A stretch of DNA of 64,000 bases from Promethearchaeota archaeon (GTDB taxonomy: Archaea; Asgardarchaeota; Lokiarchaeia; Sigynarchaeales; SOKP01). Positions 1 to 64,000 of this stretch are shown in pieces. The stretch is from the NCBI GenBank assembly GCA_019057775.1, contig JAHLWT010000251.1:1-64000 (forward strand), given 5' to 3'. Below the pieces are notes generated by a model. That model ran no database searches. It worked only from the letters and a program-made list of their open reading frames with translations, and was not told the origin of the DNA. Each line of letters opens with the position of its first letter. The first letter of the stretch is position 1. The position numbers and the translations under genes were made by a program.

Positions 1-236
1 GGTTAGATAAGGACGATGCTAAAAAATTAGGTTTACCAGAAAAAGATTTTTTACCAAAGACAATAGAGGAGAAAATCATATGTTTAGCTGATAAAAATAT
101 AGCTGGTACGAGAGAAGTTACAATTGAAGTACGATTTGATAGATGGTTTCAAAAATACGGAAGGACGTCCCTTCTTTTAAAATCTAAGAACAGGATTGAA
201 AAAATTCAAAAAGAAATTGAAAGTTTAATGAAATAA
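1..236 (+). CDS. HD-domain phosphohydrolase, C-terminal part (truncated by window edge)
   Basis: Only the last 77 residues are in the window; the frame begins at base 3 and ends with TAA at 234-236. The segment LPKTIEEKIICLADKN matches the last metal-binding Asp region of archaeal HD/HDIG hydrolases, followed by a basic helical tail ending in ESLMK. These enzymes are metal-dependent phosphohydrolases of unassigned substrate. The family call rests on this short tail, so the substrate cannot be stated. Confidence 0.6.
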   Translation, partial: LDKDDAKKLGLPEKDFLPKTIEEKIICLADKNIAGTREVTIEVRFDRWFQKYGRTSLLLKSKNRIEKIQKEIESLMK

Positions 237-302
237 TAATGATGTCTAGATTAATTGCTTGAAAGAAAGGGATTTAATCTAATTATCCTTACTTATTTAT
301 TA

Positions 303-1520
303 TTAATTTTTATAAAGAATATTAAAGTCTTCATCTAAAGAACACACTGTTCTTCGAATTATTAGGCATGCTTCTTGCAATACTTTGGGGTCAACTTTAT
401 CAGGTGTGTCTAATTTAGAATGGGTATACTTACCAGCATCTCTTGTAACAATATCAATGGAATCATAACCCCTTTGGTGGAAAGGAACAGAGTCAGTATG
501 GGCTCCAATAGAGATGTGAAATCCTTTAATCTTCACATTTTCTTCAAGAGCAGCATTTTCTATGTACTTACACAATAGAGGAGCAATTTTTTTCCGAGGT
601 AAAACTCCACAAGATTTTAAATATTCAACTTGGTTCTTTTTTTGGCATGCACAAGAAAGCATCTCTAAGTTAATTTGAAAAATTTGACCCTTTATAAATT
701 CTTGTTCATGATTATTCACATAAAATCTTGAACCCATTGTTCCTAGTTCCTCAGCAGAAAATTGGTAAAACCAGATGTTGAAATTGTCTAGAGTGTGTTC
801 TTTGAAATATTTGCTTAATTCAAATACCACTGCCATCCCAGAAGCATTATCTAAAGCGCCTGGTGATTTATTATGTGTATTGATCGATACTAAAAATATA
901 TTCGAAATTGATACTAAGATTGTAAAAATCCACAACCCTGCCCCTACAACTACAAGGTCTATTTTTATGATTGTGTAAGTGCGAATGAATAATAATAGAA
1001 GAAAAAATCCAAGAAGTATTCCTCCATATAACTAAATTCTATAAAATAAAATTCTCCAAAATGTCTTAAAAGTTTGGGATTTTGAATCTAAATGGGCAGA
1101 TATTACAATGTTTCCTGCCTGTTCTTCAGGTACTTTCTTTGCGGGTATTTTTACAAACACATTTGAAGCAGATCTCGTTGTTCCATAATATTCACCCCAA
1201 AATCCAGGAAATTCAGGGTGTTTTAGACCTTTAACTATTAAAATAATAAGTAAAATCATTGCTCCTGTGATAAAAACGGTAATATAAAGACTAATATATA
1301 CAGACATCAGTATAAATAAAGAAAATGTCAAATTAATGACCATAATCAATTTCATTAAAGTAGTTGAGTAAAAATCTAAGAATTCAAAGGATTCTTTATG
1401 TATTTGAAAATCTGCAAATCCTATATCTTTGAAACTCTTAACAGTTAATTCTACTGCTTTCTGTTCTCCCTCGGTTCCAGCTAATCTAGGAAAACTAAAA
1501 AGTTTGATATATTCAAACAA
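303..1520 (-). pseudogene. M28-family metallopeptidase with membrane segments, interrupted by an in-frame TAG
   Basis: Two reading-frame pieces (1520-1032 and 1031-303) lie in the same frame, separated only by a TAG at 1034-1032. Together they give about 405 residues of an M28 zinc aminopeptidase-like protein. Ligands are visible on both sides: AHLDS (H143, D145) before the stop, and GALDNASG (D224), SAEELG (E257/E258) and YTHSKLDT (H367) after it. Hydrophobic helices flank the stop, including a TM pair just after it. No stop other than the TAG occurs from 1520 to 303, so readthrough, a fresh nonsense mutation, a sequencing error or recoding all remain possible. The N-terminal start is probably TTG at 1520, since an in-frame TAA lies upstream and no ATG is available. 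It lies just downstream of tmk on the same strand. Confidence 0.7.
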
Positions 1521-1554
1521 TTTATCTGTGTTAAAAAAAATGTCCTTTTCACTA

Positions 1555-2157
1555 CTATATACTTTTTATTTTCATCAATACAATTTTTTGAATCTTCTCT
1601 TGGACAAACTCTATAATATCATCAGAACTCACAACACTGTAACTCTCTTCCTTAGCACGAGTTATGTATATTTCTCTTACTTTTTCTAGAAAAATAATAT
1701 TTTCGAATTTTTCGATATTTTCATCTCCTTTTCGTGTTAAAGCTATCTCTGGATCTATATCAATAACGATCGTCAAATCTGGAAATGCTACGAATTTATT
1801 TATATTCTTTATCCAATCAACAGAAATTTTTTCAGATTGAGTTGACTGATATACGATAGATGATTCTAAATAACGATCAGATATAACTATAAATCCTTCC
1901 TCTAGTTTTTTTTCAATTTCATTATGATAATGTATGTCTCTATCAGCAGCAAATAACAAAGCATCCGTAGTTGAAGGAATTTCCTTATTTTTTAAAAACT
2001 CCCTTAATAACATGCCTATTTTGCTATTAGATGGTTCTTGTGTCAAAAAGACCTTGAAACCTTTGTTTTCTAGAAAACCTTTAAGGAGATGACTATGAGT
2101 AGTTGTCCCACATCCATCAATACCCTCTAAAGCAACGAAAACTGGCTTATGTGTCAA
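1555..2157 (-). CDS. tmk: Thymidylate (dTMP) kinase
   Basis: This 200-residue protein should phosphorylate dTMP to dTDP in the cytosol for DNA precursor synthesis. Family features are the P-loop region EGIDGCGTTT (residues 11-20), the DRY signature in ISDRYLESS, and LFAADR of the nucleotide-binding region. The P-loop is atypical: the Walker A Lys is replaced by Thr18 (GCGTTT instead of GxGKTT). Length is normal for the family. The gene ends 35 nt before the M28 peptidase start. Confidence 0.88.
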   Translation of the reverse strand: MTHKPVFVALEGIDGCGTTTHSHLLKGFLENKGFKVFLTQEPSNSKIGMLLREFLKNKEIPSTTDALLFAADRDIHYHNEIEKKLEEGFIVISDRYLESSIVYQSTQSEKISVDWIKNINKFVAFPDLTIVIDIDPEIALTRKGDENIEKFENIIFLEKVREIYITRAKEESYSVVSSDDIIEFVQEKIQKIVLMKIKSI

Positions 2158-2368
2158 ATTAATGCAAAATTATTTTTTTTTTAAAATTTTATTATCATCA
2201 AACCTAAATAAATTAATTATCAAAAAGGACTTATCTATTTTAATTTTAATTAAGGAATTTTAATAATATTTTGACACTAATTAATCATTTATTCTATCAT
2301 CTAAGTGAAATTCCAATTAATACCAGAAAAATTAAAATGATTGAATTATCTTATTAAAAGTTAGAACG

Positions 2369-2770
2369 ATGCTTAAAATTAAAAAATTCACGTATCCATA
2401 TTGCGATAGATGTGAAAAAGAAGTCAGACCAAAGAGAAAATCTATGGATGGTATGGATATTAATGTATGGATCCTCATTTTTATATTCTCCTTGGGTTTT
2501 GGAGTTATTCCATTTCTTATATATCGCTACATTTATTTAAAAAAAAACCTTTGTCCGAGTTGTTATTCTCATGTTGATTTTTATAATTCGTCCGAAGAAA
2601 TACCAGAACCAAAATCTCAAATTATTCGAATTCTTAAAAGCATCGAGGATGAGAAAAAATTAGGCGAATCAAAGGAAGTAGATTTAATTTTTTGTCCGTT
2701 TTGTCAAAAAGTAATCGATGGTCAAGTAGCGGTCTGTCCAAGTTGTGGTGTATTCTTAAATTCTATTTAA
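2369..2770 (+). CDS. Zinc-ribbon membrane protein
   Basis: A 133-residue protein of unknown function. It has an N-terminal CxxC (C12, C15), a hydrophobic segment at about residues 30-52, then CPSC, and a C-terminal pair CPFC...CPSC that forms a second zinc ribbon. The order ribbon-TM-ribbon is shared with the proteins at 4014 and 4526, so the three look like dispersed paralogues. The start ATG at 2369 is the first in frame after an AT-rich 210-nt gap. A role in membrane-associated regulation or protein interaction is only a guess. Confidence 0.75.
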   Translation: MLKIKKFTYPYCDRCEKEVRPKRKSMDGMDINVWILIFIFSLGFGVIPFLIYRYIYLKKNLCPSCYSHVDFYNSSEEIPEPKSQIIRILKSIEDEKKLGESKEVDLIFCPFCQKVIDGQVAVCPSCGVFLNSI

Positions 2771-2835
2771 AATTCTTAATATTATTATTTCAGTTTTAAA
2801 TTCTGCAAATGTCTTGAAAAATTCAAAAGGTACTT

Positions 2836-3184
2836 CTATAACTTAGTTATTATATCTCTAACCGTACTGTCATCATATGAATAACCTAAATTTACAATGA
2901 ATGGGACTCCACTCTTTAGCCCCATCAAAAAAGCGCCGTCGTCACTCTGGTAAACGCCATAAAAATCAGTAGCAGGGACTTGACTAAGGGTGCATTCAAG
3001 AGCTTCAATTAGCGCATCCAGTTCATCCCTAGAGAAATCAAAAGGACTGCAATTGATAATTGATGTAAACGTCGCGGGAAAGATCTTCTCATCAGGAGTT
3101 TTAACTAATAACCACACTTCCACAATTTAGACAAATTACCTGATTTTCTCCAATTGGATTATTACAATGTGGACAGACTGACAT
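2836..3184 (-). CDS. Small zinc-ribbon/hypothetical protein, probable frame disruption
   Basis: From ATG at 3184 a short frame encodes MSVCPHCNNPIGENQ...CLNCG, a typical N-terminal zinc ribbon, and stops after 27 codons. A second frame (+1 shifted, 3123-2836, GTG start) overlaps it at the last Cys-Gly and encodes 95 residues of a compact alpha/beta domain (EVWLLVKTPDEKIF... to RDIITKL). An in-frame TAA sits just upstream of the GTG. The simplest reading is one gene, ribbon plus domain, split by a one-base indel; two overlapping genes or programmed frameshifting are alternatives. The domain is not recognised. Confidence 0.5.
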
Positions 3185-3434
3185 TATTTGCTATTAAATT
3201 GTGTTCTTATATAAATTTAATCTAATAGCTACAGATTATTATAAAAATCTATTATAAAAATTCTGTAAGAAAAATGTTATTCCTAAATCTCAAGACTCAT
3301 TGATGGGATTTAACTCTTTTTAAAATTTAATTTCAAAGATGCTTTACACCTTCGCAATGAGATAACAATTAAGTAAAATTAATCTTAAATTCGAAATATT
3401 TAAAAAAAAAATAAGATAAAATTTATCCTTAAGA

Positions 3435-3632
3435 TTATAAATCTTTCTCTTGGACGGTTTTCCGATTATTAGCCTTAGTTCTTACTATTGCTTTATCGAG
3501 GATATCGATGATCGCATTATTAAGAGCAGGTCCGTCAATCACGGCTCCACTTGTGTTGCAATCCTTGCCTTTAATATATTCTCGAACTTTACTTTTAACA
3601 AAAAGAGTTTCGACAGCGTTTTTTTTAGCCAT
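3435..3632 (-). CDS. Small histone-fold protein (DUF1931-like)
   Basis: A 65-residue basic protein with the pattern of a single minimal histone fold: a first helix VKSKVREYIKG, a central long helix ALNNAIIDILDKAIVRTKAN, and the closing RKTVQEKDL, matching the RKTV..xD loop and short third helix of archaeal histones and DUF1931 proteins. It probably dimerises and binds DNA, although DUF1931-type proteins are not proven packaging histones. ATG at 3632 is preceded by a GGAGGAA Shine-Dalgarno. It stands alone. Confidence 0.65.
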   Translation of the reverse strand: MAKKNAVETLFVKSKVREYIKGKDCNTSGAVIDGPALNNAIIDILDKAIVRTKANNRKTVQEKDL

Positions 3633-3801
3633 TTTTTTATTCCTCCAATAATGATTTAAAACGATTTAAATAAAGATTATATTTTAAATATTAATCTGTA
3701 TTTCTTACTTTTAAACTTTAAGATCAGATCACAGTAAATGATGAATATTCTCGCTCTAAATCCAAATTTATCTTCCCATAATATCAATTGCGTATCTACT
3801 A

Positions 3802-3951
3802 ATGAAATCCTTCGATGAAAACATAAACATTAATTTCGCGTACAGCAACTGCTGGAGTAATAGAATTAAAGACACGTTCGAAATAGACGAGTTTGAACAC
3901 GATTTCAAAAGCATTACGCAATACTTAGCCAGATTTTCTTTTGAAGAATAA
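3802..3951 (+). CDS. Possible small protein or remnant
   Basis: ATG at 3802 opens a 49-codon frame (MKSFDENININ... ending ARFSFEE) in an otherwise gene-free gap. Just upstream another frame beginning with two ATGs at 3738/3741 runs to TGA near 3813, overlapping it. Local GC is higher than in flanking spacers, as in coding DNA. The two overlapping frames may be pieces of one decayed gene. No family was recognised. Confidence 0.3.
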   Translation: MKSFDENININFAYSNCWSNRIKDTFEIDEFEHDFKSITQYLARFSFEE

Positions 3952-4013
3952 AAATATATAAGAATGTGAATATTCATAACCTTAGAGTATATATATTTTT
4001 GATTGTGATATTA

Positions 4014-4376
4014 ATGACTACTAGAAATGCTGTAGGTTTTTGTCCTCGCTGCAATCAACAGGTTTTATTAACTCGTAAAGATATCGATGTTTGTCTTGCT
4101 ATTGTATTATTAATCTTTACTTTAGGAATAGGGTTGTTAATTTATCTCGCAATTTACTATAGTAAGGCCGAAGATAGATGTGTTCATTGTGGGGCACAAA
4201 TTACTCGTTATAACATTCAGAGTTCATACATCCCCTCTCAAAATCAATTTCAAAATTCGATTCCTTTAGAAGAATCTGAAGAATCATTGGTAAAAGAAGT
4301 GAAATATTGTTCTTTTTGCGGAGAAAAAATAGCATTTTTGGACCGATTCTGCCAAAATTGTGGAGCAAAAGTATAG
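4014..4376 (+). CDS. Zinc-ribbon membrane protein, paralogue A
   Basis: About 120 residues starting at ATG 4014, which immediately precedes the CPRC zinc knuckle; an upstream GTG at 3966 would add a hydrophobic leader but is less likely. Order: CPRCNQQ, a TM stretch (LAIVLLIFTLGIGLLIYLA), CVHCG, a polar linker, and the C-terminal ribbon CSFCGEKI...CQNCGAKV. It is clearly related to the next gene (the GIGLLIYLAIY segment is shared), indicating tandem duplication. Function unknown. Confidence 0.7.
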   Translation: MTTRNAVGFCPRCNQQVLLTRKDIDVCLAIVLLIFTLGIGLLIYLAIYYSKAEDRCVHCGAQITRYNIQSSYIPSQNQFQNSIPLEESEESLVKEVKYCSFCGEKIAFLDRFCQNCGAKV

Positions 4377-4525
4377 AAGTTAAAGTCAATACTACTTTTT
4401 TTATTTGTTTACCTCATTTTTAATTCATATTCTCAATTAAAAATTGGTCTAAAGATCATTTTAGTATGTTCTTGGATATGAGTTATTTAGAAATAAATCA
4501 AATAAAATACAAGGTAAAAAAAGAA

Positions 4526-4900
4526 ATGTCAATAACGATGTATTGTCCAAAATGTAAGACAAATGTTTTGACTACACGAGAGGATTTCAGAATTGGCTTA
4601 GCTATTATTTTAGCAATATTTACAGGCGGTATAGGTTTATTAATTTACTTGGCTATCTATTTGGATAAACAGCAGATTTTTTGTATACATTGTAAATCAG
4701 AATGTCAGATTCGACAAGAAGATAATCAATTAATTTCAAATTATCAAGTAATCAATAACTCTAACCAAAGTCAATTAATGCTTCAACCTATAGAGAAAGT
4801 AACTATTGAAGACAAATCAAAATTTTGTTATAATTGCGGCACAAAATTATCTGAAAGACAAGCAAAATTTTGTCCTCTATGTGGAAGTAATATTGAATAG
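4526..4900 (+). CDS. Zinc-ribbon membrane protein, paralogue B
   Basis: Start placed at ATG 4526, preceded by AAGGTAAAA; an upstream ATG at 4466 adds 20 residues without family support. The 124-residue protein repeats the neighbour's plan: CPKCKTNV, TM segment LAIILAIFTGGIGLLIYLAIY, CIHCK, a Gln/Asn-rich linker, then CYNCGTKL...CPLCGSNIE. Probably both termini face the cytosol or form a hairpin in the membrane. Function unknown. Confidence 0.7.
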   Translation: MSITMYCPKCKTNVLTTREDFRIGLAIILAIFTGGIGLLIYLAIYLDKQQIFCIHCKSECQIRQEDNQLISNYQVINNSNQSQLMLQPIEKVTIEDKSKFCYNCGTKLSERQAKFCPLCGSNIE

Positions 4901-4923
4901 TAATCAAATTTTTTTTATTCTTT

Positions 4924-5823
4924 TTATTCTTTTAAGATTTTCATAAATTCATAGAAATATTTATAGGAATTTTTAAAATGGTTATCTGCTTTAGAGTATT
5001 CTAGTCCTTCAGTGAAAAATTTATTAAATCCCTCAAGATCTTTATTCTTAATGATAGATTTATATTCTTTAATTAGGTCTTCAAATAAATCCAATATTTT
5101 GTGAAAATCAGAGTTCATAATTTGAATTTCTCCAAACATCTCCATTTCTCTTTGAATGATACTTTCAGCAAAGACTTTTTGTAATAGGAAAGTTGTCCCT
5201 GTATACTTCGTTAATTCGTTTAATGGCTCTTTGACCCTCTTAAGTAAATTCAGAAAAAGTATATTAAACATATGTGGTACTCCTAGTGTTAAAGCAATCC
5301 TTAAATCATGAATTTCTGGAGTTGTCTCAGTAATAATTAATCCATCTGAATTAAATATTTGTAGCAAATCATTTACTAGATCGTTATAATGTTCTGTTCC
5401 TCCAATTTTTACTACTATAAGCTTATAATTTTTCATTTGTTTTATCCCGGGACCAAACATTGGATGCAGAGAAAGACAATTTATAGGATATTTTTTATGA
5501 ATTTCACTCATTGTTTTATAAACGTCTCTTTTTAAAGATGTAATATCAAAAAGGAGCGAATTTTTCTTCATAAGAGGTGCAATTTTCTTGATAACGTCTA
5601 TTGTAGAGTGAATAGGAATAGAAACCAAGACGAAATCTGCGTTAACAATCGCTTTTTTAAGGTCCAATTCATAATTTACACCCAAATCTTCAGCAGTGTT
5701 TATTAATCTTTTCTCGTTACGAGCATTTAAAGTCACGTTAAAATCATGGTGTTTGAAATATCTTCCAAAAACTTTTCCCATACCACCAGAGCCGCCGACG
5801 ATAGTAATATTATTGCCTAACAT
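4924..5823 (-). CDS. tyrA: Prephenate dehydrogenase (TyrA)
   Basis: This 299-residue enzyme should oxidatively decarboxylate prephenate (or arogenate) in tyrosine synthesis. An N-terminal dinucleotide-binding GGSGGMGKVFGRYF (about 9-22), the VSIPIHST region, and the HPMFGPG motif near residue 117 are characteristic, followed by the helical dimerisation domain. No chorismate mutase or ACT domain is fused. Its ATG overlaps the aroE stop by one base (TAATG), so the two are translationally coupled in the order aroE-tyrA. Confidence 0.88.
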   Translation of the reverse strand: MLGNNITIVGGSGGMGKVFGRYFKHHDFNVTLNARNEKRLINTAEDLGVNYELDLKKAIVNADFVLVSIPIHSTIDVIKKIAPLMKKNSLLFDITSLKRDVYKTMSEIHKKYPINCLSLHPMFGPGIKQMKNYKLIVVKIGGTEHYNDLVNDLLQIFNSDGLIITETTPEIHDLRIALTLGVPHMFNILFLNLLKRVKEPLNELTKYTGTTFLLQKVFAESIIQREMEMFGEIQIMNSDFHKILDLFEDLIKEYKSIIKNKDLEGFNKFFTEGLEYSKADNHFKNSYKYFYEFMKILKE

Positions 5824-6692
5824 TAGTTCCTCATCATATTTTCAATTATCTTATCTTTTATTTTATCTATATTTGGTTTTTTATTTGTCCACCACTCAAA
5901 AGCTAAAACACCTTGATTTATTAACATATCTAACCCACTCTGAGACTTACATCCAATAGATTTAGCTTCTTTTAAGAGTTGAGTCTCTATTGGATTATAT
6001 ACCAAGTCAAAAATGAACAGATCACTATGTAAAATCTCTTTTGAAATTGGAGATTTATTTATATTAGGATACATTCCAATGGGGGTTGTATTTATCAAAA
6101 TATCAATATCTCCAAGTTCCTTTTTTAAAGATTGGGTATTAAAATTTATAATTTTTATTTTATTATTTTTCTTTTTCATTAGATCTCCTGCAAGAATTCT
6201 TACTCTTTCACGCGTTCTATTTGCTATTACAAGAGAATCTATGTCTCCGATCAATGCAAAACTAATTGCTCTTGCTGCTCCTCCTGCTCCTAAAATTAAT
6301 ACTTTTTTATTCTTAATTTTACAACCAGCGTCTAAAAGAGCTTTTTTACCTCCCAGAGCATCAGTATTTCTACCGATCAAATCTCCTTCTTCTAATTTTA
6401 TCACATTGATCGCACCAATATCTTGAGCGAGATCATCAACTTTATCTATAAAATTTAGGATGGCTTCTTTATGTGGAATCGTGACATTGAATCCTTTAAT
6501 ATTTAAAGCTTTGATACCCTTGATTGATTGTTTTAGTTGGTCAGGGTGTACATCAAATGCCAGATATCTAAAATCAAGCCCTAACTCCTTAAACCAGTAA
6601 TTATGAATAAATGGACTAAAACTGTGAGTGATAGGATGACCAATAATACAAAATATTATAGTTTTTGCTGAAATTGGAATGTGCGTTTCCAT
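5823..6692 (-). CDS. aroE: Shikimate dehydrogenase (AroE)
   Basis: 289 residues; reduces 3-dehydroshikimate to shikimate with NADPH. Substrate motifs SFSPFIHN (about 24-31), NVTIPHKE with catalytic Lys75, and NTDALG with Asp111 are intact. The Rossmann loop GAGGAARAI (135-143) is followed by NRTRER, an NADP-type basic pair. The C-terminal QSGLDMLINQG supplies the late Gln. It is the first gene of the aroE-tyrA pair, transcribed away from the flavin reductase at 6796. Confidence 0.92.
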   Translation of the reverse strand: METHIPISAKTIIFCIIGHPITHSFSPFIHNYWFKELGLDFRYLAFDVHPDQLKQSIKGIKALNIKGFNVTIPHKEAILNFIDKVDDLAQDIGAINVIKLEEGDLIGRNTDALGGKKALLDAGCKIKNKKVLILGAGGAARAISFALIGDIDSLVIANRTRERVRILAGDLMKKKNNKIKIINFNTQSLKKELGDIDILINTTPIGMYPNINKSPISKEILHSDLFIFDLVYNPIETQLLKEAKSIGCKSQSGLDMLINQGVLAFEWWTNKKPNIDKIKDKIIENMMRN

Positions 6693-6795
6693 TATTTTAA
6701 ATCTATTAAATCAAAACTATTAATATCATTAAAGATAAAATGAATTTATAATTATTTAGCAAATATTAATTTAAAAGTGAAGTGAGGTCTATACA

Positions 6796-7350
6796 ATGAA
6801 AAAAATCTCCTTAATTACCAACATTTCAACCTTCCCTATGCCTGCAGCAGTAATATCAGTGGGAATAGGTGAGGAAGCGAATTTAATAACTCTTGCTTTT
6901 GTAGGAAAAGTATGCATAAGACCACCCATAGTGGTAATCTCAATACAACCTGTGCGTCACTCGTACCATTTAATTGAGAAACATGGGGAATTTGTCATTA
7001 ATTATCCTTCCAAATATCAATTAAAAGAGATGGATTATTGTGGTACGAGATCTGGAAGAGATGTAAATAAATGGAAGGAACTCCGTTTAACTAAAGAACC
7101 CGGGGAAATAGTGAAAGTCCCAATGATAAAAGAATTTCCATGGAATATGGAATGCATTGTGGAGAACAAATTAAAATTAGGATCACATATATGTTTTTTT
7201 GGAAAAGTGATGGCCGTGCACTCAGATCCTCAATACATTAAGGATGGTAAGATTGATCCTGATAAATTAGATTGCTTCACATATATATCTGGAAATTATC
7301 TTGAGATAAAAAGAGGAGCTTTAGGAAGGCACGGGTTTTCCATGAATTAA
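6796..7350 (+). CDS. Flavin reductase-like FMN-binding split-barrel protein
   Basis: A 184-residue flavoprotein of the DIM6/NTAB flavin-reductase family. The N-terminus (FPMPAAVISVG... LITLAFVGKVCIRPP) and EFVINYP followed by CGTRSGRDVNKW are typical of archaeal members. It is expected to bind FMN and transfer electrons from NAD(P)H or a partner; the substrate is not predictable. The GTGAGGT run 6777-6783 serves as ribosome binding site. It begins a plus-strand pair with aroK. Confidence 0.85.
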   Translation: MKKISLITNISTFPMPAAVISVGIGEEANLITLAFVGKVCIRPPIVVISIQPVRHSYHLIEKHGEFVINYPSKYQLKEMDYCGTRSGRDVNKWKELRLTKEPGEIVKVPMIKEFPWNMECIVENKLKLGSHICFFGKVMAVHSDPQYIKDGKIDPDKLDCFTYISGNYLEIKRGALGRHGFSMN

Positions 7351-7393
7351 TCACCAATCTCAAATTATAAATGAAAATCCTATTAAATTCAAG

Positions 7394-7924
7394 ATGACTA
7401 AAAATTCCATTGCACTAATTGGTTTTATGGCAGTAGGGAAAACAACGATAGGTAAAGCTTTAATTCCATATCTTGGAATCGACTATAAGTTTATAGAAAC
7501 TGATGAAATCATTGCACAAGAAGCAGGTAAATCCATTTCGAGAATATTTAAAGAAGATGGTGAAGAGAGATTTAGAGAATATGAGATTTCTGCTTGTAAA
7601 AAAGCCTCAAAATTAAATAGGACTGTTATATCTTGTGGTGGTGGTATTGTTTTAAACAAAATTAATATTAGAAATTTAAAGAAGAACAGTTATATCGTTC
7701 TATTAAAAGCCACACCAGAGGAAATTTATAAGAGAGTAATTGAAGATGGTAAAGAGTCGAGACCATTAATAAATAAAGATGATCCTAAAAATGAAATAGA
7801 AAAAATTCTTAGGTTTCGAAGTCAACTTTATAAGGATGCAGCAGAAATTATTATTAACACGACCGGAAAAAAAATTAAGGATATAATCAACGAGATTGTA
7901 AAAAAAACCCTTCTAAAAACCTAA
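7394..7924 (+). CDS. aroK: Shikimate kinase, bacterial (AroK/NMP-kinase) type
   Basis: 176 residues; phosphorylates shikimate to shikimate-3-phosphate. Walker A is GFMAVGKTT (10-18); ETDEII (36-41) supplies the shikimate-binding Asp, ERFREYE the Arg, SCGGGIV the glycine triplet, and KESRPLI the lid Arg. Most archaea use an unrelated GHMP-family shikimate kinase, so this bacterial-type enzyme suggests acquisition by transfer. It lies between aroE and aroD, completing a local shikimate cluster. Confidence 0.9.
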   Translation: MTKNSIALIGFMAVGKTTIGKALIPYLGIDYKFIETDEIIAQEAGKSISRIFKEDGEERFREYEISACKKASKLNRTVISCGGGIVLNKINIRNLKKNSYIVLLKATPEEIYKRVIEDGKESRPLINKDDPKNEIEKILRFRSQLYKDAAEIIINTTGKKIKDIINEIVKKTLLKT

Positions 7925-7984
7925 ATTTAAATTTATCAGCTCCTATAAATATTCATACCTAACCATATTAGGAGCTAAATTATC

Positions 7985-8155
7985 ATGTCAGAATATAAGC
8001 GAATAAAGTGCCCGAAATGTGGAACTGACAATCCCCGCATGCTCTACGATGAACCTGATAAAACTACAGTGTTATACTATTCAATGCAGGGAACTCCTGT
8101 ATATTCTCGGAAAATGAAGTGCGGAAATTGCGCTCACGAGTGGAAAAAGGAGTAA
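7985..8155 (+). CDS. Small zinc-ribbon protein (56 aa)
   Basis: ATG 7985 to TAA 8155 encodes 56 residues with CPKCGTDNPR near the N-terminus and CGNCAHEWKKE at the end, a single zinc ribbon with a beta-hairpin resembling the C-terminal ribbon of TFS/RNA polymerase subunit M. The TTAGGAGCT preceding the ATG is a good Shine-Dalgarno. Codon content and the intact zinc ligands support a real gene. A nucleic-acid or polymerase-binding role is a guess. Confidence 0.75.
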   Translation: MSEYKRIKCPKCGTDNPRMLYDEPDKTTVLYYSMQGTPVYSRKMKCGNCAHEWKKE

Positions 8156-8223
8156 CTTTAATCAGATTAAACGGGATGGTTCACCCTTATTTTTTTAATT
8201 CATATAAGTCAGATTTAGATGGT

Positions 8224-8976
8224 TCATACCTTAAAATTCATTAATTTTAAAATTTCTCTCATTTCTGCTATATTCATCTGACCGGGTGCTGTTTTTTCTT
8301 CAAATGAAGCATATGTAAAAAGTGAACCACTAAATACGCAAAAAATCCTTGAAAAAAAACCGATATCACCCATACAAAAAGATATAAGTTTCAATTTTTT
8401 GCTAGATTTTATTTTGTTTAATTTTAAAGGAAGCAGATTATCTCCAAAAGAATTTGCTGTAAATACTAGCTTAAAAATACTATTTTCTACAATCTTTAAA
8501 TCAACTGACATTTCTTTTATCAGTTTTTTCAAGAAATTAACTAAGAGATCGTTAGCTTTAGCATATGTAGGAGTATCCTCAAAATTATGATATGAAAAAA
8601 TTATAGTTACTTTTTGTGTCGAAGCTAAATGGATTAATTCTACTAGACTTTTTTGATCTATACTGATTTCAATATCTATATACCGTGGTTTTGCTTCAAT
8701 TAACATTTTAAGGATTTTAATGCGCTCACCTTCATTAATGTTAGTTTTTCCTCCTTCAGATGATTTTCTCAAAGTAATTATAACTGGTATTTTAGGTTGA
8801 ATGCAATTTAATAAACTTTGGATAAAATCTTTTGTAAGAAATTGAACTTCGTTGATGTAATCAAACCGTAATTCTGTTAAATTAGGGTTGGTATCTAATA
8901 CCTTCTTAATTAATGGAGCATTTTCATTGATTTCTAAGGATTTTATCGGAATAGGCACACAAATTTTATATTTCAT
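8224..8976 (-). CDS. aroD: 3-dehydroquinate dehydratase, type I (AroD)
   Basis: 250 residues; dehydrates 3-dehydroquinate to 3-dehydroshikimate through a Schiff base. Key residues are recognisable: ELRFDY with Glu/Arg (35-40), SYHNFEDTP with catalytic His130, FKLVFTANSFGD with Schiff-base Lys169, SRIF with Arg210, and APGQM with Gln233. TIM-barrel length is normal. It is followed about 30 nt upstream by adk on the same strand, so adk-aroD are probably cotranscribed. Confidence 0.9.
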   Translation of the reverse strand: MKYKICVPIPIKSLEINENAPLIKKVLDTNPNLTELRFDYINEVQFLTKDFIQSLLNCIQPKIPVIITLRKSSEGGKTNINEGERIKILKMLIEAKPRYIDIEISIDQKSLVELIHLASTQKVTIIFSYHNFEDTPTYAKANDLLVNFLKKLIKEMSVDLKIVENSIFKLVFTANSFGDNLLPLKLNKIKSSKKLKLISFCMGDIGFFSRIFCVFSGSLFTYASFEEKTAPGQMNIAEMREILKLMNFKV

Positions 8977-9006
8977 GATAGAAAAAAATCGATTCTAAAA
9001 ATTATT

Positions 9007-9651
9007 TCAAATTTCTAAAATGTTTTTTATATCCTCATCTGTAATCTTTAATGTATCAGAGGCATCAATCTTTTTTAACTTCCCTTTTTGCTCATAGAAT
9101 TCTATTATCGGTAATGCATTCCTTTCATAGGTATCTAACCTATTCTTTAAAGTTTCTTCATTATCATCGCTCCTTTGTTCAAACTGAATTTCAGCACCAC
9201 ATTTATCACAAATCCCTTCTACTTTGGGAGGAAGAGTATATTTATTATATAATTTACCACAGCTTTTACAGGAGTATCTGCCACTAATTCTTTTAATTAT
9301 TATGTCTCTTGAAATTTCGAGAAGAAGTAATAAATCGATATTTGTTATGTCTGATAAAGCCTCGGCTTGAGGTAAAGTTCGTGGAAATCCATCAAGAATG
9401 AAACCATATCTCTTAACATCTTCCTTATTCAATCTGTCACGGACCATTTCGATTACTACGCCATCAGGAACTAGTTCCCCCTTATCCATATAACCTTTCG
9501 CTTTTAATCCTAAAGGCGTCTCGCCTTTTAAATTTTCCCGGAAAATATCACCAGTACTTATATGAACAATATCCGGTAATATTTTTTTTATTTGTCCTGA
9601 GAAAGTACCTTTTCCAGCTCCGGGAGGACCAAATAATATAAATTTTTTCAT
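9007..9651 (-). CDS. adk: Adenylate kinase (zinc-lid type)
   Basis: 214 residues; interconverts ATP+AMP and 2 ADP. Walker A GPPGAGKGT (8-16), the AMP-binding STGDIFREN, LDGFPRTLPQAEAL, and a long lid carrying CKSCG...CDKCG (four Cys zinc site) are all present. This is the long bacterial/eukaryotic type rather than the trimeric short archaeal AdkA. In many archaea adk sits beside secY; here it is about 21 kb away, next to aroD. Confidence 0.94.
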   Translation of the reverse strand: MKKFILFGPPGAGKGTFSGQIKKILPDIVHISTGDIFRENLKGETPLGLKAKGYMDKGELVPDGVVIEMVRDRLNKEDVKRYGFILDGFPRTLPQAEALSDITNIDLLLLLEISRDIIIKRISGRYSCKSCGKLYNKYTLPPKVEGICDKCGAEIQFEQRSDDNEETLKNRLDTYERNALPIIEFYEQKGKLKKIDASDTLKITDEDIKNILEI

Positions 9652-9721
9652 CTTTATTATTGAATATTTACTTTAATTTGTAGAAATTAAATTAGACATC
9701 AATTAAAATTATTATGGAAAT

Positions 9722-10309
9722 TTATCCTGTAAAATATGAAAACTCTATTTTCTTGCTCAAATATTCCACTAACCGTTTCTCTCTTAAACTAAAAAGATTA
9801 GTAAAATTGCATTTTATAGAGGACCCATAATAAGAATTCCCAAAGAAGGTATTTGATTTATTTATTGATTCTAATAGTAGTCTAATATTTCCTATATGAA
9901 GATAGATTGAAATGTCATTAACTATAAGTACAGAAGTGGGTTGTTTAGTATAAATCTTTAGAAGCTTAGATGTCTTACTATAGTTTTTACAAGCATTTTC
10001 ATAAAGTTCTTCTCTATTGCTTGCTTTTAATCGGGGAGGAATAATTTCTCCTTTAAAGGTTAGATTTTTACAGGTTAAGCTGTTGCCATAAAAATCCTTA
10101 ATTTTACCTCCTATATTCATATTTTTAATGGTACTAAGAGGTGGAGAGAAATCTAAAATACTTATCTCATTGTGAGAAAATCTCTTAGATTCTATAAGAT
10201 ATTTAATAAACTTTGCCGTATAGTATGTTTTCTTTGTACCAGTTTCTCCATACAATAAAGTAGAATGCCCTATTAGCCTATTTGGATCTAGTTTATTGTA
10301 CAAAGTCAT
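9722..10309 (-). CDS. P-loop NTPase-like protein, degenerate Walker A
   Basis: 195 residues. LLYGETGTKKTYYTAKFI resembles a Walker A but reads GETGTKKT, with Lys in place of the second conserved Gly. A Walker B-like SVLIVNDIS lies near residue 130. The rest lacks familiar motifs. It may be an archaeal RecA/KaiC-related or ORC-like ATPase that has diverged. It precedes adk on the same strand with a 70-nt gap. Phosphoseryl-tRNA kinase was considered but its motifs are not seen. Confidence 0.45.
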   Translation of the reverse strand: MTLYNKLDPNRLIGHSTLLYGETGTKKTYYTAKFIKYLIESKRFSHNEISILDFSPPLSTIKNMNIGGKIKDFYGNSLTCKNLTFKGEIIPPRLKASNREELYENACKNYSKTSKLLKIYTKQPTSVLIVNDISIYLHIGNIRLLLESINKSNTFFGNSYYGSSIKCNFTNLFSLREKRLVEYLSKKIEFSYFTG

Positions 10310-10344
10310 AAAAATAACGAATATTTAATTTATTTTTTTTTATG

Positions 10345-10935
10345 TTAGAAAAAATCTTCCCAACTGATTCCAGTTTTTTCTAGAACCGACAAAAGTATAT
10401 ATCCCATAAGACTCCCTGGTATTGAGCTCATAGCGAACAACCCCCAATAAGTTAGATACCCTTCAATTGCAAAGAGATCACCTATTGGCATAATTAACTG
10501 TCCAATTGTTCCCCCGATAAAGATAGTCCCTAATGGTTCTAAGAATGCTGCAAACTCAACAAATCTCGGAAATTTTCTCCGAAAGAGGAATGATAATGTC
10601 CCTACTACAACAGCACCGGATATCCCGCCATGAAAAGCATGTATCGTACCAATACCTATTGAAAAACGTAAACTTGCAATACCCAAAGCAGTTATGCAAG
10701 AAAACGTGAAACCAATCAAAACACCAGTAATAGCATTTATGAGATGAGCAAATGGGTTGATTTTAGTCCCAGCTATCAAAAAATACCCAAAAGGATTAAA
10801 AGCACTCAATATTAATCCTACAGCTATAAAAATAGCCGTTGCTGCGATTCTTTTAGTTAAAATGTTATGAAAAATTCTTTTTTCAACAAGTTCTTCATTA
10901 TTGTTAGCGCTATTTTCATTCATTTTATACACCAC
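10345..10935 (-). CDS. ThiW-like ECF transporter S component
   Basis: 196 residues with a polar N-terminus (about 30) and five to six membrane helices. The segment NPFAHLINAITGVLIGF followed by GIGTIHAFHGGISGAVVVG matches ThiW, the substrate-binding subunit of an energy-coupling-factor importer for the thiazole moiety of thiamin. No ATPase or T component lies next to it, so it would use a shared ECF module. I looked for a TPP riboswitch in the divergent 125-nt leader and saw none. Confidence 0.7.
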   Translation of the reverse strand: MVYKMNENSANNNEELVEKRIFHNILTKRIAATAIFIAVGLILSAFNPFGYFLIAGTKINPFAHLINAITGVLIGFTFSCITALGIASLRFSIGIGTIHAFHGGISGAVVVGTLSFLFRRKFPRFVEFAAFLEPLGTIFIGGTIGQLIMPIGDLFAIEGYLTYWGLFAMSSIPGSLMGYILLSVLEKTGISWEDFF

Positions 10936-11060
10936 TAATGTTTATAATATTCGAATTTTTTTATTTTATTATTTTTAAATTTTCTGATAAATTTCTTTAA
11001 AATTTTATCATTTCTTATTTTAATAAAAGTTTTATTGTTAATAATCTTTAGAATGAAATA

Positions 11061-11735
11061 ATGAAGCTTGGAGATCACACTATAACTCCTACAAAAATAA
11101 TTTGTGTTGGCACAAATTACATGGACCATATAAAAGAAACAGGATTAGAAATTCCCAAGGAGCCAGTAATATTTCCTAAAACAATGAACTGCTTAATTTT
11201 AAATAACGAACCAATAATCTATCCTAGATTTCTATATAACAATCGGAAATTAAATAGAGTAGATTATGAAGTAGAATTAGCATTTATTATAAAGGATAAT
11301 TGCAAAAATGTTCCTTTGGATAAAGTATATGACCATATCCTAGGTTATACTGTGTTCAATGATGTTACTGCACGAAAAATGCAAGTAAAAGATATAGTTT
11401 CGAAATTACCTTGGTTTCGCTCAAAAGCATTTGATACTTTTGCCCCAATAGGTCCAAGGATCGCAGAAATAAATGAAATAAACGATCCTCATAATTTGAA
11501 CATAGAATTAAAAGTAAATGGAGAAATTAAACAATCTTCAAATACAAAATATTTGTTATTTAAGATCCCTGAACTCTTAGAATATATCTCAAAACTTTTC
11601 ACATTAGAAGCAGGAGATATTATTGCTACAGGAACTCCAGCAGGAATTGGACCTATCTATCCTGGTGATAGAATAGAAGCTTCAATAGAAAAGATTGGAA
11701 CGCTAACGAATAAAGTTATTTTGGAGGGTGAGTAA
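11061..11735 (+). CDS. Fumarylacetoacetate hydrolase (FAH) family protein, copy 1
   Basis: 224 residues covering a complete FAH catalytic domain: CVGTNYMDHIKE near the N-terminus, the metal-binding YEVELAF (Glu pair), GYTVFNDVTARKMQ, KAFDTFAPIGPRI, and the C-terminal GDIIATGTPAGIGPI. Such enzymes cleave or decarboxylate C-C bonds of acylpyruvate-like compounds with Mg2+. ATG at 11061. The next gene is a paralogue that starts at the base after this stop, so the pair is a tandem duplication in one transcript. Confidence 0.88.
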   Translation: MKLGDHTITPTKIICVGTNYMDHIKETGLEIPKEPVIFPKTMNCLILNNEPIIYPRFLYNNRKLNRVDYEVELAFIIKDNCKNVPLDKVYDHILGYTVFNDVTARKMQVKDIVSKLPWFRSKAFDTFAPIGPRIAEINEINDPHNLNIELKVNGEIKQSSNTKYLLFKIPELLEYISKLFTLEAGDIIATGTPAGIGPIYPGDRIEASIEKIGTLTNKVILEGE

Positions 11736-12422
11736 ATGTTAAATATAAAAATTGGAAAAGACACAATATATCCTACTAAAATAGTTTGTTTAGGACGGAA
11801 TTATTTAGATCACATTAAAGAAACTAATGCTCCAATTCCTAAAGAGCCAATTTTCTTTGTAAAAACTCTCAACACTCTAGTTACAGATGGGAACCCAATC
11901 ATGTATCCTAGTATTTTATATCATAATCAAGAATATAATCGTGTTGACCACGAAGTAGAATTAGCATTTATAATTTCACAAACTTGCAAAAATATTAATT
12001 TAGAGAATGCTTATGATTATGTTCTGGGGTATACTATCTTTCTTGATATCACAGCTCGAAAAATGCAAATTAGAGATAGAAACATAAAATTACCATGGTA
12101 TAGAAGTAAAAATTTTGATACTTTTTCTGCGATTGGCCCAAGAATAGTCCCCAATAGTGAGATTGATGATCCTCATAATTTAGATATTCAACTAGAAATC
12201 AACGGAGAAATTCGACAACAATCAAACACTAAACATATGCTCTTTAAAATCCCCGAAATTTTGGAATACTTATCGAAATTTGTCACTTTTGTAGCTGGTG
12301 ATATTATTGCAACAGGAACTCCTAGTGGGATAGGGGCAATTCAGCCCGGAGATGTCATTAAGGCATCCATCGAAAAGATAGGACATATCGATCACGAAGT
12401 CTTATTAGAAAAAGTGAAATAG
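11736..12422 (+). CDS. FAH family protein, copy 2
   Basis: 228 residues, collinear with its upstream paralogue (CLGRNYLDHIKE, HEVELAF, GYTIFLDITARKMQ, KNFDTFSAIGPRI, GDIIATGTPSGIGAI). All metal-binding acids are retained in both copies, so neither looks dead. The GGAGGGTGAGTAA overlapping the end of copy 1 provides the ribosome binding site. FAH-fold enzymes form dimers, so a heterodimer is possible. The substrate is unknown. Confidence 0.88.
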   Translation: MLNIKIGKDTIYPTKIVCLGRNYLDHIKETNAPIPKEPIFFVKTLNTLVTDGNPIMYPSILYHNQEYNRVDHEVELAFIISQTCKNINLENAYDYVLGYTIFLDITARKMQIRDRNIKLPWYRSKNFDTFSAIGPRIVPNSEIDDPHNLDIQLEINGEIRQQSNTKHMLFKIPEILEYLSKFVTFVAGDIIATGTPSGIGAIQPGDVIKASIEKIGHIDHEVLLEKVK

Positions 12423-12512
12423 TATCACATAAGATGTCATTTTTTTTTTATTATCCTCACAAATATAAAACAGTAATATCTTAATAAAAAATAGTAGACA
12501 AGTATCACAATA

Positions 12513-13691
12513 ATGCCAAAAAAAGTAATTATAGCTTCGGAATCTGTATTTCGAAGAATATTTATAGCTTCAATGCTATCATCTCATAAGGATATAGATG
12601 TAATTGGCAGTACAAGAAATTCAGATGAATTTGTTGATTTAATTAATAAACAAAATCCAGATGTTTTTGTATTAGATATCGAAGTTAAGGATAGAGCTTG
12701 GTTAGAGCCATTCAAAAGCATCATTAAAAGTTTTAAATTTACTACAATTGTGTTAACTGATGTTGACCCTAAGAGTGTAGATGTACTTGATATCCCTTTT
12801 ATTTTAAAATCTTATGATTATGTAATTAAACCAATGGGTATTTGGAAGGAGGAACTTCCGAAGATTAGAGAAAAAATTATCTCGAAAATTCTTACGGTAG
12901 GTATACCGAGCACACAAAAAATTGATAGTAAAGCAAGGCTATTAGATAGAAATAAATTCATACGAGAAAGTCAGAAACTAAGATCGAAAAAAAAAATTGA
13001 ACCACCAAATAAAATAGAACATAGAACTGAACAAATTAAAATACCAAATAATGGAGAAAGAGTTGATTTAAGATCTGATAAGTATTTTCTCGAACTTTCA
13101 CCCGTTTCTGGAGTACAAATTAAAACGAAGATTATCGTAATTGGTGCGAGTGTTGGTGGTCCCAGAACTTTGAGAACGATTTTAAGTGAAGTTCCTAGGA
13201 ATTTTCCAGCACCAATTTTGGTTGTTCAACATCTCAACCATGTATTTATGCGCCAATTTGCTACATCTTTAAGAAACATTTGTAAGGTTGATGTTAGAAT
13301 TGGAAAGAATTATGAGGAAATTCAACCTGGAATTATTTACGTTTCTCCAGGATCAAAACATATGCAAGTCACTGCAAAAAATAAGAAACCTTGTATTCGA
13401 ACATTTGAAGGTGAACTTGTGAATTTTTGTCGTCCGTCTGTTGACGTTTTGTTTTATTCAACAGCACGGATATATAAAAGAAAGACATTAGGGGTTTTGC
13501 TTACCGGCATGGGAAGAGATGGAGTAGCTGGACTTAGGGCAATCAAATTAGAAGGAGGTAAAACTATAGCGGAATCAGAAGAAACAAGTATCTTGTATGG
13601 AATGCCAAAAATCGCAGCTGAAACGGGTGTAGCGAATTTAATAATTCCAAATTATAAAATCATAGAAGAAATGATTAAATTTGTTAACTAA
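12513..13691 (+). CDS. CheB-like receiver/methylesterase
   Basis: 392 residues: an N-terminal receiver-like domain (1-125), a charged linker (130-195), and a CheB methylesterase domain (205-392) with the triad Ser213 (GASVGG), His240 (VVQH) and Asp336 (LTGMGRDG). The receiver retains the phosphoacceptor Asp55 and Lys106, but the acidic metal pair that should follow beta-1 reads Ser-Glu (IIASES), so phosphorylation may be altered. No CheA, CheR, CheY or MCP gene is in the window. The substrate may be chemoreceptors elsewhere or another target. Confidence 0.85.
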   Translation: MPKKVIIASESVFRRIFIASMLSSHKDIDVIGSTRNSDEFVDLINKQNPDVFVLDIEVKDRAWLEPFKSIIKSFKFTTIVLTDVDPKSVDVLDIPFILKSYDYVIKPMGIWKEELPKIREKIISKILTVGIPSTQKIDSKARLLDRNKFIRESQKLRSKKKIEPPNKIEHRTEQIKIPNNGERVDLRSDKYFLELSPVSGVQIKTKIIVIGASVGGPRTLRTILSEVPRNFPAPILVVQHLNHVFMRQFATSLRNICKVDVRIGKNYEEIQPGIIYVSPGSKHMQVTAKNKKPCIRTFEGELVNFCRPSVDVLFYSTARIYKRKTLGVLLTGMGRDGVAGLRAIKLEGGKTIAESEETSILYGMPKIAAETGVANLIIPNYKIIEEMIKFVN

Positions 13692-13723
13692 AATTTAAAA
13701 ACTGAAATAAATACTTTATAATA

Positions 13724-13909
13724 ATGTCGTCTGAAATTACTGAAACAGTAAAAAACGAAATATTTAAACTTATTTCAACACCTGGCGTTGAGATTGAAGA
13801 TATTGAAAAAAAAGTAAAACTAGATTATAACACAATTATCAAAATACTTGAAGATGAGTATTTTAAGAATAATTTGAAGTATGGACGTAGATTATGTTGC
13901 AGGTTTTGA
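13724..13909 (+). CDS. Small predicted helix-turn-helix protein
   Basis: 61 residues, starting ATG 33 nt after the cheB-like stop. The central part (ISTPGVEIEDIEKKVKLDYN to IIKILEDEY) reads like a winged-helix/HTH core of two helices, ending in RLCCRF and TGA. Possibly cotranscribed with the CheB-like gene. Because the genome decodes Sec, I checked beyond the TGA: only nine codons follow before TAA, so a selenoprotein extension is not supported. Confidence 0.45.
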   Translation: MSSEITETVKNEIFKLISTPGVEIEDIEKKVKLDYNTIIKILEDEYFKNNLKYGRRLCCRF

Positions 13910-13988
13910 ATTATCTTTTTCTTATCCCGAAATTTTTAAGGACTTTATTATCTTTTGTTGGAATATGAAATTTAAATTTTTTTAGAGT

Positions 13989-15269
13989 TTAAATATTGAT
14001 TCTTTTACTTATTTCAATTAACTTCTTTATTAACGAGTTTAAGATATATTTATTTTCTTCAGCAATTTTTTGATGAGAAATGCTAAATAATGAATGGCCT
14101 TGAATATTCCCCTCTTCTTTAAATTCATTTAGGATATCAATATAAGCTTGGGGGATTTTTCCCACTTTTTGCTTAAAATCTGATTCTTCTTTCATCGAAT
14201 TAAAATTCTTCTTCAATACTTCAAAAGTTAAAAATCGTCCTAGATCCTGATTCCAAAATTTTTCAGGAATCTGCATTGTATAATAGGACCTTAAACAATC
14301 AATTAATAAATTTTCTAATAATTTTCTTATTAAAACATACATTCCTGTAAAATATTTCTTTCGATAGCTCCCATTAATTTCACTTCTTATCTCGTTATAA
14401 AGATCGCTATTAAACTGAAAATTAAGATCGATTATCTGATCATAAACAAGAGAAATATCCATTGATTTTGAAGATTCAACGATATCAACTATTTGATCAG
14501 GGAGAGAAGTTTTTCTAAAATAATTTGATATATTTACGTTTTGTGGTAATAAATTTGGTTGATTCAAAAATTCTGCTAAAAATGAGGCTATTTTATTGAT
14601 TGTTGAGGAATGTATTTCATTCCATAAATCTTTTCCAGCACCCCAAAAATTAACATAAATATTATTATAATCATGAAATTGGGGGTCGTTTAGGTTGAAG
14701 GAAATATATACCTTCACTTCGTTATCTATTGTTGGTTCTAATGTATGAATGTCATGATATTCTATTCCTAATCCACTATAGGACGCTCCCCTACTTCTCA
14801 ACATACCAGTATACTTTTCTAAAATATATTCAGTGTTATCAATTAATTCTTTCATAGATCCTTTCTTTTGATAAATTTTTATTGAATATACTTTGAAATG
14901 ATTTGCATAATATTCTAGTGAGAGATCATTAAGTATGTTAATTAATAGTGGTGGTAAATCCTTAATTTCTCTTATGATATATTGACATATATGATGTAAA
15001 TTCCGTTTAAAAGCATTCATTGGAAAATGATTATTCTCTGTACATTTTAGGACAAGATAATTAAGAAACTTAACTTTTATATCTAATTTTAACAAATTTA
15101 TTCCATTTTTTGACAATATTTCTTTCGCTTTTTCTAATCTTTCATTTAACACTCTATTTAATAATTCTTGTCGAAGATTATTTTTATCATTAGATTCAGG
15201 ATCAATTTGATATAAAGGAGTAACAAAAAATTCTATAAATTCCTCTGAAATAAAATTTAAGATTGACAT
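13989..15269 (-). CDS. Uncharacterised protein with possible C-terminal HEPN/DUF4145-like domain
   Basis: 426 residues, no signal peptide or TM. The N-terminal ~300 residues are not recognised. The C-terminal part has IRKLLENLLIDCLR (about 310-323) and, further on, ILNEFKEEGNIQGHSLF, an arrangement resembling the paired helices and N-x-x-x-H motif of DUF4145/HEPN proteins, several of which are RNases or defence components. The assignment rests on the motif pattern alone. It stands alone, convergent with the small HTH gene. Confidence 0.4.
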   Translation of the reverse strand: MSILNFISEEFIEFFVTPLYQIDPESNDKNNLRQELLNRVLNERLEKAKEILSKNGINLLKLDIKVKFLNYLVLKCTENNHFPMNAFKRNLHHICQYIIREIKDLPPLLINILNDLSLEYYANHFKVYSIKIYQKKGSMKELIDNTEYILEKYTGMLRSRGASYSGLGIEYHDIHTLEPTIDNEVKVYISFNLNDPQFHDYNNIYVNFWGAGKDLWNEIHSSTINKIASFLAEFLNQPNLLPQNVNISNYFRKTSLPDQIVDIVESSKSMDISLVYDQIIDLNFQFNSDLYNEIRSEINGSYRKKYFTGMYVLIRKLLENLLIDCLRSYYTMQIPEKFWNQDLGRFLTFEVLKKNFNSMKEESDFKQKVGKIPQAYIDILNEFKEEGNIQGHSLFSISHQKIAEENKYILNSLIKKLIEISKRINI

Positions 15270-15642
15270 GTGAATATATAAGATTAATAATTTTAAAATG
15301 TCTTTAAATTACGAATTCGTAATACTATTCTGATATTCTAAAACTAAAATAAAATTGTATTTGTGGAATTGGTAAAAAATTGGAAAATTTTAGATATGAA
15401 AGAATTATATTAGGTACTTGAAAGTATCACCACATTAAATTATCAAGTAATAAATTGACGAAAAACCAGATTGCCATTAATAAAAAGAAGCTCAAGACTC
15501 CAAAAATACGTAAAAGCGCAGAAAAAATTTCAAAATCTGATAATTTATTAACTTCTATTAAATCGCAAACTTACTTTTCCTTTTTCAATTTTTCTTTTAT
15601 AAATCCTCAATTTATTTATCTTTAAAATTATAAGGAAAAAGT
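15270..15642. other. 373-nt intergenic region between divergent genes
   Basis: Mostly AT-rich. On the minus strand, a frame ending with TGA at 15428-15426 encodes a very hydrophobic stretch (SALLRIFGVLSFFLLMAIWF...) but is preceded by an in-frame TAA near 15572 and has only a TTG (15495) as a conventional start. A short membrane peptide is possible but not supported further. No RNA gene was recognised. Confidence 0.4.
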
Positions 15643-16284
15643 TTGAATAAAATGACTGAAATTGAGTATATTGAAAAAATTAATCCTGGTTTCCAAAAAA
15701 AACAATTCATGCAATTAGATTTGCTATTTAAGATTTATAATTTGAGAAACACACGGAAAAAGTTAAGAAGAAAGCTAAAATTTCTAGAAAAATCGATGAA
15801 ACGAGACAGTAATGTAAACTTTGCTAGAAAAATTGAAGCTTTTAAGGTTATATCTACAGAAAATAATACTAAATTTAAAGATGCTATGTCAAAACTTGAA
15901 AATTCATATAATATTTTCAAATTTGCAAAGGAGCTTGAAAATAATAACCAATATCTAACAAACCTCAATAAAAAACGAAATAAGCGCCATTTAGACCCAA
16001 ATTCCTATGAAATGACTAAGGGGTATTATCTTCAGAAAATAATTGATATAAATGACAATGTAAAACATTTGAAAGATTTAGCAGTACCGTATTTCCAAGA
16101 ATTAAAAGATGAACTAATTATGCTTGAAGATCAACGTATAAAGTTAATTACGGAAAAGCTTAAAAAAACCATAGATAAAGATATGGTTGCTCAGGAGAGT
16201 AAAGAAATAGAAAAATTAAAACTTCAAAAAGAAGAAAAATTAGCATTTCTTACAGTGGAAGTGATTGATTTTGAATTGAGTTGA
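15643..16284 (+). CDS. Coiled-coil protein of unknown function
   Basis: 213 residues, Lys/Glu/Leu-rich and almost wholly helical; heptad patterns run through about 25-100 and 140-205 (LRRKLKFLEKSM, KEIEKLKLQKEEKLAF). No TM or motif. The track start is TTG at 15643; ATG at 15652 is the more likely start (MTEIEYIEKI), with AAGGAAAAAG upstream. It is followed 21 nt later by a membrane protein, so the two may form a small operon. Confidence 0.6.
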   Translation: MNKMTEIEYIEKINPGFQKKQFMQLDLLFKIYNLRNTRKKLRRKLKFLEKSMKRDSNVNFARKIEAFKVISTENNTKFKDAMSKLENSYNIFKFAKELENNNQYLTNLNKKRNKRHLDPNSYEMTKGYYLQKIIDINDNVKHLKDLAVPYFQELKDELIMLEDQRIKLITEKLKKTIDKDMVAQESKEIEKLKLQKEEKLAFLTVEVIDFELS

Positions 16285-16305
16285 CTTTAAGGGATGATGA
16301 ATTAA

Positions 16306-16638
16306 ATGGTAAAATATTACAAACACAATAAAATAATAAAGGTTCTAACTATTATTGGCAGTTTTGCGGGCTTTATGTTTTGTCTTTATGAAATTTCCCG
16401 AACTACTCAAATAAACAGTTGGAGTGAAATTTTCGGCTTTAATTCATTTCTACGCAATTTATTGGGGATGATAATAGCGGCAACAACATTACTAGTATCT
16501 TTTAAACCTGATGATCCGCTACCTTGGCATTGGCTTCTTCTTTTACCTCTTGGAATAAGTCTCACGTTTTTAAGTTATATTTTGGGAGGAATCTTAGTCA
16601 TAATAGGTTCTGTAATAGCCTTATTAGATGATATCTAA
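16306..16638 (+). CDS. Small membrane protein, three helices
   Basis: 110 residues. Hydrophobic segments at about 13-30, 48-65 and 75-105 predict three membrane helices with a short basic N-terminus (MVKYYKHNK). No family recognised. The preceding AAGGGATGATGAATTAA contains a weak ribosome binding site. It lies 21 nt after the coiled-coil gene and 91 nt before the large secreted protein. Confidence 0.6.
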   Translation: MVKYYKHNKIIKVLTIIGSFAGFMFCLYEISRTTQINSWSEIFGFNSFLRNLLGMIIAATTLLVSFKPDDPLPWHWLLLLPLGISLTFLSYILGGILVIIGSVIALLDDI

Positions 16639-16729
16639 ATTTGATTACATTTCTTTTTTTCACTTTTTTATTTTTTGTTTATATATGCTCAAGAAATCTT
16701 ATAATAAAAGTTAAAATTTTATCAGAAAA

Positions 16730-19700
16730 ATGACAAAAAAAGCATTATGTAGAATATTGAGTTGTCTTAGTATTATGATAATGGCGAATCTGACAATAAT
16801 CGCCAATGTAAGTCTACCCGTTAAAAACAATATTATCACTAACACGAAGTCGATGATGCAGAATAATGATAAAGTTTCTGAAAGTCTCTTAACACTTTCT
16901 CCATCAAATAATTATGAAATAATTGAAGATATCTTCACACAAAAATTAAATAAATACTCCTCATTAGGATATTTTCCACAAACTTTTGAACCCTCTTTAC
17001 AAGCTACATATTATGGCCTTTACATTCTTGAATCTCTTGATCTACTAGAACAAATCAATCAGACAGATATATTAAATTATATCATGTCCCATTACGATGC
17101 AAATTCAAATTTGTTTATGGATCAATACGCATATAGATATTTAGACCTTGATTTTTCCCAATGTTATTATCCATTTACATCAGTACTTGAAATAAATTGT
17201 TACGCAATATTATCATTGGAAATTCTCCAAAGATTAGATCTGATTAGTATTAATGAATCAATCAACTTTATTTGGAGTTGTTATAATCCGGAAGGTTCAA
17301 ACAATGGATTTATCGGTCAACCTTATAACTCAAATTTACTTAAGAATTATAAGATTGCTACGATGGATAATACCTTTTATGCCATCGACACTTTAGAATT
17401 ATTAATGATGGGTGATTGGAGCGAATATAGCAATGAAAAATCAAGAATCAGGCAATTTATTATTGGATTGCAAACAACAGATAATATTGAGTTCGGAGGC
17501 TTTTTTAATGATAATGATACGGGTTTTGATTCTCTTGGTGCTTTCATGTGGGAACCTAATTTGATCTCTTCTTATTATAGTATAAAGAGTTTAGACCTAC
17601 TTGACTCTTTAAATTTTATAAGGCCTAATGATTTCTACCAATATTTAGGTGGTCTTTATGATAATAGTGATAATTCCTTTCAAATGTATTCTGTGCAAGG
17701 TATGGAACGTTTATTTAATATTATAGCCACTGCATTAGGGTTAGAGTTATCATACATAACTGGATATACAGGTATTAACAGGAGTGATGTAGTACAATTT
17801 CTAATCTCTAATCAAAATAGTGTTGGTCATTGGAATTCTTCGAACTATTATAGAATCCATGAATTAATTGACATGTTTCAAATAATTCGTTGTTTAAAAG
17901 AATCTGGGGAGATAGATCAACTAAGTATTCAAGAGAAAAGTAAAGTATCTGATGCATTATTTCTATATAAACAATTTAAAGGTTTTTCACTCATTTCTAA
18001 TGATTACACATCAATTAACCTTGTTTATTCCATGATAAATTCTTTTTACTCCTTTAATCGAATAACAGAAGTAGACATACAAGGATTTTACAATTTAATA
18101 GAAGATTGCTATAAATATTTCGGTTACTTCAACTGCTATCAATTTTCGGCAAGTGCAAACTGGAAAAATTATGTTGGCTTTAGATCATTTCCTATTGAGT
18201 ATTATAATCTAGGGTCCCATCTTTTTACTGAGGAAACCGATGGACTTTATAATCATAAATTTAATTATAGAGCGTTAAACTCACTGCAAAAGATCTCCAA
18301 ATTAGATAATTTTGGATTAAAATACAATTTAACGGAAATTATCTATGATACCATGAATTCTCAATTCCTAGACCCAGATTTTGAAAATTATGGAGCCTTT
18401 TTACCATCTTCGATATATTCTCTACGAACTCCTGAATCTAAAAATAATCTCATTTTTTTTGAAAATAGTTATTTTGCTATTAAAACACTTGAATTACTCG
18501 TTGATTTTTTAGATCTTGGTAATGTCGCTAATCTATCATTTAATAAAGGTGCCTTATATGGATATATTCAAAGGAATATAATTGAAACTGATTCAGTGTT
18601 ATATTTTAATCCACAATATACATCTGATCTTGAAACTGTTTTACAAAACACATATTATATGATTTATGTTTTAAAAACTCTTAATTTATATGATCTAGGA
18701 TTTCAAAAAATCAAGGAATTTGTTCTACAAAACATTGACTATGAAAATATCAAAAATGTTTATTTTTCTTATAAAATTTCAGAAATTTTAGATTTAGAAA
18801 TTGAATTTAACGCAAATTTAACTAGTAATTTAGTTGGTCAGTTATATTTAGAGAACTTTGGTGAGTTTTTTGAATCTCTAGATTATCAGAAGATTACACA
18901 AGAGGCTTTTCTCTGGATATGTGAAATGGGAAGAAATGATGATTTATATATTACTTGCGATTATGAGAAATATATTTCACTTAGTAGCGTTAACACTATT
19001 ATTATATCATTTAGTAATTTAATATTCAGAGAATATGGTCAATTCACTTCCGTCACTTTTGAAGGGCTGCAATTTGGAACACTTCATCTTGAAAAACAAT
19101 TTGATAAATCATATAAGATCAATTTTTTGGTGCCTGAGGACCCTGACTACTACCCTTGTGTTACAGGAGATATTTTAATATATGATCACTCAAAAATTAT
19201 AGGGAAAGTTCCGATTTTATTCTATACGATCTTGGAACAAACAATTGGATATCATATAGCTGAATCTGATAATACTGTAAAGTTTGATGTGAATATATCT
19301 CGTAAAATTTCTTCTGATTTTAATGCTGTTTGCAATTCAACTGTTCAAGTACAAGTTTTGATAAATGACTTTCATATTGAAACTCTAAATTTTACTAGAA
19401 AGGATTTTTCATATTATTCGGAATTCAGTTTTGCTCACAAGTATATCAATAGTGGTTATTATTACTATAACATATCGTTAGTTGACAATTTTTTTCCAGA
19501 GGGTTTATTTATATTTGATTATGCTCCCAATCAAACTGTTAACCTATTTTCTCCTGAACCCATTCCACCTCCTATAAATCTCCCTATAGAAGTTAATGGA
19601 ATTATTTTATCTATTTGTGCTTCAATAATAACTTTTGTTGTAGTTGCAATAACTATTAAAATTGGAAGAGGTGTAAAAGAAAAAATACATAGGGGTGAAT

Positions 19701-19792
19701 ATATCGATAAAAGAGAAAAAATTCATAGAAATCGACCAAAGAAAAACTATTCTGAAGATATTGAAGATTCATTCTTTGAATTTTGGGATTAA
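16730..19792 (+). CDS. Large secreted, membrane-anchored alpha/alpha-toroid protein (prenyltransferase-like repeats)
   Basis: 1020 residues. An N-terminal signal peptide (about 1-27) and one C-terminal TM (about 970-995) with a basic cytosolic tail place it outside the cell. The ectodomain repeats a Y-x-A/S-I-x-x-L-x-x-L motif: TYYGLYILESL, CYAILSLEILQ, TFYAIDTLELL, SYYSIKSLDLL, SYFAIKTLELL and TYYMIYVLKTL, spaced 50-90 residues, as in squalene cyclase/prenyltransferase-fold helical barrels. A beta-rich segment precedes the TM. Catalytic acids are not evident, so a binding role is likelier. Confidence 0.65.
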   Translation: MTKKALCRILSCLSIMIMANLTIIANVSLPVKNNIITNTKSMMQNNDKVSESLLTLSPSNNYEIIEDIFTQKLNKYSSLGYFPQTFEPSLQATYYGLYILESLDLLEQINQTDILNYIMSHYDANSNLFMDQYAYRYLDLDFSQCYYPFTSVLEINCYAILSLEILQRLDLISINESINFIWSCYNPEGSNNGFIGQPYNSNLLKNYKIATMDNTFYAIDTLELLMMGDWSEYSNEKSRIRQFIIGLQTTDNIEFGGFFNDNDTGFDSLGAFMWEPNLISSYYSIKSLDLLDSLNFIRPNDFYQYLGGLYDNSDNSFQMYSVQGMERLFNIIATALGLELSYITGYTGINRSDVVQFLISNQNSVGHWNSSNYYRIHELIDMFQIIRCLKESGEIDQLSIQEKSKVSDALFLYKQFKGFSLISNDYTSINLVYSMINSFYSFNRITEVDIQGFYNLIEDCYKYFGYFNCYQFSASANWKNYVGFRSFPIEYYNLGSHLFTEETDGLYNHKFNYRALNSLQKISKLDNFGLKYNLTEIIYDTMNSQFLDPDFENYGAFLPSSIYSLRTPESKNNLIFFENSYFAIKTLELLVDFLDLGNVANLSFNKGALYGYIQRNIIETDSVLYFNPQYTSDLETVLQNTYYMIYVLKTLNLYDLGFQKIKEFVLQNIDYENIKNVYFSYKISEILDLEIEFNANLTSNLVGQLYLENFGEFFESLDYQKITQEAFLWICEMGRNDDLYITCDYEKYISLSSVNTIIISFSNLIFREYGQFTSVTFEGLQFGTLHLEKQFDKSYKINFLVPEDPDYYPCVTGDILIYDHSKIIGKVPILFYTILEQTIGYHIAESDNTVKFDVNISRKISSDFNAVCNSTVQVQVLINDFHIETLNFTRKDFSYYSEFSFAHKYINSGYYYYNISLVDNFFPEGLFIFDYAPNQTVNLFSPEPIPPPINLPIEVNGIILSICASIITFVVVAITIKIGRGVKEKIHRGEYIDKREKIHRNRPKKNYSEDIEDSFFEFWD

Positions 19793-19925
19793 CTACGGTA
19801 TAAATCAAATCTTTTTTTATTCATTTTCAACAGAATTTATTAGATAATCAGATGAGGTTTGGTTTACTTTTTAAAGATATTTTTAAATTTAACGTTATAG
19901 ATTGACGTAGTTAGGCAATTTTATC

Positions 19926-21686
19926 TTGATTATTAATAAGAGTAATACAAGGTATAGAAGAAATTCAAGGTTTAAGTTAAAAAGATATAAATTATTCTTA
20001 ACGATTTTTTTGATTTACACATTTTTGCTTCCGTTAAGTTTGGGCGCATATGGGAGATTAGAAGGTATAGTTGGTAATGATGATCGTGTAAGAATCACCC
20101 CTACAACTTCATACCCTTGGAGCGCAATTGTTAAATTATACATGACTTGGGGGGAAGATACTTTATTTGCTACTGGAGCCATGATTGATGAAAATCATGT
20201 GCTTACTGCTGGTCATTGCGCATATTCACATTTACATGGAGGGTGGGCGGACTCAATAAAAGTAGTCCCAGGAGAGGATAATGGCCAAGAAATTTTTGGT
20301 CATGCTTGGGTGATTAACATACGCTGCTATTCAGATTGGATAAATACTGCTAGTGTCGCACATGATTTTGCTGTTTTAACACTAGATTCCAATATAGGAC
20401 TACAAACGGGGTGGTTTGAATTATATACAACCTTTTCCACCAACTCTATCTATATGGATGTTTTAAATACCGCGGGTTACCCTTTTGATTTAGATGATGG
20501 TAAAAACATGTATATGACTTATGGTAATGGTATTTCCGCTAATGAGTATAATCATTGGTATTATTTAGACACAATGGGGGGTCAAAGTGGCAGCCCTATT
20601 TGGGTATACGATGATATTAATAGGTATATCGTTTCAGTGCATACTAATGGAGGAATTAGTAATAATTTTGGAACTAGAATAGACAGAAGTAAATTTGATT
20701 GTATAAACAATTGGTTGCTTGCTGATGATTTGTTAATTGATAAACCTGATATAGCATTTGAAAGTAATAGTTTTTCGGGATTTAATCCTGCCATTGGTGG
20801 TCCTAGTTTAACGAATTTTATAGTGTGGTGCAAAATTCGCAATTTAGGAACAAAAATAGCAAGTTCTTTTACAGTTTCTTATTTTGCATCGACGGATACA
20901 TTTTTTTCTAGTCAGGACTACTTATTAGGGAGTGATATTGTTTCATCACTCTCTCCTACTTCCTCAATTGAATCCTCATGGTCTGGGATCTTGCCTGATA
21001 ATATTCCCAGTGGAGAATATTATATTGGTTGGATTATAGATGTAGAGAATAATCTTGATGAATTTAATGAAAATAATAATTTGAATTACGAATCTACCTC
21101 CAAATTAATTATTGATGCTACACCACCATTGAATCCTACAAATTGTATTCAATTAAATGGCACGACTAATAATAATATATTACAATATTCGGTTAGCAAT
21201 CCTAATTTTATTTGGAGTGGTGCTTCAGATAATCATTCAAACATAGCAGGATATTATTATTATTGGGGTTTAAATCCTAAGGGGATATCAAGATCCTTCA
21301 CAGTTGCACCAGAATATAATCCTCCAGCTGTAGATAATGGTACTCATTATTTGAGAGTGAGTACGGAAGACATCGTTGGGAATGAAGCATCATGGATAAC
21401 ACTATATATTTTTAAATATGGGATTAAAAATGACTTTCCCAATGACAGTCCTGATGATATTCCGATTGATGACGATGCTCCTACAGAATTTATTGATAAT
21501 TCTTCAAACACTCAAAATGACCCTCCTGAAGATGATTCCAATGAGGATTTACCAAATGACTCTAATAATGCTGATAAGAGTAAGGATACTTACGATATAA
21601 TTGAAATATTCTTCATATCAAGTTTAATTTTTAGTGTTTTATGCCCTTTTATCGCTTTTTTAATAAGACGTTACCTAAGGAGATAA
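19926..21686 (+). CDS. Secreted trypsin-like (S1/V8-type) serine protease with CARDB-like domain and C-terminal TM
   Basis: 586 residues from a TTG start at 19926. A signal anchor (about 22-42) precedes a chymotrypsin-fold protease with the complete triad: His97 (TAGHC), Asp147 (HDFAV) and Ser221 (GGQSGSP). Residues about 265-390 resemble a CARDB adhesion module (KPDIAF... GTKIASSF... NNNLNY), then another beta domain, an Asp/Pro/Asn-rich linker (about 500-550), and a TM at about 558-580. It is probably anchored on the cell surface and follows the other large surface protein. Confidence 0.85.
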   Translation: MIINKSNTRYRRNSRFKLKRYKLFLTIFLIYTFLLPLSLGAYGRLEGIVGNDDRVRITPTTSYPWSAIVKLYMTWGEDTLFATGAMIDENHVLTAGHCAYSHLHGGWADSIKVVPGEDNGQEIFGHAWVINIRCYSDWINTASVAHDFAVLTLDSNIGLQTGWFELYTTFSTNSIYMDVLNTAGYPFDLDDGKNMYMTYGNGISANEYNHWYYLDTMGGQSGSPIWVYDDINRYIVSVHTNGGISNNFGTRIDRSKFDCINNWLLADDLLIDKPDIAFESNSFSGFNPAIGGPSLTNFIVWCKIRNLGTKIASSFTVSYFASTDTFFSSQDYLLGSDIVSSLSPTSSIESSWSGILPDNIPSGEYYIGWIIDVENNLDEFNENNNLNYESTSKLIIDATPPLNPTNCIQLNGTTNNNILQYSVSNPNFIWSGASDNHSNIAGYYYYWGLNPKGISRSFTVAPEYNPPAVDNGTHYLRVSTEDIVGNEASWITLYIFKYGIKNDFPNDSPDDIPIDDDAPTEFIDNSSNTQNDPPEDDSNEDLPNDSNNADKSKDTYDIIEIFFISSLIFSVLCPFIAFLIRRYLRR

Positions 21687-22060
21687 AAATTAATTTATCT
21701 CTTCTTAATAATTCGTCTATTCATTTTCATGGGATTATTAAATGAATTAAACTAAGAATCCGAAATTCGATAGGGCGAGGACGAAATCAGAATGTAAGAA
21801 TTTACAATTCCAAAAAAACCTTGACCAGAAAGATCAATGTGATCGCTCCTAAAATCCAGGGTGAGGTCGGAGTCACAGTTAGATTTTATATCTTCCTCGA
21901 TTACTAACTTTCTTCACTTTTTTTAATGGTTTGGATTTAAGAATATTTAAAAAGGTAGGTTGTTGGAAATAAGTTAGATAAGTAACCTCATTTAAGTTTA
22001 GAAAAAATTAAATTGTTAAATTATTTTTTAAACTTGGGTTAACACTAAAGAGTAGAATGG
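21687..22060. other. 374-nt intergenic region with a possible gene remnant
   Basis: From about 21792 to 21906 the plus strand has an open stretch reading RIYNSKKTLTRKINVIAP...YIFLDY then TAA, without a start codon; composition looks more coding-like than the rest. It could be the 3' end of a decayed gene. The remainder is AT-rich spacer leading to the next gene. No RNA gene was recognised. Confidence 0.3.
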
Positions 22061-22603
22061 GTGATTAAAATAGACATAAACCAAAAAAAAATATTAATTT
22101 TAATCTTTGCATTAATTTTTAGCACTGGACAATTTATATTCATCTTTTTAGTCCAATCTAAAGTTATCTGGGAATTTAGTGGAGTCTTTAGCGGGTCTTC
22201 TCCATGGGGTGGAGAATTAACTACTAACGTTCCTTCAAACCCTTTATCTTCCAATAAATATGTTATTGAAGCAAGTGGATCATTCACTTTCGTAGGTTCG
22301 GGTGAAAGTGGAAGTGTTACTTTTACTCACGTTGATTCTAATCAAGTTTTTTACTTTAGTTATAATCTTGGAGAAGGACCGTTTATAGGGACCGAATATG
22401 AAAGAAAAACTTGGACTTTACCCCCAGGAGAATATAATATAATATGGTATAATTCTGATGCACATCCACATTATAAACTTATTGCAGTGAGTTTCTTTTA
22501 TCCATACGATGAAATTGTAATTCCTATCTCGGGATTTTTGGCTCTTTTCTGCGCAATAGGAGTAATTAGTCTAATAATCAGGATTAGGAAAATGTCTTGG
22601 TAG
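22061..22603 (+). CDS. Membrane protein with extracytoplasmic beta domain
   Basis: 180 residues from a GTG start at 22061. One N-terminal hydrophobic helix (about 10-32) and one C-terminal helix (about 150-172, followed by RIRKMSW) enclose a Gly/Ser-rich beta domain (SGSFTFVGSGESGSVTFTHV... TLPPGEYNIIWYN) that probably lies outside. The PPGEYNI motif is common in emp24/GOLD- or jelly-roll-like modules, but I do not assign it. Function unknown. Confidence 0.55.
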   Translation: MIKIDINQKKILILIFALIFSTGQFIFIFLVQSKVIWEFSGVFSGSSPWGGELTTNVPSNPLSSNKYVIEASGSFTFVGSGESGSVTFTHVDSNQVFYFSYNLGEGPFIGTEYERKTWTLPPGEYNIIWYNSDAHPHYKLIAVSFFYPYDEIVIPISGFLALFCAIGVISLIIRIRKMSW

Positions 22604-22655
22604 TTTAAGCCTTTCAATAATATTTTTTAGTTTTTTAAAAACTTGCGGTCACATA

Positions 22656-22883
22656 ATGATGATACAGGGTTATCCTTATTTTGCGTTAAAAAAAGTATTT
22701 GACACCCTAGCCAAGAACTATGATATTACTCTGTTGGATATACCTGCGGGGCTGGAACAATTTGCTTGAAAAACATGGAGGAATGTTAACGGATTTAGCA
22801 ATTGTTACCAATCCATCGAAAATGAGGATCCATCCTTGAATGCATTCGCAAAAAGGATCGAAGGAGTATTCTTGCAAAAATAA
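22656..22883 (+). pseudogene. Decayed CooC/MinD-like P-loop ATPase fragment
   Basis: The frame from ATG 22656 gives LAKNYDITLLDIPAGLEQFA, matching the Asp-x-x-A-G-x-E-H region of CooC-type nickel-insertion ATPases, then meets TGA at 22767. Directly after it KTWRNVN continues the CooC pattern (A-R-K-T-x-R-N-V), so the TGA probably arose from CGA. The next conserved block, TDLAIVTNPSKM, is in another frame (22786 onward), and AFAKRIE is back in the first frame, implying two indels. The N-terminal P-loop part is absent. Confidence 0.6.
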
Positions 22884-22945
22884 TGTAAATGAAGAAGTTG
22901 CAAATACAAAAAGTGGTTAAATTTAATAATTATTGAAGGTGTAAA

Positions 22946-23287
22946 CTACACTTGAAAAGGTTGTCCACACTTAGTGCAAATTTTAAGATCTTTTTTCATT
23001 TCAGAACCGCACTTAATACAGTATTTGAATTCATCAAATGATATTCTCTTTTGTACCTGTGGTTGGGGTTTTGTGGAGGCATATTTCTTAGTCCCTATCC
23101 CTTTAACCTTATTTTTTATAGCACTTGCAAGCCAATATTCGAGAATCCAGACGACGAAAAGTGTTATCATAGCAAACCATGTTCCAATTGTTTCTTGTCC
23201 ATTCAAATAGAAGAGTCCGTAAACTCCAAGAGCAACAATACCTGCTATGACAAAAGCAATAATATCTATAAAACGAGCATGTGCCAT
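22946..23287 (-). CDS. Two-TM protein with C-terminal zinc ribbon
   Basis: 113 residues: two hydrophobic helices (about 7-29 and 36-55), a basic linker (KNKVKGIGTKKY), and a zinc ribbon CIKCGSEMKKDLKICTKCG at the C-terminus. ATG 23287 follows a GGAGATAAT ribosome binding site. It belongs to the broad set of ribbon-plus-membrane proteins in this genome but with the ribbon at the opposite end from the 2.4-4.9 kb group. Confidence 0.65.
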   Translation of the reverse strand: MAHARFIDIIAFVIAGIVALGVYGLFYLNGQETIGTWFAMITLFVVWILEYWLASAIKNKVKGIGTKKYASTKPQPQVQKRISFDEFKYCIKCGSEMKKDLKICTKCGQPFQV

Positions 23288-23465
23288 TTTTATTATCTCC
23301 GATTTTTTTTTTTTGAATTGTATGTGAATAATACTCTTTTTATTTTACACAATTTTATTTTTAATTCTTGTCAAATTATTAAATTCTTCAATACTGGTCA
23401 AAACTTATCATATGGTTTTATTTTTCAATTGAAATTGTTATATTGAAATAATTTCCGATTTTAGA

Positions 23466-24572
23466 TTAATTTTTGCTTCGCTTGATGGTTTTGATTGATT
23501 TTTGCCATACTGATTTAGGTATATTTTCAAATCGCTTTTTATACTCCTTATAAGAAGGTTTGTACCCCAAAGATTTCAATTTAATCACTGTCTTCTTTAC
23601 CATTTCTTCTTCTCTTTCTTTTATTAAGGTCTCTAAGTTTAACTCATCTAAATATTTATAGGGGTTTTCCTTTCTAGTTTCGGCTTGGGGATCATATGTA
23701 GCTAATAAATTAATACTAACAAAATCTCCTGCCTCCCTCGAAACCATAAAAAGCCTCAATTTTTTTTGGAAATATATAAACGGCCAGGGGACGTAATATC
23801 CAGTAGCTTGTTTGCAAATAGGAGTAGCACATATAAATGCTAGTCCGTAATCGCTTAATAGCACATGAGTTATCCAACTATACTGACCTGTCTTATTTTG
23901 ATACCTAACCGCCTGTATAGCTTGTGCTGTTGCTTCTGTACTTACAAGAAGTTTATCCCTAACCGGAAATATAGCCCTTAAATTAGAGGAATTGAGAGGA
24001 ACAATCATTTTAACTCCAACTCCAGAGCGATTTGACAAATAATTATTATATATGTTCTTGATCTTATCTGGAACTGTAAAGTTAGGATCTAATTTACTTG
24101 CTATTTCAAATAAGGCCATTGCGAGATCGTACTTTTCCCGTTTGTTAAATAAAATATTTGCGGTATAATAGTAAATTTTAGCATTTGCATGATGAGTCAT
24201 TGAGGATAATCCCTCTTTATTCACAATCGGGCTTACATAGGATGCTTGTATTATACACATAAGTGCCCGCTCGTTTTGTTCATTGTTCATTAATTTAATG
24301 GCTTCTTCAATCCAAATATCTGGTGAATTGATATCTGAGGGAATTTTTCCCTCTTTTTTGAGTTTTAGCAGATTAAGCTTAGAAGATGCTTGAAAAAACT
24401 CTTCGGGTCTCCCTAAATTAGATAAGATTTGAGTTTTTAAGCTCAATGCATCAAAAAAATCTGGTGAAATTTTCAGCACGTTATTAAATGTCTCTAAAGC
24501 TTCGAGAACTCTTTTTTTTTTATATAATTTCTCCCCTTTTTTCATTAAGGATGATATTTGTTTTTCACTCAT
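23466..24572 (-). CDS. TPR protein with uncharacterised C-terminal domain
   Basis: 368 residues. The N-terminus has tetratricopeptide-like helices (KGEKLYKKKRVLEALETFNNVLKI and AMALFEIASKLDPNF at about 145-160). The central part (about 195-300) is a mixed alpha/beta domain of unknown family (MIVPLNSSNLRAIFPVRDKLLVSTEAT...), and the C-terminus is a basic helical tail ending in KRSKN. No membrane helix. Probably an interaction scaffold. Confidence 0.55.
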   Translation of the reverse strand: MSEKQISSLMKKGEKLYKKKRVLEALETFNNVLKISPDFFDALSLKTQILSNLGRPEEFFQASSKLNLLKLKKEGKIPSDINSPDIWIEEAIKLMNNEQNERALMCIIQASYVSPIVNKEGLSSMTHHANAKIYYYTANILFNKREKYDLAMALFEIASKLDPNFTVPDKIKNIYNNYLSNRSGVGVKMIVPLNSSNLRAIFPVRDKLLVSTEATAQAIQAVRYQNKTGQYSWITHVLLSDYGLAFICATPICKQATGYYVPWPFIYFQKKLRLFMVSREAGDFVSINLLATYDPQAETRKENPYKYLDELNLETLIKEREEEMVKKTVIKLKSLGYKPSYKEYKKRFENIPKSVWQKSIKTIKRSKN

Positions 24573-24862
24573 TTGTTATACATTACCTTGAATTTATAAT
24601 CTTTAATTATCAATATTTGATATGATTTTTAAAGTTTTTAAATAAATAATTGATTGATAGAATCTTATGATCAACGATCATAGTAAAATGGGCATCTATA
24701 ACATGAATGGACTTATTTTTTTATAAGGGGAACCACGGGCGAGGGAGATAACAATTATTGGGAAGAATAGGGAGCATGTTATATTTTTGTTGCATATAAT
24801 ATAGGTTAAGACAAAGATTGATTAATTTTTTTTTTAAATATGGATAGTTGTTGAAGAGTTAA
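24573..24862. other. 290-nt divergent intergenic region with a hairpin
   Basis: Spacer between divergent genes. TATGATC-AAC-GATCATA at 24666-24682 is a perfect 7-bp inverted repeat that could be an operator. A short G-rich stretch (about 24726-24778) stands out from the AT-rich background; no gene or RNA family was recognised in it. Confidence 0.35.
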
Positions 24863-27730
24863 ATGATCGAAAAAGGTAAGGACTCTTCAATTTGTTGTAA
24901 TTATTGTGGATGGAAAATTCCAAATAATGTTATAAGAATAATTAGTGAAAGCGTAGAATCATTATTTTGTGAATTTTGTGGAACGCAAATTAAATTAAAT
25001 ATCAATTCTAATAGGAGAAAATATGACAAGGAGAATTTAAAGGATACAAATATATCAAATTCCTCAGGAAATAGTAAAATTAAAAAATCTCAAAAAACCT
25101 CTGTAAGCCTAATTTTAAGAGATGAATATTTCCCCAGAATCTTTAAAAAGAATCTAATAATTGTTATATCTCGTTTAATATACACTTATATAAGGGAATG
25201 GGAAAAAGATACAAAAACCAGTGCTAACCGAGATATTATTACAAAATCTTCTATTTATAACCTGGCTTGTAAAATAAAACCAATAATTGATAACAAAATT
25301 TCAAACAATTTTCTAGGAAATTTACATCGTATTACTATTGAGGAATTTGAAGATTTGTTAAGAGTATTACAAAATAAATTACACACTGATGAACTTTACT
25401 TAAAACATTTTAAATATTTTTTGCTTTGGTTAATTAAAACAGTTATTAAGATAAAGCTTGAAATGTGGGATAGGAAGAACATCCCACCTTTTCACTCAAC
25501 AATTCTTAAGGACTTAAAAGAATATAACTTTGATTTTTCTTGTATAACTTTAAAAAAAAATGAATTTAAGAGAAAAATTTTAGGAGAATTAGATGAATTA
25601 TCTGAAAAATATGAGAATTCGGCCATATTAAACTCTATATCAAAAAAGATTCTCGCTGATGTGTTCTCACTTCCTAAAAAATTAAAAAAAAATGATTTAC
25701 CTTCTGGATTTCGGAGTAACCCAAAATATCTTGCATCTGTGTTAATTTATTACGGTTTAAGGCATGAAGATTATAATTCTCAACATCCAGAATTTAGACT
25801 CTATGGTGTTGGTGATTATATTAGAAATAATTACACAAATAATAGCACAATGAAAAGGGCGATGACCACTTTACCTTCAAAAGTTTATGAATTTTTGTCC
25901 GAAGGGATTAAAGGTAAAATTCTATATTTTCCAAGAGGAAGGAAAGAAACTAATGAGGCAATAAAGAAAAAAGTTAAAGATATAAAATCTATGGGAAAGA
26001 ATAAAGAATTTTTCGATAATCTTAAAAAATCTATTAGGAAATACTGTAAAAATCTAGATGATCCTGAAATTTTATACAATTTAACATTAGATATTTTAAG
26101 AGACTCATTACAACCACCGAAGAAATTAAACTATTTAGAGTTACTAGAAAAAGTTAGATATAGCTTACCTAAATATTATGCAGTAGGTTTTATTTTTTTT
26201 GCTATCAACCACAAGTCCTATAAGGATATTACTATAAATATTACCGCGTTTTCAAATAATTATTTCAAGGATTTTAAAAAATCTAATTATTCAATTATAT
26301 CAAAATTATACAATTATCTTAGTCAACAAATAAGAAATAAAATCAATTACTCACCTAAAGAAAGGTTTGACTCAGACAAGGAATTTAATGAAAATTTAGT
26401 TTGGGAGCTTTTTTCTGAATATTTAATCATTTTTGATTCCTCTATTCATAAAGATTTATTAAAAAATGCAAAAGAACTATATGGTATTGCTAAGCTAAAT
26501 GGATTTAATCCTAAATTATTAAGTTCTAAAAATCCTAAATATTTAGCCTTTACTCTAGTGTTTTTTAGTTTATTAAATTCAGATTATGAACAAATAACAA
26601 AAGATCAACTTTTTGAAAGGTTTAGGGAAAATCATTTCGAAATAAGTCATACAATAGCAAATAAAGATATCAATATATTTCATTTTTTCGTCAAGGATTC
26701 ATTAATAAGGTCTCCAAGAATGGTTACAGATGAGTATTTTTTTAAAGATAAACTAGAAAGGCTAAAAAGGAATTCCATAAAAGAGAAAAGGTTTGATAAT
26801 GAAGTATTTTACGATTTAATCTTAAATACCTTAAAATTATATAAGAATAATTTTGAAAAATTTGTTAGTGATTTAACTTTTATATCATCGCAAGGAATAA
26901 AAAGGACATTGGAGAGATTATCAAATCCCAATGTATTTGATAAGGAATTATATTTGATGAAATTTCTAAAAGATTATAAGGATTTAATTAAAAATTTAAA
27001 AGTAAAGTCAAAAGAAAAAGAGAGTCTATTAGCACTATTAAAAAAATTTGAGCAGAGGAGAAAAAAGTATTATAAGTATGAAGAGAATAAATCCAAAAAA
27101 AAAGAGAGAGAAAAAGAAAGATATCTGAAATATGGAGATTTCTTCTATTCTCATAAAATAAGAGTTGAAAGATTCCTTCTGATGCTTGGGTTTAGTCCAT
27201 ATGATGGTTTTGATTTATGGAAAAACAAAATCTATATAAACGGAAAACACAGAATATATGCTAATTTTCACCATTTTCGTTATAATCCAGAAGAACAATC
27301 TAAGGGTGATCTTCTGTTCATACCAATAAAACCACCAAAAAAAGTTAGAACTGGAGACTATTTAAGTAGAATTTATTTAACTCATAATATGATCTCAGGT
27401 TTAGAAGGAAATATAAAAAGATGTGACATTTCAGATGAAACAAGATCAAAAATACTAAAAAAGCTTCAAAAAATAGAACAATCAATCGAGTATAATTCTC
27501 TCATCTTGGAGAAAGCTATTTTTACTCAAAATCACAAGGTTTTGTATGATTTAAAAAATTGGTCTGAAGAAGATATAAACAATGCAATAAACAGATTAAA
27601 AGATACTAAATTTACTTGGGCAAGAAAACTGGAAAAATATCTCCCTACTGCAAATGGTTATGAAAATGAACGAATTAATGCTAAAGAAAAAGATGTAATA
27701 ATTAAGAGAATTAGGAAAAGAATTATATAA
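24863..27730 (+). CDS. 955-aa zinc-ribbon protein with repeated cyclin-like helical segments
   Basis: ATG 24863. An N-terminal TFIIB-like zinc ribbon (CCNYCGWKIP...CEFCGTQI, about 11-45) is followed by a long, Lys/Asn-rich helical body. Three segments share the pattern PKYLAxxLIYYGL/PKYYAVGFIFFAI/PKYLAFTLVFFSL (near residues 292, 433 and 555), resembling the helix of TFIIB cyclin repeats, each followed by a YDY/SYK-like turn. A charged coiled coil (about 710-760) precedes a C-terminal domain with FHHFRYNPEE...LLFIPI...THNMISGLE, vaguely HNH-like. Function unknown; a transcription-factor-derived or selfish-element origin are both possible. Confidence 0.5.
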   Translation: MIEKGKDSSICCNYCGWKIPNNVIRIISESVESLFCEFCGTQIKLNINSNRRKYDKENLKDTNISNSSGNSKIKKSQKTSVSLILRDEYFPRIFKKNLIIVISRLIYTYIREWEKDTKTSANRDIITKSSIYNLACKIKPIIDNKISNNFLGNLHRITIEEFEDLLRVLQNKLHTDELYLKHFKYFLLWLIKTVIKIKLEMWDRKNIPPFHSTILKDLKEYNFDFSCITLKKNEFKRKILGELDELSEKYENSAILNSISKKILADVFSLPKKLKKNDLPSGFRSNPKYLASVLIYYGLRHEDYNSQHPEFRLYGVGDYIRNNYTNNSTMKRAMTTLPSKVYEFLSEGIKGKILYFPRGRKETNEAIKKKVKDIKSMGKNKEFFDNLKKSIRKYCKNLDDPEILYNLTLDILRDSLQPPKKLNYLELLEKVRYSLPKYYAVGFIFFAINHKSYKDITINITAFSNNYFKDFKKSNYSIISKLYNYLSQQIRNKINYSPKERFDSDKEFNENLVWELFSEYLIIFDSSIHKDLLKNAKELYGIAKLNGFNPKLLSSKNPKYLAFTLVFFSLLNSDYEQITKDQLFERFRENHFEISHTIANKDINIFHFFVKDSLIRSPRMVTDEYFFKDKLERLKRNSIKEKRFDNEVFYDLILNTLKLYKNNFEKFVSDLTFISSQGIKRTLERLSNPNVFDKELYLMKFLKDYKDLIKNLKVKSKEKESLLALLKKFEQRRKKYYKYEENKSKKKEREKERYLKYGDFFYSHKIRVERFLLMLGFSPYDGFDLWKNKIYINGKHRIYANFHHFRYNPEEQSKGDLLFIPIKPPKKVRTGDYLSRIYLTHNMISGLEGNIKRCDISDETRSKILKKLQKIEQSIEYNSLILEKAIFTQNHKVLYDLKNWSEEDINNAINRLKDTKFTWARKLEKYLPTANGYENERINAKEKDVIIKRIRKRII

Positions 27731-27806
27731 TTCTGGAAAAATTTTTTAATGTTGCTTTATTCTAAAACTTACTAAGTTTAAAAAAAATATTATTCTAAGA
27801 AACTTA

Positions 27807-27878
27807 GGACGCAAATTAAAGCGGCTTCAATATAAAAAAGATATTGAAATGAGTTATAACACTTCTAATTTTGCGTTC
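27807..27878 (+). ncRNA. Candidate structured RNA upstream of the L11 operon
   Basis: An outer pairing of about 12 bp (GGACGCAAATTA with TAATTTTGCGTTC, one bulge) encloses a perfect 8-bp hairpin TTCAATAT/ATATTGAA with a 7-nt loop (27826-27848). It lies 57 nt upstream of the L11 start and 76 nt after the preceding gene. It could be an mRNA leader, a terminator-like element, or a small RNA; strand is assumed from the flanking genes. Confidence 0.4.
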
Positions 27879-27934
27879 TTATTTTTTAGAGAATTATTTG
27901 AGTTAAATTAAATAAAAAGAAATAGTGAGAATTG

Positions 27935-28469
27935 GTGAGTGAAAAAGGAAAAATAGTTGTAAAGGCTCTTGTGACTGGTGGGAGTGTTTATAATATTTAA
28001 TCATATCGATTAAACCCCAAACGCATCAGGAGGGCCGCCTATAGGTCCCGCAGTTGGACCAACGGGTATTAATATTAAAGATGTAGTGGACGAAATCAAC
28101 AAGCAAACAATTATCTTTAAAGGCTTAACAGTACCAGTGAGAATTGAATGTGATGCTGAAACAAAACAATTTAAAATATTCATCGAAACGCCCTCAACAG
28201 CTTCACTCTTGCTTAAAGAAGTAGGATCTGAAAAGGGAAGTTCTTCGAGTTCAGAAGAAAAAATAGGTAACTTAACACTTGAACAAATACAAAATGTTGT
28301 TAATGCTAAGAAAGATAAGTTTTTAGATAAAACTTATAAGGCATCAATAAAAACTGTTTTAGGTACAGCTTTATCAGTGGGTCTTACTGTGGAAGGAGAA
28401 GATCCTAGAATAATACAAAAACGAATAGACAATGGAGAATACAATGACAAAATAAAAGGTGAATTGTAA
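27935..28469 (+). CDS. rpl11: Ribosomal protein L11 (uL11), intron-containing
   Basis: Exon 1 (27935-27984, GTG start) encodes the L11 N-terminus MSEKGKIVVKALVTGG; exon 2 (28022-28469) resumes with A-S-GGPPIGPAVGPTG, the conserved L11 proline-rich stretch. The two are out of frame because of a 37-nt insert (27985-28021). Removing it gives a 165-residue protein with no loss, codon AGC (Ser) spanning the joint. L11 forms the GTPase-associated centre with 23S rRNA. It heads the L11-L1-P0-P1 operon. A start at GTG 28086 would delete the conserved N-terminus, so it is not preferred. Confidence 0.8.
27985..28021 (+). other. Putative 37-nt BHB intron in the L11 gene
   Basis: The pre-mRNA can form inner helix GUUUA/UAAAC, 3-nt bulges AGU and AAC, and a 4-bp central helix UGGG/CCCA, directly adjacent and in the order of an archaeal bulge-helix-bulge. 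Cutting after the second base of each bulge (AG^U, AA^C) removes 37 nt and restores the L11 frame. An outer exon helix is weak, as in relaxed motifs. The insert also has an alternative 7-bp hairpin TTTAATC/GATTAAA. Confidence 0.6.
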
Positions 28470-28472
28470 AGA

Positions 28473-29201
28473 TTGAAAGTAGATGATAAATTATTAATGA
28501 GATCCCTCAATGCTGCAAAGGATCTTTCGGTAATTAAAAAAGAAGGCTATAAAGATAAGATTAGAAAATTTGATGAATCAATCGATATCATTATAAATAT
28601 AAAAGATGTGAATATGAATGAACCTAAAAATAGAATTGACAAGGAACTTATCTTAACACATCATATAAGTGCATCTGATAAACCAAATATATGTATAATT
28701 GCATCTGAGGAAATATTACTAGAAGCTAAAAAACTAGGTGTTGACACACTCGATTCTGATGGCTTAATCAGTTTGAATAATGAAGAGAAAAAATACAAAA
28801 AAAAATTTGCAAAGAAATATGATTTTTTTGTTGTAGAAGATAAGATGATGAGAGATGTTGCACGGTACTTAGCAAGGTTTCTTGGACCCGTTGGTAAAAT
28901 GCCAAAACCATTTCCTAAAGGGTATGGAATAATTTCAAGTCCGGAAGACTTAAAGACTGCATTTGACAGATATAAAAGAATTATTCGCATTCAGATGAAA
29001 AAACAGCCTATAATTTTCGCAACAATCGGGAAAAGGTCAATGGAAGCAAGTAAGTTATTTGAAAACATTAAAGTAGTTGTGAATTTTATTGCCGATCAAA
29101 TGCCGCACAAATTTAACAACTTTAAATCGATGTACTTCAAATCAACAATGGGAAGGCCAGTAAAAGTAGCGGAAGAATTCCTAAAAACTATTGAGGTGTA
29201 A
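28473..29201 (+). CDS. rpl1: Ribosomal protein L1 (uL1)
   Basis: 242 residues from TTG 28473 (an internal ATG at 28497 is an alternative). The protein binds 23S rRNA at the L1 stalk and, in methanogens, represses its own operon. Recognised from the central FLGPVGKMPKPFPKG with flanking RDVARYLARF and the C-terminal IKVVVNFIAD...STMGRPVKV. It starts 3 nt after the L11 stop. Confidence 0.93.
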   Translation: MKVDDKLLMRSLNAAKDLSVIKKEGYKDKIRKFDESIDIIINIKDVNMNEPKNRIDKELILTHHISASDKPNICIIASEEILLEAKKLGVDTLDSDGLISLNNEEKKYKKKFAKKYDFFVVEDKMMRDVARYLARFLGPVGKMPKPFPKGYGIISSPEDLKTAFDRYKRIIRIQMKKQPIIFATIGKRSMEASKLFENIKVVVNFIADQMPHKFNNFKSMYFKSTMGRPVKVAEEFLKTIEV

Positions 29202-29205
29202 ATGT

Positions 29206-30099
29206 ATGATCAAAAATAAGCATATATCACAATGGAAAATTGATGAGATTACTCATTTAGTTGAGTTATTAAAGACTCATAAAAATATTGCTGTTATCGA
29301 GGTTGCCCATATTAATGATATGCAAATCCAAACAATAAAGAAAATTCTCAGAGGAAAAGCTATTTTTAGAATGTCTAAAAAATCTCTTCAATTGCGAGCA
29401 ATTGAGAAATATAAAAGTAAGGTTAAAAAGAAAAATCTTGATAAATTAGCAGAAAATATACCTGGACAATCTAGTTTAGTATTTACTAACCTAGATTTAT
29501 TTGAATTAAAAAAAATATTTCTTGAAAATGAGTGGATGGTCCCGGCAAAACCAAATGAAATCACACCTGTAGATATTTGGGTTCCAGGGGGAGACACTGG
29601 ATTGCCAACAGGTCAGGTAATCAGTGAATTAAACATGACCTTACGATTACCTACTAGAATTATGAATGATACTATACACATACGTGAAGATACAAGAACC
29701 CATAAAATTGGTGATTTAGTTACTGTTAAGCAAGCAGCAGTACTGAAAAAACTAGGAATTGCTCCAATAGAATCATTGATTAAAATTCATTTCGCTTGGA
29801 ATGATGGTGAAATAATCCCCGAAGAGATTCTTTATATGGATATTGAACAATTTAAACAAGAGGTTGTTACAGGATACCGAGAAGCATTAGCTATTCTATT
29901 TGAAATGCCATTTTTCCAAGAAGATTTGTTGGAAGAATATATACAGAAAGCTATATCTCAAGCAAATATTGTAAATGCTATTGTTTTTGGTGAAGGTATC
30001 CAAATTACTGCTGAAGAAGAAAAACCCCAGGTTGAAGAAAAGAAAGAAGAAAAAAAAGATGATTCTGAGAGTGTAGGAATTGGGGGATTATTTGGTTGA
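29206..30099 (+). CDS. rpl10: Ribosomal protein P0 (uL10)
   Basis: 297 residues from ATG 29206, preceded by GAGGTG; the start overlaps the L1 3' region closely. P0 anchors the P1/L12 dimers to L11-bound rRNA. Features: N-terminal KNKHISQWKIDEITHLVELL, rRNA-binding core, the archaeal insertion PTRIMNDTIHIREDTRTHKIGD, L12-binding helices, and the acidic tail ending in VGIGGLFG, shared with P1. Confidence 0.93.
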   Translation: MIKNKHISQWKIDEITHLVELLKTHKNIAVIEVAHINDMQIQTIKKILRGKAIFRMSKKSLQLRAIEKYKSKVKKKNLDKLAENIPGQSSLVFTNLDLFELKKIFLENEWMVPAKPNEITPVDIWVPGGDTGLPTGQVISELNMTLRLPTRIMNDTIHIREDTRTHKIGDLVTVKQAAVLKKLGIAPIESLIKIHFAWNDGEIIPEEILYMDIEQFKQEVVTGYREALAILFEMPFFQEDLLEEYIQKAISQANIVNAIVFGEGIQITAEEEKPQVEEKKEEKKDDSESVGIGGLFG

Positions 30100-30175
30100 T
30101 TATTAACCAAATTCTAAATGATGTTTACAAAATTATTAAAAAAAAAATAAAAAAAAAAATTAGAGGTTAAAAAAA

Positions 30176-30466
30176 ATGGAAAGTATTTATGCCGCACTTT
30201 TGCTCCATAAAATTGGAAGTGGTATTACAGAAGCGAAGGTAGAAAAAGTTTTAAATGCAGCAGGCGCGAAAATTGATAAAGAACAAATCGTCAAACTTAT
30301 TGCTGGATTAAAAGACACAGATATTACAGAAATCATAAAAACAGCAAGCACAGCACCAATTATGGCTACTCCCTCTGGAGGGGCTGGTGAGGAGAAAAAA
30401 GAGGAAAAGAAGGAAAAAGAGGAAGTAAAAGAGGAAGAGCCAACCGGTATTGGAAGTCTCTTTTAG
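30176..30466 (+). CDS. rpl12: Ribosomal protein P1 (archaeal L12)
   Basis: 96 residues: N-terminal helical dimerisation domain (MESIYAALLLHKIGS...), flexible Ala/Gly hinge (ATPSGGAGE), a Lys/Glu tract, and the terminal EPTGIGSLF that recruits translation factors. Last gene of the L11-L1-P0-P1 operon. A GAGGT run 11 nt before ATG is the ribosome binding site. Confidence 0.93.
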   Translation: MESIYAALLLHKIGSGITEAKVEKVLNAAGAKIDKEQIVKLIAGLKDTDITEIIKTASTAPIMATPSGGAGEEKKEEKKEKEEVKEEEPTGIGSLF

Positions 30467-30537
30467 ATGAGAGAATAGAGTAAAAGTAACACAAAATTGA
30501 AAATTAAAATAATTAATATCCAAGAAGAGACAATTAG

Positions 30538-30551
30538 TCTTTTTTTTATTT
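30538..30551 (+). terminator. Probable T-rich terminator of the stalk operon
   Basis: A run of eight Ts (30540-30547) followed by ATTTATTTC about 70 nt after the P1 stop, in the style of archaeal intrinsic termination. No hairpin is needed or seen. Confidence 0.35.
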
Positions 30552-30754
30552 ATTTCTTTAAAATATAATGATCTAAAATATTAGATAAACAAGAATCACA
30601 TTTTTATCCAATTAAAATCATAATCCAAATCAAAAACTTTTTTTTAAATTCATTTTTTTCTAAATCACATTCAAGTTTAAGAATTAGTTTATAATTATTT
30701 GATAAAATAAATGCTATTATGGTAGCTCAAAAAGACTCCCGTTGTTGATCAATT

Positions 30755-32242
30755 ATGGCTGGTAAATTTCTTAAGTTCTTTTCTCCGTTTGTTAGGGTAA
30801 TGCCAGAGATAAAACAACCTCAACGTGAAGTCTCGTTTAAAGAGAAATTTATCTGGACTGCTGTCGTTTTAATTATATATTTGATAATGTCTAATATACC
30901 ACTATATGGTGTAAACCTTGAAGAATCAACTGATTACTTTTACTGGCTGAGAGTTATTCTTGCAAGCCAAAGAGGTACATTGACAGAGCTTGGTATTGGA
31001 CCTATAGTCACTTCTGGTCTTATCATGCAATTACTCTTAGGATCTAAGATTATTAATGTAAATATGGCTGATCCATATGATAGAGCTATGTTTACTGGAG
31101 CTCAAAAAGTACTATCGGTATTTTTAACAATATTTAATTCAATTGCCTACATAATGGGAGGTGCTTTTGGCCCTTTAACAGGTGAAGGTGCTTTAGGGAT
31201 ATCAGGAATATTTTTCATATTCTTTCAACTACTATTTGCGGGTATAATTATTATTTTATTGGATGAAATACTTCAAAAAGGATGGGGTCTTGGAAGTGGA
31301 GTGTCCTTGTTCATAGGTGCTGGAGTTGCTGGTCAGATTTTTTGGAACTCTTTTAGTTTTATTGTCGCTCCAGATAATATCCCAAGAGGGATTGTGATTG
31401 CCTTTTTTACTGTGTTATTTGATGGTAAGTCTGATACAAATCTTGATGATCTTTTAACAAGAGGGGCTTATCCCTCATTACTAGGAATTGGAACGACTGT
31501 ATTTATTTTCTTATTGGTAATTTGGTTCGAATCAACGAGAGTAGAAATACCGCTAGCATACCGTGGGTACCGTGGATTTAAGGGGAAATACCCCATGAAA
31601 CTGCTTTATGTGTCTAATATCCCCGTCATCCTAGTTAATGCTTTATATGCAAATATATTATTCTTTGGACAATTAATAGCAGGTCCGGATGCGGCCATAC
31701 GTGCTACAAATGGAGGATTTATCAACGACTTCTGGATCGACTTAATTGGGGTTTTTGTAAGACAAGAAGGAGCAGGGGGCGTAACTGGTGGCCAACTTAT
31801 ACCAAAAGGGGGTTTAATTTGGTTAATTACTCCACCAATGGGTCTACTTGATTTGAGAACTTATCCTTTAAGGGCTGTCTTCTATCTGATAGTATTTACT
31901 TTTCTTTGCATAATGCTCGGCCGTCTCTGGGTTGAGGTCTCAGGTCTAGCTCCAAGAGATATAGCCACCCAAATTCTTGATTCAAAAATGCAAGTTCCGG
32001 GCTTCAGAAGCTCCCCGAAAATAATTGAGAAAATTCTAAAGCGCTATATCCCTACTTTAATAATACTAAACGGGATCATCATTGCATTTTTAAGCTTCAT
32101 GGCGGACAGTTTGGGGGCTCTCACCTCGGGGACAGGGCTACTATTAGCTATAGGAATAATTCATAATTATGCCGAGACGATCAGTAAGGAGCTAGCTGCC
32201 TCACAATATCCAGGAATGCGAGCAATGCTCGGAATGGATTAA
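30755..32242 (+). CDS. secY: Preprotein translocase subunit SecY (Sec61 alpha)
   Basis: 495 residues with ten predicted membrane helices; channel of the Sec translocon. Recognisable features: ASQRGTLTELGIGPIVTSG in the plug region, DEILQKGWGLGSGVSLFI, FESTRVEIPLAYRGYRGF in the cytosolic loop 6, and the C-terminal SKELAASQYPGMRAMLG. In many archaea secY follows L15; here it lies downstream of the stalk operon, about 23 kb from L15, with the DUF106 gene next. Confidence 0.95.
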   Translation: MAGKFLKFFSPFVRVMPEIKQPQREVSFKEKFIWTAVVLIIYLIMSNIPLYGVNLEESTDYFYWLRVILASQRGTLTELGIGPIVTSGLIMQLLLGSKIINVNMADPYDRAMFTGAQKVLSVFLTIFNSIAYIMGGAFGPLTGEGALGISGIFFIFFQLLFAGIIIILLDEILQKGWGLGSGVSLFIGAGVAGQIFWNSFSFIVAPDNIPRGIVIAFFTVLFDGKSDTNLDDLLTRGAYPSLLGIGTTVFIFLLVIWFESTRVEIPLAYRGYRGFKGKYPMKLLYVSNIPVILVNALYANILFFGQLIAGPDAAIRATNGGFINDFWIDLIGVFVRQEGAGGVTGGQLIPKGGLIWLITPPMGLLDLRTYPLRAVFYLIVFTFLCIMLGRLWVEVSGLAPRDIATQILDSKMQVPGFRSSPKIIEKILKRYIPTLIILNGIIIAFLSFMADSLGALTSGTGLLLAIGIIHNYAETISKELAASQYPGMRAMLGMD

Positions 32243-32466
32243 AGAGGAAAATTGGATATTAGATACTACATTTCTAGAATTTTTATCTTCAGATTCAAAT
32301 ATTTATTGTTAAAATAAAATTAATCTGGAAGTGTTATACAGTTATGATATTATCTTTTTGAGAATCTCTTAATTCTTTTTTAAATACAATTGCGTTTGAT
32401 GTTAACGGTTCTGAAAACAAATATCTAAAAACTTTATAACAAAATTAACTTACATAAAGTAGAGAA

Positions 32467-33072
32467 ATGATAGATTTAATTTTTAAAAATGCATTTATAG
32501 ATTTGGTTGATTCTCCTCCAGGTTCTATGTTTTTTGTATTATTAGTAGCAACAACCACAGCTCTAATTAGTACAGGTTTAACAAAGTGGTTAGTGGACAC
32601 TGAAGAAGTTAATCGAAAACAAAAACAGATTAAAGCACATGAAGAAGAGAAAAAAAAGATTGTTGATATGGCTGAAACTGATCCAGAGCGATATAAAAAG
32701 GCTCGAAAACGCTATGAACGTAAAGATCAAATGTTAAAAAAAACTCAACAAAAAATGGCGATGCAACGTTTAAAACCTACTTGTGTAACTTTCTTACCTA
32801 TGATAATAATATTTTCCGTTATTAGAACGATATTTAGTAATAATCCAGTAGCTCTCTCACCTATGCATGCGAATGATTGTTTCATGATTGGGGATTATAT
32901 AAAGGCAGGGAATAGCATTTGGCTTAATTTTACCGCATGGTATTTCCTCTGTTCCTTAGGGATTAATACAATGGTTCAAAGATTATTAAAATTGCAAACT
33001 CAAGCTTCTGGAGGCATGGGCGGCATGTTCGCGGGCCAGAAAGCGAAAGCTTTAGAATTTCCAGACGTGTGA
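32467..33072 (+). CDS. DUF106 (EMC3/YidC-like) membrane insertase
   Basis: 201 residues: TM1 (about 20-40), a cytosolic coiled-coil hairpin (about 50-100, KQKQIKAHEEEKKK... KTQQKMAMQRLKPT), then TM2 and TM3 (105-125 and 155-180). This is the archaeal Oxa1-superfamily protein related to EMC3/TMCO1, which helps insert membrane proteins with SecY. It commonly lies near secY. The C-terminus GGMFAGQKAKALEFPDV is echoed downstream at 33127. Confidence 0.85.
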   Translation: MIDLIFKNAFIDLVDSPPGSMFFVLLVATTTALISTGLTKWLVDTEEVNRKQKQIKAHEEEKKKIVDMAETDPERYKKARKRYERKDQMLKKTQQKMAMQRLKPTCVTFLPMIIIFSVIRTIFSNNPVALSPMHANDCFMIGDYIKAGNSIWLNFTAWYFLCSLGINTMVQRLLKLQTQASGGMGGMFAGQKAKALEFPDV

Positions 33073-33126
33073 AAAAGAATTTATCCTATTTTCTTAGTAG
33101 AAATATTATTTTTTATTTTTTAAATC

Positions 33127-33168
33127 GCTGGACAGAAAGCAAAAGCTCTAGAATTTCCAGATGTGTAA
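33127..33168 (+). repeat. Duplicated 3' end of the DUF106 gene
   Basis: Thirteen codons plus stop (AGQKAKALEFPDV) repeat the end of the preceding gene exactly at protein level, 96 nt downstream and in the same frame, but differ at several synonymous positions and in the stop (TAA versus TGA). There is no start codon and an in-frame TAA lies just upstream. It may be a recombination scar, or a metagenomic assembly join between strain variants. Confidence 0.65.
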
Positions 33169-33176
33169 AAAATAAG

Positions 33177-33309
33177 CGCAACGGGAGGGATTTTCGTTCT
33201 CCTACGAGGAGTATGAAGGGTTTCGAACCCCCGCGTGCATGAACACACTGGCTTTCTGGGATGATGTTCCACTCCAAGCCAGCGCCGTACCAGGCTAGGC
33301 AACCGTTGC
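33177..33309 (-). tRNA. tRNA-Ser(GGA) with two introns
   Basis: Acceptor GCAACGG/CCGTTGC pairs perfectly with discriminator G. D stem GCC/GGC, anticodon stem CTGGC/GCCAG, a 15-nt class II variable arm, and T stem GGGGG/CCCTC. An 18-nt intron (33254-33271) sits at 37/38: central helix UUGG/CCAG, bulges AGU and AAA; the spliced loop TTGGAGA has anticodon GGA. A second, 31-nt intron (33191-33221) sits in the T-loop at 59/60: central helix UUCG/CGAA, bulges AAA and AAU, outer helix the T stem itself; the spliced loop is TTCGAAT. Mature length 84 nt. CCA is not encoded. Confidence 0.88.
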
Positions 33310-33359
33310 TATTTATTATAAAAAATAGAAAGTAATAAAATTGAATTAATTTTTTTTAT

Positions 33360-33632
33360 TTACTTTATTGGAATTGAAACTGGTTCATTCATTTTCTTTT
33401 CTAAATTTGCCTTTTTAATTGCGGTTTCGATCTCCTCGTGTGAGGCTCCTTTTTTAATTTCTAATATCTCTGCTATTGGTTCAATATGGTTAAAGTTAAC
33501 TCTTCTTCTTCGAACTTTCAAACCATCAATTAGTAGGTAATTTTTATCAATGATATCTACAATAACGCAATGATATCCAGCTTCTCTTCCTAGGGTTTTT
33601 ACACATAATCTTCCTATATCATATACACTCAT
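33360..33632 (-). CDS. rpl14e: Ribosomal protein L14e (eL14)
   Basis: 90 residues, archaeal/eukaryotic only. The KOW-like start YDIGRLCVKTLGREAGYHCVIV and the DGLKVRRRRVNFNHIEP block are diagnostic. In other archaea it sits with cmk and cbf5; here cmk lies upstream on the same strand, consistent with that grouping, though cbf5 is not adjacent. Confidence 0.92.
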   Translation of the reverse strand: MSVYDIGRLCVKTLGREAGYHCVIVDIIDKNYLLIDGLKVRRRRVNFNHIEPIAEILEIKKGASHEEIETAIKKANLEKKMNEPVSIPIK

Positions 33633-33755
33633 TTATAATTTGTCACCAAATCATTTTTAATATGTTTATAATACTAGATTTTTTACACATCCAGTAAAGA
33701 TAAACAATTTATTTTATTTGAATAAATCACGCAAAAAATAAAATTTTTATGATTT

Positions 33756-34307
33756 TTAGATCTTAATTGGTAATTTTAGTTTTTTCAAATTGGAGTATAT
33801 TTCATTTAAAATCTCCTGAATAGTCATAGTATCAGTATCTAAAATAAGGCTATAAATCTCTTTTACTCTTTTATGGTCGTTTAAATCAATATCATATAAT
33901 GTATTAAAGCGTTCTAATTCGGAATTTTCGCGTAGAACTGTCTCTTTTAATTTTGCTTCATATGAAACATTATCCCTTTCTGCCATTCTTTTAACTCGGA
34001 TTTCTAATGAACAACTTAAAAAAATTTTGAAGTCAGCAATTGAATGGAGGATATATCCACTTAATTGACTATCAATAATAATATTGCCTTTCTCTGCAAT
34101 TTCTATTATTTTCCTATCTAATTTTCTATCAATTTCAGGATTTTTTTCTGCATATTCAGTAAATTCATTCAATGTCATATTGATTTCTTTTGCGAGATCT
34201 CTAAATGCTTGCCCGGTGCTATAATACTTAATTCTCAAATTTGCCGCAATCAATTTTCCTATTGTTGATTTACCCGTTCCGTGAAGTCCCGATATTGTTA
34301 AGATCAT
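33756..34307 (-). CDS. cmk: Cytidylate kinase (archaeal type)
   Basis: 183 residues; phosphorylates CMP/dCMP. Walker A GLHGTGKST (7-15), YYSTGQAFRDLA for the nucleotide, IIDSQLSGYI for substrate contact, and RMAERDNVSYEA in the lid region. It precedes L14e on the same strand and follows L34e, a recurrent archaeal arrangement. Confidence 0.92.
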   Translation of the reverse strand: MILTISGLHGTGKSTIGKLIAANLRIKYYSTGQAFRDLAKEINMTLNEFTEYAEKNPEIDRKLDRKIIEIAEKGNIIIDSQLSGYILHSIADFKIFLSCSLEIRVKRMAERDNVSYEAKLKETVLRENSELERFNTLYDIDLNDHKRVKEIYSLILDTDTMTIQEILNEIYSNLKKLKLPIKI

Positions 34308-34418
34308 TATATAATTAATAGTATTACTTAATATAAATAATAATTAAGTTATGACAAGAAGGAATTATGAGTCTAATTCTATGATCGAATTACTTCGCAA
34401 AAAACAAGTATAAATTAA

Positions 34419-34685
34419 TTAACTCCTAACAGCTTCTTTTAATAATGTTTGAAGACATTTAGCACAATATCGTCCGCTTTCCATTCTATTTGTTCTTCTT
34501 GCAGTTTTATTAGTTTTTTTCATTTTTGAAGGTCTTAGTCTTGGAATTGATTGAAGCGGTTTTTTACATATTGCACAGATTCCTCTTGTAGGCTTTCTTC
34601 TCCAATAGTGTGTAACATTTCGATTTCCTGGAGTTCTTATTTTCTTTCTAGCTTGAGCTTTGGATCTTAATCCTGGACGTGGAAT
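34419..34685 (-). CDS. rpl34e: Ribosomal protein L34e (eL34), ATT start
   Basis: 88 residues reading PRPGLRSKAQARKKI..., with CAICKKPLQSIPRLRP and a later CAKC forming the zinc site typical of L34e. In frame there is a TAA upstream and no ATG, GTG or TTG before PRPG; the family start MPRP aligns with ATT at 34685, 8 nt after an AAAGG Shine-Dalgarno. Part of the L34e-cmk-L14e group. Confidence 0.85.
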   Translation of the reverse strand: MPRPGLRSKAQARKKIRTPGNRNVTHYWRRKPTRGICAICKKPLQSIPRLRPSKMKKTNKTARRTNRMESGRYCAKCLQTLLKEAVRS

Positions 34686-34770
34686 AATGATTACCTTTTT
34701 TTCTTCTGAGATGATAAGTTAATTAATATTCTTCTAAATAAATGAAAAAATATTAATTTTATTGTTTTAC

Positions 34771-35394
34771 TTAAGGATTTAGATCTAATTTAGTTTGAAA
34801 TTCCTTAAAAATCATATATAATTCATCAACAACCTTCTCTCTAAGTTTAGTTTCGTATAATAATTTATCACGATTATTTGAAACTCTTCTCTGTATATCC
34901 TCAAATTTGATAACTAGATCTTCTACTCCAGGAAAATTGCTTAAACCATTATTTAATTCATCAAACAATCTAAATATAAAATCTTGATTTTTCAAATCGT
35001 TCAATGTTAGTGCATCCATGAGTGTTATAAAAGATGCAGTAATTTCCGAAGTGAGACCAGGTAAGTCTAGAATATTTAAGTTTTGCTTTTCTAATTTTTC
35101 ATTTGATAAATTCAATGATGAGACTCGAGTTATTAAATCAATAGTATCATTAAATTCTTTAGATAGTTGCATTTTTTCTAATAGCTCTATCAGAAGAATA
35201 TTATTTTCTTTTAAAATAAGTTTAAATTTAAATAATTTATTTATTGTATTCTTAAGAGCTTTCTTGAAAAAATTTTCATTTATTTTTCCTTTTTGAAATT
35301 TATTATTTAAGTTGAGTATTGACTTTATTAGAGAAAATAGTTCAGCCTCTATTTTTGTTTCAATTTCAGAGTTAAAATTACTATCTTCTGCCAT
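34771..35394 (-). CDS. Helical protein of unknown function
   Basis: 207 residues, Leu/Asn/Lys-rich, nearly all helical, with coiled-coil character at about 20-75 and 165-200. No TM, cysteine motif or recognised domain. ATG 35394. It stands between L34e and a Yip1-like gene on the same strand. Confidence 0.5.
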   Translation of the reverse strand: MAEDSNFNSEIETKIEAELFSLIKSILNLNNKFQKGKINENFFKKALKNTINKLFKFKLILKENNILLIELLEKMQLSKEFNDTIDLITRVSSLNLSNEKLEKQNLNILDLPGLTSEITASFITLMDALTLNDLKNQDFIFRLFDELNNGLSNFPGVEDLVIKFEDIQRRVSNNRDKLLYETKLREKVVDELYMIFKEFQTKLDLNP

Positions 35395-35455
35395 ATCAGA
35401 TTTAATAGAAATAGTCGAGATTTTTATATACCATTTGGATTACGAGTTAATAAAT

Positions 35456-36364
35456 CTAACCAAATAATGTTGGTCTTAAAAAATAAAATAATATCGCAAC
35501 AATAACACCGATTATTATAGTAGGAATTAACACCCGAGTAGTAGAAGAATTACTTAACTCTCTTATAGCAAGCGTCATTAATATCGGAACCCACGTTGAA
35601 ATAGTAATTGCATCAATTATATCTACCACAGCCCAAGTAGGGGAATCAAAAAGCAGATCAAGTCCTCCTGGCACTGTAGATGGGAGCCCAATAAGAATAA
35701 TTAAGGATTTAATGGCATTTATTAATAAAAAAGGTGTAAAAGCACATAGAAGCATCTTTGTTTTATAGGCCCCTTCTAATCGTAACATTGTACCACCTTT
35801 ATAGATACTAAAGGGACTAATATCAGCTTCCTTAAATTTTTTTTTAGCTTCACCTATCCCTTCAAACCGACTTTCTAACTTTTCTGAAAAACCTACTGCT
35901 TTATTAGCTCCTTTTGTGAATAACCAAATTAGAATTAAAAAATAAATTGATTGAAAACAAAATCCAAAAATGAAGAAAGAAGCAAAAAAACTCAGATTGT
36001 ATAAGAATAGAAGTAAATCTCCACTTAGAGTGGATGGAAAGCCAAAATCAATGTGAGAAACAAATGCTAAGCCCATTAGTCCATATAATAATGAACAGAA
36101 TAGCACAATCAACCATCCCGGGGCTTTACTCCTTTTATGATTTATGTCATGAAATGCTCTTGGTGCATTAACAAAAAGATAGAAGATCTTCTTAAACCAA
36201 GGCGAAGGAGCTACCCATTCTGCTTCATATCTTCTAAAGAATCTAATAGTTTCAATTCTTTCGACTTTTAATCTAAAACCGCAGAAATTACAGGCAAAAC
36301 TATCAGCAGTATTCTCGTTTCCACATCTAGGGCATCGTTGGAATGCTGCGACTGTTCGAGACAT
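35456..36364 (-). CDS. Zinc-ribbon Yip1-like membrane protein
   Basis: 302 residues: an N-terminal zinc ribbon (CPRCGNENTADSFACNFCG, about 11-29), a basic stretch, then a Yip1-type membrane domain with five helices starting at NAPRAFHDI (about 68-76), which is the conserved entry of YIP1 domains. YIP1 proteins in eukaryotes act in vesicle trafficking; in archaea the role is unknown. ATG 36364. Confidence 0.7.
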   Translation of the reverse strand: MSRTVAAFQRCPRCGNENTADSFACNFCGFRLKVERIETIRFFRRYEAEWVAPSPWFKKIFYLFVNAPRAFHDINHKRSKAPGWLIVLFCSLLYGLMGLAFVSHIDFGFPSTLSGDLLLFLYNLSFFASFFIFGFCFQSIYFLILIWLFTKGANKAVGFSEKLESRFEGIGEAKKKFKEADISPFSIYKGGTMLRLEGAYKTKMLLCAFTPFLLINAIKSLIILIGLPSTVPGGLDLLFDSPTWAVVDIIDAITISTWVPILMTLAIRELSNSSTTRVLIPTIIIGVIVAILFYFLRPTLFG

Positions 36365-36492
36365 TCTTACTATAATATTTCAATATTTTTTATAATGATC
36401 ATATAATAAATTAATCTTATAAAAATCTCTTCCAATTTTTTAATCCAATCCGAATTTTAAAAGGTATATTAATTTAAAATCACGTTTTAATT

Positions 36493-37560
36493 CTATAACG
36501 TGGGGAATTCTATTATTGAATGATTTTTTTCTTTAGTAATTTTATAATTTCTATTAATAAACAAATTAGTTAATTCTAAATTGGTTTTTGTATGATTTGT
36601 TATTTCTTTCACCTTTATTTTTGATGGTCCTCTATCATATGCCATGATTGGTATTAACTGATCACTTAAATAACTATCAACGGGAATTTCATTCTTAATA
36701 TAATTTATCATAATATTAGCTGCCTTTTTCCCTAGATTTTCTGATGTAATCTTTTTATCACCCAGAATTGTTCCTGAAGAAATTACAGCACCAGTATCGG
36801 AGCATGCCCATAAAGAAAGACCGATACCAGGACTCAACGATTTTACATAAGTAATTTTAATTTTTGAATCAAGATTAATGTGTTTTTTTACGTGTTTCAT
36901 AATAGTAGTACGTATTCTTTCACCAATATTTCTACCTTTTAACTGTTCCGTAATAACGATATCACCATGAATTAGGTCTAAATTGCCCAAATCAGTTAAA
37001 AAAATTGGTTTAAGCTTATTTGAAGGAGGTAAAATCGTACATTTTACAAGTGCACCCCCTTTCGGATAAAATCCATGTTTTTGAATTTCAATACTAATGC
37101 TTAATCCTACCCTTTTAAAAATTTGATAAGTTACTTCCTTTAAATAATTGAGACTTGGAGCCCAATTTCCGAATGTGCCTCCTCCGTTTAATGAGATTTC
37201 AATCTTTTGTATTTTAGAGAATCCTAAACAGGCTATTTGAATCGGTTGAAGCAATAAACCTAAACTTCCAGCTGTGCCAATTTCAACCTCTACGTTAGTT
37301 TTTATAATGTTTTTTGGTTCGAATATGATTTCAGTCGTTCCTACCTTACAATCTGATAAACTACTCTGTGTTAAATCAGACAATGTTCTTAAACCCATCA
37401 GATGCTGTAACCGTAACCCAGGAGTAGAACGGTTTGCTCGAATGTTTCTAATACGGACAGATTTATTAAACAGAACAGAGAAACCTGCCCCAACTCGAAG
37501 TATAGAACCTCCTCCTTCTCCAAAAGAACCATCAATTTCTAAGTATTCGCCTATTGTCAT
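36493..37560 (-). CDS. rtcA: RNA 3'-terminal phosphate cyclase
   Basis: 355 residues; converts RNA 3'-phosphate ends to 2',3'-cyclic phosphates with ATP. Diagnostic motifs: IDGSFGEGGGSILRV at the N-terminus, RANRSTPGLRLQHL, the GGGTFGNWAPS segment, and FYPKGGALV. The catalytic His region (adenylated in the E. coli enzyme) corresponds to YDRGPSK/ DQLIPIMA near the C-terminus: the usual AEHL-type His site is replaced by DQLIP, as in several archaeal members. It follows the Nudix-NMNAT gene on the same strand with a 25-nt gap. Confidence 0.85.
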   Translation of the reverse strand: MTIGEYLEIDGSFGEGGGSILRVGAGFSVLFNKSVRIRNIRANRSTPGLRLQHLMGLRTLSDLTQSSLSDCKVGTTEIIFEPKNIIKTNVEVEIGTAGSLGLLLQPIQIACLGFSKIQKIEISLNGGGTFGNWAPSLNYLKEVTYQIFKRVGLSISIEIQKHGFYPKGGALVKCTILPPSNKLKPIFLTDLGNLDLIHGDIVITEQLKGRNIGERIRTTIMKHVKKHINLDSKIKITYVKSLSPGIGLSLWACSDTGAVISSGTILGDKKITSENLGKKAANIMINYIKNEIPVDSYLSDQLIPIMAYDRGPSKIKVKEITNHTKTNLELTNLFINRNYKITKEKNHSIIEFPTL

Positions 37561-37585
37561 AATTCATCTCTTTAATTGAAAGATC

Positions 37586-38686
37586 TTATCGAGCAGTTCC
37601 ATTAAATTCTTCTATTAATTTAACTACTTCTTTTGGCACTAGTAACTTCCAATTTTTGTTATTTTTTAAAATTAAATTTCTAATGTTCTTTCCATTATAC
37701 TTTTTTTTGAAAATTACACTTTTCTTTTCAATATTAATATTTTTATTTAAAAATAATTCTCTGACCCATGGACTATTAGAAAAAACAGAATTAAATTCTC
37801 CTACTATTGAGATAACATGATCTATCCATTTTTCCGCATCAAAAATATCAGGAATTTCATAAATTTTATATTTTTTCCTCCCAATTTTACGTTTATCTAA
37901 CGCAGCATGGAGAAACTTTTTTCGTTCTTCACTTGTAAAAGGATCATTTAATGTATTAGATAATTGAGAGCTACCTATTCCTATTTTCAAGAATTTGCAA
38001 GATCTTAGAATACTCATAAGAACATAAATATGACCATGATGCAAAGGTTGAAATCTTCCAATAAATAGAAGTATCTTTTCTTGACGGGTTTTTCGTTGGA
38101 TGCTTTTTTCTTTAATAAGGTGGTTAACATCAGTATTTAATAGCTCCCGCCACACTTTCTTAGTTGATTCAATATTTTTTTCATTTTCTAATAGGATTTC
38201 AAGTTCAGCTCTATTATAGAATTTACTATCTTTAACATCTAATTCAACAGGATCTGGTGTAATATTTGATCTATAATCAACAATTCCAAAGAATATGTAT
38301 GCAACTTCATCATCTTCAATAGATAAATTATTAAATTTCATTCTTAGTATTGCTTCTGGTGGAATACCGAATTCTTCTTCAAGTTCTCTCATTGCATTAA
38401 TTTTAATTTTATCTAAGTTCAAATTGCTCGACCAAATTACATGCCCCGAAGAGGAATCAGTAAAATACCGAGGAAATGTTTCTTTCTTGCTTCCACGCCT
38501 CTGGACCAAATATAATATTTCTCCTTTAGGATTTTCTGAAATAACAAAAAACCTTGTGATCAGATGTACTGTTTTTTTAAGATGAGCTTCTTTTCGACTT
38601 AATGGGAATAAATATTTAGAGATTTGTCCTGAATGTAAATATTTAATGTCTTCAGAATTAATACAGGCTAAAATCTCATCTTTCAT
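37586..38686 (-). CDS. Nudix hydrolase-NMN adenylyltransferase fusion
   Basis: 366 residues. The N-terminal half (about 35-170) is a Nudix domain of the isopentenyl-diphosphate isomerase-like subgroup (SSSGHVIW, AMRELEEEFGIPPE). The C-terminal half (about 205-360) is an archaeal NadM-type nicotinamide-mononucleotide adenylyltransferase: GRFQPLHHGHI, then SSQLSNTLNDPFTSEER, and YNGKNIRNLI. NAD synthesis and turnover of NAD-related compounds would be coupled in one polypeptide. It lies between rtcA and the SAM hydrolase-like gene, all on the same strand. Confidence 0.85.
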   Translation of the reverse strand: MKDEILACINSEDIKYLHSGQISKYLFPLSRKEAHLKKTVHLITRFFVISENPKGEILYLVQRRGSKKETFPRYFTDSSSGHVIWSSNLNLDKIKINAMRELEEEFGIPPEAILRMKFNNLSIEDDEVAYIFFGIVDYRSNITPDPVELDVKDSKFYNRAELEILLENEKNIESTKKVWRELLNTDVNHLIKEKSIQRKTRQEKILLFIGRFQPLHHGHIYVLMSILRSCKFLKIGIGSSQLSNTLNDPFTSEERKKFLHAALDKRKIGRKKYKIYEIPDIFDAEKWIDHVISIVGEFNSVFSNSPWVRELFLNKNINIEKKSVIFKKKYNGKNIRNLILKNNKNWKLLVPKEVVKLIEEFNGTAR

Positions 38687-38697
38687 TTTAATTCTCT

Positions 38698-39534
38698 TTA
38701 AAATTTAAATGTTATAATATCTCCTACTTTAAAATCTAATTCTTTAGATGCATTTCCTTGATTAATTGAGAGTTCAAGGAAGCTTGTAGACCCAATAACG
38801 ATTAAAATAGAGTTCAATGGTACATTTGAATAGTGAGTAGTGAAGATACATTCATGTTCACTTTCCCTTATTTCTATTAAGATCTTTAACTCATTTTTTA
38901 GTTCCAAATTAAGATTCTTAATTTTATTATTGACAACGGGTATATTGGTAGTTCCATTACCAAATGAATCAATAAACTGGATTATACATTTTATTTTTTT
39001 TTTACTTGGAAATATTTTATAGAATAACTTATGCTCAATTAGGTTATTAAATTTAAAATCAGGCCCAAATCTACTTAATGGAATTCCATTAGAGATATGA
39101 GCCCCTATGGGTGCCATGATGTCTCGTCCGTGAAATGTTTTTGAAGTAGGTTTATTGAAAAATTCCTCATTTTCAATAAGTATGCATTCAGTTATTTCAG
39201 AAATATCAAAAACATTTGAAAAAATCCCATTATTTGGACCAATAAAATAGAAATTTGCGTCTGTTTTAATACTAATAATTTCCCTTGAACTGCCTACTCC
39301 TGGATCAACAACAATGATGAAAATGGATCTTTTGGGAAAATGATAATAGGTACTTTTCAATAAATACGATGCTTCAATTATTGAATAAGGAGAAACTGAA
39401 TGTGAGATATCTACTATAGTTACATTGGGATTAATTTTCAATATGATTGCTTTCATCGATGCGACGTAATGCTGCCCTTTTGTTCCAAAGTCCGTTAATA
39501 GTGCTATGTTGGATTTTTTATTCAACTCAGTCAT
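38698..39534 (-). CDS. SAM hydroxide adenosyltransferase (DUF62)
   Basis: 278 residues of the family that hydrolyses S-adenosylmethionine to adenosine and methionine (related to fluorinase). Motifs: LLTDFGTKGQHYVASMKA, VDISHSVSPYSI, VVDPGVGSSRE, GPNNGIFS, and TFHGRDIMAPIGA (Asp-Arg-His side-chain triad region). It ends 11 nt before the Nudix-NMNAT gene and is probably in the same operon. Confidence 0.9.
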   Translation of the reverse strand: MTELNKKSNIALLTDFGTKGQHYVASMKAIILKINPNVTIVDISHSVSPYSIIEASYLLKSTYYHFPKRSIFIIVVDPGVGSSREIISIKTDANFYFIGPNNGIFSNVFDISEITECILIENEEFFNKPTSKTFHGRDIMAPIGAHISNGIPLSRFGPDFKFNNLIEHKLFYKIFPSKKKIKCIIQFIDSFGNGTTNIPVVNNKIKNLNLELKNELKILIEIRESEHECIFTTHYSNVPLNSILIVIGSTSFLELSINQGNASKELDFKVGDIITFKF

Positions 39535-39595
39535 ATTTTGAAAGAATTAAGGAGTTATATTATTAAAAAAATAAGAAATTATGGTAGATTTAATT

Positions 39596-40516
39596 TCATT
39601 TAGATTTCTTATATTTTTGGTCTACTTTATAAAAATCTTCTAAAGCTTTTGATTTTAATCTATATTCCTCTTCCATGTTAAATTGTACTAATCTTTTGGA
39701 TATTTCGCTTGCTTTTTTATAAGAAATATAGGCAGAATGAAAGTTTTCACTTCGAAGTGCTTGTCGAGCTTCCTGAACTATTTTTTCCCTTTCTTTAAAC
39801 AAATTAGGGACTTGCTGAGAAAAAGCTCCTTTTTCTTTTAATGATGAGGCAACATCCATGATATATAGACCCTCCGCTATTTCAGCTGCTTTATTATAGA
39901 ATTTTGCTGCTTTTTCGTAATCTAATGCTTTGCTTGCGCTCTCAGCGGTTTTGTAATATCCTGAAATTTTTTCATGCTCCCCATTTTCTACTTTTTCTAA
40001 TAGTTCTTGAGCGATTTTTCTTTCTTTTTTACCTCCACTAAGCATAAATTTCGTTACATTAATAATACTATCTTTAAGTGCTTCTGGCTGAAGAATGTCG
40101 ATTAATGGTTCTAGATGCTCTAAATAAATATCCTTAAGAATTAATTCAAATTCTTCTTTTGTTTTATTTAAAATATTAAGACTTGGTATTTCAAAAGCTT
40201 CTGCAGCTTCCTTAAGGGAGGATCGGAATTTTTCGGGTGAATCACTTTCATTCATCAAAAGTCCTAGTATTATTCCAGACGCTTTCCTAGTTAATTTTCC
40301 CTTGAATTTGTGAAAATAGGAAAATATTCGCCACCCCTTAAGTTTCAATAAATTATATTGATTTTTTGAATGATCAAGGTGTAATCGTAGGAATAGATCA
40401 TTAGAGATTTCAAACTCCGATTTGGTTTCCTTGAAATAATACCCCATTGTTTTAAAATCAGAATCTGTAGGAAGAAGTATCACAAAACAACCTGTTGGCA
40501 TATATAACTCTGGCAC
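39596..40516 (-). CDS. Uncharacterised protein with TPR-like C-terminus
   Basis: 306 residues. The N-terminal ~105 residues form a mixed alpha/beta region (CFVILLPTDSDFK... WRIFSYFHKFKGKLTRKASGII) that might be roadblock/longin-like but I cannot confirm. From about 180 onward helix pairs such as YYKTAESASKALDYEKAAKFYNKAAEIAE and SENFHSAYISYKKASEIS have TPR/SNAP-like spacing. It may be a trafficking- or scaffold-type protein; the function is not established. Confidence 0.45.
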   Translation of the reverse strand: MPELYMPTGCFVILLPTDSDFKTMGYYFKETKSEFEISNDLFLRLHLDHSKNQYNLLKLKGWRIFSYFHKFKGKLTRKASGIILGLLMNESDSPEKFRSSLKEAAEAFEIPSLNILNKTKEEFELILKDIYLEHLEPLIDILQPEALKDSIINVTKFMLSGGKKERKIAQELLEKVENGEHEKISGYYKTAESASKALDYEKAAKFYNKAAEIAEGLYIMDVASSLKEKGAFSQQVPNLFKEREKIVQEARQALRSENFHSAYISYKKASEISKRLVQFNMEEEYRLKSKALEDFYKVDQKYKKSK

Positions 40517-40592
40517 CTTTTATTTTAAAAATTACTATATAAAGATAATTAGCTTTATATTTAAAATTAATAAAAAATTTATTGGTTTGCGC

Positions 40593-41012
40593 TTATTGAC
40601 TCGCGCTAATAATTCGATTGGTTTCTTCTCGTATAGATTGAATAATGTTTAATAGCTGAGCAAAATAAAGATTATCTGATACAGTTTTTGATGCTTGTCT
40701 AATGATCTCGATTGCCTTCTTTTCTTCTTCTGCAATAACTTCAATTGATTTTTTATCCCACAACTCTTTTACTTTTTCATTGAAATCATCAGATAACTCC
40801 TGTAAACTTTTACTAGATTGAACTCTAAATTGTTTTAAAACTTCTACAATTAGTCTAATATTCTCTGTCATCGCAACTGTCTGTTCAGAAAAATTTTGAC
40901 TCATCTGATTGATAGAAGTACTCATTTGGTTAACTTGAGCAATAGTTCCATCCAAGGAACTCATGATTTGATTAATTTTCTTAATCATTTCTTCTAATAA
41001 TTGTTCTGCCAT
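40593..41012 (-). CDS. Coiled-coil protein
   Basis: 139 residues, helical throughout with heptad repeats (INQIMSSLDGTIAQVNQMSTS...). No TM or motif. It lies 17 nt downstream of a similar coiled-coil gene on the same strand, and the two may form a hetero-oligomeric coiled coil. Role unknown. Confidence 0.5.
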   Translation of the reverse strand: MAEQLLEEMIKKINQIMSSLDGTIAQVNQMSTSINQMSQNFSEQTVAMTENIRLIVEVLKQFRVQSSKSLQELSDDFNEKVKELWDKKSIEVIAEEEKKAIEIIRQASKTVSDNLYFAQLLNIIQSIREETNRIISASQ

Positions 41013-41029
41013 TTTTTTTATTTACCTCG

Positions 41030-41458
41030 TTATTCTATTATTTCCTCCTCTTCTTCTTTAAGAGATTCTTTAAGATTTTTAACTGAATCAATTGCTTCTG
41101 ATAACAATAAGTTTACTGTATCTTGATTAAGAACACTCTCCGATAATTTCGCAAAATCCTCAAGTTTTTCGGTTAAATTGGTAAGAGCATCTAAGCCTAA
41201 ACCTTCCTGAATCATCCTCAATTCATTGTTTGTGCCCACACCTATTTCTTTAATTGTATCGATATGTTTTGTTTGAGTTAAATTAATTTCATTAGAAAAC
41301 TCATCTAATTTTTCAGTTACTCTAGAAATTTTTTCCTCAATATTCTCATTTAATCCATCTAATGAAGTTTTTAATTCTTGTATTGCTTTTCCTAGCTGTG
41401 CAATTCTTTTATATATGTTCTGCAATAAATCAGTGAGCATTTCCGCCGTTTTCTTCAC
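41030..41458 (-). CDS. Coiled-coil protein
   Basis: 142 residues, almost wholly coiled coil (LLQNIYKRIAQLGKAIQELK... VTEKLDEFSNEI) with an acidic C-terminus (EEEEEIIE). The following gene at 41012 is a similar protein, so they look like an operon of partner proteins. Function unknown. Confidence 0.5.
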   Translation of the reverse strand: MKKTAEMLTDLLQNIYKRIAQLGKAIQELKTSLDGLNENIEEKISRVTEKLDEFSNEINLTQTKHIDTIKEIGVGTNNELRMIQEGLGLDALTNLTEKLEDFAKLSESVLNQDTVNLLLSEAIDSVKNLKESLKEEEEEIIE

Positions 41459-41663
41459 CTATGTTTGCGTATTGATTAATTATTAGTTATATTTATTACT
41501 TCAATTATAAATATAACAGATTACTCTAATAAAAAATCTTTTTTTTACTGAGAGAGTATGTTAATAATACCATGAAAATGAATTTATTTATATTTTAGCT
41601 TATAAGAGGTATTTAATCACAATACTGACTAAAATCAATTTATTGTTTGATATAAAAATATTA

Positions 41664-41845
41664 TGGACCCGGGGGGATATATTCAAGAAATGCGAATTGC
41701 CTCTCCCTTTGAACCCCCGATCTCAGGCTTTTACTGGATACGGACAATTTTTGTTTGATGTATGTCCGTCGGTCATTTATAAGACCTGCGCTAATTGATC
41801 AATATTAAAAGCCAATTCTTGGTAACCAAGCTTAGCTACGGGTCC
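41664..41845 (-). tRNA. tRNA-Ile(UAU) with three introns
   Basis: Acceptor GGACCCG/CGGGTCC pairs fully, discriminator A, no encoded CCA. Removing three insertions gives a 75-nt tRNA. (1) D-arm intron 41794-41822, 29 nt: outer helix GCU/AGC, central UGGU/AUCA, bulges UAC and AUU, inner CAA/UUG; the spliced D stem is GCTA/TAGC. (2) Anticodon-loop intron about 41730-41777, near 37/38, with strong hairpin ACGGACA/TGTCCGT; loop CTTATAA gives anticodon UAU in stem CAGGT/GCCTG. (3) T-loop intron about 41678-41707 between GGGGG and CCCCC; loop TTCAAAT, with UUCA/UGAA as central helix but two extra bases in the 3' bulge. Borders of (2) and (3) are approximate. Confidence 0.8.
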
Positions 41846-42147
41846 AAATAATTTTTTTCCTACTCTAGATTAAAAATGTATTAAATTTAACATTTACTCA
41901 ATTCTAACATCAAATAATTGAAAATATAAATGAAAAAAAATTGAAAAAAGAATTATAAGCAAAATTAACGAATTTTATCCCCATAAATCTACAAAATTGA
42001 TATAAACTCATTCAACAAATAATCTATATTGTTTTGACTATTTATTTTGACTATTTATTCATCAAAAAATCGTGAAACATCTATTTCACGTACATTTGTA
42101 GTAGATTAAAAAAAAAATGAACCCAATTCAGAAAATCTCATGCTAAT
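41846..42147. other. 302-nt spacer with a direct repeat and a hairpin
   Basis: TTTTGACTATTTA occurs twice in tandem (42032-42057), and CGTGAAA/TTTCACG forms a perfect 7-bp hairpin at 42071-42090. No gene was seen. The elements lie between tRNA-Ile and the 3' end of the 42148-42828 gene and might mark its termination or a binding site. Confidence 0.4.
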
Positions 42148-42828
42148 TTATTTATCTAAAAAGGAACTGATTAAATCAAGAAGCCATCGCTTAATTTGAG
42201 TGAGGTTTTTGAGAAGTCCTGGAACAAGGTTTTCGGGAAAATTTTTCTCTTGGTCTAACCTCTGAGCTGTTTCCATCCATTTGTTTAAAGCTAGTTGAAC
42301 TAAACTTGCACCCTCGGCTTGCATAAAAATTGGAATAACCGCCGCCGATTCCCTCGCGTCGCCAATGGCAAAATAAACTTTACGATTTAAACCTTTTAAT
42401 AATGCTAAATTAGCACATTCATCGAGTTTTCGTTCAACTAATATACTTTTAAGAATCTGTGTTTTTATCTCTGTGTCTTTTGACGCATAACTTTCTTTTC
42501 TTTTTTTAAGAATTGGTTGAAATTCTGTAGTTATCTTCTCACCGGTAGAATCTTCGCTAAAATATTTAGTAACTTTCAAGGTGTTATCTAAGGCTTCTAT
42601 TAAAGTAAATATTTTGGTATTTGAATACATTATAGCTTTAGAACCCCCCTGATCTTCACTAGAGGATAATCTTATATAAATATTCCTTATAGTAACAGAG
42701 TTACAAGTATGGTAAGCCAGTTCAAACAATTCCCGATGTGTTAAAGGCTCATATGGTTCTTCGATATGTTTAAATAGCCATTGGGATGTAATAACGTTAT
42801 TAAACTGGTTTAAAAGACGGTTTTCCAT
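42148..42828 (-). CDS. Uncharacterised protein
   Basis: 226 residues, soluble, mostly helical. Nothing is recognised with confidence; it has a central region with FAIGDARESAAVIPIF and C-terminal helices (LNKWMETAQRLDQE... LTQIKRWLLDLIS). It lies 121 nt downstream of SepSecS on the same strand, so a link to selenocysteine metabolism is possible but untested. Confidence 0.45.
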   Translation of the reverse strand: MENRLLNQFNNVITSQWLFKHIEEPYEPLTHRELFELAYHTCNSVTIRNIYIRLSSSEDQGGSKAIMYSNTKIFTLIEALDNTLKVTKYFSEDSTGEKITTEFQPILKKRKESYASKDTEIKTQILKSILVERKLDECANLALLKGLNRKVYFAIGDARESAAVIPIFMQAEGASLVQLALNKWMETAQRLDQEKNFPENLVPGLLKNLTQIKRWLLDLISSFLDK

Positions 42829-42949
42829 TATGAACTCCTTATAATCGATTTAAAATTGTTTGACTTATTTTTATTAAAATATAGAACTTCTAGTTTTTAT
42901 TTATTATTATTTCTGTTCATACAGAATCAAATAATTATTATTTTTTTTG

Positions 42950-44314
42950 TTAATGAACTATTTGATAATAAGCCTTTCCAAATCTTTCAACTGCAGAAAT
43001 AATATCATTTTCGTTTGCACCAATCGCAGCGTTCATTACAATATAAGGAGTTTGATAATTGTTACAACATGTCCCAAATGCATTTTCTTTTGGATTATAA
43101 ACTCTTGGTCCTGTAACTCTTAAATTATATAATGCTCCACCAAGAGCATATAGTTGATCTTCCTTTAAATTATTTAACGATATTGCAACGGCTACAGGAT
43201 TGAAGACATCCAAAATTCTTTCATTAATTTGTTCTGCTACTTCTTTTAGTTTTTTTTCAAGAAGGATTCGATTCTTTTGTTGTTTTTTAATTAGTTGTTG
43301 ATACCCACTATTTCCCAGTGAAAGCATTGAAATTAAGAAGTCCACTACAGGTGAAGCTGAGGCACGACCTGCATAAGTTTGACTTATTTTAGAAATATTT
43401 TCAATACGAGGTGAAGCTATTAAGGCGCCACCAACAGGAGTAAGAAAGTTTTTATCTGTTGATTGAATAATTGCATCAACTCTTCCTGCATCAATTGCAG
43501 ATCTAATTAACCTCATCCATTCAGGGCTTTGAACGCCATAGGCGTTAATTACTACGTGTATAAGGTTGTTGTTATAAGCAAATTTACTTATTTCCTTTAT
43601 ATCATCATGCTCACGAGGAGGAAAGAAGCTTGTAATTGAGATAACAGCAAAACACTCATCATCTAATTTTGCTTTTATATCCTCTATTGGAATCCTTACC
43701 GCATCCCCATAAATTTTACCATTGATAATTTTTGCCTTAAAACCCATTAAATCAATAGATTTTAGGAGTGAATTATGATCAATTTGGGGAACTAATACTG
43801 TTCGCTTGTCATATGAGTTAGTCTCATTAAATTCTTTTTTTAAAGCACCTAAAGTTAACGATAATGACATTCCAGTACACAATGGGACTATAATTGCTTT
43901 TTCTATATTCGGTAGCCCGAATATTTTTAAGATATTTTTAGCTAAATAATTAGAGATTTCATACATGATTGAGCTTCCAGGAGCTTTTGGTTGAGGAGCT
44001 GTCAAAAAACCACTTCTTCCTACACCGTGACAAAATCCCGCAGATGTTTTTAGGTGAAGTTTTGAAGCTATTCTTGCTTCTCTCTCTCCTACTCTTGCAG
44101 CATCGCTATCTTTATCTGTATCCATATTTGAAAGAGTTTGTAGCAGAAATTCGATTTGTTCATCAGTCCAAGGTTCTTTTGGAACATTTCTCTGTTCAAA
44201 TAATATTTTCATAGGTTTAAGGAAACTATTTAGTACTAGTTGCCCTCTATTAAGCATATTTTCAGGAATATTCGTATTTTTGAAGAATTCGATTATTTTA
44301 TTATAATCAACCAT
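42950..44314 (-). CDS. spcS: O-phosphoseryl-tRNA(Sec):selenocysteinyl-tRNA synthase (SepSecS)
   Basis: 454 residues from ATG 44314; a longer frame to 44434 would run into tRNA-Sec and is rejected. The PLP enzyme converts phosphoseryl-tRNA(Sec) to Sec-tRNA(Sec) with selenophosphate. Motifs: RVGEREARIAS, FCHGVGRSGFLTAPQPKAPGSS (phosphate loop region), IPLCTGMSLSLTLG, and QSTDKNFLTPVGG with Schiff-base Lys288. It lies directly downstream of tRNA-Sec (36 nt), on the same strand. Phosphoseryl-tRNA kinase and SelD are not in the window. Confidence 0.93.
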   Translation of the reverse strand: MVDYNKIIEFFKNTNIPENMLNRGQLVLNSFLKPMKILFEQRNVPKEPWTDEQIEFLLQTLSNMDTDKDSDAARVGEREARIASKLHLKTSAGFCHGVGRSGFLTAPQPKAPGSSIMYEISNYLAKNILKIFGLPNIEKAIIVPLCTGMSLSLTLGALKKEFNETNSYDKRTVLVPQIDHNSLLKSIDLMGFKAKIINGKIYGDAVRIPIEDIKAKLDDECFAVISITSFFPPREHDDIKEISKFAYNNNLIHVVINAYGVQSPEWMRLIRSAIDAGRVDAIIQSTDKNFLTPVGGALIASPRIENISKISQTYAGRASASPVVDFLISMLSLGNSGYQQLIKKQQKNRILLEKKLKEVAEQINERILDVFNPVAVAISLNNLKEDQLYALGGALYNLRVTGPRVYNPKENAFGTCCNNYQTPYIVMNAAIGANENDIISAVERFGKAYYQIVH

Positions 44315-44349
44315 AATTATCACTATCTCTAAATTCAATGAGGAAATGG

Positions 44350-44439
44350 CGGCCCTCGAGGGGAATCGAACCCCTATCCCTCCGCAGGATAACTGGGTTT
44401 GAAGCCCAGTGTCAGAGACCACTCCAACCGTCAAGGGCC
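44350..44439 (-). tRNA. selC: tRNA-Sec (UCA)
   Basis: 90 nt plus encoded CCA (44349-44347). Acceptor 9 bp (GGCCCTTGA/TCGAGGGCC), 4-bp T stem with loop TTCGATT, D stem 7 bp (GTTGGAG/CTCTGAC) with a 4-nt loop, anticodon stem CTGGG/CCCAG around CTTCAAA, giving anticodon UCA, and a long variable arm. The 9/4 fold and 7-bp D stem are those of archaeal tRNA-Sec. It is intron-free, and it alone of the tRNAs here encodes CCA. Discriminator G. Confidence 0.93.
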
Positions 44440-44532
44440 ATAAAAAATGATTATTTCTAATTCAAATTATTTATCTTTTCAAAATAAGTTTTTGGTTATT
44501 TTATATTGCATCTATAAAAAGAAAGAGAGTAA

Positions 44533-45747
44533 TTAAAATACATCAGATATATTCTTATCATCTTCGAAAATTGCATTGGTTTTTTCCATAATATCGGGAA
44601 TGTCTATTTGTTGTGGACACTTTTCAAGGCATTCACCACATTGAGTACATAAAGAAGCAGCTCCTTCTACCTCATCTCCGTCAGCTAGTCTTTTTTCAAA
44701 ATCTTCTTGAGTTTTCGCCATTCCATTATAAAAAAATGATAGTCGACCTTTTCTTTGTGGTCCCCAATAGTAAGCTTCATTCAGTAACCTTATAACCCAA
44801 GGAATAGAGACTCCGTTGGGACACGGTAAACAATATCTGCAACTGGTACAAGAAACAAGAGTATATTTATTATAAGCTTCTCTTAACTTAGATATAGTTT
44901 GAAGTTCATGTTCAGATAAAGAATTTATTTCTGATTTATTTGCAGATTCAACATTTTCTTGAACCTGTTGCATAGAACTCATTCCACTTAAAACCACTGA
45001 AACCTCTGGATGGTTCCAAACGAAAAATAGAGCCCACTCCGGCATAGATCTTTTCACGTTTGATTCATCAAGTGCTTTTTTAATTTCTGGTTTTGTATCT
45101 AGCTTATGTTCTGGTACTGCTAATTTCCCTCCACGAATAGGCTCCATTACTATAACTGCGATTTTTTTACTCCCTGCATATTGTAAACCTTTAGTGCCAG
45201 CTTGATATTCAATGTCAAGATAATTGTACTGGATTTGACAACAATCCCAGTCGTAATAATCAATTATCTCCTTAAATACATCTAGATTATCATGAAATGA
45301 AAACCCAACATATTGAAATAAGCCATTTGCTTTTGCTTCTTCCATCTTTTTAATTAAACCAAGCCTTTTTATTTTCTCAAGTCGGTGTTTATTCAGTCCA
45401 TGAAAGAGATAGATGTCTGGTTTGGTTTGTAACCTTTCAATTTGTTGATTAAGATATTCATCAAAATCATCTGTTTTTTTTATTAACCACATAGGTAATT
45501 TCGTGGTGAGATGGACTTTTTCACGATACCCATCCTTCAGTGCTTTTCCCACAATTGCCTCACTTTCTCCATTATGATAAGGATAAGCTGTATCAATATA
45601 ATTAACTCCATTATCGATGGCATAGCGAATCATTTTGATTGCTTCTTCCTCATCTACTTCAGTTTGGTTTTTCATCGGAAGTCTCATCCCCCCAAAACCA
45701 AGTGCAGAAACTTCCCAATCAAGAGAACCCATTTTTCTATACTTCAT
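44533..45747 (-). CDS. Aldo/keto reductase with C-terminal 4Fe-4S ferredoxin domain
   Basis: 404 residues. An AKR barrel (1-300) with NYIDTAYPYHNGESE (Asp, Tyr), TTKLPMW (Lys) and YLFHGLNKH (His), the standard AKR catalytic tetrad, joined to a C-terminal region with CTSCRYCLPCPNGV and CTQCGECLEKCPQQI, two cluster motifs. Such fusions pair NADPH or flavin/ferredoxin electron transfer to carbonyl reduction. ATG 45747. Confidence 0.88.
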   Translation of the reverse strand: MKYRKMGSLDWEVSALGFGGMRLPMKNQTEVDEEEAIKMIRYAIDNGVNYIDTAYPYHNGESEAIVGKALKDGYREKVHLTTKLPMWLIKKTDDFDEYLNQQIERLQTKPDIYLFHGLNKHRLEKIKRLGLIKKMEEAKANGLFQYVGFSFHDNLDVFKEIIDYYDWDCCQIQYNYLDIEYQAGTKGLQYAGSKKIAVIVMEPIRGGKLAVPEHKLDTKPEIKKALDESNVKRSMPEWALFFVWNHPEVSVVLSGMSSMQQVQENVESANKSEINSLSEHELQTISKLREAYNKYTLVSCTSCRYCLPCPNGVSIPWVIRLLNEAYYWGPQRKGRLSFFYNGMAKTQEDFEKRLADGDEVEGAASLCTQCGECLEKCPQQIDIPDIMEKTNAIFEDDKNISDVF

Positions 45748-46002
45748 TATACTCCAACTTTTAGATAGTTTAGGTTTAAAATTATTTAAATAGTAGTGTT
45801 TTGTAGTAATTTAATCTATTAAGAATTATAATTGAAATTTATGGTTTTAAATCATATTATACATGTATTACAGTGTCTATTAAATCAATATATAAAAAAA
45901 TAAATAATTAGAAAAATGAATTATAAAATCTTAATACTATTTCCCTTTAAAAATGTGATTTTGCACTTTTTTATTTAAATACAACGGAAAAGTGATTTTA
46001 TT

Positions 46003-46155
46003 ATGATTAGTGAAACAGAATTAGGTTTAGAAAATAGTCTTCTTGCTTGTCCTTTTTTTCACTCTTGCCCACTACCTAAAATTCAATTTTTATGCAAAAA
46101 TCCTGATTGTAAAAATTGTACTGAATACATTTACAACTTAGAAAGATTTAGATAA
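46003..46155 (+). CDS. Small cysteine-rich protein (50 aa)
   Basis: ATG 46003 to TAA 46155 encodes 50 residues with six Cys: LACPFFHSCPLPKI and FLCKNPDCKNCTEYI. The spacing C-x5-C, C-x4-C-x2-C suggests a small metal- or cluster-binding fold. Coding potential is visible from composition relative to the AT-rich flanks. Family not recognised. Confidence 0.6.
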   Translation: MISETELGLENSLLACPFFHSCPLPKIQFLCKNPDCKNCTEYIYNLERFR

Positions 46156-46206
46156 TATATAATTTCGGGAAGATTTACTTTTAGACAATTCTCTTCAAGT
46201 TGAGGT

Positions 46207-46917
46207 TTAAAATTTGCTTGTTATTTTATTCCTATATTTTATATATTCCTTTAAATGCTTAATTTTTTCAAGTTTAAATCGTTCCAAACCCAACGTCGAC
46301 ATGGTCAACCCATAAACTTTTTCGATAAAAGTCGAAATCAAAAATGCTGTTGCTCCCCACACTACGTACTGTTGATGGTTTTCACTATCAATATAATTAA
46401 AATAAAAAACTGGAAATTTTCTGCTTTCGATATCAATTGCTTGCTCTCTGAAATTTGTTTTGCTAGTAAAAAAATCAATGGGAATTTTCAATATTCTTTG
46501 AACTTCCATCTCATCTCTTACCAATTTTTGATTCCTATCAATGATGCCTATAAAGGGTGTAATAATATATTGAGTCATTGTAGGAAAATCATCCAAACAT
46601 CCTATAATTTTAATATTTTCATCTAAAACTCCTATTTCTTCTTCAGTTTCTCTTAAGGCTGTATCTTTCAGGTTTTTATCAATGAGAGGTTCAAATTTCC
46701 CCCCCGGAAAAGACATTTCACCTCTGTGTTTTGTACCTCTATTTGATCTATGTATAAGAATCAAATCATATGGTTTATCTTTATAAGGTACTATTGAAAA
46801 AATAACAGCTGACCTTGTAAAAAAATCATCTTTGATAGATACTCTTAAATGAGAATCACAAGGATATAATTTCTCTCTTATAAAGTTTTCATCGAAAATC
46901 AAGTTATTCTTATCCAT
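46207..46917 (-). CDS. Nudix hydrolase (CoA pyrophosphatase-like)
   Basis: 236 residues. The Nudix box GGKFEP...ALRETEEEIGV is intact in the metal-binding REXXEE part; upstream LIHRSNRGTKHRGEMSFPGG is the characteristic segment of NUDT7/CoA diphosphatase-type enzymes. It probably cleaves coenzyme A derivatives to phosphopantetheine and nucleotide. ATG 46917. Confidence 0.87.
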   Translation of the reverse strand: MDKNNLIFDENFIREKLYPCDSHLRVSIKDDFFTRSAVIFSIVPYKDKPYDLILIHRSNRGTKHRGEMSFPGGKFEPLIDKNLKDTALRETEEEIGVLDENIKIIGCLDDFPTMTQYIITPFIGIIDRNQKLVRDEMEVQRILKIPIDFFTSKTNFREQAIDIESRKFPVFYFNYIDSENHQQYVVWGATAFLISTFIEKVYGLTMSTLGLERFKLEKIKHLKEYIKYRNKITSKF

Positions 46918-47001
46918 ATGTTATCGCAAAAATTTTAAGAGATTGAATATTTAAAAAACATAATATTTCATTCTAATAAAGTTTTTAGCAAGTGTTTAAT
47001 T

Positions 47002-47310
47002 GTGAAACTTCCCAAGGAGCTTAGAGATAAAAGAGAACTAGGTGGAGCAGTTAAAAATAAAAACTGTATAATAAAGGGTTGTAGTGAAACTGCTATTCGC
47101 TCATTATCAGAAAATTCATGGAAAAATTACATTGAAAAAGCAGGTTTGAGATATAAAAAAAATTCACAGCATAAAATTTATTTATGTAAACAGCATTATA
47201 AACAGGCAAATAAATTTAGAAAATCGCAAGATAAAGTATTTCAGAAAAAAGGGTTTCTAGATAACGCTACTGCAGTTAAAAAAGGGAAATTGGGATTACT
47301 AGGGAAGTAA
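47002..47310 (+). CDS. Small basic zinc-binding-like protein
   Basis: 102 residues, GTG start at 47002, strongly basic. C-IIKGC near residues 23-28 and YLCKQHY near 67-73 give a CxxxxC...CxxH set, compatible with a small zinc knuckle that binds nucleic acid. Lys-rich C-terminus. No family name can be given. Confidence 0.55.
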   Translation: MKLPKELRDKRELGGAVKNKNCIIKGCSETAIRSLSENSWKNYIEKAGLRYKKNSQHKIYLCKQHYKQANKFRKSQDKVFQKKGFLDNATAVKKGKLGLLGK

Positions 47311-47424
47311 TACCATTTGATCATAAATTTGGTTAATCAAATTAAATTGGCCTTCAATAATTCCAATTGTTAAAAGGGATAACCCTACAAGCAGAATAAT
47401 CATAGCTACTAATTTATTTCTCAT
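47299..47424 (-). CDS. Possible small membrane protein (41 aa)
   Basis: ATG 47424 to TAG 47299: a 41-residue peptide with one hydrophobic helix (VAMIILLVGLSLLTIGII). It overlaps the 3' end of the convergent gene by 12 nt. The start has AGAGAAAT upstream, a weak ribosome binding site. Support is limited to the helix and start. Confidence 0.4.
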   Translation of the reverse strand: MRNKLVAMIILLVGLSLLTIGIIEGQFNLINQIYDQMVLLP

Positions 47425-47475
47425 ATTTCTCTAATTTTTAAATGTTTGTTCATAAATATATTTTTACTATAAATC

Positions 47476-48342
47476 TCACTTAGTTAATTTCTCTAATGTA
47501 CCAATTTTACTATCTACTTTCTTAGATCGCAAAACAAAATCTTTTTCTTTTTCTTTAAATTTATCTTCAGAAATCTCTTTGGCATGATATCTCCCTTTAT
47601 TTAACTTACGTTCTACTGATAGTTCTGCCTTTTCTAATTTTAATTCCTGAATCCATAATTTCATTCCTGCGATTAACTCTTTTCTTTCAGTCTCTAATTC
47701 ATATTTTTCTTCCTTATACTTTTCTCTTAGCTTTTGAAATGTTTCTTTATCAACTTTGTGTAATTTGTGCTCTCTTGATAAATTTTCTAGTTGAAATACT
47801 TTAGTTTCAATATTTCTATTTATTCTCTGAACTATAAATGGTTCTTCTAAATGTTGTTTTATATCATTCTCTTCTTGTTTAAATTCACTAATCAAAGTTT
47901 TAACTGCTTCTAACTTAATGTTAATCTCTTTTTTAAAATCAAAATCATATTCGTATCTACTATCTTTAGTGGATTTTGCTAGTTCATTTAACTTATCAAT
48001 TAACACTTTCTTGTTAATTTGGATATCATTAAATTCAACATATAATGTTAACTGCTGTTTTACACCATCTGGAAGTGGTTGTACATTATAATTATCTTTT
48101 TTTTTCTTGGATTTCTTTTTCTTCTTATCTTTTTCATCGTCGTCTAAAATTAATTCATTTTTTTCGGTCTGTACTTCTTCCAATTCTTTTTTACCATCTT
48201 GTTCACTCACTGTTATATCCTTTACTTCAGTTTTTTTTTCAGGTTTAGGAATATCAGTAAGCATAGGTTTTCCACAGATAATACAGAATTTATCTTCCCT
48301 TTTCGTAGGATTTCCGCAATACGGACAAAATTTTGGACTCAT
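47476..48342 (-). CDS. Zinc-ribbon coiled-coil protein
   Basis: 288 residues. An N-terminal zinc ribbon (CPYCGNPTKREDKFCIICG, about 6-24) is followed by a Lys/Glu-rich linker (KDKKKKKSKKKK) and a long coiled coil to the end (about 100-288). Divergent from SelB. Likely an interaction or scaffold protein; function unknown. Confidence 0.6.
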   Translation of the reverse strand: MSPKFCPYCGNPTKREDKFCIICGKPMLTDIPKPEKKTEVKDITVSEQDGKKELEEVQTEKNELILDDDEKDKKKKKSKKKKDNYNVQPLPDGVKQQLTLYVEFNDIQINKKVLIDKLNELAKSTKDSRYEYDFDFKKEINIKLEAVKTLISEFKQEENDIKQHLEEPFIVQRINRNIETKVFQLENLSREHKLHKVDKETFQKLREKYKEEKYELETERKELIAGMKLWIQELKLEKAELSVERKLNKGRYHAKEISEDKFKEKEKDFVLRSKKVDSKIGTLEKLTK

Positions 48343-48506
48343 TCAATCATCATTAAAGATTATTATATAAATTATATGATCTGTAAAATTAGGCTAGTAA
48401 TTAAAATTAATTGAGTCCGATTTTTATTATCCATCAGTTCACTATTAATTTAATAGCATAATCAATACTAATGTATATATTCTTTTGATTTTTTAATTAA
48501 TTTAAG

Positions 48507-49925
48507 ATGGAAATTGAAAAGAAAATCCCCATAAACATTGGTTTATTCGGCCATATTGACTCTGGGAAAACAGCCATAGCGGAAGTTCTCAGTGAAATAA
48601 TTTCTACAGCTGGTATTGATGCTCATCCACAAAGCAAAGAAAGAGGGATTACAATAGATTTGGGTTTTACAAGTTTTATAATTGAAAATTTTTTGGTAAC
48701 GCTGGTAGATGGTCCAGGGCATGCAGATTTAATAAAAATTAGTGCTTCTTCTGTAGAAATCATTGATTGTGCTTTAATTGTAATTGATATAAACAAAGGA
48801 CCTCAAATTCAAACTGGGGAACATTTGATCATGGTAGAATCTCTTAGGATAAAGAAAATCATCGTTGTTCTTAATAAAACTGATCTTTTTACAGGGAATA
48901 TTAATGATGAAATCCTAAAAACACGAAATTTTTTTGAAACTACTTCGTTTGGATCCACTGTACCCATCTTTACTGTATCAGCAAAAAGAAAAATAGGATT
49001 TAAAGACTTAAAGAAAGGAATATTAAAAACCATTAAAAATTTTGCAATAATAAGGGAAGATAAAGGGGATATTATTATTCCCATCGATCACCATTTTCCA
49101 ATTAAAGGAATGGGTGCTATTTTAACTGGAACAGTATTAAAAGGAACACTTTCTATAAATCAAAAGTTAGAAATCTTACCATTAAAAATCTCTGGCCGTG
49201 TAAAGAACATCCAAATTTTTCATAAAAATGTAAATATTGTTAGAGCTGGTCATCGTGTTGGCATTAACATAAAAGGCTTAGATCTTAGTAAAATATTCCG
49301 AGGGTGTTATTTAACAGACAATCCAGATGCATTTGAATTTTGTAAAACAATTGAAGTTAAAGTAAATAATAATAAATTATTTAAACCTAAAACCAGTTTT
49401 GGAACTCAAATTCACGTAACATTGGGGATGGTAACAACAACAGGAAACATATATCCATATTATGACATAGAAGGGAAAAAAGTTCAAACAGTTATTTCTA
49501 ACAAAGAACGAGGATTTAAAGCAATTATATTATTTAAGGAAAAGGTATTGATAAGAAAAGAGAAGACTCTAATGCTTTTAAGTCGACTAGACTTACCTCC
49601 TACTACATTAAGAATAATTGGCTCAGCAGATCTAATAAAAACTTACGACCAATCTCCAATACTTTATAAATTTAAAACTAAGAAAGGAACAATTAAAAAC
49701 CCTGATCATGCACAAGGAATTATATGTACGGGTTTAGCTCAAAGCCACATTGGAGCAAAAAAACTTATCGGGAAAAAATTAGAAGCACCCTTTAATAAAG
49801 TTCTAAATACATTTGGAACGAAAGGTGTGGTGATTGTGGGTATAAAAAATAGGGAAATAAAATTAAAAAAGGGAGATTCTGTTTTTCTTAAAGAACTAAG
49901 AAGTTTTCGTCTAAAAAACATTTAA
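48507..49925 (+). CDS. selB: Selenocysteine-specific elongation factor SelB
   Basis: 472 residues, the size of archaeal SelB. G domain: GHIDSGKT (15-22), DGPGHADLIK (G3), NKTD (G4), then the EF-Tu-like domains II and III, and a basic C-terminal domain. Archaeal SelB lacks the winged helices that read SECIS in bacteria. It delivers Sec-tRNA(Sec) to UGA. The window thus holds tRNA-Sec, SepSecS and SelB within about 6 kb. Confidence 0.92.
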   Translation: MEIEKKIPINIGLFGHIDSGKTAIAEVLSEIISTAGIDAHPQSKERGITIDLGFTSFIIENFLVTLVDGPGHADLIKISASSVEIIDCALIVIDINKGPQIQTGEHLIMVESLRIKKIIVVLNKTDLFTGNINDEILKTRNFFETTSFGSTVPIFTVSAKRKIGFKDLKKGILKTIKNFAIIREDKGDIIIPIDHHFPIKGMGAILTGTVLKGTLSINQKLEILPLKISGRVKNIQIFHKNVNIVRAGHRVGINIKGLDLSKIFRGCYLTDNPDAFEFCKTIEVKVNNNKLFKPKTSFGTQIHVTLGMVTTTGNIYPYYDIEGKKVQTVISNKERGFKAIILFKEKVLIRKEKTLMLLSRLDLPPTTLRIIGSADLIKTYDQSPILYKFKTKKGTIKNPDHAQGIICTGLAQSHIGAKKLIGKKLEAPFNKVLNTFGTKGVVIVGIKNREIKLKKGDSVFLKELRSFRLKNI

Positions 49926-49955
49926 ATTTTCATAATTATTATTATATTAACAGAG

Positions 49956-50399
49956 GTGTTAAAATTGGAAAAGGTAAAAGACTCAGAAATTGAAATAAGT
50001 CAAGAAATATTAGATGAATTAATGCGTAGTTTAGAAAGGTTGGAAAACTCAACTGATTTAGAAGGATCAGCAGTAGTTTCAAAAACTGGTTTAAGAATTG
50101 CGAGTTCTGAAACCGCTGATGTTGTTTGGGATATTTATAGTGCTAGTCCAGCCACATTAATTTCGCTAGGAGAAAAGATTAGTCAAGGGTTAGATCAGGG
50201 TGAATTGAGAGATATAGTTATTAGGGGCACCAAGGGATATACAATCATTTTGGTAGGATCTGCTGATAATAATTTCATGCTCTTTACCAATTGTAAAAAA
50301 GGATATAAATTAGGGTATTATTTCCATAAAATAAGGAAATCATTTCATGAAATGGAACCTGTTTTAAAACAAATTGAAACTAAAGATATGACATATTAA
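49956..50399 (+). CDS. Roadblock/LC7-domain protein
   Basis: 147 residues (GTG 49956) or 144 from TTG 49965, which is 7 nt after AGGTG. The domain has EILDELMRSLERLENSTDLEGSAVV, then the strands TGLRIASSETADV, GYTIILVGSADNNFML and a terminal helix, all in the roadblock order. In Asgard archaea such proteins are often tied to small GTPases. It lies 31 nt after selB, possibly cotranscribed. Confidence 0.75.
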   Translation: MLKLEKVKDSEIEISQEILDELMRSLERLENSTDLEGSAVVSKTGLRIASSETADVVWDIYSASPATLISLGEKISQGLDQGELRDIVIRGTKGYTIILVGSADNNFMLFTNCKKGYKLGYYFHKIRKSFHEMEPVLKQIETKDMTY

Positions 50400-50423
50400 A
50401 CCATCTTGTCTTTTTAAATAATG

Positions 50424-50816
50424 TTATTCTTTTATCAGCCATTTTACCTCAGCTCCGTCATTTAATGGATAGTCAGGAGCCGCTACATTCGGTGTATTAT
50501 TATTAACCAAATAAATCCAACCCCCCTTAATCCCGTCGATTTCATTCACATATATTCCCCAACCAAAATCGACGTATTTAATAGCACACCATTTATCTAA
50601 AGCATCAAAAGCCGTTGTTTTCTCATTATTTAAAGTAAAATTTTCTTGAACTTTTATGGTGCCATTTTTATAATCAACGATTAAAGTAATGTTGTTAACA
50701 CTTTCTTTAGGTGGAGTAGTAGGATTATAACTTAAGTTGAAATTAACTATAAAAAGCAATGAAAAACTGGTTATTCCGGCAATTGCTATAAAGAAAAATT
50801 TCAATTTCTTATTCAT
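50424..50816 (-). CDS. Secreted DUF4430-like protein
   Basis: 130 residues: signal/TM at about 5-27, then a beta-grasp-like domain with TTAFDALDKWCAI... GIYVNEIDGIKGGWIYLVNN... YPLNDGAEVKWLIKE, the pattern of DUF4430 (transcobalamin C-terminal-like), a cobalamin- or ligand-binding module on surface proteins. Attached to the outer face. Confidence 0.75.
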   Translation of the reverse strand: MNKKLKFFFIAIAGITSFSLLFIVNFNLSYNPTTPPKESVNNITLIVDYKNGTIKVQENFTLNNEKTTAFDALDKWCAIKYVDFGWGIYVNEIDGIKGGWIYLVNNNTPNVAAPDYPLNDGAEVKWLIKE

Positions 50817-50865
50817 AGAATGGGCCCACTAATTTAAAAAAAATAAAAATTGTTAATTTATTATA

Positions 50866-51708
50866 TTAGTCTATTCTTATTTTCTTGATTAAATTAGGAA
50901 TCATTACTATTAAAATTGTAGCACTTATAGCAGCAAGTAAAAATAAGGGAAATGATGGAATTCCTTGTTTAGTCTTTTGAAAATTTAATTCATAATCACT
51001 TAATTGTATCTCGAGATCAGGGCCAAAAATACTCTGGACTTTACTATAGACAAGAATACCAGTTGTTCTATCATAAATCATCGTACTATTTTGATTCTTA
51101 TTTTCTTGGTTAAAAGTAAATTCAACCATGTAATCATATTCATTAAAAATGAATTCTCCCGGTAAGAATCCCGTACTTAATACTTGTTCTGCGGCTAAGG
51201 TTGTTAAGTTTACTAAATTATTAATCTGAATTAGAAAACCAGAATGAAACGAATTATAACCAAGAGCTAAAGATAATCCTGCTTCGCTATTAGATACATT
51301 ATAGAATGTAGTGTTAGTAACCAACATTCCAGTTATATTTTCCATGAAAGATATGTTAATGTAAGGAATAGGATTGTTAAAACATGGCGCTGAAAATGCT
51401 GAAGCATCATCATCATAAAATCCTGTAAAATTAACAACAATCTGACCACCTGAATTTGTAATGGCATCACCTCGCCGAACCCAATTTAAATCAAGCCATG
51501 TGAATTTTGAATCAAATTGCGTGACATTGTAAATATAAGTTCTATTTAATTCTAATTGTTGAGAATAATTTACAGGCATTGTAATATTTGCTCTTGTTGA
51601 ATTAATTGTTAAAGAGAACAACAACGGAACTATTATAAAAATAATTAACTTTTTGCCTGAAAATTGCTTAAATTTCATCATTTTAACTCTTTTTGTTTTT
51701 CTATTCAT
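50866..51708 (-). CDS. Secreted membrane-anchored protein
   Basis: 280 residues: signal peptide (about 12-38 after a basic MNRKTKRVKMMKFK), an Asn-rich, beta-rich ectodomain with many N-x-S/T sites, and a C-terminal TM (about 252-270) with KKIRID tail. It precedes the DUF4430-like gene on the same strand, so both may act together on the cell surface. Function unknown. Confidence 0.6.
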   Translation of the reverse strand: MNRKTKRVKMMKFKQFSGKKLIIFIIVPLLFSLTINSTRANITMPVNYSQQLELNRTYIYNVTQFDSKFTWLDLNWVRRGDAITNSGGQIVVNFTGFYDDDASAFSAPCFNNPIPYINISFMENITGMLVTNTTFYNVSNSEAGLSLALGYNSFHSGFLIQINNLVNLTTLAAEQVLSTGFLPGEFIFNEYDYMVEFTFNQENKNQNSTMIYDRTTGILVYSKVQSIFGPDLEIQLSDYELNFQKTKQGIPSFPLFLLAAISATILIVMIPNLIKKIRID

Positions 51709-52038
51709 AAATTTTTTTTTCGAATAACTATTAGGTCAAGTTACCATATCATTCCAAATATAATTCCTTTAATGAAAGAAAGCTTTTAAAGATATGGAAA
51801 CTTATCCTATGAATCTCAGGCGTCTATTCTTAAAAATCTGAGTCTAGAGAGAATGGTAAATTAATAAAAATCAATTAATAATATAACTATAAAAATTTAC
51901 CAGTTTTATAGTTATAACCTGGTTAAAGTTCGTAATAATCATGTAATAATTTATAATTACAAGATTTTGAAAGATAATATAAGTTGGGTGATTTGAGAAT
52001 ACCAAAATTAAATAAAAATAGTAATTTACTAATAACAA
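51709..52038. promoter_or_regulatory. 330-nt divergent region with overlapping inverted repeats
   Basis: A perfect 13-bp inverted repeat, TATAACTATAAAA (51882-51894) and TTTTATAGTTATA (51904-51916), has a 9-nt spacer. A second pair, TTACCAG (51897-51903) and CTGGTTAA (51919-51926), shares the same spacer, so the pairings are mutually exclusive. It lies upstream of the flavodoxin gene and could be an operator or a structured leader. Confidence 0.5.
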
Positions 52039-52527
52039 ATGCAAAACAAAACACTTATTGTTTATTATTCTCTTACAGGGAATACGAAATTTATTGCTGA
52101 ATCCATCAAGGAAGAGATTAAGGCAGATATATTGGCCATTAAACCAAAAAAAGAATTAGATCCAGAGAGTTCTTCGAGATTTTTTTGGGGGGGTTATCAA
52201 TCAACCATGAAGAAAAAACCAAAACTTGAACCTTTTGATATTAACCCGCTTGATTATGACTTAATCATAATTGGTACTCCTGTGTGGGCATGGAATTTTT
52301 CTCCACCTGTTCGAAGTTTTATAAGAAACTACGATTTAAAAGGAAAAAAAGTAGCATTATGGAGTTGCAGCGCGGGAGGTACTGAAAAAGCACTAAATAA
52401 ATTGGAAGAAAATTTGAAAAATGCAAAAATAGTAGGAAAACTTAATTTAATAGAACCGTTAAACAAAAATACTGAAGAGGCCAAGCAAAAAGCAGTAGAT
52501 TGGTCAAAGCAAGTGGTAAATATATGA
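52039..52527 (+). CDS. Flavodoxin-family protein
   Basis: 162 residues. VYYSLTGNTKFIAESI (about 7-22) is the FMN-phosphate loop, IIGTPVWAWNFSPPVR the isoalloxazine-contact strand, and ALWSCSAGGTEKAL the third loop. It is a soluble FMN electron carrier or a quinone-like reductase. Next to the ferredoxin-domain protein at 52735, suggesting a shared redox role. Confidence 0.85.
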   Translation: MQNKTLIVYYSLTGNTKFIAESIKEEIKADILAIKPKKELDPESSSRFFWGGYQSTMKKKPKLEPFDINPLDYDLIIIGTPVWAWNFSPPVRSFIRNYDLKGKKVALWSCSAGGTEKALNKLEENLKNAKIVGKLNLIEPLNKNTEEAKQKAVDWSKQVVNI

Positions 52528-52734
52528 TAAAAAAAATTTCACTTCCTTTCTTATTTATTAACTCTAATTAATGTTCAATTAAATTTGCCTATTTAAAAAC
52601 TTAAAAAGAAAATTTTCTTGAATATTAATTTTGAGTATTTATAGAATAATCAATTCTCAAATTTACGATAAATTATATAAATCCACATGCCGATAATCAA
52701 TTACAATAAAATTACATATTTGGTTAATTGAATA

Positions 52735-53832
52735 ATGATTGAATCTGAAGACCATAGAAAAAATCTATTAAAACTTGCTAGAAGGTTGAAGTATGAATGG
52801 TACTCTATTCCTACTGAGGAGAAAGGTGAGCCTACCGAGACTTACTTAGAGTATCTAAGTATTATGTACAACTCAGAAATAGCAGAAATAATTCAAGCAC
52901 TCAATTTTTTTCCTAAAATGATGTCGATTGTAAGATTTGCTAAAAAGGTTAACATGGATAAGAATGAACTGATAGAAAAGTTAGAACCTTTAGCCAAGAG
53001 AGGATTTATAGCAAATCTTGGCAAAGCTTATTCACTCCCAAGTCCTCTAATCCTTTGGGATGGTCCTTTTATTTTTAAAGCAAATTATGGGGGAGAAGAC
53101 GCGAAAAAACTAGCAGAATTAGGTTTAAAATTTTTCTATGAGGGGGAATATTATAAAAAATGGGAAACAACAGCAGATGGAACCCCAAGGAATAGAATTT
53201 TAACAGTTACCGAAGAGATTGAGCCGAAAGATGAGATTTTACCTATAGAAGAGATATATAGCATTATTGATCAAAACACTGATTTTGCTATGGTTCCATG
53301 TCCCTGTCGGAATAGACAAGAAATTAATGGAACGAGAAAATGTAAAGATAAGTATCCAATCCATACTTGCATTTTATTAGGGGCGTTTGCAAAATCAGCA
53401 TTGATGCAAGGTGATCCTGTTATAAAAGCGATTACAAGCGAAGATGCAAAAGAACTAAGTAAAAAGGCTTCAGAAATCGGTCTTGTTCATACTACGGATA
53501 ATGTGGGGAAGAATTGTAGAATAATATGTGCATGTTGTGAATGTTGTTGTGTTCTTTTGAGTGGATTAACAAGATTTGACAATCCAAGAGCTATTGGAAA
53601 AGCAAATTATATAGCTCACGTTGATGATGATTTGTGTGAAGCGTGTGAGACTTGCATTGATAGATGTAAGTTTAAGGCAATTACAGTAGAGGGTGTAGCG
53701 AAAATAAATGTGAATAAGTGTATGGGGTGTGGGTTATGTGCCGTAACTTGTCCAAACGACTCTATTAGCATGAAACGATTTGAAAGGGAAGAAATCCCAC
53801 TAGAAAGAGACGAAATTGAGATTGTAGAATAA
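52735..53832 (+). CDS. 4Fe-4S ferredoxin-domain protein
   Basis: 365 residues. An N-terminal helical region (1-180), then cysteine clusters VPCPCRNRQ...C, ICACCECCCVL, and two C-terminal ferredoxin motifs, CEACETCIDRC and CMGCGLCAVTCPN. It resembles proteins that couple an HTH-like N-terminal region to a ferredoxin, of undefined electron partner. The nearby flavodoxin may be a partner. ATG 52735. Confidence 0.75.
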   Translation: MIESEDHRKNLLKLARRLKYEWYSIPTEEKGEPTETYLEYLSIMYNSEIAEIIQALNFFPKMMSIVRFAKKVNMDKNELIEKLEPLAKRGFIANLGKAYSLPSPLILWDGPFIFKANYGGEDAKKLAELGLKFFYEGEYYKKWETTADGTPRNRILTVTEEIEPKDEILPIEEIYSIIDQNTDFAMVPCPCRNRQEINGTRKCKDKYPIHTCILLGAFAKSALMQGDPVIKAITSEDAKELSKKASEIGLVHTTDNVGKNCRIICACCECCCVLLSGLTRFDNPRAIGKANYIAHVDDDLCEACETCIDRCKFKAITVEGVAKINVNKCMGCGLCAVTCPNDSISMKRFEREEIPLERDEIEIVE

Positions 53833-53888
53833 ATAAAAAAATTCTCGTTTTAAATATTATGGTAATGTTTTATTTATGATCTTATTTT

Positions 53889-54323
53889 TTAAATCCTGTA
53901 GGGCATTTTTCCAGGCATTTTCAAAATAGATACGTGTGCCTCACCCCATTCTGCATCTTTTCTCCAGCCTGTATGGAATAAATAGATTATCGTTTTATTT
54001 GGTTCATTATCTTTCGGAGAAAAAAATATAATCACATGTGTTAAAGGATCAGCACTATTCATAAAAGAACTAAATTCAACGGGACCCTTCCAATCAAAAG
54101 AAATAAAGCTATCTTTTTCGATTCCCGTAATTTTGCAGCCAATAGTACTATTGATTTCTATGTTTGCGGGATCCCAAAAAAGTTCATATTTACCTCCAAG
54201 TTTAGGATCTACATCTGCTTTTTGTGTTAACCAGTTTTCTAATGATTCATTGACTGTGAACATATTAAATGCCTTTTGAACTTCGCAATCTAACTCTATA
54301 GTAATATGAATGATACTTTCCAT
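53889..54323 (-). CDS. SRPBCC/AHSA1-family protein
   Basis: 144 residues of the START-like SRPBCC fold: IIHITIELDCEVQKAFNMFTV at the N-terminus, GGKYELFWDP, FISFDWKGP and a C-terminal LFHTGWRKDAEW...SIL helix. Family members bind hydrophobic ligands or Hsp90 (AHSA1). The ligand is unknown. Confidence 0.75.
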   Translation of the reverse strand: MESIIHITIELDCEVQKAFNMFTVNESLENWLTQKADVDPKLGGKYELFWDPANIEINSTIGCKITGIEKDSFISFDWKGPVEFSSFMNSADPLTHVIIFFSPKDNEPNKTIIYLFHTGWRKDAEWGEAHVSILKMPGKMPYRI

Positions 54324-54504
54324 TTTTAGATACTTTCTGATTAATTACAAATATTCTAATTAATTCTTTATTTATAATTTTTTCAATTTTTTTATAAATT
54401 TCCAAAGAAAATTATTTAAAAGAAGAAATGAGATCTAGAGTAAAATAGGAAATTTAACCTATTATTGCCTACATTTTTGTCAGTTATTACTAAAAATAAA
54501 GTAG

Positions 54505-55200
54505 ATGAAAAGAATATTGGAGCTAAAATCAGATACAGAAAATTTTACTATTCATAAGAAAGCAGTAAATTCCTTAAAACCAACAATTGAAGAAACTAAA
54601 GTATTAAATATTGAAAAAGAAAAAGTAAATGATTCAATGTGGCTTGAAAGGAGATCTTTTCGAATAACTCTAATAAGTACTTTCACTGCATTATCTGTAG
54701 TAATAGGTTATTTGTTAGCAGTTATTCCTAATATTGAATTGTTTACTCTAATTATATTTTTATCTGGTTTTATATTAGGTAATAGAGAGGGAATGGTAAT
54801 AGGATTTTTTAGTTCATTCATTTTTTGTTTTTTCAATCCTTTTGGCCCTTCACCACTACCACTTTTAACTTTTCAATTATTTCACTATTCTTTAACTGGT
54901 CTATGTGGAGGATTATTAAGTAATTATTTTAGAAGGAAAGATTTTTACAAAATGGATGGGGATCTATATGTTTTCCCTGTAATGTTCATATTTGGGGTTA
55001 TAGGAGCATTAATTACAACATTTTTTCAAATATTTTCGTCGTTAACCAGCGTATTATCAGTATTTGGAACAATAGATGAATTTTTACCATATATTTTATC
55101 TGGAATAATATTTACTATTACTCACATAATCGGAAATACACTTGGATTTATCTTTATTCTACCAGGGTTAATCTCTTTAATTAATAAGATGCTTTATTAA
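54505..55200 (+). CDS. ECF transporter S component-like membrane protein
   Basis: 231 residues: a polar N-terminus (about 50) then five to six membrane helices, with LSGFILGNREGMVIGFFSSFIFCFFNPFGPSP, a pattern of substrate-binding S components of energy-coupling-factor importers for vitamins. No ATPase or T subunit is adjacent. Substrate unknown. Compare the ThiW-like protein at 10345. Confidence 0.7.
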   Translation: MKRILELKSDTENFTIHKKAVNSLKPTIEETKVLNIEKEKVNDSMWLERRSFRITLISTFTALSVVIGYLLAVIPNIELFTLIIFLSGFILGNREGMVIGFFSSFIFCFFNPFGPSPLPLLTFQLFHYSLTGLCGGLLSNYFRRKDFYKMDGDLYVFPVMFIFGVIGALITTFFQIFSSLTSVLSVFGTIDEFLPYILSGIIFTITHIIGNTLGFIFILPGLISLINKMLY

Positions 55201-55211
55201 AAGTTGGGTTT

Positions 55212-55358
55212 TTAAAAAATAGCCAAAAAAGCTAATGTAGAAGGCAACGTCATAACTAATAAAATAATAATACAGATTAATAACCACTTTTTCCTTTTTT
55301 CCTCATCGATATAATTCTCATCTATATCATCTTCAAATAAGTCGTCTTCTATTGCCAT
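55212..55358 (-). CDS. Small single-TM protein (48 aa)
   Basis: ATG 55358 to TAA 55212: an acidic N-terminus (MAIEDDLFEDDIDENYIDEE), KRKK, then one membrane helix (WLLICIIILLVMTLPSTLAF). The charge layout and intact helix support a real short membrane protein. Its stop lies 12 nt from the convergent stop of the ECF S gene. Function unknown. Confidence 0.5.
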   Translation of the reverse strand: MAIEDDLFEDDIDENYIDEEKRKKWLLICIIILLVMTLPSTLAFLAIF

Positions 55359-55429
55359 CTTGTGATCTCTTGTGTTAAATGTTATCTAGAATAATAAAAT
55401 AAGGAATTTTTTATGAAAATTATAAATAT

Positions 55430-55912
55430 TTATTCTGCTTGAGATAGTAAAGTAATCTTACCACCAGCTTCTTTAATTTTCTCCATGGCTTTTCGCGAAG
55501 ATTTATTTACAGTTATATTAATTGCTTTATTAATATCTCCTTTTCCTAACAGTTTCTGTATATTAATTTCATTCAAATTTATAGTGTAAGAGCCACCAGA
55601 CTTTATAGCTTTCTTATCCAGAACGAGATTGTCAATCCTTTGATCTAAATCTTTAACATTAATTGTATTAACTTGATAAATTCTAACAAGATCTTGAGGT
55701 CTCTTAAACCCTTTCTTTCCCATATCCCAGTCAGGATCTGGAAATCCAAGTTCTTTTTGTTTTAAATAATAACTTTTTTTACTTTTCTTCCACTGCGTAG
55801 TTTTACCTCTTCCAGCTGTTTGTCCTGATTTTCTATGCTGTCCTACTTTTCCAAATCCAACTGTGCGGGTTCCTCTATTTGTAAGTATTTTTCTTCGAAA
55901 TTTTCTTGTAAT
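55430..55912 (-). CDS. rpl15: Ribosomal protein L15 (uL15), ATT start
   Basis: 160 residues. The conserved L15 N-terminus (TRKFRRKILTNRGTRTVGFG...GQHRKSGQTAGRG) lies upstream of the first ATG (55723), and the only in-frame codon suitable before it, after TGA, is ATT at 55912, which follows GGGTGAAAAGCC. Starting at 55723 would remove about 60 essential residues. Last gene of the ribosomal cluster seen here; the next archaeal gene is often secY, here absent. Confidence 0.87.
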   Translation of the reverse strand: MTRKFRRKILTNRGTRTVGFGKVGQHRKSGQTAGRGKTTQWKKSKKSYYLKQKELGFPDPDWDMGKKGFKRPQDLVRIYQVNTINVKDLDQRIDNLVLDKKAIKSGGSYTINLNEINIQKLLGKGDINKAINITVNKSSRKAMEKIKEAGGKITLLSQAE

Positions 55913-55927
55913 GGCTTTTCACCCTTA

Positions 55928-56452
55928 TTAAATCATTTTATAGATTAATTCATTAATGTAAGAACCAGTATCCCCAAGAGTTCCCCCTTCATGGAAATGT
56001 TTTTTTATCGTTCCTTTATAGCCTTTCTTGGGAGGGTGTAAACGAAATACTGGTTTAATTTTATAGATACAATTCTCTCGATATTGAGTTTCCCCATTTA
56101 ATAAGGCTTTAGCTAATTCTCTAAAACTTTTGAAATTGGTTAAATTCTTAATATGTTCTTCAGTTAGAGGGTTATTTCCTTCCACTTTCCCTCTAACTCG
56201 CAATAATCTAATTAATGTTTTTTCATCAATCTCTCCATAAGCAATATAATCTTTACACTTTATTAACATACCTTTATATGAAGGAGTTCCCCAGATAAGC
56301 ACACCGTGATTGACTCTATGCATTCGAAGCATTTCTAATGTATCGCGAATTTTGCCTCTCATACCTGGAGCACCTCTAATGCGCACTGCGAAAAATAATT
56401 TAGGAGTAAAATCTATTCGCTTTAATTTTGATTTCTTTTTTGCCATAGCCAT
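55928..56452 (-). CDS. rpl30: Ribosomal protein L30 (uL30)
   Basis: 174 residues, the long archaeal/eukaryotic form. The ferredoxin-like core begins at KLFFAVRIRGAPGMRGKIRDTLEMLRM, followed by HGVLIWGTPSYKGMLIKCKD. An upstream MAMAKKK start with a second Met; either could initiate. Between S5 and L15. Confidence 0.93.
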   Translation of the reverse strand: MAMAKKKSKLKRIDFTPKLFFAVRIRGAPGMRGKIRDTLEMLRMHRVNHGVLIWGTPSYKGMLIKCKDYIAYGEIDEKTLIRLLRVRGKVEGNNPLTEEHIKNLTNFKSFRELAKALLNGETQYRENCIYKIKPVFRLHPPKKGYKGTIKKHFHEGGTLGDTGSYINELIYKMI

Positions 56453-56472
56453 TTATACACCACTTTTATTTA

Positions 56473-57093
56473 TTATATATTAAAGTTAAATTTATGAGCG
56501 TTTTTTAACGCATTAACTGTTGCCTTAACCAGATTTTCACTAGTTCTCGTATCCCCAAATGTTTTACTCCAAATATCTTCTATCCCACATAATCTTAATA
56601 CTTGTTTAACTTTATCCGCACATGCTAAACCTACTCCCGCAGGTGCAGGGATTAACTGAATTCTTACTGAACCGCATTTTCCGCTAATTTTGAATGGAAT
56701 ACTATGAGTTCCTCCACATCCACATTCTTTACTACCACAACCCCTAAGAATGGGTACAACTGTAAGTTTCGCTTTATCGATTCCTTTTCTTATTGCCGGT
56801 CCTACCTCTCTAGCCTTAGATGAAGACGTTCCGATAAAACCATCCGATCCTACTAACACAACTGCTTTGAATTTAGATCTTTGTCCGCTGGCAGTCATAA
56901 GCTGCACCATAGAGATGGAAACCACCGACTCATTCAGTTGTGGGAGAAGTATATTAATAATTTGTTTTTCTTTAACTACTAGATTATTTTGGAAGATTTT
57001 ATCAAGTGTTATTAATCCTTGTTTAACTAATTCTCCAAGTTTAGTCTTGGGGACCCATTCTTCATCCATATTTCTTAAACGGCTCATATTCAT
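56473..57093 (-). CDS. rps5: Ribosomal protein S5 (uS5)
   Basis: 206 residues. WVPKTKLGELVKQG at the N-terminus, the double-stranded RNA-binding core RSKFKAVVLVGSDGFIG, and the C-terminal GLACADKVKQVLRLCGIEDIW. Acts in the decoding centre. Normal archaeal length. Confidence 0.94.
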   Translation of the reverse strand: MNMSRLRNMDEEWVPKTKLGELVKQGLITLDKIFQNNLVVKEKQIINILLPQLNESVVSISMVQLMTASGQRSKFKAVVLVGSDGFIGTSSSKAREVGPAIRKGIDKAKLTVVPILRGCGSKECGCGGTHSIPFKISGKCGSVRIQLIPAPAGVGLACADKVKQVLRLCGIEDIWSKTFGDTRTSENLVKATVNALKNAHKFNFNI

Positions 57094-57100
57094 TCACTTT

Positions 57101-57694
57101 TCAGATGTTATTTTCGATCATTTTTAATGAATCTGTAAACTGTTGGCTAATTTTCACAGGATCAATTTTTTGTTTTTTTAAATAACCAGAAAAGATTTGT
57201 TCATATTTTTCTGGTTCGTTTGTTTTTAGTAATTTCGCATACTCTTCAATGTGCAAACCTTTAATTCTATTATCGAAATTCTCTGGAAAAAACTCATCTC
57301 GATAAGGGATGCTTATTCCAGTATCTATAATCCCTTTACATGCAGCAAGTATACGATTTCTATGGTAGAAGATACCCAAATCAAAAATCGCCTCTTGAAT
57401 ATCATTCTTTTTTGCTTTTATTCCGGCAAGATACCCTGTTAAATAAGCCGCGGGGATATTCCCAGTGCTAGCTTTCCATTTGTATTTTGAGGTTAATTCT
57501 TGAGAGTAAGCAGAAACAAGAATTTTATCCCCACCCAAAACGGATTTAATAATTTGAACTCTAATATGATTATTTGAAGCTCTGATTACAGCTCTTAATT
57601 TTCTAGACTTTAATAATTTTAATCGTTTATGATAATCTGTTTTCCCTTCAATACGTCGTCTGAAAGAAACGCGAGATCTTGGACCTTTAGCCAT
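57101..57694 (-). CDS. rpl18: Ribosomal protein L18 (uL18)
   Basis: 197 residues, archaeal long form; binds 5S rRNA. RRRIEGKTDYHKRLKLLKSRKLRAVIRASNNHIRVQI and the ASTGNIPAAYLTGYLAG segment are diagnostic. It overlaps neither neighbour and follows L19e by 2 nt. Confidence 0.94.
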   Translation of the reverse strand: MAKGPRSRVSFRRRIEGKTDYHKRLKLLKSRKLRAVIRASNNHIRVQIIKSVLGGDKILVSAYSQELTSKYKWKASTGNIPAAYLTGYLAGIKAKKNDIQEAIFDLGIFYHRNRILAACKGIIDTGISIPYRDEFFPENFDNRIKGLHIEEYAKLLKTNEPEKYEQIFSGYLKKQKIDPVKISQQFTDSLKMIENNI

Positions 57695-57696
57695 TT

Positions 57697-58158
57697 TTAA
57701 CGACCTCTACCTCTTCTTATTAATTCCTTTTCTTTAACATATCTATTTAATTGAGCAACACTAGCAAACATCCCACCTTTAGCATTCCTATACAATTTTC
57801 GATAATCTGCTGTTGTTATTAATTTTCTATCTCTCAATTTTTTTAGTTCACGCCTAAGGGGCCTAATCTTTCTTATCCAAGCTCTCTTTTTTGGAGTCCT
57901 TGCATGTTTTGTTCCTTTTCTTTTACCAAGACCTCTTCCTCTTCCCTTTTTCTTCCTCTCGTGTTGTAATTTCTTACGATAATTCGAAATTCCTTTTTTA
58001 TATTTTTTCTTTATTGCTCCTTGTTTTATCAAATTTCGAATATCTTCACGAGTAATAGCTAGGGATATGTCTTCTTCTAAATATGGATCAAAATAGACTC
58101 TATTCTCTCCACATTTGAGAATATCGGCAGCCATTCTTTTTTGTGGTTTTAGATTCAT
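57697..58158 (-). CDS. rpl19e: Ribosomal protein L19e (eL19)
   Basis: 153 residues, strongly basic. PQKRMAADILKCGENRVYFDP at the N-terminus and ERKKKGRGRGLGKRKGTKHARTP are diagnostic of L19e. Found only in archaea and eukaryotes. Between L32e and L18. Confidence 0.94.
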   Translation of the reverse strand: MNLKPQKRMAADILKCGENRVYFDPYLEEDISLAITREDIRNLIKQGAIKKKYKKGISNYRKKLQHERKKKGRGRGLGKRKGTKHARTPKKRAWIRKIRPLRRELKKLRDRKLITTADYRKLYRNAKGGMFASVAQLNRYVKEKELIRRGRGR

Positions 58159-58185
58159 CTTATATTTCCTCCAATTTCATTTAAT

Positions 58186-58683
58186 TTAATCATCCAATTC
58201 TATAGAATCTTCCAGATCATCAGCATCAATGAAGTCGTCACCTTCAGGGAAAGGGGCGTTAACCATTGCTTCCAAACTCTCTATTTCTTTTTGTGAGACG
58301 CCAAGGTTCAAAACTTTAAAACCTCTTTTTTGACAATAATCAACAAGAGCTATACGTTTTTTGGTACCTAATTTTCCTGAAATTTTAAGGGCATGTTTTC
58401 GATTATTTAAATTTTTTATATCACGTAGTGTTGTTACTCTAACTTCTTCATATCCAGAAGGATGCAAACCCCTAACTTTTTTTGGACCTCTATATCCTAC
58501 GCTAGGAGATCTCACGCCAGATTTTTTCTTTTTTCGAGTTTTTGAATCAATTCCTCTCGCTTTCCTCCATGGATCCTTTACTCTCTTATATCTCCATGAT
58601 TCTACTCTTCTAAAAGAGGGCCTATTTTTATTTATTTTTTTCCTAAGCTTCATTAACCTTTTATCTTGTACCATGTTAAACAC
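58186..58683 (-). CDS. rpl32e: Ribosomal protein L32e (eL32)
   Basis: 165 residues. RRVESWRYKRVKDPWRKARGIDSKTRKK and VGYRGPKKVRGLHPSGYEEV identify L32e. An acidic tail (EGDDFIDADDLEDSIELDD) extends the C-terminus beyond the family core. Confidence 0.93.
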   Translation of the reverse strand: MFNMVQDKRLMKLRKKINKNRPSFRRVESWRYKRVKDPWRKARGIDSKTRKKKKSGVRSPSVGYRGPKKVRGLHPSGYEEVRVTTLRDIKNLNNRKHALKISGKLGTKKRIALVDYCQKRGFKVLNLGVSQKEIESLEAMVNAPFPEGDDFIDADDLEDSIELDD

Positions 58684-58689
58684 CTTAGT

Positions 58690-59268
58690 CTAATGGATTT
58701 CCCAAGTTATTTCTTCTCCAATCATCTTTTTGTATAAATAAACTCCATCTTGAAAAACCCTTGGATCCTTTTTTCGGATTCTGCAGGCTCTCTTAATATT
58801 TGCTGCCGCTTGACCTAATGCTTCTTTATCTGGACCTATAAAGAAAACATCATCTCCATCAACTTCTACTGAAACATTATTAGAATAACTTGCTATTCTC
58901 GGAGCTCTTTCACCTAAAAAATTTTCAACATATAAAATTTTTTTTTTATCATCAACCTTAACACTACAAGGGAAATGAGAATAACAAATCTTTGAGATGT
59001 ATTTATAATTGGTCTGAACACCAATAATCAAATTATTAATAATACTAGCAATCGTTTTTACTAAGGCGAGAGTACCTCTCTTAGGGAAGCTTGTAGAAAA
59101 AATAACTTTGTTTTCATGAATAGAGACTTTTATACCTCTAATATGACTAAAATCCTTTGTAATAGCCCCATTAGGACCTTTAACTTTGACATGGTGTCCT
59201 CCTTCCAATATTACTTCGACACCTTTAGGAATTTCTAATTCTTCTTTAAAAAATGCTATCTTTACCAT
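58690..59268 (-). CDS. rpl6: Ribosomal protein L6 (uL6)
   Basis: 192 residues with the two L6 domains; the C-terminal region DKEALGQAAANIKRACRIRKKDPRVFQDG is the conserved rRNA contact. Archaeal length. Between S8 and L32e. Confidence 0.93.
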   Translation of the reverse strand: MVKIAFFKEELEIPKGVEVILEGGHHVKVKGPNGAITKDFSHIRGIKVSIHENKVIFSTSFPKRGTLALVKTIASIINNLIIGVQTNYKYISKICYSHFPCSVKVDDKKKILYVENFLGERAPRIASYSNNVSVEVDGDDVFFIGPDKEALGQAAANIKRACRIRKKDPRVFQDGVYLYKKMIGEEITWEIH

Positions 59269-59291
59269 TATATTTACATCTCATTACTATT

Positions 59292-59675
59292 TTAATATAT
59301 ATAGCATAGAGTGTGTCCACCTATTTTCTTCTCTTCAGCTTCTTTCATTGTCATAATGCCTTGATTTGTTGTTAAGATTATTATCCCTAATCCTGGGGCG
59401 GGTAATAATTTCCTTTCTAACATCTCAAATTGAGAGACTTTGTAATTCAATCTCATTAATCCAGTACATTCATTTATTTTCCCCAGTAGAGCAATTTTAA
59501 ATTTTCCTTGTCGGCCGTCATCATATCTTTCAAATTCTCCTATATAAGCTTGTCTTTGGAATATTCTTAATACATGTTGGAGAACTTTTGATGCGGGCCA
59601 GATTATGACTTCTTTTTTGCGAGCTCTTTCAGAATTTTTAAGAGCACAACATGCATCTGCTAATGGGTTTACCAT
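59292..59675 (-). CDS. rps8: Ribosomal protein S8 (uS8)
   Basis: 127 residues: NPLADACCALKNSERARKKEV at the N-terminus and the C-terminal LPAPGLGIIILTTNQGIMTMKEAEEKKIGG. Binds helix 21 of 16S rRNA. Confidence 0.94.
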   Translation of the reverse strand: MVNPLADACCALKNSERARKKEVIIWPASKVLQHVLRIFQRQAYIGEFERYDDGRQGKFKIALLGKINECTGLMRLNYKVSQFEMLERKLLPAPGLGIIILTTNQGIMTMKEAEEKKIGGHTLCYIY

Positions 59676-59709
59676 AAATCTTCACTCTTCAAGGTTATTT
59701 ATTTTATTT

Positions 59710-59859
59710 TTATTCATATCTTTTAAATCCAATATCTTTTCCTATTTCATAAAAGCAACGACGGCATATATATAATCCATAACGTCGAATTACACCTCTG
59801 TGTGTGTGACATCTTCTGCATTCTCTCTGTCCTTTACCAAAACGTTTGCCTTGTGGAAT
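59710..59859 (-). CDS. rps14: Ribosomal protein S14 (uS14), zinc type, ATT start
   Basis: 49 residues (M)PQGKRFGKGQRECRRC... with the zinc motif CRRC...CRRC and C-terminal DIGFKRYE. In frame a TAA lies just upstream and no ATG, GTG or TTG occurs before PQGK; ATT at 59859 lies 8 nt after AAGGTG. Too short for the ORF list but the conserved ligands and position (L5-S14-S8) make it certain that the gene exists. Confidence 0.88.
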   Translation of the reverse strand: MPQGKRFGKGQRECRRCHTHRGVIRRYGLYICRRCFYEIGKDIGFKRYE

Positions 59860-59875
59860 TTTGTTTACACCTTAA

Positions 59876-60469
59876 TTAAATATAATCTAAATCTAATTTT
59901 TGTACAATGCCAACTCTAAATTTTTGCTTTAAAAAATATTGAGTTTCTTCACGGGGTACATAATGGTGTTTTGGAATTTTTGCCCTTCTTTTTCTTCTAA
60001 GTTTTACTCTCATTCCTGGTCTGACAACTCTTCCAACACAGTCTAATCCCCATATTCCTATTGCATTATCATATTCAATACCAGGTATGGTAATATGTTC
60101 TGTTATTCCAAAGCCAAAATTCCCATAATTATCAAAACTTTTTCTTAAAATTTTATTATTGTTTACTATCAATAATCTTTTGAGTAATTTCTCGGCTTCT
60201 TTACCTCTAACAGTTACTTTTGTCCCTATTGGGCGCCCCATTCTCAAATTAAACTCTTTTACATTTGTTTTTGAAATGGTTTTAATTGCTTTTTCATTTG
60301 TAATAGTTGTTAATACTGAAACTGCTTTTTCTAATTCTTCTCCTCCCATTCCAACTCCAATATTCAACACTATTTTTTCTAAATAGGGTCTCTTCATCGG
60401 ATTCTTCCAGTTTTCCTCAAATTCTTTTGAAAGTACTTCCGATGTTTTTTTTTTAGCCTTAGTTGACAT
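59876..60469 (-). CDS. rpl5: Ribosomal protein L5 (uL5)
   Basis: 197 residues; binds 5S rRNA. NPMKRPYLEKIVLNIGVGMGGEELEKA, TNVKEFNLRMGRPIGTKVTVRG and the C-terminal basic stretch (VKLRRKRRAKIPKHHYVP) are diagnostic. An N-terminal Lys/Glu extension of about 20 residues precedes the core. Confidence 0.93.
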   Translation of the reverse strand: MSTKAKKKTSEVLSKEFEENWKNPMKRPYLEKIVLNIGVGMGGEELEKAVSVLTTITNEKAIKTISKTNVKEFNLRMGRPIGTKVTVRGKEAEKLLKRLLIVNNNKILRKSFDNYGNFGFGITEHITIPGIEYDNAIGIWGLDCVGRVVRPGMRVKLRRKRRAKIPKHHYVPREETQYFLKQKFRVGIVQKLDLDYI

Positions 60470-60502
60470 AATTATTCACATAAACTTCTCTTTCTTTATA
60501 TA

Positions 60503-61255
60503 TTAAGCATTTTCTGTTAATTTAATTTCAGGATTTTCTTCTCCAATAACAAATGTGTAATCATATAAGGTTTCTGTATGATCTCCGTTATGTTCAATAG
60601 ATACTGTACTTGCTTTTGGACCAAATCGCTTCAAAATATTTACAATTTTTCCAACTTGCCCGATATTTTTTCCAGACATGATAATTGCAATATTATTTTC
60701 TTTAAATTTGATTAATTTACTGATCTCATGGTCAGGAATGGTTATTTTTAAAACATCCATTCTTTTATAAACATCCTCTTTAGGATTTTTAGGATCTTGA
60801 ACTTTAATTAAAATATTTTTCCCATCATGCAGATTTAACTGAATATGACCACCCTTTACTGTAGTTTTATTATTTATTCTGCATAATTTATAATTACTCT
60901 CATCTTCACTTATCTCATTAAGTACTATTCCGTGATGAGAATCTGGAAGAATTCTGTAGTGCTTCTTCAATTTTTCTATAGAAATTACATCCATTAAACC
61001 TACGGGATATGATTTATTTCTTACAATCTTTCCATCAACTTTGATATACCCTAATCCAATTAATTTTTTTGTCTCCTTGTGAGTATCGACAATCTTAAGA
61101 AGATCTCGTACAATATGAAGGAGAGGTAAACAAAATCTACTTGGATGAGGTCCTGGAGATGGCATTATAAAAAATTTTCCATGTTTCCTTTTAATTTGTA
61201 AATGGGCTGGGGTATTAAGTCTTTTTAATACTTTTTGCCCACCATGTCGAGTCAT
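60503..61255 (-). CDS. rps4e: Ribosomal protein S4e (eS4)
   Basis: 250 residues: HLQIKRKHGKFFIMPSPGPHPSR at the N-terminus, an S4-like RNA-binding domain (IGLGYIKVDGKIVRNKSYPVG), and a C-terminal KOW region (MSGKNIGQVGKIVNI). Archaeal/eukaryotic only. Between L24 and L5. Confidence 0.94.
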   Translation of the reverse strand: MTRHGGQKVLKRLNTPAHLQIKRKHGKFFIMPSPGPHPSRFCLPLLHIVRDLLKIVDTHKETKKLIGLGYIKVDGKIVRNKSYPVGLMDVISIEKLKKHYRILPDSHHGIVLNEISEDESNYKLCRINNKTTVKGGHIQLNLHDGKNILIKVQDPKNPKEDVYKRMDVLKITIPDHEISKLIKFKENNIAIIMSGKNIGQVGKIVNILKRFGPKASTVSIEHNGDHTETLYDYTFVIGEENPEIKLTENA

Positions 61256-61258
61256 ATC

Positions 61259-61684
61259 TTATTTCTCTACCTCCTTTTCTTTCTTTGGAGCTGTTAATTC
61301 CTCACGAAATCCATATAATGCTTTTCTCTCAATCATATCTGCTCGCCACGGATCCATTTTCTTCTCCTTCACGAATTTGGTTATGACTAAGTTCGATATG
61401 TGTATTGGAGGATTGAATTGAGTTCCATCTGTTTTTTCAAAAGCAGCCTCTTTTATCTTCGCTCTTTGATTCTTTGTAAGCTCAAGGACCTCCCCCTCGA
61501 AGTCAGAAAATTCTCCCTTCGTGATCTTAACGTGATCACCGACCCTAAGAGGGAGTCTTTTTATCCCGTACTCATCCCGAAGGAAATCAGCTACTCTTGT
61601 GCTAAATAGTTTTGATCTCTGATGATTTTTATAATTATACAGAGCTTTTCGTTGCTTTTTAGGTTGAATTGATTTAACTTTCAT
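61259..61684 (-). CDS. rpl24: Ribosomal protein L24 (uL24)
   Basis: 141 residues. QPKKQRKALYNYKNHQRSKLF and the KOW motif VGDHVKITKGEFSDFEGEV identify L24; C-terminal PWRADMIERKALYGF is typical of archaeal members. Lies 3 nt upstream of S4e. Confidence 0.94.
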   Translation of the reverse strand: MKVKSIQPKKQRKALYNYKNHQRSKLFSTRVADFLRDEYGIKRLPLRVGDHVKITKGEFSDFEGEVLELTKNQRAKIKEAAFEKTDGTQFNPPIHISNLVITKFVKEKKMDPWRADMIERKALYGFREELTAPKKEKEVEK

Positions 61685-61700
61685 ATTTATATTCCTCTTA

Positions 61701-62126
61701 TTATATTATCACTGATGAGATTGAGGCTAATCTTGGAAACATTTCAGCTGCTTCTCTTGCAATTGGACCTCTTATCTCAGTAGCTTTAGGGTCTCCTTCC
61801 GGAGTTATTATCACTCCAGCATTATCTTCAAAGCATAATCGTGTCCCATCTAATCTTCGAAATATCATTTTCTGTCTTACTATTACTGCTTTAACAATAT
61901 TACCCCGTAATTCCGGTTTTCCTTTTTTAATGGTGACAGTACATACGCTTCCAACTGATGCTTTAGGTAACCTTCTTAGCCGTGTCTTGAATCCATCTAC
62001 ATTAATAATTTGAGCTATTTTTGCTCCTGAATTATCAGCAATTATAATTTTTGACCCATTTTGTAAACCATAGCTAGTTCGGGGTTTTGCATATGTTTTT
62101 CTCCCCATTTTTCTTCTAGTGCCCAT
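61701..62126 (-). CDS. rpl14: Ribosomal protein L14 (uL14)
   Basis: 141 residues; binds 23S rRNA. KIIIADNSGAKIAQIINVDG, VCTVTIKKGKPELRGNIVKAVIVRQ and the C-terminal GPIAREAAEMFPRLASIS are the conserved segments. Its ATG is adjacent to the S17 stop. Confidence 0.95.
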   Translation of the reverse strand: MGTRRKMGRKTYAKPRTSYGLQNGSKIIIADNSGAKIAQIINVDGFKTRLRRLPKASVGSVCTVTIKKGKPELRGNIVKAVIVRQKMIFRRLDGTRLCFEDNAGVIITPEGDPKATEIRGPIAREAAEMFPRLASISSVII

Positions 62127-62480
62127 TTATGCATCTCCCCTCACAATTTTTCCTAATACAATAAATGCTTTTGTTTTAGAAATTTTACGAGATTCTCCAA
62201 CTTTTATTAAATCTCCTACTTCTATTTCATGAATTAAGCATTCTGGTAAATGACACGCAAGTCTTGCATTACGACGTTCATACCTTTGATATTTTTTAAT
62301 AAATTGAACATAATCCTGTCTAATTATTACAGTGTTTTTTGATTTTTTGTTGGTAACAATCCCTTGAGTAATCTTCCCCCTTATCCGAGTACTCCCATGG
62401 TAAGGACAAGATTGATCATTACAATCTTCAGCTTTTGTTTTTGGAGGTGTAACACCAGGGATCCCAATATTTCTACTCAT
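62127..62480 (-). CDS. rps17: Ribosomal protein S17 (uS17)
   Basis: 117 residues, archaeal S17 with the N-terminal extension (NIGIPGVTPPKTKAEDCNDQSCPYHG) and the core RGKITQGIVTNKKSKNTVIIRQDYVQF plus CLIHEIEVGDLIKVGESRKISKTKAFIVL. Cys residues near the N-terminus are unusual but common in archaeal S17. Confidence 0.93.
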   Translation of the reverse strand: MSRNIGIPGVTPPKTKAEDCNDQSCPYHGSTRIRGKITQGIVTNKKSKNTVIIRQDYVQFIKKYQRYERRNARLACHLPECLIHEIEVGDLIKVGESRKISKTKAFIVLGKIVRGDA

Positions 62481-62791
62481 CTTTTAAACCATCTCTTCTT
62501 TTTTAAACTTCTTAATCTATTAACAGGTAATCCAACAATTTTATTCCCTTGAACTTCTAAATAATAATCCTCAATTTCATTTTTGTAATGAGGTAATAAA
62601 AACCTAAAGATAAAATCCTTTTTAATATATTTTTTAATTTTATTATCCAATTCTGTAATTAACAGATTTCTTGTCTCATTAATAACAACACCGATATCCA
62701 CAAATTTACTTTTATTATATTTTGATAAGGGTTTTGCTAGGACGTAAAAACCAATTAAATCATGATAAACTAAATATCTTGGATTAATCAT
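62477..62791 (-). CDS. rnp1: RNase P protein subunit Rpp29 (Pop4)
   Basis: 104 residues: an Sm-like barrel (DLIGFYVLAKPLSKYNKSKFVDIGVVINETRNLLITE... FRFLLPHY) with the family's VQGNKIVGLPVNRLR at the C-terminus. Part of archaeal RNase P, which matures tRNA 5' ends. Its position between L29 and S17 is conserved. It overlaps the S17 start by 4 nt and the L29 stop by 4 nt. Confidence 0.85.
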   Translation of the reverse strand: MINPRYLVYHDLIGFYVLAKPLSKYNKSKFVDIGVVINETRNLLITELDNKIKKYIKKDFIFRFLLPHYKNEIEDYYLEVQGNKIVGLPVNRLRSLKKKRWFKR

Positions 62792-62988
62792 CTCTTCTCT
62801 TCATTTTTTACAGTCAGTAATCTTGCAATTTGTTTTCTTAATAGTTTTGCTTTTCCTGGGTTATCAGCTAGACCTCCCCCAGTTTGCATGGAATAAAGTA
62901 ACATAAATTCTTCTCTCAAACCTATTAGAGTTCTGTCCCTTTCTCTTTCATCCATTTCGCGAATTTTTTCAGCTGTTAATATATCCAT
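62788..62988 (-). CDS. rpl29: Ribosomal protein L29 (uL29)
   Basis: 66 residues: EKIREMDERERDRTLIGLREEFMLLYSMQTGGG... KAKLLRKQIARLLTV, the helical hairpin of L29. Binds 23S rRNA near the exit tunnel. Confidence 0.93.
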   Translation of the reverse strand: MDILTAEKIREMDERERDRTLIGLREEFMLLYSMQTGGGLADNPGKAKLLRKQIARLLTVKNEEKR

Positions 62989-63021
62989 TTTTTATTATCC
63001 ATTTTTATTTTTACATTAATC

Positions 63022-63807
63022 TTATTCTAAATCCTGATTTTCATCCTTAGTATCAGGAATAACTGAGATTTCTGAAATGTCTTCCTCATCGACTTCATCA
63101 AGTAATTTTTTATCTACCTCACTTAAAGTTCCTTTTTCCTCCTCAATAACGTAATCTGCTCGTGTCTTCGCTAGTTCTACTTCTTTTTCTGCTTGTGCTT
63201 TAATTAATAGCTCATATTTTATTGTAATATCATCACCCATTCTTGTATCTGCTCTCATAATTTTACAAATTATACCTAGAACACCTGATTTTTGAATGCA
63301 TTGCGCTACACCTTTATCGACACCTTCTTGAGATGATTGTCCTGATTTAGACATCGTTCCAGCACGGAATATTTGTGTTCTAGCACGTTGGGAAGTTACT
63401 TTACCGGAAACGATTATTTCTACCCCTCTCGCACCAGCATCCATCACTTTTCTAAGAATATAATAACCAGCTCTTCTATAATGTCTACCTCGATCAAGGC
63501 TATAAGCTAATCTTTCAGCCATTATTTGGGCGTCTAAATCTGGTTCTTCGACCTCTTCGACCTCAATCTGAGGAAGCTCCAAATGAAATTTATTTTGTAG
63601 CACATCTGTTATCTCTTGAATCCTTTTTCCCCCTTTCCCAATTACAAGTCCTGGTCTGCTTGTCTTTAAAGTGATTCTTACTCCTAATGGAGTTCTTTGT
63701 AGATCAATACCAGCAAAACCAGCACGAACTAACTCGGAACGAAGGTATTCATTTATTTGCATTAGTTTTATTCCTTGTTCAATAAAATTTTTCACTAATG
63801 GGCTCAT
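63022..63807 (-). CDS. rps3: Ribosomal protein S3 (uS3)
   Basis: 261 residues: N-terminal KH domain with GLVIGKGGKRIQEITDVL, then C-terminal domain with AERLAYSLDRGRHYRRAGYYILRKVMDAGARGVEI, and an acidic tail (DEVDEEDISEISV...) that is longer than usual. Downstream of L22 and upstream of L29. Confidence 0.94.
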   Translation of the reverse strand: MSPLVKNFIEQGIKLMQINEYLRSELVRAGFAGIDLQRTPLGVRITLKTSRPGLVIGKGGKRIQEITDVLQNKFHLELPQIEVEEVEEPDLDAQIMAERLAYSLDRGRHYRRAGYYILRKVMDAGARGVEIIVSGKVTSQRARTQIFRAGTMSKSGQSSQEGVDKGVAQCIQKSGVLGIICKIMRADTRMGDDITIKYELLIKAQAEKEVELAKTRADYVIEEEKGTLSEVDKKLLDEVDEEDISEISVIPDTKDENQDLE

Positions 63808-63856
63808 TTTATCTCAATTATTTTAATTTGCTTAACTTAATATTATATAATAATGC

Positions 63857-64000
63857 TTAACTTGGGAATTCATAAATCACAATTTCTACATGTGAAAGAT
63901 GTTTGAATCGTGCTGTTGACCTTCCATGCGCTCTTTCGATGTATCTTTTTATTATTCTTCCCCGGTGTGTTGCAGCATGAATGATTCTACATAAATCGAT
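63857..64000 (-). CDS. rpl22: Ribosomal protein L22 (uL22), C-terminal part
   Basis: The last 47 codons, in frame from 64000 to TAA at 63859-63857, read RIIHAATHRGRIIKRYIERAHGRSTARF... ending HVEIVIYEFPS, matching the C-terminal rRNA-contact loop and strand of archaeal L22. Truncated by the window edge. Confidence 0.88.
   Translation of the reverse strand: MDLCRIIHAATHRGRIIKRYIERAHGRSTARFKHLSHVEIVIYEFPS

Follow-up and report, generated by a model that had tools for sequence, protein, structure and literature searches.

In the 64,000-nt stretch of archaeal DNA analysed here (the window), the ribosomal protein L11 gene is split by a 37-nt insert that is very probably an archaeal pre-mRNA intron of the bulge-helix-bulge (BHB) type, cut by EndA and joined by a ligase, and Lokiarchaeal L11 appears to be a four-site hotspot at which such introns come and go. 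In the proposed mechanism, the transcript would fold so that 3-nt bulges lie on either side of a 4-bp helix between exon 1 and the intron, the tRNA splicing endonuclease EndA would cleave after the second base of both bulges, and a ligase, probably RtcB, would link the exons to give full-length L11, with introns at the four sites gained or lost along with short recombined tracts. We infer the cutting, the joining and the enzyme assigned to each step from sequence.

The interrupted L11 gene of the window

The L11 gene occupies positions 27935–28469 of the forward strand, with a single insert at 27985–28021. On direct reading, VSEKGKIVVKALVTGGS lies in one frame up to 27985 and ASGGPPIGPAVGPTG... 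follows in another frame from 28023, and a splice-aware protein-to-DNA alignment, for which a relative's intron-free L11 was the only query, returned one intron with the same ends and a length of 37 nt. The original prediction of an L11 split between frames by 37 nt was exact by both routes, and the junction it proposed, 27984|28022, is the position given by the alignment. Exon 1 (27935–27984, forward strand) begins with GTG and holds 16 codons plus two bases of the Ser17 codon, and exon 2 (28022–28469, forward strand) supplies the last base of that codon, 148 further codons and a stop; the two fuse in frame, and 3′ of the insert L11 is a single open frame. The insertion site, site A, is common to 12 other L11 genes. 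The window is Lokiarchaeal, its nearest L11 relative, at 89% identity, being from Lokiarchaeota bin132; the open reading frames after L11 we take, from their order and sequence, to be L1, L10, L12 and SecY.

A protein database search found 558 matches; in the 120 of them that were listed, the closest full-length protein to the window's spliced L11 is 94% identical, and no decisive match to a spliced transcript was found. The best full-length match to the spliced L11 of any carrier in that same set is P0045, 98.2% identical to the product of genome G038, which could equally come from an intron-free relative.

The predicted BHB lies entirely on the forward strand. Its central helix pairs UGGG in exon 1 (27979–27982) with CCCA in the intron (28016–28019), a pairing that becomes AGGG/CCCU in some relatives; bulge 1, AG|U (27983–27985), and bulge 2, AA|C (28020–28022), would be cut after 27984 and 28021; and the inner helix pairs GUUUA (27986–27990) with UAAAC (28011–28015). 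Each predicted cut thus falls after the second base of a 3-nt bulge, with the 4-bp central helix between them. All of these elements are present as originally described, and the earlier claim that cutting after the second bulge base joins the exons in frame also stands, since this cut coincides with the one that restores L11. An equally good BHB at this cut arises in ∼0.3% of letter-shuffled inserts (P = 0.0032). Further out, the exon 1 stretch GGCUCUUGUGA (27964–27974) mostly pairs in the fold with UCAGGAGGGCC of exon 2 (28026–28036), and its codons are largely common to carriers.

Folding the RNA, as the original prediction had proposed, upheld only part of this structure: in the minimum-energy fold the UGGG/CCCA helix forms, and the GUUUA/UAAAC helix is displaced by a competing hairpin within the insert, with fold z-scores of −1.32 and −1.96. 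The convincing evidence for a BHB in the window is the comparison among relatives rather than a single fold.

Inserts recur at four sites in Lokiarchaeal L11

A class-level search of 83 genomes gave an L11 match in 74. In 67 of these, in the window and in the out-of-class genome G130 we inspected residues 1–58 of L11; some contigs span only part of this stretch (G034, G058). Left out of the 67 were two fragments (G051, G063) and five genomes whose query began after site A (G009, G015, G017, G079, G082); the L11 matches of these five are uninterrupted from that query start. Aligning the L11 genes of related genomes revealed at least one insert in 27 of the 67, so that with the window there are 28 genes carrying 37 inserts of 28–37 nt. 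The inserts fall at four sites within codons 17–34: 13 at site A (Ser17 codon), 7 at site B (Ile24), 2 at site D (Val28) and 15 at site C (Asn34). One insert is present in 20 of the 28 genes, two in 7 and three in G044. Every one of the 37 disrupts the reading frame, 29 through their length and 25 through an internal stop.

Several boundary cases were decided conservatively. The G034 contig opens in an apparent intron A, and only its site C intron was counted; G058, whose sequence opens with exon 2 of site B, was not treated as a carrier. Apparent introns at residues 4–9 of eight genomes (G022, G023, G024, G026, G081, G011, G019, G130) were taken as alignment artefacts at the variable start of the protein and excluded, as was the TGA in G130, which lies within this artefact. 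A phylum-level search gave L11 matches in 210 of 227 genomes and, among the matches listed, genomes with several matches were Lokiarchaeal save one, a search that may miss short first exons. The exception, G114, which lies outside the class analysed, has two separate L11 matches (best E-value 7.9e-23) that may stem from a split gene or from a contig effect. In public databases, the 147-residue L11 protein P0091 starts MSNYGKGPAVG; this fits initiation at a TTG within a site B-like intron of the kind found at locus L006, and the protein seems to begin within such an insert.

Pairing and exon codons at the insert sites

At the sequence level, the 37 L11 introns share two 3-nt bulges, a 4-bp helix, a flanking helix and a cut that restores the product. 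At that cut, the central helix has all four pairs in 33 of the 37 and three of four in the remaining 4, all of which are at site B. The flanking helix is an inner one adjoining the central helix at sites A, C and D, and an outer exon–exon helix at site B, on which the putative BHB of that site rests.

The predicted helices show compensatory change at sites A and C. Of the 11 distinct site A sequences, 7 have UA and 4 have AU as their outermost central pair, and the inner helix GUUUA/UAAAC is replaced by GGUUUUUC/GAAAAAUC and by GAUUGGUC/GGCCCAUC, the latter with one mismatch. When 3′ halves were reassigned among genomes, a procedure that ignores kinship, the observed pairing was matched in 1 of 5000 shuffles at site A and 1 of 5000 at site C; at site B, 440 of 5000 shuffles matched it, and covariation there is not significant. 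The individual introns vary in strength, with letter-shuffle P-values of 0.09–0.41 in six of the seven site B introns and only ∼0.05 for the site A inserts of G006 and G044. In five folded examples the z-scores were −1.96 (window, A), −3.01 (G033, A), −1.11 (G045, C), −3.89 (G006, B) and −2.72 (G038, proteasome alpha).

The exons beside the introns are distinctive as well. The GTG, GGG, TCA, GGA and GGG codons next to the site A cut are identical in 13 of 13 carriers and varied in non-carriers (50 genes), and at shared residues the codon identity near site A is 0.71 among carriers against 0.33 among non-carriers, while both groups have 0.48 at distal positions. In 2000 permutations of the labels, which make no correction for kinship, this contrast was never reached; sites B and C show the same pattern (1 and 0 of 2000). 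The L11 exons are evidently shaped by the intron.

Splicing machinery

The search for the splicing endonuclease that the original prediction had suggested, made in the genomes of relatives, found EndA (PF01974) in all 26 searched, 23 of which have at least two copies. Two types of EndA, one strong and one weaker, recur among them, as would be expected of a hetero-oligomer, and hetero-oligomeric EndA is described as cutting unconventional BHBs (PMC2738675). RtcB was found in 25 of the 26; the carrier G036 had no match, and its assembly also lacks a TruB_N match. ARAGORN predicted an intron in 9 of 18 tRNAs from the examined stretches of G001 and G044.

Possible movement and loss of the introns

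Local recombination around the L11 introns is well supported by sequence comparison. Between G060 and G069, identity is 0.87–1.0 from −510 to −300 and 0.80–1.0 past +180 but far lower between, where the low stretch is part intergenic and part the introns themselves. Across 27 close pairs, the local loss of exon identity was 0.168 in the 17 with differing introns versus 0.036 in the 10 with the same introns (one-sided P = 0.0019, the pairs not being independent). The sisters G057 and G059 differ outright, G057 carrying introns at A and C and G059 at B. Carriage is patchy, and most close relatives with unlike introns are also unlike in a short tract of DNA. Local recombination thus seems to be the route by which introns are moved or lost, and the introns may drive it.

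The association is imperfect. G006 and G044 differ by the site C intron yet are hardly mosaic, and the pairs G053/G071 and G053/G069, all intron-free, are also mosaic. In G053 the 5′ tract of L11 has diverged from both G071 and G069 despite the lack of introns, perhaps because an intron was once lost there or through recombination in which introns had no part.

The mosaic tracts fit a lateral spread of introns with co-converted flanks, although the two intron-free pairs are mosaic too. On one reading, somewhat less likely than not, Lokiarchaea harbor mobile BHB mRNA introns without ORFs of their own. These would home to a few conserved sites, of which L11 would have four, proteasome alpha two and its paralogue one, and would spread across lineages with short co-converted exon tracts, either through a nuclease acting in trans or by way of spliced RNA and cDNA. 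The alternative, which concerns movement only and leaves splicing untouched, is that the BHB introns descend from one ancestor with many losses and no mobility. The sequences at each site do look homologous, and precise, scarless loss is possible through spliced cDNA; nevertheless, parsimony on a quickly built tree of L11, L1 and L10 (52 rows, with support below 80 on 12 of the 49 inner branches) requires at least 10 changes at site A, 6 at B and 12 at C, with 1 at D. Moreover, G055 and G072 share an identical intron A (32 of 32 nt) and near-identical flanks against ∼0.8 identity elsewhere and a same-residue codon identity further along of only 51 of 99. Purely vertical descent is on this evidence rather unlikely.

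Inserts in other genes

Searching proteasome alpha genes in the 83 genomes, where counts are lower bounds among the matches listed, gave at least five further inserts in relatives, one of them in a paralogue. At the FTQN site, a 29-nt insert is found in G038, G006 and G049 (shuffle P = 0.011, 0.024 and 0.020). G049 also has a 32-nt insert (P = 0.12, with 12 equivalent placements), and the G055 paralogue carries a 30-nt insert that contains a TAA and forms three of four central pairs (P = 0.034). The 32-mer of G049 (locus L074, ∼14380–14430) lies within a 12-nt direct repeat around the palindrome GUAC, which alone provides the central helix; duplication alone would create a BHB here, a possible birth route for such introns. 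Two other breaks in proteasome alpha were not counted: that in G045 is a run of N, i.e. an assembly gap, so its 3.34-Mb contig (L215, G045:C1) is not gap-free, and that in G004 is a contig end.

The TruB_N family gene, which we took as cbf5, is one open frame without interruption in 25 of 26 carriers, a set that excludes G034, with no match in G036. S12 is uninterrupted in 25 of 26 (only partial in G052), with no match in G072. Since both genes are uninterrupted in carriers, intron carriage is selective among genes.

An all-against-all scan for split genes covered 2.57 Mb of related DNA and 2969 open reading frames. The testable set comprised the 1966 gene instances for which some other record held an intact, full-length counterpart; pairs were listed from 80 bits upwards, and a motif filter also removed L11 contexts. 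The split genes found were L11 and proteasome alpha, and no genome-wide excess of introns was seen in the testable part. Judged by context, the remaining candidates were paralogue, wrong-frame or fused-gene matches, and with these we grouped a 49-nt gap between paralogues in G044:C39. Contig G001:C1 has two strong ribosomal L2 matches, at 518710 and 2131171, which may reflect a duplication or an assembly effect.

Alternatives to splicing

Three other accounts of the L11 inserts were weighed. Under programmed ribosome bypassing, the mRNA would retain the insert and ribosomes would jump over it; this would likewise restore the frame and could exploit RNA structure, but no observation supports it directly. 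The window has AGT as its last codon ahead of the gap and AAC as the triplet ahead of the restart, and these do not match; at site C of L044 ribosomes hopping between the two ATA codons would next meet CAT TAA, a stop; and at both of these joints the BHB cut rule predicts the position, for which bypassing gives no reason. We regard bypassing as very unlikely.

Error in assembly or sequencing, or decay of the gene, is extremely improbable: although the named relatives are metagenome assemblies and artefacts such as the N run in G045 do occur, 28 L11 genes have inserts of 28–37 nt at the same four exact positions, two of which show covariation, and the protein encoded by the exons stays conserved. 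The idea that L11 starts downstream and its 5′ piece is a relic draws on an open reading frame that begins at 28086 and on the apparent TTG start of P0091, but carriers keep the amino acids of exon 1, e.g. VKALVTGGS, and the inserts retain the geometry that restores it, leaving this idea equally improbable. A BHB intron in L11, as originally proposed, is the best-supported reading, and it recurs at four L11 sites and in proteasome alpha.

Relation to known introns

Asgard archaea are the closest known prokaryotic kin of eukaryotes. An intron in the cbf5 pre-mRNA of Crenarchaeota was reportedly described by Watanabe in 2002. Yokobori 2009 (PMC2738675) treats this crenarchaeal intron, with BHBs at its exon–intron joints, and the L11 inserts parallel it in their BHB joints with a cut, predicted for L11, between bulge bases 2 and 3, a conserved host gene, patchy presence and a hetero-oligomeric EndA. 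Unlike it, the inserts studied here lie in another phylum and in other genes (L11 and proteasome alpha), Lokiarchaeal L11 has four sites with up to three introns together, mosaic DNA surrounds these introns, and the cbf5-type gene is uninterrupted where found.

The same motif, and presumably the same enzymes, serve archaeal tRNA introns, which PMC11291895 places in 92–95% of tRNA genes in three Asgard genomes; the L11 case differs in being in mRNA, where the reading frame is an independent check of the joint. In Haloferax, PMC7714728 describes a BHB in the 5′ UTR of HVO_1309, where EndA acts on mRNA as we predict for L11, with the difference that its BHB is outside the coding region and the L11 introns are inside. 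Besides that case, PMC7714728 names cbf5 mRNA as the sole further BHB intron reported, in agreement with the original statement that cbf5 is the known case and adding HVO_1309 to it. We found no earlier report of archaeal L11 or proteasome introns in the open-licence literature searched; a prior report may exist.

If our reading is true, interrupted mRNAs would be more widespread in Asgard archaea, with several introns per gene and in ribosomal as well as proteasome genes, providing a replicated natural case for intron gain and loss without a spliceosome. It would also account for at least one truncated public L11 gene call (P0091).

No ribozyme core of a group I or II intron is indicated in introns of only 28–37 nt, and Rfam at the gathering threshold found only tRNA-Sec in the window. 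This selenocysteine tRNA lies at 44347–44439 on the reverse strand, as located by both ARAGORN and Rfam, so some genes in the window may read TGA as selenocysteine.
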